DNA from: an uncultured Mycoplasmatota bacterium
Lineage (GTDB): Bacteria; Bacillota_I; Bacilli_A; RF39; UBA660
DNA length: 36,845 nucleotides
NCBI GenBank assembly: GCA_946498975.1
Contig: CAMMQC010000015.1
Coordinates: 1 to 36,845 of the forward strand
Direction of reading: 5' to 3'
Positions 1 through 36,845 of the stretch are shown here, piece after piece. Position numbers and translations under genes: made by a program. Position 1 is the stretch's first letter. The number at the start of each line of letters is the position of its first letter. Below the pieces are notes generated by a model. The model did not search any database, was not told the DNA's origin, and was given only the letters and a program-made list of their open reading frames with translations.

Positions 1-61
1 TTGTGCATTGTATAACTTTTATATTGCTTAATTTAATTTCCGAACAACTCTATTACACTAT

Positions 62-87
62 AAAAAGAATAGAATTATCCTCTATTC
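62..87 (-). terminator. Rho-independent terminator after the 32-codon ORF
   Basis: On the minus strand GAATAGA pairs with TCTATTC around an eight-base loop, followed by TTTTT. It lies at the stop codon of the small ORF at 82-180. Positions 1-61 further downstream show nothing I can call. Confidence 0.6.
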
Positions 88-180
88 CTTTAAGTCATAA
101 TGAAAGAAAGTATTGTTTAAACTACCATTCTGGTAATTTAACTGCCCCCCAGTAACATATTGTAAACATATTTTTCTCAT
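82..180 (-). CDS. Small uncharacterised 32-aa ORF
   Basis: This is a 32-residue ORF beginning MRKICLQYV and ending FFHYDLKE, of no recognised family. It is worth listing because it has all the parts of a gene: an AGAAGG ribosome binding site 7 bases before ATG, a promoter-like sequence at 214-243 just after the dnaI stop, and a hairpin terminator at its 3' end. It has no signal peptide or long hydrophobic stretch. A run of GGGGGG encodes a Gly-Gly in its centre. It could instead be a leader peptide or a non-coding transcript downstream of dnaI. The gene structure is seen directly; a function cannot be given. Confidence 0.4.
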   Translation of the reverse strand: MRKICLQYVTGGQLNYQNGSLNNTFFHYDLKE

Positions 181-213
181 ATTTTTACCTTCTTTCTCTA
201 TCTTGTTAACTTA

Positions 214-243
214 ATATTACCACATAGTAAAGATATAAGTAAA
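214..243 (-). promoter_or_regulatory. Candidate promoter for the 32-codon ORF
   Basis: TTTACT and TAATAT are separated by 18 bases on the minus strand, immediately after the dnaI stop codon and about 35 bases before the start of the small ORF. In DNA this AT-rich a chance match is possible. Confidence 0.4.
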
Positions 244-246
244 GCA

Positions 247-1152
247 TTAATTTCTTCTATTTTTACTAATTAACTCTAAAGAAACTGTCAACTGTTTAAT
301 TCTTTCTATTATTCTTTTAGCTTTTACTTTTTCAGTACCACTATTAGTAATACTTAAAGAGGCTTCTAACTCACTTAAAGTTAAATTAGATGTAAAGAAC
401 GTAGGTAATTCTTCTTCCATACGATACTGTAGTATTGGTCCTAATACTTCATCTCTACTCCATGATGTAGTATTCTCTGCACCTATATCATCTAATAATA
501 AAAGTGGCACTGTCTTAATAAAGTCAAACTTCTCTTCATAGTCACTTCCAAAAGATGATTTTAAACTTCTAAGTAACTCAGGATAATATACTAAAGCTGA
601 AGATATATTTTTCTTAGCAAGTTCATTAAAAAGAGCTGCTACTAAATAGGTTTTACCACTTCCAAAAGAACCGCTTAAGTATAGTCCTTTACCTTTTTTA
701 TCTTTTAGGTAACTATCCATAAACTCTTTAAAGTATTTAAAGATAGGTAAACGTTTATTATCATCTCTATAAGCTTTAGAAAAAGATGCTTCACTAATTT
801 CTTTAGGTAAATCAAAACAAGTGATATTCTTTTTATAAGCATAAGTATTTTCTTCTTTAATAAGTTTATTACAAGGTATATAACTAAAGTTTAAGCCATT
901 ATTATCTTTTAAAGCCGTATATACATGTCCTATTAAAGTATTAGGACACTTTTTAAGTCCAGGACAATCCTTACATGCTTTCTTTTCTTTAACAGCATCT
1001 TCTATACTAGCAGTATAATTAATTAAAACATCACTACTTACATCAAGATTATTTACATAATCTTTAAAATCTTTATCACCTAAAGCTTCTCCATAATAAC
1101 TCTTTAACTTAGTAACATCACTTTTTTTAATTAATGTATTTATTTTTCTCAT
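247..1152 (-). CDS. dnaI: Primosomal helicase loader DnaI (AAA+ ATPase)
   Basis: This is a DnaC/DnaI-family ATPase that loads the replicative helicase on DNA at the origin or at restarted forks. In 301 residues it shows an N-terminal helicase-binding region with cysteines at 60, 63, 69 and 94 that suit the zinc site known in Bacillus DnaI. Walker A is GSFGSGKT at 161-168, Walker B is LLLLDDIG at about 217-224, and TSN in the next strand is a sensor-1 motif. The length is close to that of B. subtilis DnaI (311). It is the last gene of a two-gene unit with the unknown gene at 1164-1604, 11 bases upstream. In Bacillus, dnaI follows dnaB; here no recognisable dnaB is adjacent. Confidence 0.92.
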   Translation of the reverse strand: MRKINTLIKKSDVTKLKSYYGEALGDKDFKDYVNNLDVSSDVLINYTASIEDAVKEKKACKDCPGLKKCPNTLIGHVYTALKDNNGLNFSYIPCNKLIKEENTYAYKKNITCFDLPKEISEASFSKAYRDDNKRLPIFKYFKEFMDSYLKDKKGKGLYLSGSFGSGKTYLVAALFNELAKKNISSALVYYPELLRSLKSSFGSDYEEKFDFIKTVPLLLLDDIGAENTTSWSRDEVLGPILQYRMEEELPTFFTSNLTLSELEASLSITNSGTEKVKAKRIIERIKQLTVSLELISKNRRN

Positions 1153-1163
1153 AACTTCACATC

Positions 1164-1604
1164 CTAACTAAGAGTTTTTGTATCTATATCTTCTAAAGAC
1201 TTCTCATAATCATATACAGCATTGGCAATTACATATAAAGATGCTCCCATCTGTGATGCCATATCTTCTAAGCCTAGATAATTAAAACGTTCTACTATTT
1301 TAGAAGCCCCTTTTAATATATCGTTATAATGTTTATTTTCACTAGCTTTTAATCTTAAACTATCAGTTTCTAAATCTTCCTTAAGATATTTTTCCAAAGA
1401 ATAACCTGTACAATAATTAAAACTATAATTTAGACTCTCGTAATAATCTATATTTACAAAATCTTCATCAGTCATATTTTTAGCATAACTTTCTAGAAGG
1501 TCAGCATAACGTTCTACTACTTTATCATAGTCTAGTTCTTCATCATGAATAAAACCCATAACTTTTCTTGCAAATGTATCTGTTTCCTTATAATTCTCAA
1601 ACAT
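1164..1604 (-). CDS. Hypothetical acidic protein upstream of dnaI
   Basis: The 146-residue soluble, acidic, mostly helical protein has no recognised family. It has no signal peptide or transmembrane segment. The start is supported by GGGGAAGTGA about 6 bases before ATG. It ends 11 bases before dnaI and is probably co-transcribed with it. In Bacillus the upstream neighbour of dnaI is the loader dnaB, but this protein is far shorter (DnaB is about 470 residues) and I see no DnaB/DnaD-like motif, so a replication role is only a guess from position. Confidence 0.75.
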   Translation of the reverse strand: MFENYKETDTFARKVMGFIHDEELDYDKVVERYADLLESYAKNMTDEDFVNIDYYESLNYSFNYCTGYSLEKYLKEDLETDSLRLKASENKHYNDILKGASKIVERFNYLGLEDMASQMGASLYVIANAVYDYEKSLEDIDTKTLS

Positions 1605-1695
1605 AAATTGTCACTTCCCCTACTTCCATTCTATCATTATTTTTAGATTTTTAACATCTTTTTTACTATTTCATAAACTATTACAGGTGATGTTT

Positions 1696-1917
1696 ATGCG
1701 TTTTAAAGGAAATAAACATAGTCCTTTCTGTAGATGTAATTTTTGCAAACAAAAAAGAAGAACCAGTATCTTCTATTTAGGAAGTCTTCTTGCCCTTGCT
1801 GTCATTATCTGTTATCAAGCAGTACTTCTTTTATTTTTAGTTACAAGAATACATGCTTTGTTATTATTGATAGAACTAGTGCTTTTCATAGTTCTTCTTG
1901 TCTTTCTCATTTTTTAA
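1696..1917 (+). CDS. Small membrane protein with N-terminal CxC-x2-C motif
   Basis: This plus-strand protein of 73 residues begins MRFKGNKHSPF. The frame is open back to a GTG at 1687, but ACAGGTG lies 5-8 bases before the ATG at 1696, which I prefer. It has a short cysteine cluster (CRCNFCKQKRR), which could bind metal, then two predicted transmembrane helices filling the rest of the protein. Its last 42 bases overlap the 3' end of the convergent ysxE-like gene. No family is recognised. The ribosome binding site, basic-plus-membrane layout and intergenic position favour a real gene; the overlap and small size leave doubt. Confidence 0.5.
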   Translation: MRFKGNKHSPFCRCNFCKQKRRTSIFYLGSLLALAVIICYQAVLLLFLVTRIHALLLLIELVLFIVLLVFLIF

Positions 1918-2742
1918 GATAAACTCACTAGTTAGTTTTAATCTATCAAAAAACTTAGTTAATTCTAAACACTTCTTTAAACTAGAAGGATAGATATCTA
2001 TTTTATCTGGTATAGTTATATTTATAAGAAAATAAAGATACTCTTCTTCTTTATAGTGGTACCTATGTTGATAAAGTCTAAAATTACTTATCATATCAGT
2101 ATCTTCATAATTTTTCTTAAAAAATCTAATAAAATCTTTACATGGTCTATCGATATGAGCTTTCTCTAAACTTATAAAATAATCTTTATCTGATGATATA
2201 AAATGACTTAATTCACATTTACCATGAGTATAAACATATCTTTCTCTTCTTTTTTCTTTCATTATCTTATACCAAGAATCTACTAGATGTCTAGAATAGT
2301 TTAAGGCACTATAGATAATAGATACATTTCTTATAAAGAGATATTCAGAAGGTGCCATATATACTTTATTTTCTATTATATCTTGCATAGTAAAGTAATA
2401 CTCTTCTAAGTAGTTTATTCTATTATTAAAAGAGTCATATTCTTCTTTTAATTTATCTTTATCTATCTCTTTATATATAGTAGTTTTATTTTGTAAATCT
2501 GATAGGGCATAAACTAAGTGTTTAGCAAGTTCATCATTATCTAATTCTCTTTTATCTAGATAGTTAAAGTATAATTCTCTATCAGTTATTTCAAAGGGTT
2601 TTAGATAGTTATTAACATTATGATCATCTAAGTACTTATATATTTTATCTATATCATATTTCTTTTTTCTTTTAATTAAAATTCTATCGTCATCATAATC
2701 TATTACTTTAATATCTTTTAAGTAAGTATATTTATTTATCAC
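1876..2742 (-). CDS. ysxE: Spore coat protein of the CotS/YsxE/YutH kinase-like family
   Basis: The 288-residue protein resembles the aminoglycoside-phosphotransferase-like spore coat proteins YsxE, YutH and CotS. The supporting region is the C-terminal half: THGKCELSHFI sits where the family has its HGxxxxxH(N/F) loop, followed by an aromatic strand (YFISLEKAHIDRP), a CKDFIRFF segment and an NITIPDKIDI segment like the family's (L/I)xIPxK motif. Catalytic Asp residues of true kinases are not evident, as is usual for these coat proteins. Its start overlaps the end of the SpoVID-like gene by 11 bases. In B. subtilis spoVID and ysxE are also adjacent in this order, so family and context agree. 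Sequence similarity alone is weak. Confidence 0.6.
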   Translation of the reverse strand: MINKYTYLKDIKVIDYDDDRILIKRKKKYDIDKIYKYLDDHNVNNYLKPFEITDRELYFNYLDKRELDNDELAKHLVYALSDLQNKTTIYKEIDKDKLKEEYDSFNNRINYLEEYYFTMQDIIENKVYMAPSEYLFIRNVSIIYSALNYSRHLVDSWYKIMKEKRRERYVYTHGKCELSHFISSDKDYFISLEKAHIDRPCKDFIRFFKKNYEDTDMISNFRLYQHRYHYKEEEYLYFLINITIPDKIDIYPSSLKKCLELTKFFDRLKLTSEFILKNEKDKKNYEKH

Positions 2743-3526
2743 TAACTTCTACCATCGTAGGAATAATTAGTTTAGCACCTACTTTTAAGTTATCTAAGTC
2801 ATTATATTCTGAAAGCACTTCTCTATTAGTATTATATTTAGCCATAACTTCTTCTAGATTATCATCTTCTCTTAAGATATAAACTGAATAAGTAGAGTAT
2901 GTTTCATCTGTATTAGCGAATGCAGAAAAGATGGAATCCATTACTTGTTTATTATTAGTATCTTCTTTCATAGTAGGCTCTACTTCTATAGCTTCCTCCA
3001 TCATAACAGGTACTTCTTCTTTAATAGCAATGTTTTCTAAACTTGGTAATTCTTCTACTTCTTCAAAACTAGGAAGTTCTTCTTTAGCACTTTCTTCTGT
3101 AGTTAACACTTCTATCTCTTCTCTTGTACTATCATCTTCCTCATCACTAATATCTCTTACATCACTGTTATCTTCTTCTTCGCTTTCCTCTTCTACTTCA
3201 ATCTTCTCTAACCCTTCAATTATAAGTTCAATATTTATTTGTAAAGCCTCTTCATTAACTATCGCATAAGTAAAGTTATTTATATCTACACCTCTTGTTT
3301 CTTCTTCTAAAGAAGTTGTAAGCATAATTTCAACTGGTACTTTATAATTAAAGTCTTCTTCTATAGTACTAGCTTCTGTCATTTTATAAGTACCGGATAT
3401 TATCAAGTTACCTTCTATTTCACTATCATTAATAAAGGATAAATCAGGTTCTAATGAAATACTACTAATTTCCCCCACCATAGTTTTAAAAGCTATCTCT
3501 TTTTCTAAAGTTACTATTTGTTTCAT
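2732..3526 (-). CDS. spoVID: SpoVID-like spore coat morphogenetic protein with C-terminal LysM
   Basis: The 264-residue protein has the SpoVID/SipL layout. An N-terminal domain of about 110 residues carries ISLEPDLSF, GNLIISGTYK, a (Y)KVPVEI strand and INIELIIEGLE, matching the order of motifs in the SpoVID N-terminal (SPOCS-like) domain. A low-complexity Glu/Ser/Val linker covers about 113-205. A LysM domain (YILREDDNLEEVMAKYN...LIIP) ends the protein. In Bacillus, SpoVID sits on the forespore surface and drives coat encasement. It is followed by the ysxE-like gene with an 11-base overlap, and lon lies upstream, as in the B. subtilis lonA-hem-spoVID-ysxE region. AAAGGAG precedes ATG. The short length against B. 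subtilis (575) reflects a reduced linker. Confidence 0.72.
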   Translation of the reverse strand: MKQIVTLEKEIAFKTMVGEISSISLEPDLSFINDSEIEGNLIISGTYKMTEASTIEEDFNYKVPVEIMLTTSLEEETRGVDINNFTYAIVNEEALQINIELIIEGLEKIEVEEESEEEDNSDVRDISDEEDDSTREEIEVLTTEESAKEELPSFEEVEELPSLENIAIKEEVPVMMEEAIEVEPTMKEDTNNKQVMDSIFSAFANTDETYSTYSVYILREDDNLEEVMAKYNTNREVLSEYNDLDNLKVGAKLIIPTMVEVSDK

Positions 3527-3565
3527 TTTTATCTCCTTTCCTTAGTTCTAATATATGATAATATA

Positions 3566-3609
3566 AAAAGATTATTACTATATCTTCTTAGCAAAAGTAA
3601 TAATCTTTT
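3566..3609 (-). terminator. Terminator-like hairpin in the duplicated gene end
   Basis: AAAAGATTATTACT and its perfect complement are separated by 16 bases; both flanks are A or T runs, so it could act on either strand. It lies inside the left copy of the 67-bp duplication and 40 bases upstream of the spoVID-like start. Confidence 0.5.
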
Positions 3610-3637
3610 CTTCTTCTCTATTCGGAAATAATTCTAA
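3571..3637. repeat. Left copy of a 67-bp direct duplication
   Basis: The segment matches 3778-3844 at 65 of 67 positions. It carries the last 16 codons (ending IITFAKKI and stop) of the 207-aa gene, including its terminator stem. An open minus-strand frame runs into it without an evident start codon (residues such as KKYSKCDIVYIDWYLGNF precede it), so it looks like a second, otherwise different gene tail. The rest of the 3527-3784 interval holds this remnant and the 12-bp tandem repeat. Confidence 0.85.
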
Positions 3638-3735
3638 AAATATAAACGACTTAGGGCTTCTAAAGTTTCCTAAGTACCAATCAATATAAACTATATCACA
3701 TTTGCTATACTTTTTCAACACTTTTGAGAAAACGC

Positions 3736-3771
3736 AAATGACACAAGAAATGACACAAGAAATGATACAAG
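3736..3771. repeat. Three tandem 12-bp repeats
   Basis: AAATGACACAAG is present twice and AAATGATACAAG once, back to back, between the two copies of the 67-bp duplication. Confidence 0.9.
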
Positions 3772-3777
3772 AAAAAA

Positions 3778-3844
3778 ATTATTACTATATCTTCTTGGCA
3801 AAAGTAATAATCTTTTCTTCTTCTCTATTAGGAAATAATTCTAA
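3778..3844. repeat. Right copy of the 67-bp direct duplication (3' end of the 207-aa gene)
   Basis: The partner of 3571-3637, offset by 207 bases. It spans the stop codon and last 16 codons of the gene at 3785-4408 and part of its terminator hairpin. Confidence 0.85.
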
Positions 3845-4408
3845 GATACTATTAATAGAAACAACTGCTTCAGTATCATAATATCCTCTTTTCTCTAAGA
3901 TATTTAATATGGTTAATAGATAATTATCAGCTTTTCTATTAGTACTATAATAATCACTAAACTCTTTCTTTAAATAACTTATAGAATGTAAAATATAAGG
4001 ATTATCTAAAAGATAATGATAGTTAGTTTCTCTTAATAGTAAATCATCTAATTCTAATAATTCTAAATAATCTAGATAAGTAAAGACAAATTTCCTTTTT
4101 AAATATTCGCTTTCTATATATGACCTTGCTCTTTTCTCTATTTCAGTATCACTTAATTCTTTTAATTCATTTAATCTATCTCTAGCATATCTATCATTAT
4201 ATATTGTAGATACTTCTAAAGCTGTGTTTAAAAAGTCTTCATTTACAAGGAAAAAGTTAGGTTCACTAACAAGTAGAGCATGTATTCCCTTTATAGTAGC
4301 ATTATAATCATTAGTTTTTAAAACTTCTAATCTATTATCATCTGTCATATCTGCTTTTATATTTAAAGCATAACGTCTATTTTCTATAGATAAATCCCTT
4401 AGTTGCAT
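3785..4408 (-). CDS. Hypothetical helical protein downstream of lon
   Basis: The 207-residue charged, leucine- and tyrosine-rich protein is predicted to be helical and soluble; no family is recognised. It overlaps the end of lon by 10 bases and must be translated with it, so it is probably co-regulated with the protease. An adaptor or substrate role would be speculation. Its last 16 codons and its terminator stem are duplicated 207 bases downstream. The start ATG lies within the lon 3' end, with no strong separate ribosome binding site, consistent with translational coupling. Confidence 0.75.
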   Translation of the reverse strand: MQLRDLSIENRRYALNIKADMTDDNRLEVLKTNDYNATIKGIHALLVSEPNFFLVNEDFLNTALEVSTIYNDRYARDRLNELKELSDTEIEKRARSYIESEYLKRKFVFTYLDYLELLELDDLLLRETNYHYLLDNPYILHSISYLKKEFSDYYSTNRKADNYLLTILNILEKRGYYDTEAVVSINSILELFPNREEEKIITFAKKI

Positions 4409-6714
4409 ACTTCCTCACTAACAAATAATTTTCTATATAATTCTTTATAATTAGACACATAAATAAATTCTAACTTACTTCTTATCTCTTTAGGTACATC
4501 TTTAACATCCTCTTTATTTTTTAAAGGTAGGTAAATAGTTTTAACTCCTTCTCTATATGCTCCTAATACTTTTTCTTTAACACCACCTATTTTTAAAATA
4601 TCTCCTTGTAGTGTTATTTCTCCTGTCATCGCTATCTTAGTAGATATCTTAATATTAGTAAAAGCACTAATTAAAGCGGTAGTTAATGCAATACCTGCAC
4701 TTGGTCCTTCTTTAGGTATTGCACCCTCAGGTACATGAATATGTATATCATCATCAAAAATAGATTTAGATAGATTAAACTTCTTAGCATTAGATTTTAT
4801 ATAACTTAAAGCAATCTTAGCAGACTCTTGCATAACATCTCCTAATGAACCTGTTAAAACTAAATTAGAACTTCCTTTATAATGATTTACTTCTATAGGT
4901 AGTATATCTCCACCATACTCTGTATAAGCAAGGCCATTAACTACTCCCTTTAATTTAGTCTCTTTATTTTCCCTATTCGTATAAATCTTTCTATCTAAGT
5001 ATTCTTCTAAGTCCTTACTTGTTATCTCATAAAATACTGGTTCATTAAGAGTTAAGACTTTTTTAACTATTTTTCTAAGTATCTTAGATATTAATCTCTC
5101 TAAATTTCTAACACCTGCTTCTTTAGTATAATAGTTGATAATATCAAGTATTGTTTTATCACTAAAATTAACTTGTAAAGAAGTTAGTCCATGTTCATCT
5201 AAAGCTTTAGGTATTAAATAGTTTTTAGCGATAGATAATTTTTCATATTCAGTATATGAATCTAAGTAAATAATTTCTAATCTATCTCTAAGTTCAGGTG
5301 CTATTTGGTCTTCATAGTTAGCAGTGGCAATAAATAAGACATTAGATAAGTCATATTCTTCTTCTAAGTAATGATCATAAAAAGTACTATTCTGTTCTTT
5401 ATCTAAGACTTCTAAAAGACTACTAGCAGGATCTCCTCTGTAATTCTTAGTCATCTTATCTATCTCATCTATAATAAAGACAGGATTAGAACTACCACAC
5501 TTTCTTATACCACTAATTATTCTACCAGGTAAAGCTCCTACATAAGTTCTTCTATGACCCACAATCTCTGCTTCATCATTAACACCACCAACAGAGACAC
5601 TAATAAGACGTCTATTAAGAGCTTTAGCGATTGTTTTAGCAAGAGATGTCTTACCTACTCCAGGTGGTCCTATTAGACATAAAATAGGACTTTTTTCTTT
5701 AGGAGAATTTTGTTTAACAGCAATATACTCTACAATTCTCTCCTTTACTTTAGAAAGACCATAATGACTATTATTTAAAGTATTCTCTATTTCTTTAATA
5801 TCTGTAATATCACGAGTCTTATAATCCCAAGGTAAGCTTAACATTAAATCAAGATATTCTCTTAATATAGAAGCTTCAGGTACATTTTCATTTATAGATT
5901 TATAATGTTCTATTTCTTCCTTTATTTTATTTTTTACTTTATTAGAACATTTAAGCCTCTTTAATTTCTTATTAAAATTATCTATAGTTAAACTCTTACT
6001 ATTAACAGTACCTAATTCATTAGATATTATTTTTAACTTCTCAGATAAATAATATTTTCTTTGATCATCATCTATTTTCTTATGAACTTTTACTTCTATT
6101 TCTTTTTCTAACTTAGCAAGTGTTATTTCTTCTTTTAATTGACTAACAAGACTCATCGCTCTTTTAATAGGATTAAGTTCATATAGATATTCTTTCTTAA
6201 CATCAGGTGATAAATTAAGAAAAGATACTATAAAATCAGTTAATTTATCTAAGTTTTTAATAGAAGATATCTCACCTAACATAGCATTACTAACACTAGA
6301 TATCTCTCTTACATATTTCTCATAATTACGATATAACATATTTAAGTACTTATCTTCTTCGATAATATTATCTTTATTAGTATCTATTTCTTTATAATTA
6401 GCATAGTATATACCATTTTCTTCTTCATAAGAAGATATCTCTATTCTTTTTAAACCTATAAAGATATAACGCATTTTTGAGTTTGGAATATTTAATTTTA
6501 AAGTTAGGGTTGCTAAAAGACCTATTTTAGGGAATTCTGTAACATCATCAGTACTGATATTATCGATAGAGTGGATTATAGCAAGTTCCTTGCTATCTGT
6601 CTTATCTACTGCATCAATAATTCCTTGTTCATAAAAATCTACAGTCTCTCCCCGATACTCCATTCCTGGAAAAATTATTGCATTATTAATAATTAAAATA
6701 GGTAACTTCGCCAT
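4399..6714 (-). CDS. lon: ATP-dependent protease LonA
   Basis: Lon degrades misfolded and regulatory proteins in the cytoplasm. The 771 residues match the B. subtilis LonA length (774). The N-terminal substrate-binding domain covers about 1-200, followed by a helical linker. The AAA+ module has Walker A GPPGVGKT at 349-356 and Walker B VFIIDEIDK near 415. The serine-lysine peptidase domain has PKEGPSAG with catalytic Ser672 and Lys715, the 43-residue spacing typical of LonA. A GGGAGGA-type site precedes the ATG and a good promoter lies at 6745-6772. No heat-shock operator such as CIRCE was seen. It is the first gene of a unit with the 207-aa gene. Confidence 0.97.
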   Translation of the reverse strand: MAKLPILIINNAIIFPGMEYRGETVDFYEQGIIDAVDKTDSKELAIIHSIDNISTDDVTEFPKIGLLATLTLKLNIPNSKMRYIFIGLKRIEISSYEEENGIYYANYKEIDTNKDNIIEEDKYLNMLYRNYEKYVREISSVSNAMLGEISSIKNLDKLTDFIVSFLNLSPDVKKEYLYELNPIKRAMSLVSQLKEEITLAKLEKEIEVKVHKKIDDDQRKYYLSEKLKIISNELGTVNSKSLTIDNFNKKLKRLKCSNKVKNKIKEEIEHYKSINENVPEASILREYLDLMLSLPWDYKTRDITDIKEIENTLNNSHYGLSKVKERIVEYIAVKQNSPKEKSPILCLIGPPGVGKTSLAKTIAKALNRRLISVSVGGVNDEAEIVGHRRTYVGALPGRIISGIRKCGSSNPVFIIDEIDKMTKNYRGDPASSLLEVLDKEQNSTFYDHYLEEEYDLSNVLFIATANYEDQIAPELRDRLEIIYLDSYTEYEKLSIAKNYLIPKALDEHGLTSLQVNFSDKTILDIINYYTKEAGVRNLERLISKILRKIVKKVLTLNEPVFYEITSKDLEEYLDRKIYTNRENKETKLKGVVNGLAYTEYGGDILPIEVNHYKGSSNLVLTGSLGDVMQESAKIALSYIKSNAKKFNLSKSIFDDDIHIHVPEGAIPKEGPSAGIALTTALISAFTNIKISTKIAMTGEITLQGDILKIGGVKEKVLGAYREGVKTIYLPLKNKEDVKDVPKEIRSKLEFIYVSNYKELYRKLFVSEEVCN

Positions 6715-6744
6715 TTATATTCCTCCCTAAAAGAACTAATATTT

Positions 6745-6772
6745 ATTATATCTAAAATTTAAAATTTGACAA
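6745..6772 (-). promoter_or_regulatory. lon promoter
   Basis: TTGTCA and a perfect TATAAT are separated by 16 bases on the minus strand, about 30 bases before the lon start. The -35 abuts the T-run of the upstream terminator. Confidence 0.65.
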
Positions 6773-6773
6773 T

Positions 6774-6797
6774 AGAAAAAGAACATTTTCATGTCCT
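6774..6797 (-). terminator. Terminator of the first prepilin-like gene
   Basis: AGGACAT-GAAA-ATGTTCT then TTTTTCTATT on the minus strand, between the prepilin-like gene and lon. Confidence 0.75.
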
Positions 6798-6818
6798 TTA
6801 TTTCTATATTATTAATCC

Positions 6819-7406
6819 CTATTTTACTACACCAGATACTGTACATTCTGCAACTGGAGTATCATTATAAGTATTATTACTAGTAGCATCATATAAACTA
6901 ATCTTACTAGTTCCTGGTGTCATAGTTGAAATTGCTTGATAGTTAGTTTCTCCAGTTGCTGCTTGTTCTTCAACTAAATCACCATCAAGGCCGTTTTCAT
7001 TTAATACACCAAATCCATTATTAGCATCATCAGTCATCTGAACATAATACTGATAACTAGCAGCACCACTTGCAGCATTATTATAGATAATTACAAAACT
7101 TTCATCTGAATAGTCAGAATTAAATGGACTTTCGTGAGAACCACTTTCAAGAGCTACTGTATTAGTTGAAACAGCTAAACATTCTCCATAAGATGGCATA
7201 ACATCAGCAGCATAATCACCATTTACAAAACTTAGTCTTACAGCATTAGCATATTGTTGAGCAGTTGTAACAAAAGTATCACGTCTTGCTCCTCTAATAT
7301 AACCAGACATAGCAGTAATTGCTAAAGTCATTAATATAGCTAAAATAATTATAACTGCTAATAACTCAATTAAAGTAAATCCTTTCTTGTTCATTCTTTT
7401 TTTCAT
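6819..7406 (-). CDS. Type IV prepilin-like protein
   Basis: This is a pseudopilin or minor pilin precursor. It has a short basic leader (MKKRMNKKG) cut by prepilin peptidase before Phe, with the key Glu at +5 (GFTLIELL), then a hydrophobic helix serving as membrane anchor and assembly spine. The remaining ~155 residues are polar, Ser/Thr/Asn-rich, with two Cys that could form a disulfide. The frame extends upstream to MEVIE, but that first ATG lies inside GGAGGTTATT, the ribosome binding site, so translation should start at 7406 (195 residues). It has its own strong promoter and terminator. No secretion ATPase, platform protein or peptidase gene is in the window. Confidence 0.85.
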   Translation of the reverse strand: MKKRMNKKGFTLIELLAVIIILAILMTLAITAMSGYIRGARRDTFVTTAQQYANAVRLSFVNGDYAADVMPSYGECLAVSTNTVALESGSHESPFNSDYSDESFVIIYNNAASGAASYQYYVQMTDDANNGFGVLNENGLDGDLVEEQAATGETNYQAISTMTPGTSKISLYDATSNNTYNDTPVAECTVSGVVK

Positions 7407-7434
7407 TTCAATAACCTCCATATCTTACTTTTAC

Positions 7435-7463
7435 ATCATAGCAAATATTTATCTAACTGTCAA
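7435..7463 (-). promoter_or_regulatory. Strong promoter of the first prepilin-like gene
   Basis: Consensus TTGACA, 17 bases, then TATGAT with an extended TGC before the -10, on the minus strand. The -35 overlaps the stop codon of the upstream prepilin gene. The -10 is 29 bases before the chosen start. Confidence 0.8.
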
Positions 7464-7966
7464 TAAATATTTGTAATAGTATATCCATTTAACGTCTCTC
7501 CCAAAACAGGAGTTTCTATATCTAAATCACTTCCTGTAGTAACTCTTCTTCTAGCATTTTCTTTATTTAAATCATTTCTTGTAGTCAAAGGTATCCCCCT
7601 TGTATTACCATCATAATTTTCAATAATAGTGGAAGCATATTCATAAGTACTTCCTGTTCTAGCTATCACTACATATGACTTATCTAAATCATACTCTCCG
7701 CCTTCCGGACCTTCTGTAAATTCAGATGTATCTAATGTTCTTAAAAATATAACTACACAATTACCATCAGTTGGCAATTTAATATTAGTATTACTTCTAA
7801 CTTCATATTCCGCTAAAGTAATCATTCTCTTAGCATCTTCTACATAGGTATCTTGCTTATTTCTATCAATTACACTCATAACATTAGGAACTGCAACCAA
7901 CATAATAAGTGATAATATTAAAATAGTTGCCAACAATTCTATTATTGTAAAACCTTTTCTATTCAT
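7460..7966 (-). CDS. Type IV prepilin-like protein
   Basis: A second pseudopilin precursor of 168 residues. The leader is only MNRKG, followed by FTIIELLA with Glu at +5 and a continuous hydrophobic helix to about residue 28. The C-terminal domain is soluble with a single Cys. It precedes the other prepilin gene by about 50 bases but each has its own promoter. Leader and helix are diagnostic; whether it is a pilus subunit, a competence pseudopilin or a secretion pseudopilin cannot be decided without the assembly genes. Confidence 0.83.
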   Translation of the reverse strand: MNRKGFTIIELLATILILSLIMLVAVPNVMSVIDRNKQDTYVEDAKRMITLAEYEVRSNTNIKLPTDGNCVVIFLRTLDTSEFTEGPEGGEYDLDKSYVVIARTGSTYEYASTIIENYDGNTRGIPLTTRNDLNKENARRRVTTGSDLDIETPVLGETLNGYTITNIY

Positions 7967-7992
7967 CGCATCACTTTCCTATCTTTTACTAT

Positions 7993-8021
7993 ATTATAGC
8001 ATTTTTTTTATTAAGATAAAA
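7993..8021 (-). promoter_or_regulatory. Promoter of the second prepilin-like gene
   Basis: Perfect extended -10 (TGCTATAAT) with TTTTAT 17 bases upstream on the minus strand, partly inside the 3' end of the glycosylhydrolase-like gene. Confidence 0.6.
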
Positions 8022-9201
8022 TATTTTTTAAATTTTCTTTTTCTAAGAATGAAGTAGTTGTCAAGTTACTATCAAAAAGGGAATCATAACGAAATATAGC
8101 AAAACCACTATAATTAGATAGTTCTCTACTTAGCATTACTTCTCTTGCAATGATATTATTATACTCTACCCATTCATTAACCCCTTCTTTAGCAAATTCG
8201 TCTATATTACCAGTTTTATAGAAAGCAAGAGCAGGTATTAATTCTATATCATTAGTAATTAAATTATTCCAAGACTTAACAGTATCTTCAAAAGGCTTAG
8301 TACTATTTAAAAATCCATAATATACTTGAGGCATTATATAATCAAGGTATCCTTCTTCTATACAAAACTTTCTTGTATCTACATAATTACTATTATAGTT
8401 ATTATCGATATTACCATCAGGAGAGATACCAAACAGAATAGATTTATCATAAGACTTTATAAGTTTATATGTTTTTTTAATCAAAGAACTAATGGTGTTT
8501 AATCTAAATTCTTGTAATGTTAAACTATTATTATCTTTATAAGCTTTTTCATAATCAGTACTATCTATATCATTACTCTTAGGATAAAAATAATCATCAA
8601 AGTGGATTCCATCTACATCATAATTTTTAATTATCTCTTCTATTCCATCAAGAATTAAGGATTCTACTTCACTACTAGCAGGATTATAGTAAATACCTAC
8701 ATTATCTATTACTTTAACTGAAGATGTATTTAATAGTTCATAAGCAGGATTATCTTTACTTATTATACTAGTATCAGTATCATTACTAATTCTATAAGGA
8801 TTAATCCAAGCATGAAGTTCTAAATCCTTTTGATGGGATTTTTTAATAAAGTATTTTAATATATCAAATGGTAGTTCATCTCCTTCAGTATTTACAACAC
8901 TTCTACTACTAGGAAATATAGATGATTTATAGATAGCATCACTAAAACTTCTTACTTGTAATATTATCATATTAAAACCAAAGTCTTTAACAGTATCTAG
9001 CATATTATCTATAGTATTTTTCATATCAGTAGCACTCTTACCTCTTAGGTTATTACCAAGTTCAATATAAGAGATAAACACCGCTCTTTTCTCAAGTATT
9101 TCTTTAGGACTATTTTCTTCTTTTAAAGTATCTTTAGGTACAAAGATATAGATTATAACTAATAAAAAAATGATAAGTAGTAAATAGTATTCTTTTTTCA
9201 T
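8011..9201 (-). CDS. Family-10 glycosylhydrolase-like protein (GHL10/YngK type), membrane-anchored
   Basis: The 396-residue protein has an uncleaved-looking N-terminal membrane segment (YYLLLIIFLLVIIYIFVP) and no lipobox Cys, so it is probably anchored outside the membrane. The rest matches the glycosyl-hydrolase-like 10 (DUF187, YngK/FenI) TIM-barrel family: RAVFISYIELG at the first strand, FNMIILQVRSFSDA, HAWINPYR, an IHFDDYFYPK loop with paired acids, FGISPDGN and YIMPQVYYGF. In the family the substrate is thought to be cell-wall or exopolysaccharide glycans, not well established. No clear Shine-Dalgarno precedes the ATG. Confidence 0.88.
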   Translation of the reverse strand: MKKEYYLLLIIFLLVIIYIFVPKDTLKEENSPKEILEKRAVFISYIELGNNLRGKSATDMKNTIDNMLDTVKDFGFNMIILQVRSFSDAIYKSSIFPSSRSVVNTEGDELPFDILKYFIKKSHQKDLELHAWINPYRISNDTDTSIISKDNPAYELLNTSSVKVIDNVGIYYNPASSEVESLILDGIEEIIKNYDVDGIHFDDYFYPKSNDIDSTDYEKAYKDNNSLTLQEFRLNTISSLIKKTYKLIKSYDKSILFGISPDGNIDNNYNSNYVDTRKFCIEEGYLDYIMPQVYYGFLNSTKPFEDTVKSWNNLITNDIELIPALAFYKTGNIDEFAKEGVNEWVEYNNIIAREVMLSRELSNYSGFAIFRYDSLFDSNLTTTSFLEKENLKNILS

Positions 9202-9241
9202 ATACTTATCATATTATTAAAGATATAAATATATTGTCTAA

Positions 9242-9889
9242 TTAAGAGATACAATCACTATTTTTTATAATAAATAGTTGATTATCTTTATAAAAAGCAT
9301 AAAACACATCATCTAATTTAACTTTTTTACTTTCTAGTAATTCATTAAGCCATTTTTCTTTTTTTCTTATTCTCTTTAATGTCATTTGTTGCACTTTACC
9401 ATCAAGTATTAAAGGCAATGGATATGGTCCACTATTATTAGCATCTTTAGTAAAGACTGATAGTTTACCACTAGTTTCAAGAATAGCATATTCTACTTCT
9501 TCTATACTCTTAACTTCTTTAGCACGTAACTGAGTAAGTAAATCTTCTAAGTTATATCTTTGCTTAATCATTTCTTTAAAATTTACTTTACCATTATCTA
9601 TGATAACAGAAGCATCACCATCTAACATACTTCTAAGTTTATCACTTTTTAATGAGACTTTAGCAAGTAGTATTTGTAATATTACTAAAACTACTATAGG
9701 TAAAAGCATTAAAAAGATATTAGTATTATATTTTTCAATACTTATCGCTGCTAGTTCTGCAATTAATATTGATACTATTAAATCTATTATACCAAGTTCT
9801 CCTACTTCTCTTTTACCCATAAAGCGATAAAAGAGAACAATTGCAAAATAAAAGAAAAGAGTTTTTAAAAGTATTAATAAGTAATCCAT
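9242..9889 (-). CDS. DUF421 (YetF-family) membrane protein
   Basis: The 215-residue protein has three N-terminal transmembrane helices containing the YRFMGKREVGELGIIDLIVSIL signature region of DUF421, followed by a cytoplasmic part of about 130 residues (typical YetF-C domain: DGDASVIIDNGKVNF, LRAKEVKSIEEVEYAILETSGKLSVF). The biochemical function of the family is unknown; several Bacillus members are sporulation-associated. It is the first gene after tmk and lies 40 bases upstream of the glycosylhydrolase-like gene. Confidence 0.88.
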   Translation of the reverse strand: MDYLLILLKTLFFYFAIVLFYRFMGKREVGELGIIDLIVSILIAELAAISIEKYNTNIFLMLLPIVVLVILQILLAKVSLKSDKLRSMLDGDASVIIDNGKVNFKEMIKQRYNLEDLLTQLRAKEVKSIEEVEYAILETSGKLSVFTKDANNSGPYPLPLILDGKVQQMTLKRIRKKEKWLNELLESKKVKLDDVFYAFYKDNQLFIIKNSDCIS

Positions 9890-9925
9890 ATAATCTCACC
9901 TACTAATAATATTTACAAAACTCTT

Positions 9926-10570
9926 TTATTTTATACCTTTAGTTTCTAAAAGTTCCATAATTTCTTCATGGATTTCATCTATAGTTTTCTCTTTATCTTC
10001 ATCAATACAATTAATTATATCCCAGTTATAAAGACCTGCTAGTTCAAGATATGACTCTAAGACTCTTTCTTGTTTAGAATCTTCGTTAGTTAACTCAAAA
10101 GATAATTGATTATTATATTTATAAGGCATATTAAGAAGAATTGTATAGTCTGGTTTAGGTAATTTTAAAAGCCAGTATTCTAGTTTATCTATCCACTGAT
10201 ACATATAGAATCTATCTTCACTATCATTATACTTACTACCTTGATTTGCCATATTGGAGCTAGTATAACGATTAATTACCACGATATAATCATCTTCCAA
10301 ATATTCCTCTATTTTTTTAATATTATATTTTCTATCTGCAGCAGTATACAAACAGACAAGTTCTGGGTCTAAGGAATCTATTCCTTCATTAAAATAATTA
10401 TTGTTACTTAAAAGACAGTCTTTAAAGATTCTACCAGTAGGAGTATCATACATAGGAAAAGAAAACTCTATAGACTTTATTCCCTTTTTATTTAAAGATT
10501 CTACTAATAATTTACTTTGAGTCTCTTTTCCACTACCTTCTATTCCTTCAATAACAATAATTTTGCCCAT
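9926..10570 (-). CDS. tmk: Thymidylate kinase
   Basis: Tmk phosphorylates dTMP to dTDP in the cytoplasm. The P-loop is GIEGSGKET near the N-terminus, followed by the family's base- and sugar-binding motifs including NRYTSSNMANQGSK (the DRY/R motif appears as NRY) and a LID region. The frame opens at a TTG, but AGGAG lies 8 bases before the ATG at 10570, giving 214 residues. The HD hydrolase gene ends 11 bases upstream. The Asn in place of Asp in the DR(Y/F) motif is a deviation also seen in phage-like and archaeal-like Tmk variants, so it may be a divergent member. Confidence 0.9.
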   Translation of the reverse strand: MGKIIVIEGIEGSGKETQSKLLVESLNKKGIKSIEFSFPMYDTPTGRIFKDCLLSNNNYFNEGIDSLDPELVCLYTAADRKYNIKKIEEYLEDDYIVVINRYTSSNMANQGSKYNDSEDRFYMYQWIDKLEYWLLKLPKPDYTILLNMPYKYNNQLSFELTNEDSKQERVLESYLELAGLYNWDIINCIDEDKEKTIDEIHEEIMELLETKGIK

Positions 10571-10581
10571 AATCAACTCTC

Positions 10582-11163
10582 CTATATTTCTATATTATTA
10601 TGTTCATCAAACGGTACTAACAAACATTTACGGCTTGCCAAAAAGTCACACATGTGGACAAAGTTCTGATACTTAGTATGAGGTTTCTCTAAGACTTCAT
10701 TACCATTATAATCAACCGTATAGTCTCCCATATGTGTTTTAATAGTATCACTTATAAAGGTTGCATCTTCTTTAGTCAAACCAACTTTCTCATAATTATC
10801 CATAACTACTTTAGAGGCGATTAAAGGATGATCAAAACGAGTATATCTCTCTTCAACAAGACCCTTTTTAAAACCATCATGTAATAAAAGTGCCATAAGC
10901 ATTAAATCTTGTTCACGAGAAGTATACTTCTTACCAATAGACAAATCTTGTAATAATTCATATCCTATTCTAATAGCAGCTTTAGTATGACGAAGAAGCC
11001 CTCCTTCACCTTGAGCATAACTAGGATGATATTTACCAGTTGATGCTGCAGGTTCCCTAAAGAAATAATCTGGTAATAATTCTATTAACTCACCAAGACT
11101 TTTCCTTAAAGATTCATCTTTAATATAATTTATTTCATCATAAAATATCTCTTTTTTATTCAT
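10582..11163 (-). CDS. HD-domain hydrolase
   Basis: The 193-residue protein is of the HD superfamily: GGLLRHTKAA gives the first metal His, LLLHDGFKKG supplies the HD pair, and DHPLIAS and THMGDYTVD provide further histidines. It is expected to be a metal-dependent phosphohydrolase acting on nucleotides or nucleic acid 3' ends; similar proteins occur in Gram-positive bacteria and phages, without an agreed substrate. It is the first gene of an operon with tmk and has a near-consensus promoter. AGAGG precedes the ATG. Confidence 0.85.
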   Translation of the reverse strand: MNKKEIFYDEINYIKDESLRKSLGELIELLPDYFFREPAASTGKYHPSYAQGEGGLLRHTKAAIRIGYELLQDLSIGKKYTSREQDLMLMALLLHDGFKKGLVEERYTRFDHPLIASKVVMDNYEKVGLTKEDATFISDTIKTHMGDYTVDYNGNEVLEKPHTKYQNFVHMCDFLASRKCLLVPFDEHNNIEI

Positions 11164-11182
11164 AAATACCTCTTTCTAGTCC

Positions 11183-11211
11183 ATTATACTCTATAAACGT
11201 TTGTTTGTAAA
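11183..11211 (-). promoter_or_regulatory. Promoter of the HD hydrolase-tmk operon
   Basis: TTTACA, 17 bases, perfect TATAAT on the minus strand, 20 bases before the HD hydrolase start. Confidence 0.75.
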
Positions 11212-11268
11212 TTGATTTCACTCAAAAAGCAGGATAAAATAATGAAAAAAAGTTACTACTCAGCCCTA

Positions 11269-11296
11269 AATAACGAATTTTAAGTAATTCGTTATT
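11269..11296 (+). terminator. Palindromic hairpin inside the IS remnant
   Basis: AATAACGAATT and its perfect complement are separated by six bases, with TTT following on the plus strand. It could act as a plus-strand terminator shielding the element or be part of its end structure. Confidence 0.45.
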
Positions 11297-11310
11297 TTTG
11301 TATGGTAAAA

Positions 11311-11490
11311 CTAGGCAAATAAAATCTTACCTTCAAATATTTGCCCTATACTTTTATAAACATCTTGTTTTCTTAGTTTAGAGGTTTTAATTATACTCAT
11401 AATGTTCCCAAATCTTTCTCCACCTCTACTACTTCTAAATCCACCAGACACTTTAGTTTTACTTTTAATCATTCTATTCCAAGTTTGTTT
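11311..11490 (-). pseudogene. IS66-like transposase, C-terminal fragment
   Basis: The minus-strand reading gives 59 residues with KTKVSGGFRSSRGGERF and IMSIIKTSKLRKQDVYKSIG, which resembles the IS66 transposase C-terminus (its KQKxSGxFRSxxGA...SxxxTxRKQ pattern). Just upstream a second frame starting at an ATG near 11549 reads MGKVNNKRFN and stops, so the gene is frameshifted as well as truncated. Only the last ~15% of a transposase of this family is left. Confidence 0.6.
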
Positions 11491-11630
11491 AAGATAAAAT
11501 TTATCTCTCTTGTATTTAAATTGAATCTTTTATTATTTACTTTTCCCATTTTTACACCCTCTATTCTACTTATTTAGAATATCATAGGTAATTAACTTTT
11601 TTCCAGTATAATCAGTTTTTTTGCTCAAAA

Positions 11631-11668
11631 AAGCCCTAGAACCTTTATATATTAAAGATTCTAGAGCT
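11631..11668 (-). terminator. Hairpin downstream of hemW
   Basis: A 17-bp stem with two mismatches (AAGCCCTAGAACCTTTA against its partner) and a four-base loop, followed by TTTTTTG on the minus strand. It lies inside the right end of the IS remnant and probably now terminates hemW transcripts. Confidence 0.6.
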
Positions 11669-11709
11669 TTTTAACTTTTTTCATTATTTTATCCTGATAA
11701 TAGTTAATG

Positions 11710-12810
11710 TTATTTAACCATTATTTTACATATTATTTCATCTAAAACATAAAAATAATCTTCACATACTCTTAAATATCTATTATCTTCTTCTAAAATA
11801 TTACTGTTAACCAATTCTTTATAATTAAATATATCATCTATATTAGTTTTATATTTATATTTAAATATCTCTTTATCTATTCCTTTATTAGTTCTTAGAT
11901 TTAACATAACTTCATAAAACATTTTATCTTTAATAGTAACTATCTCTTTATCTAAAATAGTCTTACCATTAATATAATTAGTAATACTTCTAGTATTAGT
12001 ATATCTAATATTATCTATATAACCACTAGCTCCTACTCCAAAGCCATAATACTCACAGTTATTCCAATATTTTAAGTTATGTTTAGATTGATATCCTTCT
12101 TTAGAAAAGTTAGATATTTCATAATGAATATAATTATTATTCTTTAATATAGAAGATATCATATCATACATATCTCTATCTATTGACTTATCTATATTCT
12201 TAATACCTTTTATTTTTAATTTAGTATTATCTTCTATAATTAAAGAATAAGTAGATATATGAGGAACGTCTAATGATAATAAAAATGTTAAATCTTCTTT
12301 TAAATCTTCTATTGTCTCTCCTTTAATTGCATATATTAAATCTACATTTATATTAGTAATACCTTCTTCTTTTAAGTTATTAATACAACTAATAACACTA
12401 TCTTTACTAGTTCTTCTTTCAAGTACATCTTGTAATTTACTATTAATAGTTTCAACTCCAAGACTAACTCTATTAATATCATATTTTTTTAATAACTTTA
12501 TCTTATCTAACGAAAGACTATCAGGATTCGCTTCTATAGTAATCTCACAATCTTTACTTAACTTAAATATCTTCAAAATACTAAACAACTTCTCTAATTC
12601 ACATAAACTTAAACTACTAGGAGTACCTCCTCCTATATATAAAGATGTAATACATTCTCCTTTATATTTAGATTTTATTTCTTTATCTAGAACCTCTAAA
12701 TATCTATTAACATATTCTTTATTATAAAATACTTTACAAAAATCACAGTAAGAACAAATATAATTACAAAAAGGTATATGAATATAAACTGCATCTGTTT
12801 TTTCTATCAT
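11710..12810 (-). CDS. hemW: Radical SAM heme chaperone HemW
   Basis: HemW (formerly called HemN-like) is a heme-binding radical SAM protein thought to deliver heme to respiratory proteins. The 366 residues open with AVYIHIPFCNYICSYCDFC: the [4Fe-4S] ligands are Cys15, Cys19 and Cys22 with an extra Cys25, the HemW signature (true HemN oxidases differ). GGGTPSSL and EANPDS SAM-binding motifs and the C-terminal GFGVGASGY region follow. tgt ends 16 bases upstream, so the two are probably co-transcribed. Whether this organism makes heme is not visible here. Confidence 0.92.
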   Translation of the reverse strand: MIEKTDAVYIHIPFCNYICSYCDFCKVFYNKEYVNRYLEVLDKEIKSKYKGECITSLYIGGGTPSSLSLCELEKLFSILKIFKLSKDCEITIEANPDSLSLDKIKLLKKYDINRVSLGVETINSKLQDVLERRTSKDSVISCINNLKEEGITNINVDLIYAIKGETIEDLKEDLTFLLSLDVPHISTYSLIIEDNTKLKIKGIKNIDKSIDRDMYDMISSILKNNNYIHYEISNFSKEGYQSKHNLKYWNNCEYYGFGVGASGYIDNIRYTNTRSITNYINGKTILDKEIVTIKDKMFYEVMLNLRTNKGIDKEIFKYKYKTNIDDIFNYKELVNSNILEEDNRYLRVCEDYFYVLDEIICKIMVK

Positions 12811-12826
12811 AATTAAGCTCCTAAAG

Positions 12827-13951
<1,125 letters not shown>

Positions 13952-13967
13952 CTACAGAAAAAGAAGC

Positions 13968-15245
13968 CTAACCTCTTCTTCTTTTTTGATATGCTGTTGG
14001 ATCTTTAGCAAGTGTTTCATTCATATTATTATTAATATCATAAACTACACCATCATGCAATAACCCGTCCCTATCATAATAATAAAATGTTTCATTATCT
14101 TTTAATCCTATAATAGCAGAACCAATAGCACTAGTTACTTCTACATAACTATGTGTATCTTCACTAGATAAAGCTTTATTTATTACTTCAAATCTTATAT
14201 TTTGGATTTTCCCATCTTCAAAAGTCATAATACTTACTTTACTTCCAATACCAACTGTATCATTAGAATGTGATGTTATAATTCTAACTTTATTTAATAA
14301 TCTATTAAGTTTATCCAATCTCGTTCTAACACTATAAATATTATAATAAACACTAGGAACTTTAGTAACATTACTATTGTCTATCTCTATAATAGTACCA
14401 AAATATCGAGCTTTTTTTGTTTTTCCCTCTTCTTTATATGTATATATTTCTTCAATTCTATCGCCTATTTTTTTTGCAAATAATCTGCTCGCAAGTTTAC
14501 TACTAGCTTTTATTTCAGTTTTAGGATTAACAACATCTTCATCTACAATCCTAAATTCTTTAATAGTATCTTCACCATCTATTAATTTAATAATAGACCC
14601 AGGCATTATTCTTTTTTCATATTTTTTAAATTTTAATAAAGCATTAACTAAACGCTTTTTTTCTTCCTGTAATAAATTATATTGGCTTAAGGTAATTTCA
14701 TTCTCTTTACAGTCAATATCTTCTTTTACTATCTTTCTAGTTGCAAGTCTTTCTGACATAGGTCTAGAAATAATAAAATCTACATCATTTTTTGTCTTTC
14801 TAAATACTTTTAAAACTTTTCCAGTAATAGTTAAGGTATCTTTTATACCTCTTACTTTAACAGAATATCGAAAATTATCTCCTTCTTTTTTACCTTTCAC
14901 ACTGCTACCAAGTAAACCTTTAACACTAACATAACCGTTATCTTGATTAAATGAATCACTCTTAAGACCTATTTCGTTCTCTGCTAAGGTATATATTTCT
15001 TCAACATTTTCTTTATCAAACCTAATCTTAAATTTAGTACCATAATCTATAATTGTATCATCTGCTCTTTTAACAAGTTCACTTTCTTCAAGTATTCTAC
15101 GTAAATATTCTATCTGTTCTTCTTTCTTCCTTCTATCATTACGTGATGTTACCTCATCAAAGTAAACAGTAGCATTATCTATATCTTCTTCCAACTCTTT
15201 AATTTTATCTCTCAAAGCTTTAACTTGTTCTGGTATTAATATCAT
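13968..15245 (-). CDS. Protein with three tandem GreA-like units
   Basis: The 425 residues look like three copies of a helical segment plus a GreA/GreB C-terminal (FKBP-like) domain. Unit 1: coiled coil at about 5-60, domain 64-147 ending GLLGSSVKGKKEGDNF. Unit 2: helix 183-212, domain 212-289 with SKLASRLFAKKIGDRI. Unit 3: helix 303-322, domain 328-405 with VGIGSKVSI, SAIGSAIIGLKDNETF. In GreA the same place reads S(P)xGxALxGkkxGD. GreA stimulates RNA polymerase to cleave backtracked transcripts, using two acids at its coiled-coil tip; equivalent acids are not certain here, so the activity is open. It is first after a good promoter and lies 25 bases before tgt. No ordinary GreA of this size (about 158 residues) has three units. 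Confidence 0.6.
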   Translation of the reverse strand: MILIPEQVKALRDKIKELEEDIDNATVYFDEVTSRNDRRKKEEQIEYLRRILEESELVKRADDTIIDYGTKFKIRFDKENVEEIYTLAENEIGLKSDSFNQDNGYVSVKGLLGSSVKGKKEGDNFRYSVKVRGIKDTLTITGKVLKVFRKTKNDVDFIISRPMSERLATRKIVKEDIDCKENEITLSQYNLLQEEKKRLVNALLKFKKYEKRIMPGSIIKLIDGEDTIKEFRIVDEDVVNPKTEIKASSKLASRLFAKKIGDRIEEIYTYKEEGKTKKARYFGTIIEIDNSNVTKVPSVYYNIYSVRTRLDKLNRLLNKVRIITSHSNDTVGIGSKVSIMTFEDGKIQNIRFEVINKALSSEDTHSYVEVTSAIGSAIIGLKDNETFYYYDRDGLLHDGVVYDINNNMNETLAKDPTAYQKRRRG

Positions 15246-15272
15246 ATAAATTCCCCCTTTAATGACTAGATT

Positions 15273-15301
15273 ATGATACCATAGAAAAGCTTATAAGTAA
15301 A
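15273..15301 (-). promoter_or_regulatory. Promoter of the triple GreA-like gene
   Basis: TTTACT, 17 bases, TATCAT on the minus strand, 27 bases before the start, with AAAGGGGGA as the ribosome binding site. Confidence 0.6.
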
Positions 15302-15304
15302 GAA

Positions 15305-15724
15305 TTATTTACTTCTTCTATTTTCATTTATATAGTCATAACTCTTTGACTCTACAAATATTAATCTCCTCTTAGCATCCATTACCTTTTTCTGAAGTTC
15401 TAAAGACATCTCTTTTAGAGTTTTTTCTAAAAGGTAAGCTCTATATTTATTTTTAACTAATTGTCTGAATTTCTCTATTTCATTTAAGGCCTCATGATAA
15501 GCAGTACCTGTATCATCATCACTATTTAAATAGAAGTTTACCATCTTTAATAGTTTTAAATATTTTTTATAGACTTTATTACTAATAAACACTTTTTGTA
15601 AATCCAAACTATATATAAATACTTTATTATCATGAGATTTAATAGTTAGCTCTTTTCCTAAAGTTAAATCTCCATTATAAGTAAAACTCTTTTCTATTAT
15701 TAAATAATTATTCACCTGAATCAT
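15305..15724 (-). CDS. Hypothetical protein downstream of trmD
   Basis: The 139-residue protein of unknown family has a beta-rich first 50 residues (NYLIIEKSF, KVFIYSLDLQKVF) and two long charged helices in the rest, probably a coiled coil. There is no signal peptide. Its start overlaps the end of trmD by 17 bases, so it is coupled to the ribosome-maturation operon rimM-trmD. In most Firmicutes rplS follows trmD; here this unknown gene takes that place. Confidence 0.72.
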   Translation of the reverse strand: MIQVNNYLIIEKSFTYNGDLTLGKELTIKSHDNKVFIYSLDLQKVFISNKVYKKYLKLLKMVNFYLNSDDDTGTAYHEALNEIEKFRQLVKNKYRAYLLEKTLKEMSLELQKKVMDAKRRLIFVESKSYDYINENRRSK

Positions 15725-16388
15725 CTCCTTTTAATAGGTCAGGCCTATTATTTTCTGTTAGTTTAATTTGTTGTTCCCTTCTCCATTTATCTATCTTTTC
15801 ATGATCTCCATTAACCAAGACATCAGGAACACTTAAACCTTCATAAATTCTAGGTTTTGTATAAGTTGGATAGTCTAACAAATTATCAGAAAATGATTCG
15901 TTTTCATAACTTTCTTTTCTAATAACACCATCTATTAATCTTGTAATAGAATCTATTAAGACCATACAAGGTATTTCTCCCCCTGTTAGGATATAGTCTC
16001 CAATAGATATTTCCATATCACAAATAGTTTTAATTCTCTCATCAAATCCTTCATAATGGCCACAGATAATAATTAAATGTTTTTCATTAGATAAATCTAA
16101 AGCGATAGACTGTTTATATAACTTACCACTAGGAGTTAATAATATTACTTTAGAATTATCACTTCTTAAAGTTTTAACGGCATCAAATATAGGTTGACAC
16201 ATTAAAACCATACCAGCTCCTCCTCCATAAGGAGTATCATCTACTTTTTTATGAGTGTCATTACTATAATCTCTAATATTATGGACATTAATTTCTACTA
16301 AATTATTACTAATTGCTCTTTTAATAATAGATTCATCAAATACACTATTAAACATATCAGGAAATAAGGTTAATACATCTATTTTCAT
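15708..16388 (-). CDS. trmD: tRNA (guanine-37-N1)-methyltransferase
   Basis: TrmD methylates G37 next to the anticodon to prevent frameshifting. The 226 residues start MKIDVLTLFPDMF and contain DTPYGGGAGMVL, the SAM-binding trefoil-knot motifs GHYEGFDERI and SIGDYILTGGE, and RPDLL near the end (family: NRPDLL). Length is usual for the family. It lies 9 bases after rimM, as in most bacteria. Confidence 0.97.
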   Translation of the reverse strand: MKIDVLTLFPDMFNSVFDESIIKRAISNNLVEINVHNIRDYSNDTHKKVDDTPYGGGAGMVLMCQPIFDAVKTLRSDNSKVILLTPSGKLYKQSIALDLSNEKHLIIICGHYEGFDERIKTICDMEISIGDYILTGGEIPCMVLIDSITRLIDGVIRKESYENESFSDNLLDYPTYTKPRIYEGLSVPDVLVNGDHEKIDKWRREQQIKLTENNRPDLLKGDDSGE

Positions 16389-16397
16389 GATTTCCTC

Positions 16398-16877
16398 CTA
16401 TAGAAGTTTAACTATAACTTCTTTTTTATTACTATCTATTTTTACAAACTCTTTATGATAAGGAACTAATACTTCATTGTTATTTATTAATAATCTAAGT
16501 ATCTTATAATTATTACCAGTCTCTTCTATATCAAGAATCTTACCATCTATATTATCAGTAGTTTTAACTTTATAGGTTATAAGTTCACTATCTAAGATAT
16601 CTTCATTATTAAGATTAATATCTTCTTTAGATTTATATACTTTCTTACCCTTCAAGAATAATACTTCATTTATATTATTAAGCCCCTCAAAAGTAACCAT
16701 ATCATAGTCTTTATGAACTCTATAACTAGTTATTTCATAAGATTTATCATCTATAATTAAATTACTTCCTATTTTAAATATCTCATTTTTTTGCTTAGTA
16801 GTTAAGTTATCTTTAATCCTAAGTTCTCCTTTAATACCATGAGTATTAACTATTTTACCTATATATAATTTATTCAT
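16398..16877 (-). CDS. rimM: 16S rRNA processing protein RimM
   Basis: RimM binds S19 and assists 30S head maturation. The protein has the N-terminal beta-barrel signature YIGKIVNTHGIKGELRI and a PRC-barrel C-terminal domain (ITYKVKTTDNIDGKIL...VLVPYHKEFVKID). The frame extends six codons upstream (MKWIKL), but the internal ATG at 16877 fits the family N-terminus and overlaps the stop of the methyltransferase upstream, giving 159 residues by translational coupling. It precedes trmD by 9 bases. Confidence 0.93.
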   Translation of the reverse strand: MNKLYIGKIVNTHGIKGELRIKDNLTTKQKNEIFKIGSNLIIDDKSYEITSYRVHKDYDMVTFEGLNNINEVLFLKGKKVYKSKEDINLNNEDILDSELITYKVKTTDNIDGKILDIEETGNNYKILRLLINNNEVLVPYHKEFVKIDSNKKEVIVKLL

Positions 16878-17610
16878 TAGCTTTATCCATTTCATAAAGT
16901 ATTATACTAGTAGCAACTGCAACATTAAGGCTTTCTACTACATCATTCATTGGTATATAGATAAATTTATCACTTTGTTCTAAATACTTAGGATTAACAC
17001 CATTACCTTCATTACCTATTATAAGGGCAAAGGTTTCTTTTTCATCTTGAGATAAGTTCTTTACTTCTTCACCATACTTAACATTAGTTGCAAATACTGG
17101 TATTTTTAACTTCTTTAAAATAGGAATTAATTTATCAATAGAATAGAAGACTATTGGTACATGAAATAACATTCCCTGTGTCGCTCTAACTACTTTAGGA
17201 GAATAAACATCTACCGTATTATCTCCTATTACGATAGTATCTATATTGAAAGCAACTGCACTTCTAATAATAGTACCCATATTACCAGGATCTTGTATTT
17301 CATCTAATATTAAGATTCTCTTACCTATTGTTGTATCTATTATCTTCTCACATAACCCTATCATCTTAGGAGGAGAATTTAAAGTACTTATCTTCTTTAA
17401 GACTTCTCTACTAACTTCAAGTTGTTCTACATCTAGTGGTAATACCTCTCCTTCTTCTAATAGGATTTCTTTTAAAACACCAGCTTTATATGCTTCTAAT
17501 ACTAAATGTTCTCCTTCTACCATAAACTCATTATTTAAATCACGATACTTCTTCTTCTGTAATTTATAATAGTACTTAACTTTATCATTATCTAAACTAG
17601 TTATAACCAT
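16870..17610 (-). CDS. SpoU/TrmH-family RNA 2'-O-methyltransferase
   Basis: This SPOUT-class methyltransferase probably modifies 23S rRNA or tRNA ribose. An N-terminal substrate-binding domain (NEFMVEGEHLVLEAY) is followed by the knot motifs: ILDEIQDPGNMGTIIRSA (motif 1), ALIIGNEGNGV (motif 2) and IPMNDVVESLNVAVATSI (motif 3). It resembles the YsgA/RlmB-like group rather than TrmL. The first ATG of the frame is inside the ribosome binding site GAGGAG; translation should start at the ATG at 17610 (246 residues). It overlaps rimM at its end and follows the YgjP gene directly. Confidence 0.9.
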   Translation of the reverse strand: MVITSLDNDKVKYYYKLQKKKYRDLNNEFMVEGEHLVLEAYKAGVLKEILLEEGEVLPLDVEQLEVSREVLKKISTLNSPPKMIGLCEKIIDTTIGKRILILDEIQDPGNMGTIIRSAVAFNIDTIVIGDNTVDVYSPKVVRATQGMLFHVPIVFYSIDKLIPILKKLKIPVFATNVKYGEEVKNLSQDEKETFALIIGNEGNGVNPKYLEQSDKFIYIPMNDVVESLNVAVATSIILYEMDKANE

Positions 17611-17611
17611 A

Positions 17612-18262
17612 CTACTCCTCTTCTCCATATTTATTAGTTAATTTTCTCCACTTCTTATAATCAGGACAATTCTCTTCTACAATAGCCCAAAACTTCTTAG
17701 AATGATTCGCTTCTATTAAGTGACTTAACTCATGATAAATAACATAATCAAGACATCCCATATCTTTAGTAATTAATTCTGTGTTTAATGTTATAACATG
17801 GGTTTTAATATTACATACTCCCCATCTAGTAGTCATCTTCCTAAGTCTTAGTTTAGGATGAGAAATACTTCTTGTAAAGTTATTATAACACATTTCTAAA
17901 TGTTCACTAAAAATACCTAAAGCTTGTTTCTTCTTCCATTTATCTAAATCAAAGTCTCTTTTAATAAAAACTTTATTTTCACCTAATTTAAAGTCACAAA
18001 ACTCTGTATATATAATATCATATTTTTTACCTAAATAGTAAAATTCACTATTAAATTTTATTTTTTCTTTAACTTTCTTAATCATTTTTCTAATAGAATC
18101 TAAATTTTCTTCTACTACACTCATTATCTTTTTATTAGAAGTTAAAGTATTACAAGTAACATAGATAGTTAAATCATCTTTAACTCTAATATAAATATTT
18201 TTAGTAGTATTTTTCTTAACTATCTCTAAATTATAAGTTTCATTATCTATAGTCAAAGTCAT
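17612..18262 (-). CDS. YgjP/M48-like metallopeptidase (DUF45)
   Basis: The 216 residues have the family's RWG(S)C motif as MTTRWGVCN and the zinc site DYVIYHELSHLIEANHSKKFW, where HELSH supplies two ligands and His of NHSKKFW the third with catalytic Glu. The N-terminal half is a beta-rich domain (YIRVKDDLTIYVT). Members are cytoplasmic zinc peptidases of unclear substrate. It starts a run with the methyltransferase, rimM and trmD. AAGAGGGATG lies before the ATG. Confidence 0.88.
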   Translation of the reverse strand: MTLTIDNETYNLEIVKKNTTKNIYIRVKDDLTIYVTCNTLTSNKKIMSVVEENLDSIRKMIKKVKEKIKFNSEFYYLGKKYDIIYTEFCDFKLGENKVFIKRDFDLDKWKKKQALGIFSEHLEMCYNNFTRSISHPKLRLRKMTTRWGVCNIKTHVITLNTELITKDMGCLDYVIYHELSHLIEANHSKKFWAIVEENCPDYKKWRKLTNKYGEEE

Positions 18263-18275
18263 AAAATCATCCCTC

Positions 18276-18304
18276 TTGCTAAAATTAATTATTTATGATA
18301 ATAT
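18276..18304 (+). promoter_or_regulatory. Plus-strand promoter for the convergent structured RNA
   Basis: TTGCTA, 17 bases, TAATAT on the plus strand, lying just outside the YgjP gene start and pointing at the small peptide gene. Confidence 0.5.
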
Positions 18305-18305
18305 G

Positions 18306-18432
18306 AATATGTAAAGAGAATTTACATATTATAAAAAAGAGGAATACCTAGTTCTGCAAATAGGTACTTACCTCTAAAAAGTTTTTGAGTAAATACCCCA
18401 GTTACAAAATTGTAATAGGGTATTTTACTATT
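18306..18432 (+). ncRNA. Candidate antisense RNA antitoxin
   Basis: The predicted plus-strand transcript of about 120 bases folds into three hairpins: a perfect 10-bp stem (18306-18330), an AGAGG/CCTCT stem (18338-18375) and a long terminator-like hairpin (18388-18429: AGTAAATACCC with its complement plus inner TTACAA/TTGTAA). It has no ORF of note. It converges on the hydrophobic peptide gene and shares the last hairpin with it. AAAGAGG here could pair with CCTCTTT in the peptide mRNA 5' region. This is the layout of par/Fst-type type I systems; the assignment is inference. Confidence 0.35.
18388..18429. terminator. Shared bidirectional hairpin between peptide gene and antisense RNA
   Basis: AGTAAATACCC pairs with GGGTATTTTACT with one bulge; an inner TTACAA/TTGTAA stem extends it. 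It sits where the two convergent transcripts meet. Confidence 0.5.
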
Positions 18433-18496
18433 TATAAATAATTAAGAGTATAATAATTATTATCAACGATAAAATTAGAAAATCTTTCTTATTCAT
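18428..18496 (-). CDS. Small hydrophobic peptide, possible type I toxin
   Basis: The 22-residue peptide starts MNKKDFLILSL and is followed by an Ile/Leu-only stretch ending in IIYK: a basic head and one membrane helix, as in type I toxins and small holin-like peptides. AAAGGGG lies 8 bases before the ATG at 18496; an in-frame ATG at 18502 is too close to that site. Its promoter at 18577-18605 is close to consensus and leaves a 5' leader of about 70 bases. A convergent structured RNA faces it. The gene parts are seen directly; toxicity is inferred from architecture. No homology to a named toxin can be claimed. Confidence 0.5.
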   Translation of the reverse strand: MNKKDFLILSLIIIIILLIIYK

Positions 18497-18576
18497 AAAC
18501 ATTTCCCCTTTCTAACCCCCTGAAATCAAGATGGTTGAAAGAGGTAAAACACCCATTACTAAGTATTCCTAGGTAA

Positions 18577-18605
18577 ATAATAACACAAATGTATCTATTA
18601 ATCAA
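18577..18605 (-). promoter_or_regulatory. Promoter of the small hydrophobic peptide gene
   Basis: TTGATT, 17 bases, extended -10 TGTTATTAT on the minus strand. It is the only gene this promoter could serve before the hairpin at 18388-18429. Confidence 0.6.
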
Positions 18606-18623
18606 TCGAACAAGATACATTTT

Positions 18624-19832
18624 TTATTTTGAATACGTTTTCATTTTATTTATAAAATCATTATTTTTACTTATAGTCTCTTCATCAAAAGATTGACCAT
18701 ACATATTAAATTCATTCTCATATAAACCTGTTAAAAAGATACAATAATTTGTAAAATTATCTTTTCCTAAATTATCATTAATAAGAGAAAGGCTATTATT
18801 GATAGCAGAAGAGTCAAATAATTCCCTATAATTATCTAATAAAGGATTAACTAAAGGAAGATAAAAGTCATAGGCACTCTTATATGAAATATCATTATTA
18901 TTAGCTAAATCAAAGATATAAATATTATCTTTTCTTAATCTTTTAAATAAACTTCTCGCTTTTTCCTGTGTTCTAAATTCATTAAAGATACTATAATCTT
19001 TATTTATTATAAAACTACAATGTTTATCATTCATTTCACTTACATGTATAAGTTCATGTAAAAGATTTATATCAAGACATCTATCATGATATTTTTTTAA
19101 AAGTGGAAATGAAATAAAAGTCTTAGAATATTTTTTAGATAGTGATGTAATGGCAGTTACATCACTATCAAAATCTTCTTCAAAATAAACTATTTTTCTT
19201 GCAAGTAGTATTTTCTTATAAAAAGGTATATCCCCTAATCTATCTAAGATATTTTTACCAAAGATAGAGTTTTTTATAACATTTCTCTCTAATACTTTCT
19301 CTTGCCTTTTTAAAAAGTCTATACAATCATCTAGTTTTTCTTCATCTAATAAAGGAATAATTCCTATTCTTTTACAAGTATCTATATAATCTTGTTGTAA
19401 TTCTAAAAGTAAGTCTCTTACTTCATTGTCATAATCTAAATATTTTTTATATTTTTTATCAAAAGCATCAAATCTAAGTCCTAGAATAACTTCTTTATTT
19501 TTATTAAATACATCATCACTAATATTTAACAGTTCTTTTAAATATCTAAGAGTATAATCATCTATTTCATCTTGTAACTTTTCTCCTTTACTCATATAAT
19601 CATCCATTAATGATTTATAATATTTTAATTCATCTAAACTACTATCTAAATTATACAAGCTTTCATAAGTAACATCAGGAGTTGAATCAAAGAAGTAAAA
19701 GGCATCTTTAATTCTTGTAGCGATTAAGTCTTTAAAACTTTTATGATAGGAACTAGCGATTAAATCTATTAGATAATCTTGATACTCTAAAAATCTCTTA
19801 TTAGGATTTAATAATCTATCTAAGTCTTGCAT
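18624..19832 (-). CDS. Uncharacterised protein with HELIH zinc-peptidase motif
   Basis: The 402-residue protein is largely helical and charged. Near residue 264 it has INLLHELIHVSEM, an HExxH zinc site in a hydrophobic frame, followed about 24 residues later by FNEFRTQEKA, which could supply a Glu as third ligand (gluzincin pattern). No signal peptide or transmembrane segment was seen, so it is cytoplasmic or leaderless. No family is recognised over the full length. Its ATG overlaps the obg stop (TAATG), making it a translationally coupled partner of the Obg GTPase gene. It may be a peptidase; activity is inferred from the motif only. Confidence 0.7.
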   Translation of the reverse strand: MQDLDRLLNPNKRFLEYQDYLIDLIASSYHKSFKDLIATRIKDAFYFFDSTPDVTYESLYNLDSSLDELKYYKSLMDDYMSKGEKLQDEIDDYTLRYLKELLNISDDVFNKNKEVILGLRFDAFDKKYKKYLDYDNEVRDLLLELQQDYIDTCKRIGIIPLLDEEKLDDCIDFLKRQEKVLERNVIKNSIFGKNILDRLGDIPFYKKILLARKIVYFEEDFDSDVTAITSLSKKYSKTFISFPLLKKYHDRCLDINLLHELIHVSEMNDKHCSFIINKDYSIFNEFRTQEKARSLFKRLRKDNIYIFDLANNNDISYKSAYDFYLPLVNPLLDNYRELFDSSAINNSLSLINDNLGKDNFTNYCIFLTGLYENEFNMYGQSFDEETISKNNDFINKMKTYSK

Positions 19833-21103
19833 TATTTACGATACTCAAAGTAAAAATCTAATATTCTAACCATATCCCCATCAGTTGCACCCATCTTCTC
19901 AAGTTCTTCATCGATACCCATTTTTCTTAGTTTATTACTAAATCTTTTAATACCTTCATCAGTAAACTTAGTCATTCTAAATAATTTTTCTACTTTTTCA
20001 CCCTTTATTACAAAGTCTTCCCCTTCTTTTTCTATAGTAAAAGGCTTCTCTTCTTTAAATTTATATAAGACATGAGATTCAAAAGCATCATCTTCATAAA
20101 GATTTTCTTCTTTTATAGTGTCTAATAAATCACTTAAGTAATCTACTACTTCACTAAGTCCTTCACTTGTAATAGCACTTATCTCAAAGATTTTCTTATC
20201 TTTTACTTTTTCTTTAAATTTATCTAAGTTATCACTACTACCTTCAATATCCATTTTATTTGCAATTATTACCATAGGTTTAGTAAGTAGTTTTTTATTA
20301 AACTCTTCAAGTTCTTTATTGATTAAAACATAATCTTCATAAGGATCTCTTCCTTCAGTTCCTGCCATATCAATTACATGTAAGATTACTCTAGTTCTCT
20401 CAATATGTCTTAAGAATCTATCACCTAATCCTTCTCCTTTGCTTGCTCCTTCTATTAATCCTGGTAAATCTGCCATAACAAAAGTTTTACCATTAGATGC
20501 ACGTACTACACCAAGATTTGGTTTTAAAGTTGTAAAGTGATACTCTGCTATCTTAGGTTTAGCTTTACTCACTTTAGAAATAATAGTACTCTTACCAACA
20601 CTAGGAAGTCCAACAAGTCCTACATCGGCAAGGAGTTTTAGTTCTACTTTAATTGTTCTCTCCTCTCCTGGTTCACCATTTTCAGAGAAGTTTGGAGCGG
20701 TATTAGTCTGGGTTTTAAAGGCCGTATTACCTCTACCACCACGTCCACCTTTTGCAATAATAGCAGAATCATTCTTACCCTTTAAATCGGCAAGAATAAG
20801 ACCAGTATCTAAGTCTGTTACAACTGTTCCTTGAGGCACTTTAATAACTAAAGGTTCCGCTCCTTTACCATGTTGATTCTTACCTTTACCGTTTTCACCT
20901 TTCCTACCTTTTATTTCTTTTTGATAACGTAAATCAAGTAAAGTATGAAGTCCTTCATCTACTTTAAAAATAATGTCAGATCCATGGCCACCATTACCTC
21001 CATAAGGTCCTCCCATAGGTATATATTTTTCACGACGGAAAGCAGTACAACCATCTCCACCACTTCCAGCGATTACTTTAAGTGTTACTTCATCTACAAA
21101 CAT
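19832..21103 (-). CDS. obgE: Ribosome-associated GTPase ObgE
   Basis: Obg binds the 50S subunit and couples ribosome assembly to GTP and stress; in Bacillus it is also needed for the start of sporulation. The 423 residues have the Gly-rich Obg fold (1-158), a G domain with GLPSVGKST (G1), DLPGLIEGA (G3) and NKMD (G4), and a C-terminal OCT domain from about 345 onward. It follows the L21-Prp-L27 block in the same direction, as in Bacillus. It has its own extended -10 promoter behind the rpmA terminator. Confidence 0.96.
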   Translation of the reverse strand: MFVDEVTLKVIAGSGGDGCTAFRREKYIPMGGPYGGNGGHGSDIIFKVDEGLHTLLDLRYQKEIKGRKGENGKGKNQHGKGAEPLVIKVPQGTVVTDLDTGLILADLKGKNDSAIIAKGGRGGRGNTAFKTQTNTAPNFSENGEPGEERTIKVELKLLADVGLVGLPSVGKSTIISKVSKAKPKIAEYHFTTLKPNLGVVRASNGKTFVMADLPGLIEGASKGEGLGDRFLRHIERTRVILHVIDMAGTEGRDPYEDYVLINKELEEFNKKLLTKPMVIIANKMDIEGSSDNLDKFKEKVKDKKIFEISAITSEGLSEVVDYLSDLLDTIKEENLYEDDAFESHVLYKFKEEKPFTIEKEGEDFVIKGEKVEKLFRMTKFTDEGIKRFSNKLRKMGIDEELEKMGATDGDMVRILDFYFEYRK

Positions 21104-21134
21104 ATTAACACGCTCCCCTCTAAAACTTTCCTAT

Positions 21135-21164
21135 ATTATATCACAAAGAAAACAAAAAAAGAAA
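21135..21164 (-). promoter_or_regulatory. obgE promoter
   Basis: Extended -10 TGATATAAT on the minus strand, with TTTCTT 18 bases upstream; 32 bases before the obgE start. Confidence 0.5.
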
Positions 21165-21177
21165 GAGATTTCTTTCT
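21153..21177 (-). terminator. Terminator of the rplU-prp-rpmA operon
   Basis: AGAAAGA-AATC-TCTTTCT followed by TTTTTTT on the minus strand; the stem begins in the rpmA stop codon. Confidence 0.7.
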
Positions 21178-21466
21178 ACTCACTTACTGGATATACAGAA
21201 GCTTGTTTCTTATCTCTTCCTTTACGTTCAAACTTAACAATTCCATCTACTGTTGCGTATAATGTATCATCATTACCACGTTTAACATTAACACCTGGGA
21301 ATATCTTAGTTCCTCTTTGACGATAAATAATACTACCAGCAGTTATATATTCTCCATCAGCTGCTTTCGCTCCTAATCTACGTCCAATAGAGTCACGTCC
21401 ATTAGATGTAGAACTTTGTCCTTTTTTATGAGCGAATAACTGAATATTTAACTCTAAAAATTTCAC
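21176..21466 (-). CDS. rpmA: Ribosomal protein L27 with cleavable N-terminal extension
   Basis: L27 lies at the peptidyl-transferase center. The 96-residue precursor begins [12 protein letters not shown] followed by [14 protein letters not shown]; in Firmicutes Prp cuts after LQ(L)FA to expose the mature N-terminus (here AHKKG-type). The start is GTG with AGGAGGG 7 bases upstream. prp is the next gene upstream, the conserved rplU-prp-rpmA order. Confidence 0.96.
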
Positions 21467-21478
21467 TATAGTCCCTCC

Positions 21479-21781
21479 TTACTGTATTTCAATATTTTCT
21501 TTATATTTTAATGATAATTCTTTTAGTAGTCTTAACATATTTTTAAGTAGAGATTGAGTTACTCTATCATTACTTAAAACTTTAATAGTTAAACCTTTAC
21601 TACTAGCAAGATAAGTAATAGTACTTTTATCAATAGTAAGAATACCATTTATTGTTGTCGTAACAATAGAACTAACGGCACTACAAAGAATATCTTTACC
21701 ATATTCATCATACATAGCATGACCTAATATACTTATCTTTTTAAAATAACCTTTTTCTTTCTCAACTTTTACTCTAATCAT
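21479..21781 (-). CDS. prp: Ribosomal processing cysteine protease Prp
   Basis: Prp removes the N-terminal extension of L27. The 100-residue protein has the catalytic His in GHAMYDEYGKDILCSAVS and the Cys twelve residues later, which is the family signature, followed by a helix (SIVTTTINGI). It sits between rplU (2 bases away) and rpmA (12 bases), the usual place. Confidence 0.93.
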   Translation of the reverse strand: MIRVKVEKEKGYFKKISILGHAMYDEYGKDILCSAVSSIVTTTINGILTIDKSTITYLASSKGLTIKVLSNDRVTQSLLKNMLRLLKELSLKYKENIEIQ

Positions 21782-21783
21782 AA

Positions 21784-22086
21784 TTAACCATTAATCTTAG
21801 TAATTTTAATTTTAGTATATGGTTGTCTATGTCCCTGAGTTTTACGGTTACTTCTAGATTTGTTCTTATACTTAAAAACTCTTATTTTCTTAGCTTTACC
21901 ATTTTTTAAGACTGTACCTTCTACAGTGACATTAGATAAATAAGGGGAACCAACTTTAGAATCAAGCATTAATACTTGATCAAAAGTAACAACATCATTA
22001 ACGTTAGCATTTAATTTTTCTACGAAGATTTCATCACCAACACTCACACGATATTGTTTTCCACCAACTTTAATTACTGCGTACAT
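21784..22086 (-). CDS. rplU: Ribosomal protein L21
   Basis: The 100 residues start MYAVIKVGGKQYRVSVGD and end with the FKYKNKSRSNRKTQGHRQPYTKIKI rRNA-binding loop, all family hallmarks. It is first in the rplU-prp-rpmA operon, behind an RNA leader and strong promoter. AAAGGAGG precedes the ATG. Confidence 0.97.
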   Translation of the reverse strand: MYAVIKVGGKQYRVSVGDEIFVEKLNANVNDVVTFDQVLMLDSKVGSPYLSNVTVEGTVLKNGKAKKIRVFKYKNKSRSNRKTQGHRQPYTKIKITKING

Positions 22087-22206
22087 TTTTTAACCTCCTT
22101 TTTTTAAACTAAAGACTCGCTCTTAAGGTATTGTTATCATATTAACAATTTCTACCTCTTCAATGCGGTTTACAGCTATCTATACGAGGTATAACAAGCT
22201 ACAAAC
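22087..22206 (-). ncRNA. L21-type leader RNA in the rplU 5' UTR
   Basis: About 120 bases lie between the promoter and rplU. The transcript contains CTGTAAACCGCATTGAAGAGG and a TTGTTA/TAACAA stem-loop plus a TACCTC/GAGGTA pairing, suiting the position and style of the L21 leader that regulates the operon autogenously in Firmicutes. I identify it by position and general form rather than by a full covariance match. Confidence 0.55.
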
Positions 22207-22212
22207 AATATG

Positions 22213-22241
22213 ATTTTAGCATAAAAATAACTTTACGTCAA
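22213..22241 (-). promoter_or_regulatory. Strong promoter of rplU-prp-rpmA
   Basis: TTGACG, 17 bases, extended -10 TGCTAAAAT on the minus strand. Confidence 0.8.
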
Positions 22242-22263
22242 ACACTTTTTTTACCATATTTTA

Positions 22264-22311
22264 TATCATAAAAATAAAAATTTATGTATATAAATTTTTA
22301 TTTTTATGATA
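22264..22311. repeat. 48-bp perfect AT palindrome
   Basis: Two 22-bp arms, TATCATAAAAATAAAAATTT plus AT and its exact complement, flank a 4-base loop (GTAT). It lies between the divergent rplU promoter and the plus-strand gene at 22339, with no T-run placement typical of a terminator for either. It could be an operator, a cruciform site or a MITE-like remnant. Confidence 0.9.
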
Positions 22312-22338
22312 AACTAAAACTGGAAAGAAGGATGATTT

Positions 22339-22773
22339 ATGAAAAACAGAAAGTTTTTTTGGATAGGAGTACTATTATTGTTTATTATAATTATAATATT
22401 ATTTATTAATAAATATACAAATGTTAACACTGATGAAATTACAGGTTTTTATTACTATTCTGGTTCTAGTAGTCATTATTATGAATTTGAAGGAAAAAAA
22501 GATAACAATATTATAAATATTGATTTTAAAGAATTTAATACTGGAGAAGAAATAATAAGTAAATATACCATTGAAGCAGAAGAGTTAAAAGTTCTACTAA
22601 ATCATACTACTTCAGAAAGTTGTAAAAATCATACATATGAGTCTCAATGTGGTGATAGTGATGGTTGTAGTTCTTCCTACTTTTATGTATATAGCGGAGA
22701 AAATAAAGAAGAAAGAACTTGTTATGTTATAAATGATAATATTTCTAGCTTTTTTAAGAATCTAAGCAAATGA
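22339..22773 (+). CDS. Hypothetical exported or membrane-anchored protein
   Basis: One of the few plus-strand genes, 144 residues. It has a lysine-rich N-terminus and a long hydrophobic helix (FFWIGVLLLFIIIIILF), with no lipobox or clear signal peptidase site, then an acidic, Cys-containing outer domain (four Cys, two in SQCGDSDGCSS) with possible disulfides. No family is recognised. GGAAAGAAGGATGA supplies a ribosome binding site before ATG. It is a single-gene unit ending in a bidirectional terminator. The 48-bp palindrome lies just upstream and may regulate it. Confidence 0.7.
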   Translation: MKNRKFFWIGVLLLFIIIIILFINKYTNVNTDEITGFYYYSGSSSHYYEFEGKKDNNIINIDFKEFNTGEEIISKYTIEAEELKVLLNHTTSESCKNHTYESQCGDSDGCSSSYFYVYSGENKEERTCYVINDNISSFFKNLSK

Positions 22774-22803
22774 AAAATGGTATAAATAACAACCATTTTT
22801 TTA
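22773..22803. terminator. Bidirectional terminator
   Basis: AAAAATGGT and ACCATTTTT are separated by 10 bases, with T-runs on both sides, between two convergent genes. Confidence 0.75.
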
Positions 22804-22805
22804 TT

Positions 22806-23507
22806 TTACTCATTTAAATATGGTAACAACTCTCTTGTAACAACAACATAACCTAAACTATTTAAATGTAATCCATCCTCAGTATACTCTTCTTTTAAAT
22901 TACCTTCCTCATCCTTCAAATCATCAAATAAATTAATATATCTACAATTATCTCCATCACAGTAATTAGATATTTTTTTATTTAAATCTCTAATCTTCTT
23001 ATTAGTTCTATTATTAACTGAAATGTTTTCTAAAGTAGAGTTTACGGGATAAACACTTTCTACATATATAGTTGATTCACTTCTATTTTCTCTTATCTCT
23101 TTTACTATTTTTTTAATATTATTAAAAGTAGTATCAACAATATCTTCACTAGTCATATCTAAATCATTAGTACCTATTAAAAGAAACACTTTAGTAGGAT
23201 TATATTGATAAACTCTTGTTTCCATATCGTTTAAGATATCTGTTGTCTTATTACCAGCAATTCCACTATTTACAACTGGTAAGTTATCATAATATTCTTC
23301 TAAAGGATAATAATCTGTAATAGAATCTCCTAAAAATAAGAAGTTATCATCTGATTCATACACCACTTCATAAGGATTAGTAAAAGTAGTATTTTCTTCT
23401 GTAAGTAAAGAAATACCCATAATTATGATAATTATAAGCATAATAATTATAGTTATAAGATAATATTTATGTAATTTTATCTTTTCTTTAATAATATTTA
23501 TATTCAT
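22806..23507 (-). CDS. SGNH/GDSL hydrolase, membrane-anchored
   Basis: The 233 residues begin with a transmembrane anchor (YYLITIIIMLIIIIIMGISLL). The extracytoplasmic domain shows block I FLGDSITD (Ser nucleophile), block II (VNSGIAGNKTTDI, Gly), block III LLIGTNDLD (Asn) and block V DGLHLNSLGY (Asp/His). The family includes acetyl-esterases that edit peptidoglycan and exopolysaccharide. It ends the polysaccharide cluster, which suggests removal or addition of O-acetyl groups on the polymer made there; that is inference. Confidence 0.88.
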   Translation of the reverse strand: MNINIIKEKIKLHKYYLITIIIMLIIIIIMGISLLTEENTTFTNPYEVVYESDDNFLFLGDSITDYYPLEEYYDNLPVVNSGIAGNKTTDILNDMETRVYQYNPTKVFLLIGTNDLDMTSEDIVDTTFNNIKKIVKEIRENRSESTIYVESVYPVNSTLENISVNNRTNKKIRDLNKKISNYCDGDNCRYINLFDDLKDEEGNLKEEYTEDGLHLNSLGYVVVTRELLPYLNE

Positions 23508-23529
23508 AAAGTCCCCCTGTTTAATTAAT

Positions 23530-24330
23530 TTAATTTTTCTTAACTAAAAAATGATAAATAATTACTACTAGTATATTAATTAAAAATTTAGAAAGTATAA
23601 CATCAATATGTAAGTTATCTACAAGTAATAACAAAGATAATCCTTCTATTAAATAAAAGCATATAATAGATGTTATTATATTAGAAAGTTTCTTTGTTTT
23701 AAATAAAGCCATAAATAAGCAAGAGAGGATGTAGGTAATAGTAAAGTTTAAATATATATTCATATCTGTAAGATTTAATAGGTAAAAGATAATTAGATTA
23801 AGTAATGCTGTTAAAATAACAAACTTATCTCGATTAAACCAACTAATATGATTAGAATCTTCTATATAATTAGTAATTAGTTCTTTAAAGTTTTCGTTAT
23901 TACTATTAAACTCTTTAGGTTTAAATGTTTTACTTTTAATTAATATTTTATCTAACTTAGTTAAATCTTTTAAAGGTATAATATAACCTAATCTACCAAA
24001 TTCTTCTATTATTTGTTTTTGATGATCATTAGTATGCTCATTATATTTAGAAAGTCTTGGCGTTGCAATTACTTTTTTATGATGCTTTAAAGCAGTTAGA
24101 ATACTCCCTACTCCACCATGAGTAATGATAAGAGAAGCCTCATCCATAAGCTCTTCTAATCTATCATTTGATACACTTTTAAATATCTCCATGTTATCAC
24201 TTTTATATTTTGTATAACCTGCTTGAACTAATACTTTATCTTTGATATTACCTTTTTCTATTTCTTTATCAATCGCTTTTAATAGTCTTTCAAAACTTTT
24301 ATCTTGTGTACCTAAAGTTACTAAAATCAT
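23530..24330 (-). CDS. Alg13/PssE-like glycosyltransferase fused to a GtrA-like membrane domain
   Basis: The first ~150 residues (from the ATG at 24330, which overlaps the Alg14-like stop) are a GT28 C-terminal domain of the Alg13/PssE kind: ILVTLGTQDKSFERLL, ASLIITHGGVGSILTAL and RLSKYNEHTNDHQ. The last ~100 residues form four hydrophobic helices ending FLINILVVIIYHFLVKKN, a GtrA-like module often involved in lipid-linked sugar translocation. Alg13-like catalytic proteins work with an Alg14/PssD membrane partner, encoded directly upstream. A codon reading GTG further upstream is possible but less well placed. The fusion is unusual; the second domain assignment is moderate. Confidence 0.7.
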   Translation of the reverse strand: MILVTLGTQDKSFERLLKAIDKEIEKGNIKDKVLVQAGYTKYKSDNMEIFKSVSNDRLEELMDEASLIITHGGVGSILTALKHHKKVIATPRLSKYNEHTNDHQKQIIEEFGRLGYIIPLKDLTKLDKILIKSKTFKPKEFNSNNENFKELITNYIEDSNHISWFNRDKFVILTALLNLIIFYLLNLTDMNIYLNFTITYILSCLFMALFKTKKLSNIITSIICFYLIEGLSLLLLVDNLHIDVILSKFLINILVVIIYHFLVKKN

Positions 24331-24806
24331 TAGAAACACCAACCTCCATATGTTGCTTTAGGATAAAGTTTCAACATAGGTCTCCACTGTACTATAAAAA
24401 GATTAGCGATATGGAGCTTATAGAAAAGTGTACCTGTAATAGTTTTAGTTTTAATATTAGCGAATGATTCTATATAGATTATTTTACTACCAAAGATTCT
24501 TCCGATACAGCACATTGGTCCTGCAGTATGAGCACCTGTTGTAACGATATAATCAGGTTGATATTTAAAATATAGGAAAAGACTAATAAAACAATTAGCT
24601 AAAAGTTTAAAAGGATATGTTAATTTATGGTCTTTAGTACCATATAAAAGAAAGCTAGTATTTTTATATTTTCTTTTTAATTTATTATTCGCTTTAGTCT
24701 TCTCTGTTATTAGAGAATAATTATAATTCTTTATAAGACTATCAAGTTGTAAAAGTTCTGTTAAATGTCCACCTGTACTTGATATAAACATTACTTTCTT
24801 CTTCAT
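24330..24806 (-). CDS. Alg14/PssD-like glycosyltransferase subunit
   Basis: This 158-residue subunit matches Alg14/PssD/EpsE: MFISSTGGHLTELLQL at the N-terminus, DYIVTTGAHTAGPMC in the nucleotide-binding region, KIIYIESFANIKTKT and FIVQWRPML. Alg14 anchors and completes the Alg13-like catalytic partner, which follows with a 1-base overlap. The frame begins at TTG six codons upstream; the ATG at 24806, 4 bases after the GT4 stop, is preferred. The pair probably adds a sugar to a lipid-linked intermediate in polysaccharide synthesis. Confidence 0.82.
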   Translation of the reverse strand: MKKKVMFISSTGGHLTELLQLDSLIKNYNYSLITEKTKANNKLKRKYKNTSFLLYGTKDHKLTYPFKLLANCFISLFLYFKYQPDYIVTTGAHTAGPMCCIGRIFGSKIIYIESFANIKTKTITGTLFYKLHIANLFIVQWRPMLKLYPKATYGGWCF

Positions 24807-24810
24807 TCTA

Positions 24811-25968
24811 TCACTTTCTTTCAATTATTTTTTCCCAATATGTACATATATTATCACTTAGATACCCTTTTACCTTACATCTTCCATTCTTACCCAACTT
24901 TTTACGAGTATCAACATCTTTTATTAAATCTAGTATCTTCTTTTCCATAGCTTTAAAATTTCGATGTTTTATTAAGTACCCATCATAACCTGAAGTAATT
25001 ACTTCTTTAGCACCTTCTGCAGAATCAAATGCAATACAAGGAAGCCCATTACTCATCGCTTCAAGTAACACTATACCAAAACTTTCAGTATAACTAGTCA
25101 TAACATAAATACTAGCTTTTTTCATTAGTTTTTCTATTTCATAACTATTTTTAAATCCATGAAGAGTAACATCTTTTTCTAATTTATTTATTCTAATAAA
25201 CTCCTCAAGCTTTTCCCTTTCTTCACCATCTCCCACTATATCTAAATGCCAATGACATTTCTTATTCTTTAAATCTAAATATATTTTTAATAAATCTAAA
25301 TATCCCTTTTCAGGAGCTAAACGTCCTACAGAAATTAAATGTTCTCCTGTTAAAGGACTTTTAGTTTTAGGAATATATTCAATAGCATTAGGAATATAGA
25401 TACATTTGCATTTATATTGTCGCATTCTTTTACTATAATATTTTTTTAACTCTTTAGATACTAAAACAAAGTAATCTAAGTTTTTAGCACTTCTAATAAC
25501 ATCTGTAGCATATTTCATATTACTATGATAATGATTATGTTCCCAGCCTATTTTTATAGTATTATCATTACCATATTCACTTAACAATTCATTTAAAAAA
25601 ATACGTGTAGAAATAATAACATCTGCTTTAGATTTTTTTATATAATCAACCATGCACTTTCTTTTTTTATATAGTATTTTCAAGCTTTTCAAAGATTCCT
25701 TGCCTAAACTTATTAATTTTAAATTATGCAATGCTTCTGTCCATTCTTTTCTATTAGGAATTAATAGAGAAGATAATAAATAAGTAACCTTTACATCTTC
25801 ATTTATTTCAAAAACTGGCTTTTCATATAATTTATAGATAGAAACTATTTCTATATCATATTTTTTAGTTTTAGCAAGAGAATTAGCTAATGATATAATA
25901 GCTTTTTCGACACCACCATATCCTAGATGTAAAGCAAGTATAGATATTTTCTTTTTCAGATTAATCAA
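24811..25968 (-). CDS. Glycosyltransferase family 4 protein
   Basis: This GT-B enzyme transfers a sugar in polysaccharide or glycolipid synthesis. It shows a nucleotide-fold start LHLGYGGVEKAIISL, and in the C-terminal half ISVGRLAPEKGYLDLLKI, VGDGEEREKLEEF, TLHGF and SYTESFGIVLLEAMSNGLPCIAFD, the E-x7-E motif. The start codon is uncertain: AGGAG lies directly against the only TTG, while CTG at 25959 has correct 9-base spacing; there is no ATG or GTG nearby. It is the first gene of the cluster and ends in TGA. Confidence 0.88.
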   Translation of the reverse strand: MINLKKKISILALHLGYGGVEKAIISLANSLAKTKKYDIEIVSIYKLYEKPVFEINEDVKVTYLLSSLLIPNRKEWTEALHNLKLISLGKESLKSLKILYKKRKCMVDYIKKSKADVIISTRIFLNELLSEYGNDNTIKIGWEHNHYHSNMKYATDVIRSAKNLDYFVLVSKELKKYYSKRMRQYKCKCIYIPNAIEYIPKTKSPLTGEHLISVGRLAPEKGYLDLLKIYLDLKNKKCHWHLDIVGDGEEREKLEEFIRINKLEKDVTLHGFKNSYEIEKLMKKASIYVMTSYTESFGIVLLEAMSNGLPCIAFDSAEGAKEVITSGYDGYLIKHRNFKAMEKKILDLIKDVDTRKKLGKNGRCKVKGYLSDNICTYWEKIIERK

Positions 25969-26034
25969 CTCCTATTAATATTATAAAGGTATTGTAAGTA
26001 AAAGAAAAGTATAAATTAAAAGGATATTTAACAC

Positions 26035-26140
26035 CCCTATTGGGTTTGTATCACATATAGCTTTTCTAAATCAAGTCACTATTATAGAACAATGTCTGAT
26101 TTGACCATAAGCTAAAGCAGACGGTATCATACTGACAAAT
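26035..26140 (-). ncRNA. Candidate structured RNA between miaA and the GT4 gene
   Basis: On the minus strand nested stems can form: TAGCTT/AAGCTA, then (C)AAATCA/TGATTT, then CATTGTT/AATAGTG around a CTAT loop. The last stem needs two G-U pairs, allowed in the minus transcript but giving C-A mismatches in a plus transcript, which favours minus-strand RNA. A CCC-AATA-GGG hairpin follows. I do not recognise a family. It occupies most of the ~200 bases without a gene here. It could be a leader of the GT4 operon. Confidence 0.3.
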
Positions 26141-26168
26141 TCCTAACATAATTAAACTAAACAGTTAT

Positions 26169-27056
26169 TTAAAATTTACTAACTTTTACCAAATTAATAT
26201 AATCAATTACTTCATTTATTGTCTTATTAAAGTCATTATAATTAGTATTAAACCAAGTAAGATCAAACTGATGATTAAAGAAAGTGTATTGTCTTTTAGC
26301 ATAATGTCTAGAGTTTTTCTTTATATCCTCCTTCACTTCTTCTAGAGTTTTTTCTTGATTAAAGTATGGAATAAACTCTTTATAACCAATTGCAGTATTC
26401 AAAGCTTTAGATGTTTTAAAATAGTCTTTTAAAGATTCTATTTCTTCTAGAAGTCCATTATTAAACATTATATCTACTCTTTTATTAATCTTGTCATACA
26501 AAGTATTTCTATCAGTAGTAAGTCCTATAAAGATAGTATCTTTATATAAAAGATTATTACTATTATTAGTAATAGACTCATTATTTTCAAGTTTATTCAA
26601 AAGTCTTACTAATCTTTTTCTATTATTTACATGTGGTAATTCTTTTACATTATAAGATTTTATTTTAGCAAGTATTTCTTCGTTAGTTAAATCATTATAT
26701 TCTTTATAAGTTGTTCCTTCTGTAAAGTTATAATCAAATAGCAAAGCTTTTAAATAAAGCCCTGTCCCTCCTACTAAGATAATATTTCTATTTTCTTTTA
26801 CGAGTTTATCTATTAGACTTCTGGCATCTTTTTGGTAATCATAAACAGAATAGTTTTTATTAAGAGAAACAAAACTTAATAAATGATGAGGAACTCCTTC
26901 CATTTCTTCATGTGTTACTTTAGCAGTACCTATATCTAGTTTTTCATACACTTGCATAGCATCAAAATTAATAATATCTGCATTATATTTTTTAGCTAAA
27001 GCTATACTTAAAGCAGTTTTACCAACAGCAGTTGGTCCTAATATTGCAATTATCAT
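26169..27056 (-). CDS. miaA: tRNA dimethylallyltransferase MiaA
   Basis: MiaA adds the dimethylallyl group to A37 of UNN-decoding tRNAs. The 295 residues show the P-loop GPTAVGKTALS, DAMQVYEKLDIGTAK (catalytic Asp), GTGLYLKALL and AIGYKEFIPY. The usual downstream partner in Bacillus, hfq, is absent here. It lies 17 bases after mutL and belongs to the uvrC-prepilin-mutL-miaA unit. Confidence 0.96.
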   Translation of the reverse strand: MIIAILGPTAVGKTALSIALAKKYNADIINFDAMQVYEKLDIGTAKVTHEEMEGVPHHLLSFVSLNKNYSVYDYQKDARSLIDKLVKENRNIILVGGTGLYLKALLFDYNFTEGTTYKEYNDLTNEEILAKIKSYNVKELPHVNNRKRLVRLLNKLENNESITNNSNNLLYKDTIFIGLTTDRNTLYDKINKRVDIMFNNGLLEEIESLKDYFKTSKALNTAIGYKEFIPYFNQEKTLEEVKEDIKKNSRHYAKRQYTFFNHQFDLTWFNTNYNDFNKTINEVIDYINLVKVSKF

Positions 27057-27073
27057 AATATCACTATCTTTCT

Positions 27074-28867
27074 TTAATTCATCGCTCTTTTAAATAGTCT
27101 TTCTAAATCATAATTACTATATGTAATAATTGTTGGTCTACCATGAGGACAAGTGAATGGATTATCACAACACCTTAAGTTATCTAAAAGTATTTTAGCA
27201 GTGTCTAAATCTAGATAATCATTCGCTTTTATACTCATTTTACAAGCCATAGTTGATGCTGTTTTATAGATGAATTTCTCTTTATCAAATTCACCTTTTT
27301 CAAGAGTGATAGCAATTATCTTTTCTATCGCTTCCCTCTCATATCCTTCAAAAAACCAAGTAGGATGACTTCTAACAATAAAAGTATTATCACCAAACTC
27401 TTCTAAAGAGATACCTATACTTTTTAAAATATCCATATGTTCTTTAATTCTAATAAATTCATCTTTAGGATATTCTAATCTAATAGGTACTAATAAATCT
27501 ATAATTTTATAATCATCTTTTAATAGGGCATTTAAAACCTTCTCATAGTTAATTCTCTCTGCTGCAGCATGTTGATCTATTATATACATACCACTAGAGT
27601 TCTCTGCTATTATATAAGTCTTATGAACAATACCTACAGGTATCATTTCTTTAATACGATAATTAGTCTCTTCTTCTTTTTCCTCTTCTACTACTTCTTC
27701 TGTCTTAGTACCAGTTATTTTATTATCATTATCAAAATCAAAAGATAACTCTTCTAAATTAGGAGATGTTTCTTTAACAGGTACTTCTTCATCATCTATC
27801 TCATAATTAATAGTATTAAGAGGGAGGGAATCTTCTACTTCATAAATAGTATTTAAATCTCTAACATTAGCATGAGGAACAAGTAATATCTCTTTTAATT
27901 TAGAACTGATTACTTTAGTAATTAACTCTTTTAAACTCTCCATCTTAGAGAACTTAATATCCATCTTTTGAGGGTGTATATTAATATCTATAAGGATAGG
28001 ATCTACATCAATATTTAAAACTATCATTGGAAACTTATCTTTAGGTATATAGGTATGATAACAGTCTATTAAACATCTATTTAAATCTAAATTCTTAATT
28101 ACTCTACCATTTACTAATGTCGTAATAACATTTCTTGAAGTTTTTGCTATTTCTGGATAACCAATATAACCAGATATTACATAATCGTCATTTTCACCAT
28201 TTATTTCTATCATCTTTTTAGTAACATCTATACCATAAACAGCATAGATTACTTTTAAAAGATTACCATCTCCACTTGTATTAAGAAGTTCTTTATCATT
28301 ATTAGTTAAAACAAATCTAATAGATGGATATGATAGAGCCATTTTATTAACATATTCTATTATTAAAGCTAGCTCTGTATAAAGATTCTTTAAATACTTT
28401 AATCTTACAGGGGTATTATAAAATAAATCTCTTACTTCAATAGTAGTACCTACGCTTAAATCACTATTTTCAACACTTTCTATAACACCACCATTTAAAG
28501 AGATACTTGTTCCTACTCCATCTTTACTAGTTTGTAAATAAATGTGAGAAACTGAAGCGATAGATGGTAGAGCTTCGCCTCTAAAACCTAAAGTGCCTAT
28601 ATTAAATAAATCATCTAAGTCTTTTAATTTACTAGTAGCATGACGTGAAAAAGCAAGAGTAGCATCTTCTTTATTCATACCGATACCATTATCACTTACT
28701 ACTATTTTCTTAGTACCAGAGTCTATTAGATTTATCTTAATCTCAGTAGCCTTAGCATCAATAGAGTTTTCTACTAATTCTTTAACAACATTTAAACATC
28801 TTTCTACTACTTCTCCTGCTGCAATTTTATTAGCAAGTATTTCATCCATTACTTTAATAGTTCCCAT
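27074..28867 (-). CDS. mutL: DNA mismatch repair protein MutL
   Basis: MutL couples mismatch recognition by MutS to strand removal. The 597 residues have the GHKL ATPase motifs ELVENSIDA, DNGIGM, ATSK and GFRGEAL, a linker of about 100 acidic residues, and a C-terminal endonuclease domain with DQHAAAERINYEK (the DQHAx2Ex4E nicking motif) and CPHGRPT. Endonuclease motifs fit organisms without MutH. Its ATG overlaps the stop of the prepilin-like gene (TAATG). Confidence 0.97.
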   Translation of the reverse strand: MGTIKVMDEILANKIAAGEVVERCLNVVKELVENSIDAKATEIKINLIDSGTKKIVVSDNGIGMNKEDATLAFSRHATSKLKDLDDLFNIGTLGFRGEALPSIASVSHIYLQTSKDGVGTSISLNGGVIESVENSDLSVGTTIEVRDLFYNTPVRLKYLKNLYTELALIIEYVNKMALSYPSIRFVLTNNDKELLNTSGDGNLLKVIYAVYGIDVTKKMIEINGENDDYVISGYIGYPEIAKTSRNVITTLVNGRVIKNLDLNRCLIDCYHTYIPKDKFPMIVLNIDVDPILIDINIHPQKMDIKFSKMESLKELITKVISSKLKEILLVPHANVRDLNTIYEVEDSLPLNTINYEIDDEEVPVKETSPNLEELSFDFDNDNKITGTKTEEVVEEEKEEETNYRIKEMIPVGIVHKTYIIAENSSGMYIIDQHAAAERINYEKVLNALLKDDYKIIDLLVPIRLEYPKDEFIRIKEHMDILKSIGISLEEFGDNTFIVRSHPTWFFEGYEREAIEKIIAITLEKGEFDKEKFIYKTASTMACKMSIKANDYLDLDTAKILLDNLRCCDNPFTCPHGRPTIITYSNYDLERLFKRAMN

Positions 28868-29328
28868 TATTCTACCTCACAACTTGCATCTTTTGTTAAT
28901 CTTTCAATCCCTGAAATTGAATTAGAACAAGCAGGGCTTTCGTATCCTGAACATTTTAAACAAGCAGAATAATCTATATCCATATTATAACCTGTATTAT
29001 TATTTCTTTTAACAATAGCATAACTTTCTAAATTACATGTTTTACTTGATTCTCTTGGGTCTTGTAAATTATCTATATATCCTTCACAAACTAATTTTTC
29101 AACATCAACTACTAGTGATTCTCCCTCATTTGGAATAGAACCAGTATGATCTATTAAATAGTTAGTAACACCACTAGTAATATTTTTCTCAAAGTCTTCA
29201 TAAGTAGTGCTTCTAGCTTGATTTAAATATTTTGATACTGATATATAAGCAAGAGTTATTAATATGCCTAATATAACGAGTACAACAAGTAATTCTACTA
29301 CTGTAAATCCTCTTTTATTTGTTTTCAT
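28867..29328 (-). CDS. Type IV prepilin-like protein inside the repair operon
   Basis: A short leader MKTNKRG is followed by FTVVELLVVLVILGILI, with Glu at +5 and a hydrophobic spine: a pseudopilin precursor of 153 residues. The C-terminal domain carries six cysteines, likely disulfide-bonded. The frame extends upstream, but AGGAGG lies 6 bases before the ATG at 29328. The start is inside the uvrC 3' end (14-base overlap) and the stop overlaps the mutL start, so it is translated as part of a repair operon. That placement is odd for a surface appendage protein. Confidence 0.82.
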   Translation of the reverse strand: MKTNKRGFTVVELLVVLVILGILITLAYISVSKYLNQARSTTYEDFEKNITSGVTNYLIDHTGSIPNEGESLVVDVEKLVCEGYIDNLQDPRESSKTCNLESYAIVKRNNNTGYNMDIDYSACLKCSGYESPACSNSISGIERLTKDASCEVE

Positions 29329-31093
29329 TTTCATCCTCCTCATGCAAGACATTATAGAGATTATTTGCAACAGTATCTCCTACTATTTCACTTAACTCTT
29401 CTATACTTGCTTCTTTCATTTTTTTCATTGAACCAAATTTCTTTAATAATTCTTTTCGCCTAACTTCTCCTATTCCAGGAACTAAATCTAAGTAACTAGA
29501 AAGTAGTCCTTTACTTTTAATATTACGATGATAAGTAATAGCGAAACGATGAACTTCTTCTTGAATTTTAGATAGATAAAGGAATAAGTTACTATCACTT
29601 TTAATATCTAATACTTTATAATTACTATCTATAACAGTATTAGTTCTATGATGTGAATCTTTCTTAAGTCCTATTATAGGAATAGATAAATTTAAACTAG
29701 AAAGTATCTCTTTACAAACATTTACTTGTGTTTCTCCTCCATCCATAACTATTAAATCAGGTAATACTTCATTATCCATGATAGCACGATAATACCTTCG
29801 ATATAAGACTTCTCTCATCGCTCCTAAATCATCTTTAACATCAGTACTTATCTTATATTTACGATAATCATTCTTTAAGGGTTCAAAGTCACGAAATACT
29901 ACCATTGCTCCTACATAATAAGTTCCAAATAAGTGAGAGTTATCAAAGCTTTCCATTCTTGAAACAGAATCTACCCCAAGAAGAGTCTTTAACTCATTTA
30001 AAGCTTCTATTTTTTTATTATCATCTTTCTTTAAAGTCTCTAACTCTTCATTTAAAACTACTTTAGAATTCTCTTCTGCTAAATCAACTAATTTCTTTAA
30101 CTCTCCTCTTTTAGGAACATGTACTTTAACTTTTAAATATTCACTAAGTAATTCAGCATTTAAGGTATCTGGTATTAATATATTGTGAGCAAGAATATTT
30201 TTTTCATAGAATTTTATGATATATTCTTCCATGTCATCAACGACATTATCTAGAGTCTGCAATGTTTCATGATGTCTACCAAAAAGTATTCCTTCTCTTA
30301 TAAAGAAGACTGTTATAGATAAGTAATTATCTACTACGGTATAGTTAAAGATATCAAAGTTATAATTTTTCTTTAAGTCTATCTTTTGTTTAGTTAAAGT
30401 TATATCTATATCAGTTAACATCTCTCTTAACTCTAAAGCTTTTTCATAATTTAAAGCATTACTAGCTTTTTCCATTTCTTTTGTAATTTTTTCTTTAATA
30501 AAACTACTATTTCCTTTAAGAAAGCTTGTTATCTCATCAGTCATAGATTTAATAGTAGCATCATCTATATCTTTAATACAGTAGCCTAAACACTCATTTA
30601 TATGATAATATAAACACTCTTTCTTAGGTAATTTCTCACACTTTCTTAATGGATATAAACGATTAATCATATTAACTGTTTTACGTGCTGCGGTTACATT
30701 AGGGTAAGGTCCAAATAATTTATGATCTTTTTTCTTTTTCTTAACATTTCTAACTACTCTAAGTCTAGGATACAATTCACTCGTAAGTTCAATATATGGA
30801 TAACTTTTATCATCTTTAAGTAAAATATTATATTTAGGGTCATATTTTTTAATTAGGTTTATCTCTAAGATTAAACTCTCTAACTCACTATCAGTAACGA
30901 TATATTCAAAGTCATCTATATCTTGTACAAGCATTGCTGTCTTACCAGTTACATTACCTCTAAAATAACTACTAACACGTTTCTTTAAGTTCTTAGCTTT
31001 TCCAACATAGATAATATAACCATTTTTATCTTTCATCTGATAACTTCCAGGTAGTTCTGGAACAAGTTTTAATTTTTCCTTAAAGTCTTTCAT
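29315..31093 (-). CDS. uvrC: Excinuclease ABC subunit UvrC
   Basis: UvrC makes both incisions in nucleotide excision repair. The ~592 residues have the GIY-YIG domain (GSYQMKDKNGYIIYVGKAKNLKKRV), a UVR motif (NALNYEKALELREML), the RNase H-like endonuclease domain (SVSRMESFDNSH, LPDLIVMDGGETQ) and C-terminal helix-hairpin-helix motifs (LVPGIGEVRRKELLKKFGS). The frame reaches a GTG four codons earlier, but the ATG at 31093 is the likely start. A -35/-10 pair and a perfect inverted repeat lie just upstream. Confidence 0.95.
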   Translation of the reverse strand: MKDFKEKLKLVPELPGSYQMKDKNGYIIYVGKAKNLKKRVSSYFRGNVTGKTAMLVQDIDDFEYIVTDSELESLILEINLIKKYDPKYNILLKDDKSYPYIELTSELYPRLRVVRNVKKKKKDHKLFGPYPNVTAARKTVNMINRLYPLRKCEKLPKKECLYYHINECLGYCIKDIDDATIKSMTDEITSFLKGNSSFIKEKITKEMEKASNALNYEKALELREMLTDIDITLTKQKIDLKKNYNFDIFNYTVVDNYLSITVFFIREGILFGRHHETLQTLDNVVDDMEEYIIKFYEKNILAHNILIPDTLNAELLSEYLKVKVHVPKRGELKKLVDLAEENSKVVLNEELETLKKDDNKKIEALNELKTLLGVDSVSRMESFDNSHLFGTYYVGAMVVFRDFEPLKNDYRKYKISTDVKDDLGAMREVLYRRYYRAIMDNEVLPDLIVMDGGETQVNVCKEILSSLNLSIPIIGLKKDSHHRTNTVIDSNYKVLDIKSDSNLFLYLSKIQEEVHRFAITYHRNIKSKGLLSSYLDLVPGIGEVRRKELLKKFGSMKKMKEASIEELSEIVGDTVANNLYNVLHEEDENENK

Positions 31094-31113
31094 AATTACC
31101 AACACCCAACTAA

Positions 31114-31142
31114 AAAATAAGTTATTTTACATAACTTATTTT
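31114..31142. repeat. Perfect inverted repeat before uvrC
   Basis: AAAATAAGTTAT and its complement flank a five-base loop, with T-runs at both edges. It overlaps the -10 and likely start site of the uvrC promoter. It may be an operator, or a terminator of the gene at 31168-31494. Confidence 0.75.
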
Positions 31143-31166
31143 AGACTACATTCATTATTTTTACAA
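31138..31166 (-). promoter_or_regulatory. uvrC promoter
   Basis: TTGTAA, 17 bases, TAAAAT on the minus strand. Confidence 0.6.
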
Positions 31167-31167
31167 G

Positions 31168-31494
31168 TTAAATCCTATAATTATGAAATATTAAAGCTCC
31201 ATTTAAAGGATTTGCAAAGTAATCTTTTTTAAACCAATTTAATAGACAAATTATATTATCCTCTATTGGGTGAAAATCCATAAATACTTTAAAAGGCTTT
31301 ATACCAAGTCTATATTCATTGTAATGTTTACAATGATGCTTTAAAAGAAATGAAAAATTATGTTCTTCTTCTCTAGTACAATCCATTACTCTAGTTTCTT
31401 TAGGCTCTTCCATATTAACAACATTTTCCTTATTCTTATCTAAATAGATTTTCCACTTTTCTTTAGGATAATTATAATCTAGGACATCTAGCAA
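31168..31494 (-). CDS. Hypothetical protein, probably a broken gene
   Basis: The frame gives 108 residues with a TTG start (MLDVLDYNYPKEKWKIY) and no ribosome binding site of note. It is open further upstream as NRFNTNSFYLLDVLD and then meets a stop near 31545, so the first part of the gene appears lost or shifted into the ORF at 31488-31655. Residues such as KHHCKHYNEYRLGIKPF and the Cys/His content suggest a soluble domain; no family is recognised. It lies at the edge of the decayed island. Confidence 0.45.
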   Translation of the reverse strand: MLDVLDYNYPKEKWKIYLDKNKENVVNMEEPKETRVMDCTREEEHNFSFLLKHHCKHYNEYRLGIKPFKVFMDFHPIEDNIICLLNWFKKDYFANPLNGALIFHNYRI

Positions 31495-31655
31495 ATAGAA
31501 AGAATTAGTGTTAAATCTATTTTTGATGATATTTCTAAATATAGATCTTGAATATTTTTAATATCTCCATCACTAAAATAACCATCTTCAAAAAGACCTA
31601 AAGGTCTAGTAACTCTTAAAGAAAGAGCGACACTACAATATAATGCTCCACCCAT
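31488..31655 (-). CDS. Short ORF, possible N-terminal piece of a frameshifted gene
   Basis: This 55-residue ORF begins MGGALYCSVAL and reads ...LFEDGYFSDGDIKNIQDLYLEI before stopping at a TAG where the downstream 108-residue frame opens one base out of register. The two are likely halves of one damaged coding sequence, given the overlap by a few bases. Function unknown. AGG about 8 bases before the ATG is a weak ribosome binding site. Confidence 0.35.
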   Translation of the reverse strand: MGGALYCSVALSLRVTRPLGLFEDGYFSDGDIKNIQDLYLEISSKIDLTLILSIC

Positions 31656-31662
31656 AATTAAC

Positions 31663-31920
31663 CTACACTAATCTTGCTATTTGATTTTCTGAAAGGCCTG
31701 TATATTCGCATACTTTAGGAATAGGCAATCCATCTTTAAGAAGATTCTTTGCAATAGATTTCTCTCTTTCTTTAGCACCCTTTTTAATGCCCCTTTTCTC
31801 TCCTAGCATTTCTCCTTCTTCTTTAAGACTATTCATCATTTTTTCCATCTCTTCCGCTTCATCATAAAACCCTACTGTATTAATATCAAGACTTAATCTC
31901 TTTGAAGCACAACCTTCCAT
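31663..31920 (-). pseudogene. Truncated Rpn-family (PD-(D/E)XK) protein, C-terminal part
   Basis: The 85 residues align with the C-terminus of the full gene next door: a FYDEAEEMEKMMNSLKEEGE helix, then EKSIAKNLLKDGLPIPKVCEYTGLSENQIARL against EKNSIAKNLLSMGMPIKDIMKATGLNKNQITML. The nuclease domain is missing. AAGGAGAT lies 9 bases before its ATG, so it might still be made as a small DNA-binding HTH-like protein, but it is more simply a decayed duplicate. Confidence 0.6.
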
Positions 31921-31936
31921 TAACTCAACATCTCCT

Positions 31937-32857
31937 TTACATCAACATTGTTATTTGATTCTTATTTAACCCTGTCGCTTTCATAATATCTTTTATTGGC
32001 ATACCCATACTAAGAAGATTTTTAGCAATAGAATTTTTTTCATTACTAACACCTTGTTTAATTCCTTGTTTAATTCCTTGTTTAAGACCTTGTTTAAGAC
32101 CTTGTTCTTTAGCAGTAATTTTTATACTATTTTCTATTCTTCTTCTTTCCTCTTCTTCATCATATAGTCCAATAGTATATGCATCATTAGTTAATCTTTT
32201 TAATTCTTTAGCAACTTCCATAAGTTCTTCGTCTCCTTCCGCTAATTTGTCAATCTCATCAACTTTTGTTAAAGTTAATATTACTAGTTCTTTTTCTAAT
32301 TTACTTAAATTTAATCCTCTATCATACTTTTCTCTTATTAATTTTAAATTAACATATATTTTACCCCATTTATCACTTTCTATTATTCCATATTTATCTC
32401 TTGATTTAAATTCTAATAGATTCTCCTTATTTAAGAAACAATAAAAGTTATTAATATTTATCTGTATTACTTTAGGCATACTAGCATAACTTTTCGCTTT
32501 TCTTATTAAATCATTTTTTATTTTACCTAAATAAGCATCATTTCTCTCAATTAAGCCATTCCATTTTCTATTATTAAACTCAAAGTTAAAAACATAGCCT
32601 TTTGTTTTAAATAAAACATCTGATACTTTACCTTTTTCTAAAACATTATCTATTACATACTCAGTATTCATTTCTTTATAAGTATTTAATATTAACTCTT
32701 TAGATACACTTGTTAATTTAGATGTAGTATCTGCTCTATATTTAGGACAGTTTCTCATAATAGCTTTATATATACAGTCATAAGTAGCAGGAACAACTTC
32801 TCCTTTTCTTCTTAACTCATTTACTATTTCTTCAAATCTTTTCTTTGTAATAGACAA
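31937..32857 (-). CDS. Rpn family recombination-promoting nuclease / PD-(D/E)XK transposase-like
   Basis: The 306-residue protein matches the Rpn/YhgA-like family: SDVLFKTKGYVFNFEFN holds the D and E of the PD-(D/E)XK fold, followed by NRKWNGLIERNDAYLGKI, a helical middle, and a C-terminal coiled region of KQG[LI] repeats (about 12-bp DNA units, five copies at 32050-32106) before a helix-turn-helix-like tail. Members cut DNA and promote recombination or transpose other sequences. Translation should start at the TTG at 32857, 7 bases after AGAAAGGAGG. A TTGACA promoter lies upstream at 33081-33109. It seems intact. Confidence 0.8.
   Translation of the reverse strand: MSITKKRFEEIVNELRRKGEVVPATYDCIYKAIMRNCPKYRADTTSKLTSVSKELILNTYKEMNTEYVIDNVLEKGKVSDVLFKTKGYVFNFEFNNRKWNGLIERNDAYLGKIKNDLIRKAKSYASMPKVIQININNFYCFLNKENLLEFKSRDKYGIIESDKWGKIYVNLKLIREKYDRGLNLSKLEKELVILTLTKVDEIDKLAEGDEELMEVAKELKRLTNDAYTIGLYDEEEERRRIENSIKITAKEQGLKQGLKQGIKQGIKQGVSNEKNSIAKNLLSMGMPIKDIMKATGLNKNQITMLM
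32050..32106. repeat. 12-bp tandem repeats inside the Rpn gene
   Basis: Five units of the type CTTGTTTAATTC / CTTGTTTAAGAC encode KQGI or KQGL. Such codon-length repeats can expand or contract without shifting the frame. Confidence 0.85.
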
Positions 32858-33080
32858 GGAAATTCCTCCTTTCTGCAATACTTATAGCATAGCTTTAAAA
32901 TGATTGCAAAAAGGTAATTTTTAAAATTCAAAGAAAATAGGCTCTCAATTTAATATTTTCTCTAGGAAAATTTTAAATATTCATTTCAAAAAAACTCTCA
33001 ATTTTAAAAATCTATACTTTTTTAAAAAAATTAAATTTACCTCCTTTCCCCATCTTTTATGTATCGCCTCTTATATCTAT

Positions 33081-33109
33081 AATGTATCATGATAGATAGA
33101 TTGTGTCAA
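33081..33109 (-). promoter_or_regulatory. Promoter toward the Rpn gene
   Basis: TTGACA, 17 bases, TACATT on the minus strand. About 30 bases downstream lies AAAGGAGG (33040-33047) without an ATG/GTG/TTG behind it, then some 170 AT-rich bases to the Rpn start. The long leader (32858-33080) holds no other gene I can see. Confidence 0.5.
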
Positions 33110-33119
33110 TATATTTTTG

Positions 33120-33826
33120 ATATGTGTTTGAAACAATTAAAAGAAGAGAAAGTATTCCTTACGTTTCTTCTTTATTTGATTCTTCTTATAAACTAATATT
33201 TCTTGCTGATAAGCTGATAGATGGTTTAATTCTACTACTATTTTACAACACATTGACTCTTTAGGTCATACTTATTGTATTAGATTAAAAAGAAGAACAT
33301 AAAGTTTGGAAATTTTTAGATGAAATAGAGCCTTACAAATATCACTCTAAATCTTTTAATGATATCCTACTTACTGATAACTCTTATAAAACTAATATTG
33401 TTATAAGTAAAACAGAGGGTGTTAGTGAGCCTTGGATTATTGTTACTAATGGTTCTACTAAAAGAGCCATTAAAGATTATGGTTATCGTTTTGGTGCTAT
33501 TGAATCAGTATTTAAAAATCAAAAATCTAATGGCTTTTATATTGAATCTGTTGTTAAAGCTGATTTAGATTATTTTGCTTCTATGTATACCCTTGTTTGC
33601 TTTTCTACTATTTTTTAACTATATTAGGGACAGACTATTCTAAAAATAATAGTTGTTATAAAAATGTTAAAATTACTACTCATAAATATTTTATAGAAAA
33701 TGGTATAAGAGTAAAGAAAAGAGTAATGTCTTTATTTAATACAGAACTTACTCTATTTCATCTAGCTTTTAATTCCTCGAAATACATTAGGCTCCCCTTT
33801 TTCTTTACTCTCTATGATATTTAAAA
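33120..33826 (+). pseudogene. IS4-like DDE transposase, frameshifted remnant
   Basis: Plus-strand frames in turn give FETIKRRES...FLADKLIDGLI, then IDSLGHTYCIRLKRR, then KVWKFLDEIEPYKYHSKSF, SEPWIIVTNGSTKRAIKDYGYRFGAIESVFKNQKSNGF, and finally ILGTDYSKNNS...HLAFNS. The EPW(I/L)(I/L)TN, RF-x-x-IE-x-x-FK-x-x-KS order is that of IS4-type DDE transposases, with the catalytic Glu in the last motif. At least three stops or frameshifts break it. The 75-codon frame at 33597-33824 is part of it, not a gene. No convincing terminal repeats were found. The flanking bases up to 34070 hold only hairpins. Confidence 0.75.
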
Positions 33827-33871
33827 AACTTAAATAACCAAAGTTCTTTTTGTCGTGGTTTAATTTATACT

Positions 33872-33909
33872 AAAAAGTGTAACTTATGATACCAAAAGTT
33901 ACACTTTTT
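33872..33909. terminator. Strong bidirectional hairpin
   Basis: AAAAAGTGTAACTT and its perfect complement (14 bp) flank a ten-base loop, with T-runs on both strands. It separates the IS remnant from the surface-protein gene. Confidence 0.75.
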
Positions 33910-34033
33910 CTATTTTTATCATCATTGTTACCAACTCATACACTATTGGTCGTACTTTTATATATACTTTTTCCTTATTTTTCAATGTTTTAACTAAAAC
34001 TGTCCGTTACTCAGGATTAAATGAAAAAATAAG

Positions 34034-34067
34034 CCCCCCCCGAGGCAAATGAGGAGTCATTTGCCTC
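34034..34067 (-). other. GAGGCAAATGA hairpin plus G8 run after the surface-protein gene
   Basis: A perfect 11-bp inverted repeat with a 4-base loop starts 7 bases past the stop codon, followed on the coding strand by eight G and then TTATTTTTTC. It can serve as the terminator of the gene, although eight G between stem and T-run is unusual. Its place and form also match the DNA hairpin found just after variable repeats in diversity-generating retroelements. Confidence 0.8.
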
Positions 34068-34074
34068 ATTCTAC

Positions 34075-35715
34075 CTAAGAAATCACATAAATATTTTCAA
34101 CCGTCCCATCTCCAGACGTAAACCCGTTTTCAGTTATCACATTGATAACTGGACGAACGGCACTGTAGTAAACTACATAGTTGTAAACGAGGTAATCACT
34201 CTCATTCCACACATAAGCACTACCATAATAGAAACCGGCCGGCGACATTGTCCAATAATACATTTCTGATTCTCCTGGATTTAAATAACTATTTCCTACT
34301 ACTCCTAAACTTTCTCCTGCTAATACTAATTCATCTGCTGTTATCAGCCCTGCTTTTAATCTATAAGAACCTCCATAACTTTCACTTGTACTAGGGCATT
34401 TTAATGTTGGTGTTACATCCTCTTGCATTTCTAAGCCCATTAATTTCCCATATATTGGGGCTAATCTATCAAAACTTGCAAAGACATTTCCTCCCATCAT
34501 TGATTCTTCTCTATAGCCACTACTGTCACTACAAAATCTTCCACCTGTTACCATACTATCATATATTGTATCTCCTAAAGCGTTCTCATACCATGTATCT
34601 ACTTCTCTTTTTATAAAACTATCTGTTTCATTTGTATCTCTATCATATGTATATCCTGTATATTTAGGGTCATTATACTCTAAATTATATGATGTCATCC
34701 CCACTGCAAAAGAATTTACTAAATCTGTATTTGTAGGATTGACACTCGTTCCATTATAAATTAATCTTAAGCTTCCATCTCCATTTACTCTTACTATCTT
34801 CCAGTACATCTTATCTCCCTTAGATGCTAATAGCACTCTATTACTTTCACTACAACTACTATTATATTCTTGGCAAGACGCTAAACTCTGAAAAAATCTA
34901 CTACCATAATTATACACATAATAATCCTCTGTATATTCTCCAAATTGAACATTATTATTTGTTACATTCCCTCTAAAGTAGTAACTAACACCATCTTCAT
35001 CTTCCATGCTATATAAACCATTTGTTACTTGATTTTCATCTGTTGCATATTGGGGTTGCCCATCATCAGATACTCCTGATAAATACACACCATTACTTGC
35101 ATAATTAAACATATTAGTCTTTTCTTCTTGTACTTCATTATCTTCAAGTATTTGTTTTAATGCTAAAGACTTTTGTTTCCTATCATAACTAGTTACTACT
35201 ATCTTACTCTTATATTCTTTTCCTTGAGCACTATTATCCGCATCATTATCTAACCACATCCATAAAGTATATGTAACAGTATCTTCTGGTTCTAGTGTTT
35301 CTTCACTCTTTATATTAAATGTACCTGTTCCATAACTACTTACTTTAACTACTCCACTATCATATCCTTGATTATTAGTTAGTCTCATCTTTAAATAAGA
35401 GTTAGCTAATGTATTAGTAGCCTCTTCTTCTAAAGATACATGATAATATGCATTTATATTACCAGTATTAGTTATAGTAAATGTATAAGGTGTAGTCTTT
35501 TGACCTTGAGTATCTGTCATAGGAGCTACATTATCTAAATTAATATAATTACCATCAGTAAAGTCAACCTTTAATATCCCTGCTGTTAAAGTAATCTTCT
35601 TATCACCTTCTATAGTCATAGTAAGTAGAGCATAACTAGCACCTATTAATGCTATTACACTTATTACTATTGTTACTATTACTAATACTATATATTTTTT
35701 TCTTGTCTTATCCAT
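34075..35715 (-). CDS. Surface protein with TasA-like N-terminus and C-type-lectin-like C-terminal domain
   Basis: The 546 residues start with a membrane or signal segment (KYIVLVIVTIVISVIALIGASYALL) followed by a beta-sandwich region at about 35-180 that looks like the SipW-substrate TasA/camelysin fold (LTAGILKVDF, YTFTITNTGNINAYYHVSLEE). A middle part with YWKIVRVNGDGSLRLIYNG and paired Cys leads to a C-terminal domain ending YYWTMSPAGFYYGSAYVW...AVRPVINVI, the formylglycine-enzyme/C-type-lectin-like fold common in gut Firmicutes surface proteins and in retroelement target proteins. Its ATG follows the prepilin stop by 3 bases. The tail has a codon pattern and base composition unlike the rest. 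The organism probably shows it outside the cell; its ligand is unknown. Confidence 0.8.
   Translation of the reverse strand: MDKTRKKYIVLVIVTIVISVIALIGASYALLTMTIEGDKKITLTAGILKVDFTDGNYINLDNVAPMTDTQGQKTTPYTFTITNTGNINAYYHVSLEEEATNTLANSYLKMRLTNNQGYDSGVVKVSSYGTGTFNIKSEETLEPEDTVTYTLWMWLDNDADNSAQGKEYKSKIVVTSYDRKQKSLALKQILEDNEVQEEKTNMFNYASNGVYLSGVSDDGQPQYATDENQVTNGLYSMEDEDGVSYYFRGNVTNNNVQFGEYTEDYYVYNYGSRFFQSLASCQEYNSSCSESNRVLLASKGDKMYWKIVRVNGDGSLRLIYNGTSVNPTNTDLVNSFAVGMTSYNLEYNDPKYTGYTYDRDTNETDSFIKREVDTWYENALGDTIYDSMVTGGRFCSDSSGYREESMMGGNVFASFDRLAPIYGKLMGLEMQEDVTPTLKCPSTSESYGGSYRLKAGLITADELVLAGESLGVVGNSYLNPGESEMYYWTMSPAGFYYGSAYVWNESDYLVYNYVVYYSAVRPVINVITENGFTSGDGTVENIYVIS
34100..34260 (-). other. Candidate DGR variable repeat at the 3' end of the surface-protein gene
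   Basis: From 34153 to 34233, 23 of 27 consecutive codons are NNY (TTC TAT TAT GGT AGT GCT ... TAC TAC AGT GCC GTT CGT), as expected when AAY codons of a template are randomised at A. G+C is about 40% against about 30% in the gene upstream, with codons such as TCG, CCG, GCC and CTC that neighbours avoid. The reverse transcriptase and template repeat are not in this window, so the assignment stays tentative. Confidence 0.45.
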
Positions 35716-35718
35716 ACT

Positions 35719-36111
35719 TTACTCCCCATCCTTAGTTTCATAACCTGCTTTATCACATACTAGATGTGCTTTATATAAATAATCTTTAGAACTTGTCTTT
35801 TCTACTTCTACATAACTCTTAGTAGTATTACAATCATTATCATTAACATCTTTTATCATATCAATATATTCTTCTAAAACTAGAGCACTTAGTAATACTC
35901 TAGTATTTTCCCCTACTTCTTTAGGTAGGTAACTTCTATAATCTGCAAAGTAATCTTTACTTGCTAGTATCATCATCTTTTCGCTAGTATTATAATATTC
36001 TAAATTACTAGATGTAATTAACTTATTTGCACTAAATAATACTAATGTAACTAATATACCTAATATTATTATAGTAGCTAGCATTTCTATTAAAGTAAAT
36101 CCTTTACTCAT
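35719..36111 (-). CDS. Type IV prepilin-like protein
   Basis: This 130-residue pseudopilin precursor starts MSKG followed by FTLIEMLATIIILGILVTLV, with the +5 Glu. The rest is a compact domain with two Cys (DCNTT, LVCDK). Its ATG overlaps the stop of the VUT gene (ATGA), and the surface-protein gene follows by 3 bases, so the three are one operon. The pairing with a large exported protein may mean the two act together at the cell surface; that is inference. Confidence 0.83.
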   Translation of the reverse strand: MSKGFTLIEMLATIIILGILVTLVLFSANKLITSSNLEYYNTSEKMMILASKDYFADYRSYLPKEVGENTRVLLSALVLEEYIDMIKDVNDNDCNTTKSYVEVEKTSSKDYLYKAHLVCDKAGYETKDGE

Positions 36112-36716
36112 TTCTTTTTTCTTTTTCTTCTAGGTGCTGCTGGTAATACTTTCTTTTCATCAAAGTTAATTAGTATTATAGATATAATTGTTTCTATTAA
36201 AATAGTTACAAAATATGTTCTCCAGAATGCATCTACTATAGTCATTCTACTAATAAATAACATACTAATTAAATTATCTACTAACATAGCAAAAATATAT
36301 GTTGCAAGTATAGCAAGTTTATTACCATCTGTATTCATATACAAATAATAATAAATAGTTAAGTTAATCATTTGACTTGCAAGATAACCAAATACTTCTC
36401 CAGTTACCGGTACATAATCAACATTATGTTCTCCTAAAAGGCTAGAAGCAATCATAAATAATAACATTAGACATGCTGAATAACTTATACCATTCATTGT
36501 CTCTTTATAGCCATATTTTTTTGTTATAATATTTGCAATAAAGTATCTAAATGGATAGGCAAATATTGCAAAAGTAAGAGTTGCTTTACCTATATTAAAA
36601 TCAAATTTACCTAAAACCCACCCTAATATTGCTACTGCAGTAAGTAATAAAATATAAATCCAGCTTGATACCTCCTCATGCTTTATTACTGTTTTTCTAG
36701 CACTTCCTTTTGTCAT
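36108..36716 (-). CDS. VUT/YhhQ-family transporter (possible queuosine-precursor importer)
   Basis: The 202-residue membrane protein has about six helices. FDFNIGKATLTFAIFAYPFRYFIANIITKKYGYK is the VUT (DUF165) family signature region; E. coli YhhQ of this family imports queuosine precursors. The C-terminus is a basic tail (PRRKRKKK). AGGAGG precedes the ATG. tgt in the same window gives a possible metabolic link, although no other queuosine gene is nearby. The specific substrate is inferred. Confidence 0.8.
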   Translation of the reverse strand: MTKGSARKTVIKHEEVSSWIYILLLTAVAILGWVLGKFDFNIGKATLTFAIFAYPFRYFIANIITKKYGYKETMNGISYSACLMLLFMIASSLLGEHNVDYVPVTGEVFGYLASQMINLTIYYYLYMNTDGNKLAILATYIFAMLVDNLISMLFISRMTIVDAFWRTYFVTILIETIISIILINFDEKKVLPAAPRRKRKKK

Positions 36717-36744
36717 TTTTAACTCCTCCTATTCTTATAAAATA

Positions 36745-36782
36745 ACTATAGCACAAAAAAAAGAAAAGAGAAAGCCCTTTCT
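36745..36782 (-). promoter_or_regulatory. Promoter of the VUT-prepilin-surface protein operon, behind a weak hairpin
   Basis: Extended -10 TGCTATAGT at 36745-36753 with a T-rich stretch upstream and a poor -35 (TTTCTC, 17 bases away). A short AGAAA/TTTCT stem (36769-36782) followed by a T-run may end an upstream transcript. A plus-strand TTGACA at 36825-36830 suggests a divergent promoter leaving the window. Confidence 0.35.
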
Positions 36783-36845
36783 TTCTATTTACAGGATAAG
36801 TAAATGAAAAAATTGCAATTTTCTACTTGACACATAATAAATACA

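What the first reader, a model, noticed from the sequence alone, without database searches (positions are those of the whole stretch)
13968..15245. A protein made of three GreA-like units
The helix-plus-FKBP-like-domain unit of GreA/GreB occurs three times (domains at residues 64-147, 212-289 and 328-405), each with a GSxVxI-like start and an S-x-L/I-x-x-x-x-x-G/A-K-K-x-G/N-D/E end. Ordinary Gre factors have one. It has its own promoter and heads an operon with tgt. A three-armed protein might bridge RNA polymerases, act as an anti-Gre competitor, or bind something other than the secondary channel.
Basis: partly seen in the sequence, partly recalled or inferred. Interest (0 to 1): 0.72.

Follow-up and report, generated by a model that had tools for sequence, protein, structure and literature searches.

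The report
Two-Gre protein with a plugged-in domain
A gut bacterium's gene beside the tRNA-modification gene tgt encodes an unusual relative of the transcription factor GreA: two GreA-like modules, the second carrying an extra GreA-type globular domain at the tip of its hairpin, in a gene that related bacteria lose and reshuffle domain by domain.

Summary
The 425-aa ORF (minus strand) has three GreA/GreB-type FKBP-like domains, each recognised by profiles, and the AlphaFold model significantly matches only Gre-family structures. But it is not three repeated arms. It is two Gre modules, with a third FKBP-like domain inserted in the loop of the second module's hairpin: cutting out ~82 residues (206-291) restores an unbroken match to the second module of two-Gre relatives, and the model aligns residues 179-406 to whole Gfh1 around that insert. 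The host is a Candidatus Onthousia-type Bacilli MAG that also has a canonical greA. This form is confined to the genus (19 of 35 genomes), always just upstream of tgt; 13 genomes show a clean empty site. Relatives elsewhere in the bacterial family have one, two or three Gre units, mostly next to tgt; one has eight units in four adjacent genes. FKBP domains are swapped between species by recombination while the gene stays under purifying selection. The catalytic acidic tip is missing, so it is probably not a cleavage factor. Most likely it binds RNA polymerase as a non-cleaving, Gfh1/Rnk-like competitor or scaffold. That function is inferred, not shown. No published multi-Gre protein was found.

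The parts
13968..15245 (-). Whole ORF, 425 aa: two Gre modules with a third FKBP-like domain inserted in the second hairpin
15078..15245 (-). Residues 1-56: hairpin of module 1 (helices 5-25 and 31-56), N-terminal motif MILIPEQVK; no GDLSEN acidic tip; tip shortened by 16 residues relative to deeper orthologues
   Evidence: model; alignment; tip listing
14796..15062 (-). Residues 62-150: FKBP-like domain 1
   Evidence: (aligned to Gfh1 over 4-149)
14616..14699 (-). Residues 183-210: first helix of the second hairpin (ITLSQYNLLQEEKKRL...)
14373..14615 (-). Residues 211-291: FKBP-like domain 2, inserted in the loop of the second hairpin; found only in this genus
   Evidence: single-domain Pfam match in own-genome search
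14289..14357 (-). Residues 297-319: second helix of the second hairpin (RLDKLNRLLNKVRII)
14022..14273 (-). Residues 325-408: FKBP-like domain 3, the most conserved domain; exists as two allele types (A: SAIG loop, B: SPLG loop) exchanged between species
13971..14021 (-). Residues 409-425: strongly conserved C-terminal tail (DP..YQKKRRG)
15273..15301 (-). Promoter-like site TTTACT-17-TATCAT with extended -10 TG, kept upstream of orthologues and absent from empty sites
15253..15260 (-). Ribosome-binding site AAAGGGGG
   Evidence: sequence
12827..13942 (-). tgt (tRNA-guanine transglycosylase), 25 nt downstream, the constant neighbour
15305..15724 (-). 139-aa ORF of unknown function upstream; directly abuts tgt in genomes with the empty site

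Best explanation
The gene encodes a non-cleaving Gre-family protein. Supported by sequence and model: two Gre modules in tandem; a third FKBP-like domain sitting where the tip of the second hairpin should be; no catalytic acidic pair; purifying selection; repeated loss and domain-by-domain exchange between species; linkage to tgt. Inferred: its globular domains, mainly domain 3, dock on the rim helices of the RNA polymerase beta' subunit as in Gre, Gfh1 and Rnk. The second hairpin cannot enter the secondary channel because it is capped. The protein therefore acts as a competitor or scaffold on elongating polymerase rather than as a transcript-cleavage factor, and presents extra, exchangeable FKBP-like surfaces to some other, variable partner.
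For: Three FKBP-like domains match Gre profiles. All 14 significant PDB matches of the model are Gfh1, GreA, GreB, Gre-family or Rnk chains (E 1.9e-6 to 6e-4). Gfh1 2eul aligns to model residues 179-406 over 141 of its 156 residues (Z 9.7) across the insert, and module 1 (4-149) aligns to Gfh1 3aoh (Z 10.2). An HMM of the second module of two-Gre relatives, built without this genus, scores 115.6 bits on the intact protein and 135-137 bits when ~82 residues at 205-291 are cut out (mean over all cut positions 107). Four further orthologues each gain about 20 bits the same way. Domain 1 corresponds to unit 1 of doubles and domain 3 to unit 2 of doubles; domain 2 has no counterpart. The tip lacks GDLSEN, whose D41/E44 are needed for cleavage (PMC7527559). 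Domain 3 keeps an S-[PAS]-[ILM]-G loop in all 18. dN/dS is 0.2-0.4. Window versus L006: 97-100% nt over the first 320 codons, 55-73% in domain 3, about 89-99% in the adjoining genes; L006's domain 3 is 90-98% identical to L016's.
Against: No binding or activity has been measured. The model is moderate (mean pLDDT 70.8, pTM 0.33, 18 sequences), so the relative placing of domains is unsure, and the rmsd of the Gfh1 match across the insert is loose (5.2-5.8). Gre residue S121, whose S121P change in E. coli GreA cost RNA polymerase binding, is by my alignment not a serine in domains 2 and 3, and domain 1 has lost the S-P. The polymerase rim-helix segment is the same in carriers of domain-3 types A and B, so polymerase does not explain the domain exchange. 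The partner might not be polymerase at all.
Confidence: 0.5

Rival explanations
1. Conflict-system reading: the protein guards or blocks RNA polymerase against phage takeover, or senses phage proteins; presence/absence and domain swapping reflect an arms race.
For: Sporadic presence at one site (19 of 35 genomes, at least 3 forced changes on the tree), domain-level allele exchange, polymerase site constant while domain 3 varies, and GreA/B-C domains described in bacterial conflict systems (PMC8195603).
Against: No defence-model hit with a believable score (one weak Cas6b2 match, E 0.009), no phage, plasmid or viral-contig relative, no effector domain, and a housekeeping neighbourhood. dN/dS averages well below 1.
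Confidence: 0.2
2. A tRNA or translation-linked factor: the Gre-type domains have been redirected to serve Tgt (queuosine insertion) or its regulation, not RNA polymerase.
For: Next to tgt in all ten multi-unit loci found outside the genus (one has an intervening divergent gene) and in most single-unit ones, with different genes upstream (queA or trmD-orf). dksA beside gluQ-rs in Shigella is a loose parallel (PMC3542578).
Against: tgt is kept without it in 15 sister genomes. No fold or motif link to tRNA binding was found. Linkage can be inherited position or operon convenience.
Confidence: 0.17
3. Three independent Gre arms in a row, as the first reader proposed (bridge between polymerases).
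For: Three domains, each preceded by a helix.
Against: The helices before domains 2 and 3 are halves of one hairpin by sequence (+20 bits on excision) and by model alignment.
Confidence: 0.06
4. A decaying duplicate with no function.
For: Lost several times in the genus.
Against: Intact in all 19 genomes, dN/dS 0.2-0.4, strongly conserved N- and C-terminal ends, conserved promoter-like site and ribosome-binding site.
Confidence: 0.03

Closest known systems
GreA/GreB transcript-cleavage factors
   Same: FKBP-like domain fold and profile (PF01272); helical hairpin before the globular domain; among the best PDB matches
   Different: Two modules plus an inserted third FKBP-like domain instead of one module; no GDLSEN acidic tip; scores far below curated GreA cut-offs; a canonical greA is present elsewhere in the genome
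Gfh1 (Thermus) and Rv3788, anti-Gre inhibitors
   Same: Best structural match for both modules; Gre fold without cleavage function
   Different: Gfh1 is single-module, has acidic tip residues and a long hairpin; no insert in the hairpin
Rnk (E. coli), short-hairpin polymerase binder
   Same: Short hairpin that could not reach the active centre; competes with Gre factors for polymerase (PMC4598747)
   Different: Single module; NCBIfam PRK05753 score 26.1 against a cut-off of 109
GreA/B-C domain proteins of predicted conflict systems (TPR, GreA/B-C and PIN; PMC8195603)
   Same: Gre C-terminal domain used outside a cleavage factor; patchy and fast-changing
   Different: No TPR, PIN or effector domain here; three FKBP-like domains and Gre hairpins instead
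Tandem Gre proteins of the same bacterial family (unnamed; found here)
   Same: LxPEQ N-terminus, two Gre modules, C-terminal YDIDN..DP.YQK tail, next to tgt
   Different: One, two or three units in series; none found outside this genus has the FKBP-like domain inside the hairpin

Membership tests
PF01272 GreA_GreB C-terminal domain superfamily | Whole-protein score over the Pfam gathering cut-off | tested here: met
   44.8 bits against 26.9, three stretches
PF01272 GreA_GreB C-terminal domain superfamily | FKBP-like fold closest to Gre structures | tested here: met
   Foldseek top 14 all Gre-family; VIA Z about 9.7-10.2
GreA/GreB transcript-cleavage factor | Curated score for the GreA family | tested here: not met
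   TIGR01462 56.8 bits against 139; other GreA/GreB models lower still
GreA/GreB transcript-cleavage factor | Acidic pair (D41/E44, GDLSEN) at the hairpin tip | tested here: not met
   Absent in all 18 aligned orthologues; present in the genome's own greA; function of the pair from PMC7527559
GreA/GreB transcript-cleavage factor | One hairpin plus one globular domain per protein | tested here: not met
   Two hairpins, three globular domains
GreA/GreB transcript-cleavage factor | Stimulates transcript cleavage by RNA polymerase | not testable with these tools
   needs biochemistry
Gfh1-type anti-Gre inhibitor | Gre fold that binds polymerase and inhibits it without cleavage | not testable with these tools
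   Fold match only
Gfh1-type anti-Gre inhibitor | Acidic residues at the hairpin tip (PMC4598747) | tested here: inconclusive
   Some orthologues have scattered D/E near the tip; the window protein's tip is shortened by 16 residues
Rnk | Curated score for the Rnk family | tested here: not met
   NF004396 26.1 bits against 109
Rnk | Hairpin too short to reach the active centre | tested here: inconclusive
   Module 1 helices 5-25 and 31-56 in the model; reach not measured
Known anti-phage defence system | Hit to a PADLOC model | tested here: not met
   Only Cas6b2 at E 0.009 with no passing stretch

The most novel reading that the evidence does not exclude
A lineage-specific family of modular Gre scaffolds: a Gre paralogue fixed beside tgt has grown by duplication (1, 2, 3, up to 8 units in a row) and, in this genus, by inserting an FKBP-like domain into the hairpin tip. 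That turns a channel-probing arm into a display platform whose FKBP-like domains are swapped between species like interchangeable specificity modules.
Probability: 0.35. Interest if true: 0.75.

Novelty: new variant of a known kind. Interest (0 to 1): 0.6.

Why it matters
Gre-family factors are described as one hairpin and one globular domain. Here the same parts are multiplied, and one hairpin is capped by another globular domain, which would block channel entry and separate polymerase binding from active-site action. The natural series of one, two, three and eight units at one locus, with species-level domain swaps and clean empty sites, makes it possible to ask what extra Gre domains bind, and whether bacteria use polymerase-surface proteins in conflicts.

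Tried and rejected
Single-sequence AlphaFold gave a useless model (pLDDT 38.7); the alignment-based model was used instead. Three separate arms rejected. Decaying pseudogene rejected. Phage, plasmid or viral origin: no relatives in viral contigs, phage or plasmid records. PADLOC and PHROGs gave only weak chance-level matches. The idea that domain-3 types follow polymerase variation was tested and not supported: the rim-helix segment of RpoC is shared by carriers of both types. Family-wide survey of what lies upstream of tgt: in about 80 sampled genomes only three had a Gre-like ORF nearby, so the locus is sporadic, not universal; some of these stretches were cut short by contig ends. Multi-Gre ORFs outside the bacterial family: none in a class-wide sample; of two long open frames flagged there, the one checked (L304) was a single canonical GreA gene. 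The 218-225 aa ORFs between orf139 and tgt in two basal genomes are not Gre-like. Literature searches found no multi-Gre protein, within an open-access library only.

Full report
Observation. Window 13968-15245, minus strand, is a 425-aa ORF starting with ATG. Pfam GreA_GreB hits it in three stretches (44.8 bits, cut-off 26.9), and NCBIfam greA in three stretches but far under its cut-off. In the own-genome search two of the domains (residues about 327-389 and 211-265) are found separately. Profiles of the three domains from 18 orthologues each match a canonical GreA profile (P 6.6e-12, 1.9e-6, 1.6e-6). So there are three Gre-type FKBP-like domains. The genome (1.5 Mb, close to Candidatus Onthousia, Bacilli, by the titles of related contigs) also holds a canonical greA with GDLSENADYDAAK (L001) and a second Gre-like gene with GDGWHDN (L002).

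Anatomy. The alignment-based AlphaFold model (pLDDT 70.8, pTM 0.33) has helices 5-25 and 31-56, an FKBP-like domain, a helix 186-210, a second FKBP-like domain, a helix 297-319 and a third FKBP-like domain. Foldseek's 14 significant PDB hits are all Gfh1, GreA, GreB, other Gre-family or Rnk chains. VIA-align places whole Gfh1 (141 of 156 residues, Z 9.7) on residues 179-406, i.e. across domain 2, and places Gfh1 again on residues 4-149 (Z 10.2). An independent sequence test used two-Gre relatives from other genera. In these the second module has helix 1 (ITxSQxxLLxxExxRL) followed after a short loop by helix 2 (RLxxIxKxL...IGS). An HMM of that module, built without any Onthousia protein, gives 115.6 bits on the intact window protein and up to 137.4 bits when 81 residues starting at 206 are removed; the mean over all removal positions is 107. 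Orthologues L014, L018, L021 and L011 gain about 20 bits in the same way. Domain-1 and domain-3 HMMs find units 1 and 2 of the doubles, whereas the domain-2 HMM finds nothing outside this genus. The protein is therefore a two-module Gre protein with an extra FKBP-like domain in the loop of its second hairpin. The helix pairing itself rests on the model and this homology, not on a solved structure.

Distribution. Orthologues occur in 19 of 35 genomes of the genus, all intact. Fifteen genomes with a readable tgt locus lack it; in 13 of these the 139-aa ORF runs straight into tgt, and in two an unrelated ORF lies between them. In a close relative (L173) the empty site joins AATAATTCT, through a short spacer, to CTTCTTTTTCT; the filled site has a promoter-like site and the gene between the same two ends. 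On a five-gene tree the presence pattern needs at least six changes, three forced by well-supported branches. In the wider bacterial family, Gre-like genes with an LxPEQ start have one unit (about 160-190 aa), two (about 300-370 aa) or three (about 515-570 aa, with hairpins in series). G395 (L125) has four adjacent genes with eight FKBP-like domains by the unit HMMs; Pfam sees at least six of them. All ten multi-unit loci outside the genus lie next to tgt, one of them with a divergent gene in between, and one (G452) with in-frame stops in its first half. Upstream neighbours differ (ruvAB-queA or trmD-orf). The trait is sporadic: three of about 80 surveyed tgt loci carry a Gre-like gene, and no multi-unit Gre was seen in the class sample outside the family.

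Evolution. dN/dS between orthologues is 0.2-0.4. The gene is a mosaic: the window and L006 are 97-100% identical at nucleotide level over the first 320 codons, drop to 55-73% in domain 3, and return to 84-93% after it, while the adjoining genes are about 89-99% identical. L006's domain 3 is 90-98% identical to that of L016, from which it differs elsewhere (about 40-70% in most blocks). L016 and L017 show the same pattern, and domain 2 of L010 and L012 resembles that of the otherwise distant L016. Domain 3 thus exists as type A (NIRVEVINKALSSEDTHSY) and type B (NRRVEIINQAVSTELNTDY). The polymerase rim-helix segment, where Gre domains dock, does not follow these types.

Function. Cleavage by GreA needs D41 and E44 at the tip (PMC7527559). 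This motif is absent from module 1 in all orthologues, and module 2's tip is occupied by domain 2. Domain 3 keeps an S-[PAS]-[ILM]-G loop; domain 1 has mostly lost the S-P and domain 2 the proline. The best inference is a polymerase-surface protein that cannot stimulate cleavage: a competitor or scaffold similar in kind to Gfh1 and Rnk, which displace Gre factors (PMC4598747). The exchangeable domains may face a variable partner; a conflict role is possible given the described use of GreA/B-C domains in conflict systems (PMC8195603), but nothing tested here shows it. The link to tgt is real in gene order; its meaning is open.

Expression. A TTTACT-17-TATCAT site with TG before the -10 lies 28-56 bases upstream of the start codon and is kept in orthologues. 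In this AT-rich region the scanner finds as many sites as in shuffled sequence, so the support comes from conservation, not from the scan. tgt follows after 25 bases without a terminator-like site.

Verdict. It is a new variant of a known kind, with an unusual architecture and unusual population genetics, and a function that remains to be tested.

Noticed in passing
window 18624-19832 (-): A 402-aa ORF with an HELIH motif (possible zinc protease) is 40-60% identical to its counterpart in L035 while most flanking genes are about 90% or more identical; it is duplicated in L047 and missing in some sister genomes, so this is a second variable spot.
   Followed up: no
L002 1183-1737 and L055 1306-1860: A second Gre-like gene with tip GDGWHDN overlaps the end of a helicase-like ORF (UvrD-type look); the pair is kept in another species of the genus.
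   Followed up: no
L177 2587-3264 (-), L178 1344-2000 (+): Two basal genomes of the genus carry an unrelated 218-225 aa ORF between the 139-aa ORF and tgt, so this site takes other inserts too.
   Followed up: partly
L125 7150-11296 (+): Four adjacent Gre-like genes (534, 341, 167, 307 aa), the last two overlapping by 4 bases, sit between queA and tgt with eight FKBP-like domains.
   Followed up: partly
L064 146-1357 and L065 193-1356: In genus g27 a 387-403 aa protein of unknown family sits between queA and the three-unit Gre gene in both genomes.
   Followed up: no
L040 5294-5776, L045 4069-5064, L174 3722-4204: Different extra ORFs are inserted between rimM and trmD in single genomes of the genus.
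   Followed up: no
window 6819-7966, 28867-29370, 34075-36111: Several ORFs clustered together in the protein comparison, some with the GFTxIExLATI pilin-type N-terminus.
   Followed up: no
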